In this document: in pieces, positions 1 through 9,753 of the stretch
Numbering within the stretch: the first letter of the stretch is position 1
How the letters are laid out: each line of letters begins with the position of its first letter
NCBI GenBank assembly: GCA_023132135.1
Contig: JAGLYR010000066.1
Span: forward strand, 1 to 9,753
DNA from: Candidatus Eiseniibacteriota bacterium
GTDB taxonomy: Bacteria > Arandabacterota > Arandabacteria > JAGLYR01
Direction of reading: 5' to 3'
Length of the DNA: 9,753 bases
Made by a program: the position numbers and the translations under genes
The notes under the pieces: generated by a model
What the model was told of the DNA's origin: nothing
Databases searched by the model: none
Seen by the model: only the letters and a program-made list of their open reading frames with translations

Positions 1-29
1 GGGGAATACTGCTGTCCGCCACTTGTGCT

Positions 30-111
30 CTCCGGGAGCGACTCAGTCCAAAGGCACCTCTCGCCACATGCCCCGGCCCCTCGCGACGAAAGCCGGCGAG
101 AAACGCGGGCT
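30..111 (-). repeat. Inverted copy of the left arm of the 1333-1513 palindromic element
   Basis: Read on the minus strand from 111 down to 30, this segment aligns without gaps to 1334-1415. By hand count 74 of 82 positions match, about 90%. The similarity stops sharply near position 30, just where the other copy enters its central hairpin. Bases 1-29 do not show that hairpin, so this is either a half element or a copy with a diverged centre. Any second arm would lie before the window. The two copies face each other across murB. The copy ends only 4 bp before the proposed murB -35 box. It is non-coding and looks like a small dispersed, possibly non-autonomous, element. Confidence 0.85.
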
Positions 112-115
112 GGAG

Positions 116-144
116 TTGACTGGGATCGGGAACAATGCTTCAAT
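116..144 (+). promoter_or_regulatory. Candidate promoter of murB
   Basis: TTGACT at 116-121 matches five of six bases of the sigma70 -35 consensus. It is followed 17 bp later by TTCAAT at 139-144, which matches four of six bases of the -10 consensus. Transcription would start near 150. That puts the upstream ATG at 135 inside the promoter and supports translation from the ATG at 198. The promoter abuts the repeat copy that ends at 111, so the repeat may have shaped or brought part of it. Confidence 0.45.
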
Positions 145-197
145 GCCTGTTGAAGTTGGGAGACGATTGTGACCCCGGAAGAGAGACGGGTCAGGCA

Positions 198-1148
198 ATG
201 GAATGGGTCCCTGAATTCACAGGTGTTTGGCCCGGAAAACGGATGTCGGCTCGTGCGCCGCTGTCGGCACTGACTGCGTGGGGTGTGGGCGGGCCCGCAG
301 ACCTGGTGGTCCAGCCTGCTAATGAAGAAGAAACCGAGCGCGCTGTGCGCCTGGCTGTGGAACTGGGAATCCCGTGTCGGATTCTGGGGTGGGGCTCGAA
401 TCTTCTGGTGAACGACCAGGGGATCCGGGGGCTCGTGATTCGCCCTTCCGCCGGTTTCAGCGCTCTGGAGATAGCGGGGGATAGCGTTACCGCAGAGATG
501 GGCGTCGGACTGCCGGTTCTGGCCAGGGAATGCGCTCGGCGGGGACTCTCGGGAATGGAATTCGCCATTGGTATTCCTGGTTCGTTGGGGGGAGCGGTTG
601 CTACCAATGCGGGGGCCGAAGGCTCGCAGATGGCCGATGTTCTTGCCGCGATCCGGGTCGTTCGTCGCTCCGGTGTGATGGAGGTTCGGGATGCGCGAAT
701 GCTCCGGTTCCGCTACCGGCACTCGGCACTCCTGGAAGAGCCTGCGCTGGTCGTCTCCGCGACCCTGCAGCTCACCGGAGAGGAACCCGGGCAGGTCAGT
801 GAGCGGACGCGCGCCGTGCTGGAGAAGCGACGGCGGCAACCCAAAGGTCGATCCTGTGGTTCCGTATTCCGGAATCCAGAGGGTGGTTCCGCCGGCCGTC
901 TACTTGAGAAAGTGGGAGCGAAGGGAATGAGGTGTGGGGGAGCGCGGGTTCCCGGGGAACATGCCAACTTCGTTTTGGCCGAGGGGAAAACCTCCGCTTC
1001 GGACATCCTCGACCTCATGAGAACCCTTCAGGAGCGGGTTTTGGACGAGACGGGAACCTTGCTTGAACCCGAGGTAATGTTCGCGGGTTTTGAGGAAGGC
1101 GATCCGGCGCTGCCACGGGGCGCGAGGGTTGTGCGGGAGATCACGTGA
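198..1148 (+). CDS. murB: UDP-N-acetylenolpyruvoylglucosamine reductase MurB
   Basis: This cytoplasmic FAD enzyme reduces UDP-GlcNAc-enolpyruvate to UDP-MurNAc with NADPH, the second committed step of peptidoglycan precursor synthesis. The 316-residue product has the family landmarks in order. FAD-binding GWGSNLL lies at about 64-70 and GIPGSLGGA at about 125-133. A RYRHS segment lies near 172-176. GSVFRNP at about 221-227 holds the expected catalytic serine (Ser222), and LEPEV near the end holds the expected catalytic glutamate (Glu292). An in-frame ATG at 135 would add 21 residues. I prefer 198 because MurB proteins normally begin just before the segment leading to the VGGPAD motif, and because the likely promoter overlaps 135. 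The ribosome site before 198 is weak (GAAGAGAG, about 12 bp away). The gene stands alone, without the murC, ddl or ftsQ neighbours it often has. The short tail after the last conserved glutamate is unremarkable. Confidence 0.95.
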   Translation: MEWVPEFTGVWPGKRMSARAPLSALTAWGVGGPADLVVQPANEEETERAVRLAVELGIPCRILGWGSNLLVNDQGIRGLVIRPSAGFSALEIAGDSVTAEMGVGLPVLARECARRGLSGMEFAIGIPGSLGGAVATNAGAEGSQMADVLAAIRVVRRSGVMEVRDARMLRFRYRHSALLEEPALVVSATLQLTGEEPGQVSERTRAVLEKRRRQPKGRSCGSVFRNPEGGSAGRLLEKVGAKGMRCGGARVPGEHANFVLAEGKTSASDILDLMRTLQERVLDETGTLLEPEVMFAGFEEGDPALPRGARVVREIT

Positions 1149-1332
1149 AGGGTATCAAAGACAGTCCCTAGTCCGTAGTCCAAGGAGAAGGGCATCATAC
1201 CCTCACCCTGCCCTCTCCCAGAGGGAGAGGGAAAACACAACAGACTTCCTTACTCTGCGTATTCTGCAGCCAAGGGTTCGCTGTTCTCGCCCTCGCCCTA
1301 TCGCCCACTCTCGCGCTCGCCACGTCGCCGCT
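1149..1332. other. Non-coding spacer downstream of murB
   Basis: No gene is supported here; open frames crossing it have unnatural, low-complexity compositions. It contains a short TAGTCCG-type duplication near 1169-1181 and the REP-like hairpin described separately. A pyrimidine-rich stretch at about 1277-1332 is built of CTCGCC/CTCGCG-like units. With the palindrome at 1333-1513 this makes the whole gap between murB and the convergent amidohydrolase gene repeat-derived. Confidence 0.6.
1200..1231. repeat. REP-like hairpin of the CCCTCACCC/CCCTCTCCC type
   Basis: Bases 1211-1219 and 1223-1231 form a perfect 9-bp stem (CCCTCTCCC with GGGAGAGGG) around a 3-base loop, preceded by CCCTCACCCTG. 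From general knowledge, this kind of sequence is found as scattered intergenic copies in many high-GC bacteria and gives spurious peptides resembling PLPLGEG. No T-run follows on either strand, so it is not a classical intrinsic terminator. It could still stabilise the murB transcript's 3' end. Confidence 0.7.
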
Positions 1333-1513
1333 TAGCCTGCGTTTCTTGCCAGGTTTCGTCGCGAGGGACCGGGCCATGTGGCGAGAGGCGCCTTTGGACT
1401 GAGTCGATCCCGGAGGCGTAGCCGTGGCTACGCTGAGGAACCGACGAGGGAAAAGGCGCCTCGCAGCCCATGGACCGGTACCGTAGCAGAAGCCTGGTGA
1501 GAAATGCAGGCTA
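1333..1513. repeat. 181-bp imperfect palindromic (foldback, MITE-like) element
   Basis: The ends are inverted repeats: 1333-1357 matches the reverse complement of 1489-1513 at 21 of 25 positions, the outermost 8 bases (TAGCCTGC) perfectly. The centre is an 8-bp perfect stem, GCGTAGCC at 1416-1423 with GGCTACGC at 1426-1433. Between ends and centre the arms also match in blocks, for example the GGCGCC segments at about 1387 and 1455. The whole element could fold into one long hairpin. It has no coding capacity, as expected for a non-autonomous element moved by an enzyme encoded elsewhere. The left arm recurs upstream of murB at 30-111. No clear target duplication is visible. The right end overlaps the stop codon of the neighbouring amidohydrolase gene. 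Lying between two convergent genes, a hairpin this long may also halt transcription. Confidence 0.85.
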
Positions 1514-3190
1514 GTCTTGCTCGTAGACGATTTTCCCGCCCATGATGGTCATCAGAACCTTGGTCTCCAGCAGCTTCCTCGGTTGAATCTCGAAGATCGG
1601 CTTTGACAGCACCACAAGATCTGCCAGATTGCCTTCCTCGATGGACCCCTTGATGTCTTCCTCAAAGGATGCGTAGGCCGATCCCAGCGTATATGCGCGC
1701 AGCGCTTCTTCCAGGGAGATGCACTGTTCCGGATACCAGCCTCCCTCGGGGAGACCATCGGCGTTCTGTCGGGTCACGGCTGCATGGATTCCCAGGATCG
1801 GATCCAGCTTGTCGTTTGGCCAGTCCGATCCGAATGCCAGGTGAGCACCGGTGTCGAGCACGGAACGCCAGGCATAGGCGCCCTTGATTCTCTCCGGTCC
1901 GAGACGGTCCTCCGCCCATCTCATGTCCGAGGTGCAGTGAATCGGTTGCATGGACACGATGATGCCCATCTCGGCAAATCGGGGAATATCTTCAGGGGCC
2001 AGCACCTGGTCGTGTTCGATACGGTGACGATGGCCTGGAAACGGGTACTCGTGACTGGCCTCGGCATAGGCATCCAGAACCATCCGGTTGGCCCGGTCGC
2101 CGATGGCGTGGACAGCCATCTGGCGATGTTCCTGGTTGGCCCGGCATACCAGGCGCCTGATTCTTGCCTTGGGCGTGACGACGATTCCCCTGGAGTCCGG
2201 ATGGTCATGGTAGGGTTCCAGAAGCGCCGCGGTTGCAGCTCCGAGAGCCCCATCGGCATAGACCTTTGCACTGCCGATCCGGAGCCGGTGGCTGTCGTAC
2301 TGCGACAGGTCCCGAACCGGCGGGAGATGGTCGTCGCCCTCCTCAACGTTGAGGGATGCGCTGATGCGCACCGTGAGATTCCCACGGTCGTAGAGTTCCT
2401 GATAGATGTCCAAGGCCTCGGGGGACGTACCCATCTCCTGGACGCTGGTGATGCCCAGGCGGGCAACCTCCCTCAGAGCCGTCTCGATGGCTCGACGACG
2501 TTCTTCGGCAGTCCGCTCCGGGATAGCGTCGGCGATGAGGGAGCCGGCGTCTTCCTTGAGGATGCCCGTGGGGTTCCCGTCCCTGTACCGGACGATCTCT
2601 CCCCCCTCCGGATCGGGGGTGTGACGGGTGATTCCCGCTGCTTTGAGAGCGGCCGAGTTCGCCCAGCCTACATGACCGCAGACGCGCCGAAGGTAGACCG
2701 GGTTGTCCGGCGCGGCCTCGTCGAGCAGCTCCTTGGTTGGCCAGCGGGAACCCGGGAGAAGGGTGTGATCCCAGCCGCGTCCCCGAACCCACGAACCTTC
2801 GGGGAGCGAGTCGACCATGGTTTTCACCCGGCGCTGGATTTCCTCCGGTGTGGTCACACCGTAGAGACGGACCTGGAGCAGCGAAAACCCGCCGGCTTCG
2901 AAGTGCAGGTGCGCGTCGTTGAAACCGGGGAGGACGGTTCTGCCGTCCAGATCTACCACGAGTGTGTTTTTCCCGGCGAGGGAGCGAATTTCCTGGTTGC
3001 TTCCTGTCCGCTCGACCCTCTCCCCGCAAATGGCCACGGCTTCGACGACCGCGTTGCCCGGATCCAGCGTTACGATCTTCCCGTTGAGGAGGATCATGTC
3101 GGCCTCCAGAGGTCTCGAGCATCCGGTAGAGATCAACACGGGCAGGAGAAGCCCCCCCGCAAGGAGCGCAATTGGAACTCGAACCGTCAT
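1511..3190 (-). CDS. Amidohydrolase family 3 (YtcJ/NfdA-like) lipoprotein
   Basis: This is a metal-dependent amidohydrolase of the COG1574 type, a family that includes N-substituted formamide deformylase and YtcJ-like proteins; the substrate is unknown. From the chosen start it has 559 residues. A signal peptide ends in an ISTGC lipobox (Cys24; the -3 position is Ser, so slightly atypical), predicting lipid anchoring outside the cytoplasm. The catalytic TIM barrel shows HLH metal ligands (His94, His96), a lysine in AKVYADG (Lys309, the usual bridging position), His361 in AVHAIGD, His393 in RHRIEH, and Asp456 in FGSDWP. A final ADLVVL strand from the flanking beta domain is present. The start at 3190 has GGGAGG six bases upstream and begins directly at the signal peptide; an earlier in-frame ATG at 3277 would bury it. 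The stop codon TAG lies in the terminal repeat of the 1333-1513 element. The gene is divergent from the dCMP deaminase gene. Confidence 0.92.
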   Translation of the reverse strand: MTVRVPIALLAGGLLLPVLISTGCSRPLEADMILLNGKIVTLDPGNAVVEAVAICGERVERTGSNQEIRSLAGKNTLVVDLDGRTVLPGFNDAHLHFEAGGFSLLQVRLYGVTTPEEIQRRVKTMVDSLPEGSWVRGRGWDHTLLPGSRWPTKELLDEAAPDNPVYLRRVCGHVGWANSAALKAAGITRHTPDPEGGEIVRYRDGNPTGILKEDAGSLIADAIPERTAEERRRAIETALREVARLGITSVQEMGTSPEALDIYQELYDRGNLTVRISASLNVEEGDDHLPPVRDLSQYDSHRLRIGSAKVYADGALGAATAALLEPYHDHPDSRGIVVTPKARIRRLVCRANQEHRQMAVHAIGDRANRMVLDAYAEASHEYPFPGHRHRIEHDQVLAPEDIPRFAEMGIIVSMQPIHCTSDMRWAEDRLGPERIKGAYAWRSVLDTGAHLAFGSDWPNDKLDPILGIHAAVTRQNADGLPEGGWYPEQCISLEEALRAYTLGSAYASFEEDIKGSIEEGNLADLVVLSKPIFEIQPRKLLETKVLMTIMGGKIVYEQD

Positions 3191-3275
3191 ATGGTGCCTC
3201 CCGGGTGAAAACCGGACCGATCTCCCGGCGCCTGAACCGATGAGAGCGCCGCGGGGACAGGACGCAGCGGCGTTC

Positions 3276-3284
3276 ATCGTAGCA
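3276..3284 (-). promoter_or_regulatory. Possible extended -10 promoter of the amidohydrolase gene
   Basis: On the minus strand this reads TGCTACGAT, an extended -10 (TG, one base, then TACGAT with four of six consensus bases). No convincing -35 box is seen 16-18 bp further up. It would give a leader of about 80 bases before the start at 3190. This is a weak call. Confidence 0.25.
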
Positions 3285-3358
3285 CAAATCCACGGGGGAA
3301 AACAGATGCTTGAACATCGCCCCCGAACATGCTACTCATGGAACAGGAGGATTCTCTC

Positions 3359-3844
3359 ATGAACACCGAACGGCCCTCGAAGGACGATTATTACCTCTCC
3401 ATAGCGCTGGAGATTTCGAGGCGCGGGACCTGCCTCAGACGCAACTACGGTTCTGTGATTGTGAACCGGGATCACATCGTGAGCACCGGATATTCAGGTG
3501 CCCCGCGGGGTCAGCGGAACTGCATCGACATCGGAGTGTGCGAACGCCAGAGAGTCAGCGTTCCTCCGGGAGAGCGATACGAGTTGTGCAGGTCGGTCCA
3601 TGCAGAGATGAACGCGATCATCCACGCTTCACGTGAGCAAATGATCGGCGGGACCCTTTACCTTGCGGGGACGGAGCACAGCACCGGAGCGGAGGTCTAT
3701 AGTGCGAGGCCGTGCAAGCTCTGCGCGCGGGTCATCATCAATGCCGGGATCGAGAAAGTTACCGTGCGCGAGACCCAGGAGAAAATCCACACGTACAAGG
3801 TCGCCGATTGGATCCGCCACGAGGATTTTCTGTCCGTTCCGTAG
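3359..3844 (+). CDS. Deoxycytidylate (dCMP) deaminase family protein
   Basis: This zinc-dependent cytoplasmic enzyme probably converts dCMP to dUMP, the substrate for thymidylate synthase (COG2131, the ComEB family). The 161-residue product has the deaminase signature. HAE lies at 81-83 (His81 zinc ligand, Glu83 proton shuttle) and PCKLC at 118-122 (Cys119 and Cys122 zinc ligands). It also has features specific to dCMP deaminases: GTCLRRNYGSVIV near 23-35, TGYSGAP at about 43-49, and ELCRSVHAE leading into the active site. Two further cysteines at 55 and 61 sit where this family often has an extra metal or structural site. The start at 3359 follows AGGAGG by 8 bases; an in-frame ATG at 3329 is less likely because that ribosome site would fall inside the gene. 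The gene ends only 12 bp from the convergent lipoprotein gene, with no terminator visible between them. Confidence 0.92.
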   Translation: MNTERPSKDDYYLSIALEISRRGTCLRRNYGSVIVNRDHIVSTGYSGAPRGQRNCIDIGVCERQRVSVPPGERYELCRSVHAEMNAIIHASREQMIGGTLYLAGTEHSTGAEVYSARPCKLCARVIINAGIEKVTVRETQEKIHTYKVADWIRHEDFLSVP

Positions 3845-3856
3845 AGAGAACCCGGC

Positions 3857-4468
3857 CTATTGTGGCATGCGGTGGTCGAGGGTCGTCACCAGCATGCGAT
3901 AGATCCAGCCGCGGGCGCCATTCCTCGTTTCCACCCAGATCCAGTCCCCATCCCGTTCCAGGAACTTGAGGGACTGACCCTTTTTCACTTGGGTGACGAC
4001 GGAGCTGTCCGTCGATGGGGCGGACCGCACGTTGCAGAGGTCCTTGATGACGTAGATGCCTCCCTTGCTGGGTGGGGCCTCACTCACGGGGGCGAGGTAG
4101 TAGAGGCGGTGAAGGGTATTGCCCTGGTCCGGCAGATCGATCCGGTCCTGATCGGGCAGGAACCGGCTGTCGTGGTGGACGTGGCGGTTGGAGTTAAGGA
4201 TCACAAGCATCCGGGTCGGCGGTTTCCCCTCTGTGACTTCGATACGATAACGGCCCGTGGAGTCAGAGCGCGTAGAGCCGATGGGCTCTGCTTCCCCGAC
4301 GGGGAAGAGATGCACCGTGATCCCCGGCGTCGGCCGCTGCAGGTCGTCGTAGATTTTCCCATCCAGAACGAAGACTGCCTGAGATTCGGGCGATGGCGGT
4401 GGGGTCGGCGGGCCTCCGCATCCGGCGAGAACTGCCACTCCGACGACCCCGGCGGTTACTCTTATCAT
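3857..4468 (-). CDS. Lipoprotein with a C-terminal SH3-like (SH3b) domain
   Basis: The 203-residue product starts with a short signal peptide ending in VLAGC (Cys17), a textbook lipobox, then a proline-rich linker (about 19-26). Residues 32-100 look like a small beta-sandwich of the carboxypeptidase-regulatory or transthyretin-like kind (LDGKIYDD, then SDSTGRYRIEV), usually an extracellular spacer or binding fold. Residues 136-195 fit a bacterial SH3b domain: NVRSAPSTDSSVV, KKGQSLKFLERDGDWIWVE and GARGWIY. Such domains often bind cell wall or protein ligands. No catalytic residues are visible, so it is probably a structural or binding protein at the cell envelope. The start at 4468 begins exactly at the signal peptide with a moderate GGGGAC upstream; the open frame extends to 4660 but would overlap the preceding gene and bury the signal. 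It lies 37 bp after the 519-residue gene on the same strand and is probably co-transcribed with it. Confidence 0.82.
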   Translation of the reverse strand: MIRVTAGVVGVAVLAGCGGPPTPPPSPESQAVFVLDGKIYDDLQRPTPGITVHLFPVGEAEPIGSTRSDSTGRYRIEVTEGKPPTRMLVILNSNRHVHHDSRFLPDQDRIDLPDQGNTLHRLYYLAPVSEAPPSKGGIYVIKDLCNVRSAPSTDSSVVTQVKKGQSLKFLERDGDWIWVETRNGARGWIYRMLVTTLDHRMPQ

Positions 4469-4480
4469 TGCTGTCCCCGC

Positions 4481-4501
4481 GCACGAAGCACAAAGCACGA
4501 A
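4481..4501. repeat. Three tandem heptamers GCACRAA
   Basis: GCACGAA, GCACAAA and GCACGAA follow one another without gaps. They lie in the 37-bp spacer between the stop codon of the 519-residue gene and the start of the lipoprotein gene, just upstream of the latter's ribosome site. I recall similar heptamer runs scattered in other bacterial genomes but cannot verify this. Confidence 0.7.
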
Positions 4502-4505
4502 GTAC

Positions 4506-6065
4506 CTACAAGAACCCCACAACACTCTCTGTCTCCGTCTTGTCAAGATCCTCAAGCGAAGGGTGCAGGGTGTAAAGTCCGCTCTGGTCCTCGGCAAGGA
4601 GTTCAACGGCGCACAGGCGCTTGAGCGACGACTTGATGGCAAATCCCCTGCGGCTCCCATTGTGGCGGCGAAGGATCTTGCTCATCTGCGAAAGCGAAAC
4701 CGATTCAAGACTCACGACCAGAGCGAAGATGTTCCGGTCCCCGGGCTTCAGGTCGTCCTCGTAGAAGATGTCCATCTGCTGTTCCAGCTCCGGCGGGATC
4801 ATCAGCCGGTGCGTCTCGAGGTCCTGCACCACGCTGCGGTAGTCCGCCAGCCGGGATTCGATATCTCGCCTGCTGAGGCCAAGCAGGCGGCTGTGGCGGG
4901 GATCGTTGCGGTCGATGCAGAGTTCGGAGATCATGCGTCGCCGGTCTCTCATGATTTTCTCGGTAGCCCGAGGAATATCCTTGCCCGCAATTACGCTGGT
5001 TCCGTGTCGCTGGTAGCCGGCGGGCAGGTAGTCCAGAGCTTCCTGGGTCCCGATCGTGATCTGGCTTCGCAGTTTCCCGAGCCACGTTTCCAGGATCAGC
5101 TCGGTCTGGATGCTCCGGGACGGCTGGTACAAGGCTCCCGAATCGCGCATCTGCTCTTCCACAAGACCCAGCTCCACCAGCGTCCCGACTGCACTACCGA
5201 AGTTATAGGAGCGCCAGGGACTATCTTCGGGAGCTCCGGACAGGAACCCGGCCAACTGCTCGTGAGTGAGAATGCCGAAGTAGAGAACCAGTTTGTAGAT
5301 CATCTCCTCCAGAACCTCGGGATGGTCACCGCGGGCGCAAATCTGCAGGTAGCGGCGGTAGTCTTTCTGATTGAGGCTATTGGATGTCGGCGGGAACCCC
5401 AGATCCAGGTTCCAGAATCGCTCCAGGGCCTGCTGCAGCTTCCTGGCTTTGCGCTGGAACTGCCACTCGGGCATGGGTAGCCATTGCTCGTACTCGGGGT
5501 GATCCGGGGTGATTCCCAGACATCCCAAGAGTGCAATGCGTTTGTGGTAGCCCACTGTGTTCTTCACTCCCAACGGGATGGCCTGCTTGAGGAACCGCTC
5601 CTCGGGCAGGTAGAGATAGCGCAGCCGGAAAAACCGGAACATCTCTTCCTCCTGCAAGCCCGGTGCTGCTTGCAGGATTGCTTTCTCCCAGGCGGAGAAG
5701 CGGAATGCGATACGATGGTGACTCCACTTCTCGAGCCGCGCCGTATCGAGACCCTCAATTCCGTGCGTGCGCCGGGCCTTCCGCAGAAGCCTCCACTTGC
5801 TGATCCGCTCGGCGGCGTCCCGGGCCCGGCTCCGAAGCCGGGTCTCATCGCTGCGGTTCTGGGAAAGCCGGAGGTAGGAGGGGCGGAAATAGCGCAGCGG
5901 CGTGATTTCTTCCTCAGGGATGTCCAGCGCCTCGGCTTCCTCCCGGAACAAATCCACCCATTTCTCCAGGGCACGGGCGACGCGTTTAGGGCTGTAGCGC
6001 TTGGAGAGCCAGCTCTTACTGGAGAGGAATTCCTCGAGCCAGGACTGAATCTCGTGGCCGGACAT
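4506..6065 (-). CDS. Conserved-looking protein of unknown function with possible winged-helix regions
   Basis: I do not recognise this 519-residue protein. It has no signal peptide or membrane segment and is rich in charged residues and predicted helix, so it is probably cytoplasmic. Two stretches have the helix-helix-helix-plus-wing look of winged-helix DNA-binding domains. One is residues about 250-318, with helices EEMIYKLVLYFGI, THEQLAGFL and GSAVGTLVELGLV. The other is about 443-503, with NIFALVVSLESVSLSQMSKIL, then SSLKRLCAVELL and a short strand ending GLYTLHP. The N-terminal 230 residues are basic and helical (arginine-rich about 76-100) and match nothing I can name. The start at 6065 has GAAGGCGG upstream and a strong promoter further up. 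It leads a two-gene unit with the lipoprotein gene. A regulatory or nucleic-acid-binding role is an inference from fold impression only; a purely structural protein is equally possible. Confidence 0.8.
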   Translation of the reverse strand: MSGHEIQSWLEEFLSSKSWLSKRYSPKRVARALEKWVDLFREEAEALDIPEEEITPLRYFRPSYLRLSQNRSDETRLRSRARDAAERISKWRLLRKARRTHGIEGLDTARLEKWSHHRIAFRFSAWEKAILQAAPGLQEEEMFRFFRLRYLYLPEERFLKQAIPLGVKNTVGYHKRIALLGCLGITPDHPEYEQWLPMPEWQFQRKARKLQQALERFWNLDLGFPPTSNSLNQKDYRRYLQICARGDHPEVLEEMIYKLVLYFGILTHEQLAGFLSGAPEDSPWRSYNFGSAVGTLVELGLVEEQMRDSGALYQPSRSIQTELILETWLGKLRSQITIGTQEALDYLPAGYQRHGTSVIAGKDIPRATEKIMRDRRRMISELCIDRNDPRHSRLLGLSRRDIESRLADYRSVVQDLETHRLMIPPELEQQMDIFYEDDLKPGDRNIFALVVSLESVSLSQMSKILRRHNGSRRGFAIKSSLKRLCAVELLAEDQSGLYTLHPSLEDLDKTETESVVGFL

Positions 6066-6170
6066 TGAACACCGCCTTCTCTACCAGAAATCGGGCAACG
6101 CGCCCGACGAGGTTTTCAGGGAACCAGTTTCTCACTTGCGGGAAAGGACCATTCTGATCCTCCACATAAT

Positions 6171-6199
6171 ATGATATGCTTGATGCAGGCATTTGTCAA
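6171..6199 (-). promoter_or_regulatory. Strong sigma70-type promoter of the 519-residue gene
   Basis: On the minus strand a perfect TTGACA (6194-6199) is followed after exactly 17 bp by TATCAT (6171-6176), five of six consensus bases. Transcription would begin near 6164, giving a leader of about 98 bases before the ATG at 6065. This is the best promoter match I found in the window. Confidence 0.75.
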
Positions 6200-6200
6200 G
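6179..6200. promoter_or_regulatory. Possible operator dyad overlapping the minus-strand promoter
   Basis: CTTGA at 6179-6183 pairs with TCAAG at 6196-6200, with a further inner pair TGC/GCA. This makes a 22-bp imperfect inverted repeat. It covers most of the promoter spacer and the -35 box, a position suited to a repressor, and lies 20 bp from the -35 box of the divergent promoter. The match is short and may be chance. Confidence 0.3.
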
Positions 6201-6219
6201 ATCGGAGTTCAATATTGGC

Positions 6220-6248
6220 TTGGAGAACGGGTCCTGGTAGCGTATACT
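6220..6248 (+). promoter_or_regulatory. Candidate promoter of the zinc-ribbon/HAD/Nnr genes
   Basis: TTGGAG at 6220-6225 (three of six consensus bases) and TATACT at 6243-6248 (five of six) are separated by 17 bp. Transcription would begin near 6255, about 143 bases before the first start codon at 6398. It points away from the minus-strand promoter at 6171-6199, so the two form a back-to-back pair. Confidence 0.5.
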
Positions 6249-6334
6249 CCCGGTCGAAATCCAATTCCGCTGTCATATGCAAAATCTGTACAGACTTGGC
6301 TTCGAAATGCCGATAGCATGCATGAGTGTAAGGC

Positions 6335-6355
6335 GGGTGGCAGGGAGAGCCACTC
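6335..6355 (+). promoter_or_regulatory. Hairpin in the 5' leader of the zinc-ribbon gene
   Basis: GGGTGGC at 6335-6341 pairs with GCCACTC at 6349-6355, seven pairs including one G-U, around a 7-base loop. It sits in the leader of about 143 bases (6255-6397), some 28 bases before the ribosome site GGAGGAGG at 6383-6390. There is no T-run, so it is not a terminator. I do not recognise a known riboswitch. The rest of 6066-6397 holds only the promoters and this leader. Confidence 0.35.
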
Positions 6356-6397
6356 GGGGAGAACAGCAGGGTCCAAAGTTCTGGAGGAGGCGGGGAT

Positions 6398-6595
6398 ATG
6401 GAGCTGGAGAGCAACTTCCCGAAGTGTCTTAAGTGCGACGACGGTGTGCTGGTTCCTCTTTCGGACTATGGCCGAGACGGCGCGCCAATCACGTACAAAG
6501 CGTGGGTCTGTACCAACCCGGAGTGTGGGTTCAATCTCCGGATTGACAACGGCGAAATCAGTCTCGGCAGAACCATCGGCCATTCGACAAAATAG
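6398..6595 (+). CDS. Small zinc-ribbon protein
   Basis: The 65-residue product has two cysteine pairs, CLKC (Cys10, Cys13) and CTNPEC (Cys38, Cys43), spaced as in a treble-clef or zinc-ribbon knuckle fold that binds one zinc ion. The segment KAWVCTNPECGFNLRIDNGE is the most conserved-looking part. No enzymatic residues are seen; such proteins often act as nucleic-acid or protein adaptors. The start is well supported by GGAGGAGG 7 bases upstream. It is the first gene after the divergent promoter region, and the HAD hydrolase gene follows after 17 bp, so the two are very likely co-transcribed. The role is unknown. Confidence 0.85.
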   Translation: MELESNFPKCLKCDDGVLVPLSDYGRDGAPITYKAWVCTNPECGFNLRIDNGEISLGRTIGHSTK

Positions 6596-6612
6596 CCCGC
6601 ACAGAGGGCCCC

Positions 6613-7326
6613 ATGATCAGGGCCGTTGTTTTCGATCTGGACAACACAATCACCGACTTCATGAAAATGAAGGGCGAAGCGGTCAAGGCCGCGGTCGAGG
6701 CCATGCTGGATGCGGGTCTGGACCTGCCCCGTGAAGTGGCGGAGCGGAAGCTCTACGACATCTACGAACTGGAGGGTATTGAGTACCAGAAGGTCTTCGA
6801 CCGTTTCCTCCAGGAGGAGCTGGGCGGTATCGACCACCGAATTCTGGCCGCCGGGATCGTGGGTTATCGGCGGGCCCGGGAGGCTGCTCTGGTGCCTTAC
6901 CCGCATGTGAACGCCACGCTCATCGAGCTGGCCAAGCGCGGGATCAAACTGGCCGTAGTCTCCGATGCCCCGGCTCCCCAGGCGTGGCTCCGCCTCTGCT
7001 ATCTCAGACTCCACCAGATCTTCGATTTCGTGATCACCATCGACGACACCGGCAAACAGAAGCCCGACCCCGCACCCTTCGAGTGCGCCCTCCGTCTTCT
7101 TGGAGTGGAGCCCGGGGAGGTTCTCATGGTGGGCGATTGGCCGGAGAGGGACATGGCGGGCGCGGCGAAGGTCGGAATGAAGACCGTATTCGCCCGCTAT
7201 GGGGACACATTCGGGACCCTGAGTTCCGGGGCGGACTACGAGATGGATGATATCGCAGAACTTCTGGAGATTGTCGAGCGGGAGAACCAGAACCAGATCA
7301 AGACGCAAGACGCAGAACACAAGTGA
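6613..7326 (+). CDS. HAD-superfamily hydrolase (subfamily IA, phosphatase-like)
   Basis: All four HAD motifs are present in this 237-residue cytoplasmic protein. DLDNT at 8-12 carries the nucleophile Asp8 and acid/base Asp10. VVSDAP holds Ser117, KQKPDP holds Lys150, and GDWPERD carries the magnesium-binding acids Asp175 and Asp180. The helical insert between motifs I and II (about 16-92) is the C1 cap of subfamily I, as in phosphoglycolate- and nucleotide-phosphatase-like members. The substrate cannot be read from sequence. The start has AGAGGG upstream with a tight 4-base spacer. It follows the zinc-ribbon gene by 17 bp and precedes nnr by 64 bp, consistent with one transcript. The last dozen residues, from about 225 on, are encoded by short tandem repeats and lie beyond the normal domain end. 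Confidence 0.9.
   Translation: MIRAVVFDLDNTITDFMKMKGEAVKAAVEAMLDAGLDLPREVAERKLYDIYELEGIEYQKVFDRFLQEELGGIDHRILAAGIVGYRRAREAALVPYPHVNATLIELAKRGIKLAVVSDAPAPQAWLRLCYLRLHQIFDFVITIDDTGKQKPDPAPFECALRLLGVEPGEVLMVGDWPERDMAGAAKVGMKTVFARYGDTFGTLSSGADYEMDDIAELLEIVERENQNQIKTQDAEHK
7285..7313. repeat. Short tandem repeats forming the 3' end of the HAD gene
   Basis: AACCAG occurs twice in tandem at 7285-7296, and AAGACGC twice in tandem at 7300-7313. The reading frame passes through both and gives a polar tail of about 13 residues ending EHK. The units resemble in style the GCACRAA heptamers at 4481-4501. Confidence 0.6.
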
Positions 7327-7390
7327 GCCCCCGGCTACGTTTCCCGCAGTGCTACTGCCCCGCAAGTATTCTGACCAGGAGGAGTGAAAA

Positions 7391-8977
7391 ATGAAGGTAT
7401 CCACCGCGGGCGAAATGCGGTCCATCGACACGCGGGCTATCCAGGGAATGGGGATTCCGGGACTCGATCTCATGGAGCGGGCCGGAAGTGCTGTGGCGCG
7501 GGTCACACAGGAAATCCTGGGAAGTGAGCCCGGGGGAAGGGTCGTCGTTCTCTGCGGGAAAGGCAACAACGGGGGCGACGGCTTTGTGGCCGCGCGCCTG
7601 CTGAAAGAGCATGGAGTGCGCGTCGAGGCAGTTCTCCTGGCTCCCGGCGACAAACTCGCGGGGGACGCGGCCACCAACCGGCAGCGGGCCATCGACGCCG
7701 GCGTTCCTGTCCGGGAAGTCCTGGATTCGGATGCCCTGGACGCCGAGAGCGAGACCATTTTCGGCGCCGATGTGGTGATTGATGCAATCCTCGGCTCGGG
7801 AATATCGGGAGACGTGCGGGGCCTTGCGCTGGAAGCCATTGAGGCTGTCAACCGCGACGCGGAGTGTGTGGTGGCTGTGGACGCGCCTTCGGGGCTGGAC
7901 TGCGACACCGGGCGGATCCTGGGCTCCTGCATCGGTGCGGATATCACAGTTACGTTCGGGCTTCCCAAGCGGGGTCACCTCCTGATGCCCGGGCGGGAAA
8001 TGGTGGGCGGGTTGGCCGTGATCGACATCGGGTTCCCCCGCGAGGCAATCGAGGAAGAGAACATCCGCGTCGAGATACTGGATGAGATAATGGCGGAGGC
8101 TCTGCTCCCGGACCGGGCGAGCGATGCTCACAAGTGGACGTGTGGCCACACGGTGCTGGTGGCTGGTTCCACGGGGATGACCGGGGCCGCCGTGCTGGCC
8201 GCCGATTCCGCCCTGCGGGTGGGCGCGGGACTCACGACCCTCTGCTGCCCGAAGAGCATCAATCCGATTCTCGAGGCAAAGCTGACCGAGACGATGACCA
8301 GGCCCATGCCGGAGACCGGAGAGGGATCCTTCCTGGAACATGCGGAGGCCCCCATCCTGGAGATGTTGCAATCGGCATCAGCAGTGGTGGTGGGTCCGGG
8401 GATCTCGCTCTCGCCCGAAACGTTGAGTCTCATGCGGTCGCTGATTCCGAAGATCGAGAAACCCCTCGTGGTCGATGCAGATGGGCTCAATGCCTATGCT
8501 GGAGCGAAGGAGTTCCGGCATGCGCCCGGCATAGTCCCGGTTCTGACGCCACATCTGGGAGAGCTGTGTCGAATTGCCAATGTCGACAAGGAGGAGATTA
8601 CCAGGGACCGGATCGCCGCAGTCCGGCGCTATGCAAAGGAACTCGACGCAGTTCTGCTGCTCAAGGGGTTCCCGACGTTGATAGCGAATCCGGACGGTGA
8701 AGTGAGCATTAACCTCACCGGATCCAATGCGCTGGCAACCGCGGGATCGGGCGATGTGCTGGCAGGCGTGATCGGGGGCCTCCTCGCGCAGGGTCTCGAC
8801 CCGTACAATGCCGCCCGTCTGGGGGCCTACCTCCACGGGGCCGCCGGGGATCTTGCGGAGGAAACCTACGGGTTCCGTTCCGTGGTCGCGGGAGATGTCC
8901 TCGGCATGTTGCCGGAGGCGATTCTGGAACTGGAAGAGATGTGCCTGGAGGTCGGGGATTTGAGATGGGTGCTCTGA
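7391..8977 (+). CDS. nnr: Bifunctional NAD(P)H-hydrate epimerase / ADP- or ATP-dependent NAD(P)H-hydrate dehydratase
   Basis: This enzyme repairs NADH and NADPH damaged by hydration. The N-terminal YjeF-type domain (about 1-225, NnrE) interconverts R and S hydrates. The C-terminal ribokinase-like domain (about 235-515, NnrD) dehydrates the S form using a nucleoside phosphate. In the 528-residue product, GKGNNGGDG (56-64), VIDAILGSG (129-137) and DAPSG (164-168) mark the epimerase. GSTGMTGA (259-266), VDADGLNAY (361-369), LTPHLGE (385-391) and GSGDVLAG (452-459, catalytic Asp455) mark the dehydratase. Two positions depart from the usual motifs: HLGE replaces HPGE, and HKW (248-250) replaces HKG. 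The catalytic aspartate and glycine-rich anion site are intact, so activity is expected. The start has AGGAGG 8 bases upstream. Length is normal for the fused form. It is probably the last gene of the + strand series. Confidence 0.95.
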   Translation: MKVSTAGEMRSIDTRAIQGMGIPGLDLMERAGSAVARVTQEILGSEPGGRVVVLCGKGNNGGDGFVAARLLKEHGVRVEAVLLAPGDKLAGDAATNRQRAIDAGVPVREVLDSDALDAESETIFGADVVIDAILGSGISGDVRGLALEAIEAVNRDAECVVAVDAPSGLDCDTGRILGSCIGADITVTFGLPKRGHLLMPGREMVGGLAVIDIGFPREAIEEENIRVEILDEIMAEALLPDRASDAHKWTCGHTVLVAGSTGMTGAAVLAADSALRVGAGLTTLCCPKSINPILEAKLTETMTRPMPETGEGSFLEHAEAPILEMLQSASAVVVGPGISLSPETLSLMRSLIPKIEKPLVVDADGLNAYAGAKEFRHAPGIVPVLTPHLGELCRIANVDKEEITRDRIAAVRRYAKELDAVLLLKGFPTLIANPDGEVSINLTGSNALATAGSGDVLAGVIGGLLAQGLDPYNAARLGAYLHGAAGDLAEETYGFRSVVAGDVLGMLPEAILELEEMCLEVGDLRWVL

Positions 8978-8980
8978 GTT

Positions 8981-9007
8981 GCAGGGGCGCAGCCGCCTCG
9001 CGCCTGC
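8981..9007 (+). terminator. Weak hairpin between convergent genes, possible terminator
   Basis: GCAGGGGCGC at 8981-8990 can pair with GCGCCTGC at 9000-9007 (eight pairs with a two-base bulge) around a 9-base loop. It starts four bases after the nnr stop codon and lies before the convergent gene that ends at 9035. No T-run follows on either strand, so intrinsic termination is uncertain. Confidence 0.25.
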
Positions 9008-9034
9008 GAAACCGGGATCATGTCCCCGCAGTCC

Positions 9035-9753
9035 CTACCGATACAGCCTCTTGACCTCTCCCCAGCTTGTCCCCTCCGTCTCCGTTGCACCGAGGCAGCT
9101 GATGTACACATCGACCAGGAATTCGGTGTGGAAGCCGGTGTTGTGGAGGTAGTTATGACACCCCGGCGGGATGGCAGGGTAGTTCGTGCATCCATACCCT
9201 GCGCCGGTCACCCACATCGGTCCGGGCGTGCCGTAGATGTCGCAGTAGGAGACGGCATTCTGGTAGACGTACGAATGCCCGCTGCAGCGCCACGCGGTCT
9301 CACAGCCGGCATCGATGTTCCACGAGTTGATGTCTGAAGAGACAGTCCAATGCTGCATCTCAAGGCCCGTCTCGGCGATGAGCATCACTATGAACTTGCT
9401 GAAGCCCAACTCTTCACAAGGGCACAGGGGGACCTGACCGAAGTCGAAACGATGCCACGGAGTAGAGCTATACACATTGTAGCCGTAGATCCCGGCCAGA
9501 GGTGCTCCGACCGGGCAACATTGCTCATCCGCGCAGTAGATTTCTATGTTGGCGTATCCGCGGCCGTTGAAACACTTGAGACCCCAGTAGACGTAGTCCA
9601 GGTGACGGCAATCACCGGGGCAATCGGACAGGTCGAAGCAGGTTCCCATCTGGACAAGCGCCTGGTCAATGAAGGTCCCGTAGCAGTATCCCGACCAGAA
9701 GAACAGCCACCCGGAGCAGAAGTTGTAATACGAGAGATGGCACTGGTCCTGGG
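9035..9753 (-). CDS. Cysteine-rich, probably secreted protein, N-terminus outside the window
   Basis: The frame stays open from the stop at 9035 to the window edge, so the true start lies beyond 9753. A methionine at 9649 is internal: the residues before it (for example CHLSYYNFCSGWLFFW and SGYCYG) have the same aromatic, cysteine-rich style. I count 18 cysteines in about 239 visible residues, including CC and CPC pairs, with many Tyr, Trp and Gly. This points to a disulfide-bonded extracellular or surface protein. No known domain is recognised. The protein ends TSWGEVKRLYR; I have an unverified memory of similar WGxxKxLYR endings in predicted secreted proteins of uncultured bacteria, which could be a shared tail. 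It is convergent with nnr. No signal peptide can be checked here. Confidence 0.8.
   Translation of the reverse strand, partial: QDQCHLSYYNFCSGWLFFWSGYCYGTFIDQALVQMGTCFDLSDCPGDCRHLDYVYWGLKCFNGRGYANIEIYCADEQCCPVGAPLAGIYGYNVYSSTPWHRFDFGQVPLCPCEELGFSKFIVMLIAETGLEMQHWTVSSDINSWNIDAGCETAWRCSGHSYVYQNAVSYCDIYGTPGPMWVTGAGYGCTNYPAIPPGCHNYLHNTGFHTEFLVDVYISCLGATETEGTSWGEVKRLYR

Follow-up and report, generated by a model that had tools for sequence, protein, structure and literature searches.

The 181-bp foldback at positions 1333-1513 of the 9,753-bp stretch of DNA analysed here (the window) is very probably a gene-less MITE of IS1380 type, which would have been moved in trans and have accumulated at CTAG sites, stop codons included. 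This window corresponds to contig C309 in a draft genome of 3.40 Mb and 345 contigs, and the foldback lies, as had been described, between two convergent genes, murB (plus strand, to 1148) and an amidohydrolase gene (minus strand, from 1511). Judged from its ends, the target duplications and the copy number, the feature was shown to be a MITE with IS1380-type ends and a CTAG-type target; it would have been mobilised in trans by an IS1380-family transposase. In the proposed mechanism, such a transposase would recognise the approximately 17-bp ends (CCYGCATTTCTCACCAG) and insert the element at a 4-bp YTAR site, usually CTAG, with duplication of the site. Within genes CTAG is rare, but it is frequent in intergenic DNA and at TAG stops; copies would have accumulated in the latter two places because insertions there are harmless. 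The parts of the element in the window are as follows.

1336-1510, no strand assigned: the miniature element proper, 175 bp, subfamily A, right end facing the amidohydrolase gene; delimited by target duplications of relatives and by full-length copies
1332-1335, plus strand: left target 4-mer TTAG, one base off the right 4-mer, adjoining another repeat
1511-1514, plus strand: right target 4-mer CTAG, whose minus-strand TAG is the amidohydrolase stop codon
1511-1513, minus strand: amidohydrolase stop codon
1333-1352, plus strand: left terminal inverted repeat including three target bases, TAGCCTGCGTTTCTTGCCAG
1494-1513, minus strand: right terminal inverted repeat including three target bases, TAGCCTGCATTTCTCACCAG, a perfect consensus
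1356-1366, plus strand: left subterminal box TCGTCGCGAGG, common to families in other phyla
1481-1490, minus strand: right subterminal box TCTGCTACGG, common to families in other phyla
1365-1395, plus strand: left arm of the foldback
1452-1482, plus strand: right arm of the foldback
1416-1433, no strand assigned: central hairpin (8-bp), GCGTAGCC-GT-GGCTACGC, with compensatory changes across lineages
30-111, minus strand: second copy, truncated and decayed, left half, 82 bp, 90%

All the inverted repeats of the original prediction (arms, terminal repeats and central hairpin) were found around one axis, near 1424. The 25-bp terminal repeats are present but imperfect, with 21 of the 25 positions matching and mismatches at repeat positions 9, 15, 16 and 22. 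The repeats do lie at 1333 and 1513, but these limits include three target bases on each side. Since the 4-bp CTAG/TTAG duplications of relatives (55 pairs elsewhere) and of intact IS1380 elements fix the boundaries, the element proper is 1336-1510. In a repeat search, the arms 1365-1395 and 1452-1482 paired at 81%. The predicted RNA fold of the 181 nt had an energy of -120.4 kcal/mol, far below that of dinucleotide shuffles (-70.3 +/- 4.7; z -10.7), and none of the 200 shuffles was as low. The 175-bp element has no transposase reading frame. That no transposase is nearby was confirmed for the whole window, and a partner with a matching end is located on contig C139. To the left of the element, positions 1165-1332 are a mosaic of other dispersed repeats, each with further copies, containing tandem words of the agtccctagtcc type, a CCCTCACCCT..CCCTCTCCcagaGGGAGAGGG palindrome and agggttcgctgttctcgccctcgccc.

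Intact IS1380 elements of Rhizobium, Bradyrhizobium and Pseudomonas end in the same terminal repeat, TAGCCYGCATTTCTCACC, and so does the one surviving IS1380 transposase locus of the own genome. This locus, on C139 (L234), gave the one strong IS1380-family match of the genome (PF13701, E 1.3e-155; NF033539, E 6.6e-117). Approximately 0.23 kb past its stop codon lies TAGCCCGCATTTCTCACCAC, which agrees with the end consensus at 19 of 20 positions and has the orientation expected of a right end. The transposase is 5'-truncated, and the copy is considered a remnant because its first residues and the left end are missing where an IS3-like reading-frame pair abuts. As the only transposase copy is truncated, the family is probably immobile now in this genome. 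Intact plasmid relatives of the C139 transposase, with about 57-60% protein identity, carry the matching repeat at both ends; the repeat reads CTAGCCCGCATTTCTCACAG in the Pseudomonas putida and Stutzerimonas elements and is near-identical in those of Bradyrhizobium and Rhizobium. Ends matching those of an autonomous element were thus found in the plasmid IS1380 elements, and at L152 in the own genome. A second DDE transposase (C39) was rejected as a partner, there being no such ends there. The original prediction had proposed a search for a full-length element with the same ends and a transposase; intact IS1380 elements have the same ends, and none of the intact IS elements examined carried both the end and the subterminal boxes. 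In 23 other genomes or records carrying the end, PF13701 matches were found in 10, mostly as fragments (9 above the family cut-off), and no IS1380 transposase was found in the remaining 13, which are drafts or fragments.

Nine intact IS1380 elements had both ends readable, six of them flanked by CTAG/CTAG and three by TTAG/TTAG; read from these flanks, intact IS1380 elements duplicate 4 bp of a YTAR target. Among the matches listed for other genomes, 41 of the 55 miniature pairs had a perfect 4-bp duplication (40 CTAG, 1 TTAG); the pairs had been located with an exact pattern that contained TAG and was applied to one end, so that one inner letter was fixed and the outer letters were free. Whole elements of 63-320 bp with perfect duplications at both ends were present in other genomes. 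At the window copy, three of the four target bases agree (TTAG left, CTAG right). In the own genome, 2 of the 22 pairs had a perfect 4-bp duplication, and one TTAA/TTAA pair was found at L243. This scarcity is in keeping with the age of the copies and with the other repeats that border their left ends. A 2-bp TA duplication, suggested for the own genome by inner letters that stay G/C and outer ones that vary, was disfavoured by the TTAG/TTAG IS copies and by the L243 pair.

There is good support for the suggestion of a small non-autonomous element or repeat family, which can now be named by its IS1380-type ends and YTAR target. An absence of further copies, which would have spoken against it, was not observed: matches of at least 100 bases were found at 17 other places in the genome (86-97% identity); whole-length copies numbered seven at 90-96% and one more at 86%, and many of the remaining ones were truncated or cut off by contig ends. 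The 20-bp end TAGCCTGCRTTTCTCACCAG occurred 226 times in the 3.4-Mb genome with up to 3 mismatches, compared with 0 for the reversed control, and many copies retain a single arm or nothing beyond the 20-bp end. Several subfamilies sharing these ends coexist in the genome, and they are for the most part old, truncated and interspersed with other repeats. Full copies often have another repeat directly beside their left end. In many copies (L197, L198, L201, L203, L210, L286, L297) the left end is preceded by ctgagctggtcagagcatagtcccatt, a repeat that was also found before tagcctgcggaattct; this points to composite repeats of larger size. Another foldback family, whose end is TAGCCTGGRTTATTCATGAATCCC, has approximately 70 ends in 1.16 Mb and occurs in forms of 32-68 bp and 181-182 bp (for instance, L215:813-993, L255:4172-4352 and L220:3180-3235). 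Twenty of its ends lie on TAG stop codons; it lacks the CTAG restriction, often reads GTAG, and has the central hairpin motif in common with subfamily A.

The whole 181 bp was absent from the 59 other genomes searched, seven of them of the same class, and the 181-bp subfamily is therefore lineage-specific as far as sampled. The exact 20-bp end was scanned against 84,980 species genomes. Among the matches listed, it was present in Delta-, Gamma- and Alphaproteobacteria, Verrucomicrobiia, Nitrospira, Planctomycetota and Acidobacteriaceae, and also in Acanthopleuribacter pedis and Shewanella benthica. Most loci among these matches were facing pairs and some had one end only; the pairs were 184 bp (26 pairs, mostly from one deltaproteobacterial genome), 181 bp (own genome) or other lengths from 49 to 324 bp. 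Elements of approximately 180 bp were aligned from the own subfamilies A and B, the deltaproteobacterium, a JALGZR bacterium and a Verrucomicrobiia genome. The four lineages had the right box TCTGCTGCGG, the left box and the central hairpin in common; the arms differed, yet their complementarity was mostly kept. With RNAalifold, 12 pairs had changed on both sides, 4 of them in the central hairpin, and the nine copies of subfamily A gave 7 doubly changed pairs compared with 3.8 in shuffles. This shows that the palindrome is maintained; RNA selection, a transposition constraint and template-switch correction are all compatible with it. Two IMG/VR contigs (L154, L155) end in TAGCCCGCATTTCTCACCGC, with identical subterminal sequence in both.

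Placement was counted with a home-made gene caller on 1.16 Mb of the 3.40 Mb, partly chosen for carrying copies. On this sample, the TAG of the end coincided with the neighbouring gene's stop codon in 52 of 117 cases when open frames were used, and in 47 when genes were called. Profiles of LptG, TatD, MazG, RseP, AcsV, a biotin carrier and others stop no more than a few residues short of the element stops, which are therefore natural gene ends. Raw frame counts mislead: in VGTG, a 69%-GC deltaproteobacterial genome, the in-frame count of 37 out of 85 ends shrank to 10 of 83 under a stricter gene caller. For C-preceded ends, the ratio of stop to intergenic positions (25:56) did not differ from the ratio at the remaining CTAG sites (101:271; p 0.50), and insertions were depleted in coding DNA when compared with CTAG sites as a whole (p 1.6e-4). 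Therefore, the target and selection are enough to account for these ends, and active stop-codon targeting, as the raw 52 of 117 might imply, was rejected for them. A G or A preceded TAG at 18 of 46 stop-codon ends versus 6 of 90 other ends (p 6.5e-6); examples of the 18 are L207:19389, L209:12827, L219:8779 and L302:12029. These GTAG/ATAG stop ends lie outside the CTAG-target expectation and are unexplained. Right ends were at stops in 20 of 40 cases and left ends in 1 of 15 (p 0.004), and one-ended transposition or recombination between end repeats as the cause of these two patterns is a guess. TAG is the commonest stop in the own genome, at 425 of 755 (783 called genes; 59% GC), and still accounts for 376 of 706 once the stops on TIR1 elements are removed.

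The element might instead be kept as a 3'-end module with a function of its own: its structured RNA would terminate, protect or insulate convergent transcripts, and mobility would account for nothing but its origin. We consider this unlikely. The fold is strong in every family, and the compensatory changes of the central hairpin across lineages and the doubly changed pairs of subfamily A would be expected of it, as would the exact seat on natural stop codons. Furthermore, elements were enriched in convergent gaps (17 of 69) compared with tandem ones (46 of 539; p 1.8e-4), the figure for divergent gaps being 6 of 70; the two-way transcription barrier of the original prediction would suit this excess too and may apply. 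However, a convergent excess would also follow from insertion at CTAG sites outside coding DNA with subsequent selection, the placement on CTAG stops needs no function, and template switches that correct palindromes can yield compensatory changes without selection. Moreover, the truncation of many copies to one arm or a bare end destroys the hairpin. No intrinsic terminator (GC hairpin with T-run) was found inside the element by a simple scan, the one match (1165-1186) being outside it, and the Rfam 15 search of the foldback gave no RNA family at the gathering score. That a long hairpin in the transcript protects or ends mRNAs is speculation.

Alternatively, the mobile unit could be a larger composite that transposed one-endedly, using the right end together with a poorly defined distal end located outside the 175 bp, and 1336-1510 would be no more than its module. 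ISEcp1 transposes in a one-ended manner. The outer repeats often found beside the left end of full copies in the own genome and the excess of right over left ends at stops point in this direction. Nevertheless, the whole elements with perfect duplications at both ends in other genomes argue against it, and the left ends of the second copy in the window and of others lie beside unique sequence; this reading is doubtful. Quite improbable, in our estimate, is a cross-phylum superfamily of gene-less elements of approximately 180 bp that would have a conserved interior (the two subterminal boxes, variable complementary arms and the central hairpin), be placed on natural TAG stops by more than the CTAG target with its right end gene-ward, and act as a portable 3'-end module. 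A REP/BIME repeat moved by a RAYT (Y1) transposase was rejected as highly improbable: palindromes starting with a TAG-like foot at gene ends and the frequent GTAG of the second foldback family would suit it, but a full Y1 transposase with flanking REPs is missing from the genome (the sole match is a fragment of 112 aa, and none of these ends lies close to it). Long terminal repeats, as in the 175-bp element, and 4-bp target duplications, as in its relatives, are moreover not known to arise from single-strand REP transposition.

The IS1380-type MITE can be compared with known systems. Its terminal repeat and 4-bp YTAR duplication are identical to those of IS1380-family members (IS1380A, IS1247 and ISEcp1 group; NF033539/PF13701; repeat CCYGCATTTCTCAC) in Rhizobium, Bradyrhizobium, Pseudomonas and Stutzerimonas. 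In contrast to these, it has no transposase gene and is 175 bp instead of about 1.65 kb, and its internal boxes and central hairpin were not seen in the IS1380 elements examined. MITEPsy1 of Pseudomonas syringae is a 100-bp gene-less element that was shown to move and that duplicates CTAG or YTAA; however, its terminal repeat GGAAGGTCTGAAAAAGCC is unrelated and attributed to ISPsy2 (IS5 family), and its host range is narrow (PMC3189936). MITEPye1 of Paracoccus yeei is likewise gene-less with IS-like ends, target duplications and a long stem-loop, but its ends are of IS1182 type and it has 1-3 copies per chromosome (PMC11578231). TIMEs, the Tn3-derived miniature elements, are non-autonomous and mosaic-building with inverted ends, and differ in their 38-bp Tn3 ends, 5-6 bp duplications and AT-rich targets (PMC4133298). 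In the literature searched, subscription sources and ISfinder lying outside it, no paper was found on the end sequence or on IS1380-derived MITEs. Among the searched sources, the link between a MITE and IS1380, its cross-phylum distribution together with an interior that is conserved, and its positions on stop codons are new.

Bacterial MITEs have usually been described from a single species or genus. In the present case, several phyla have the ends, the boxes and the centre in common, and a transposase family and a target can be named for them. The copies may explain why many contigs of the draft assembly break at gene ends. The CTAG target lets the element land on a stop codon with the gene left intact, and the stop-codon copies at GTAG/ATAG present a concrete, testable puzzle.
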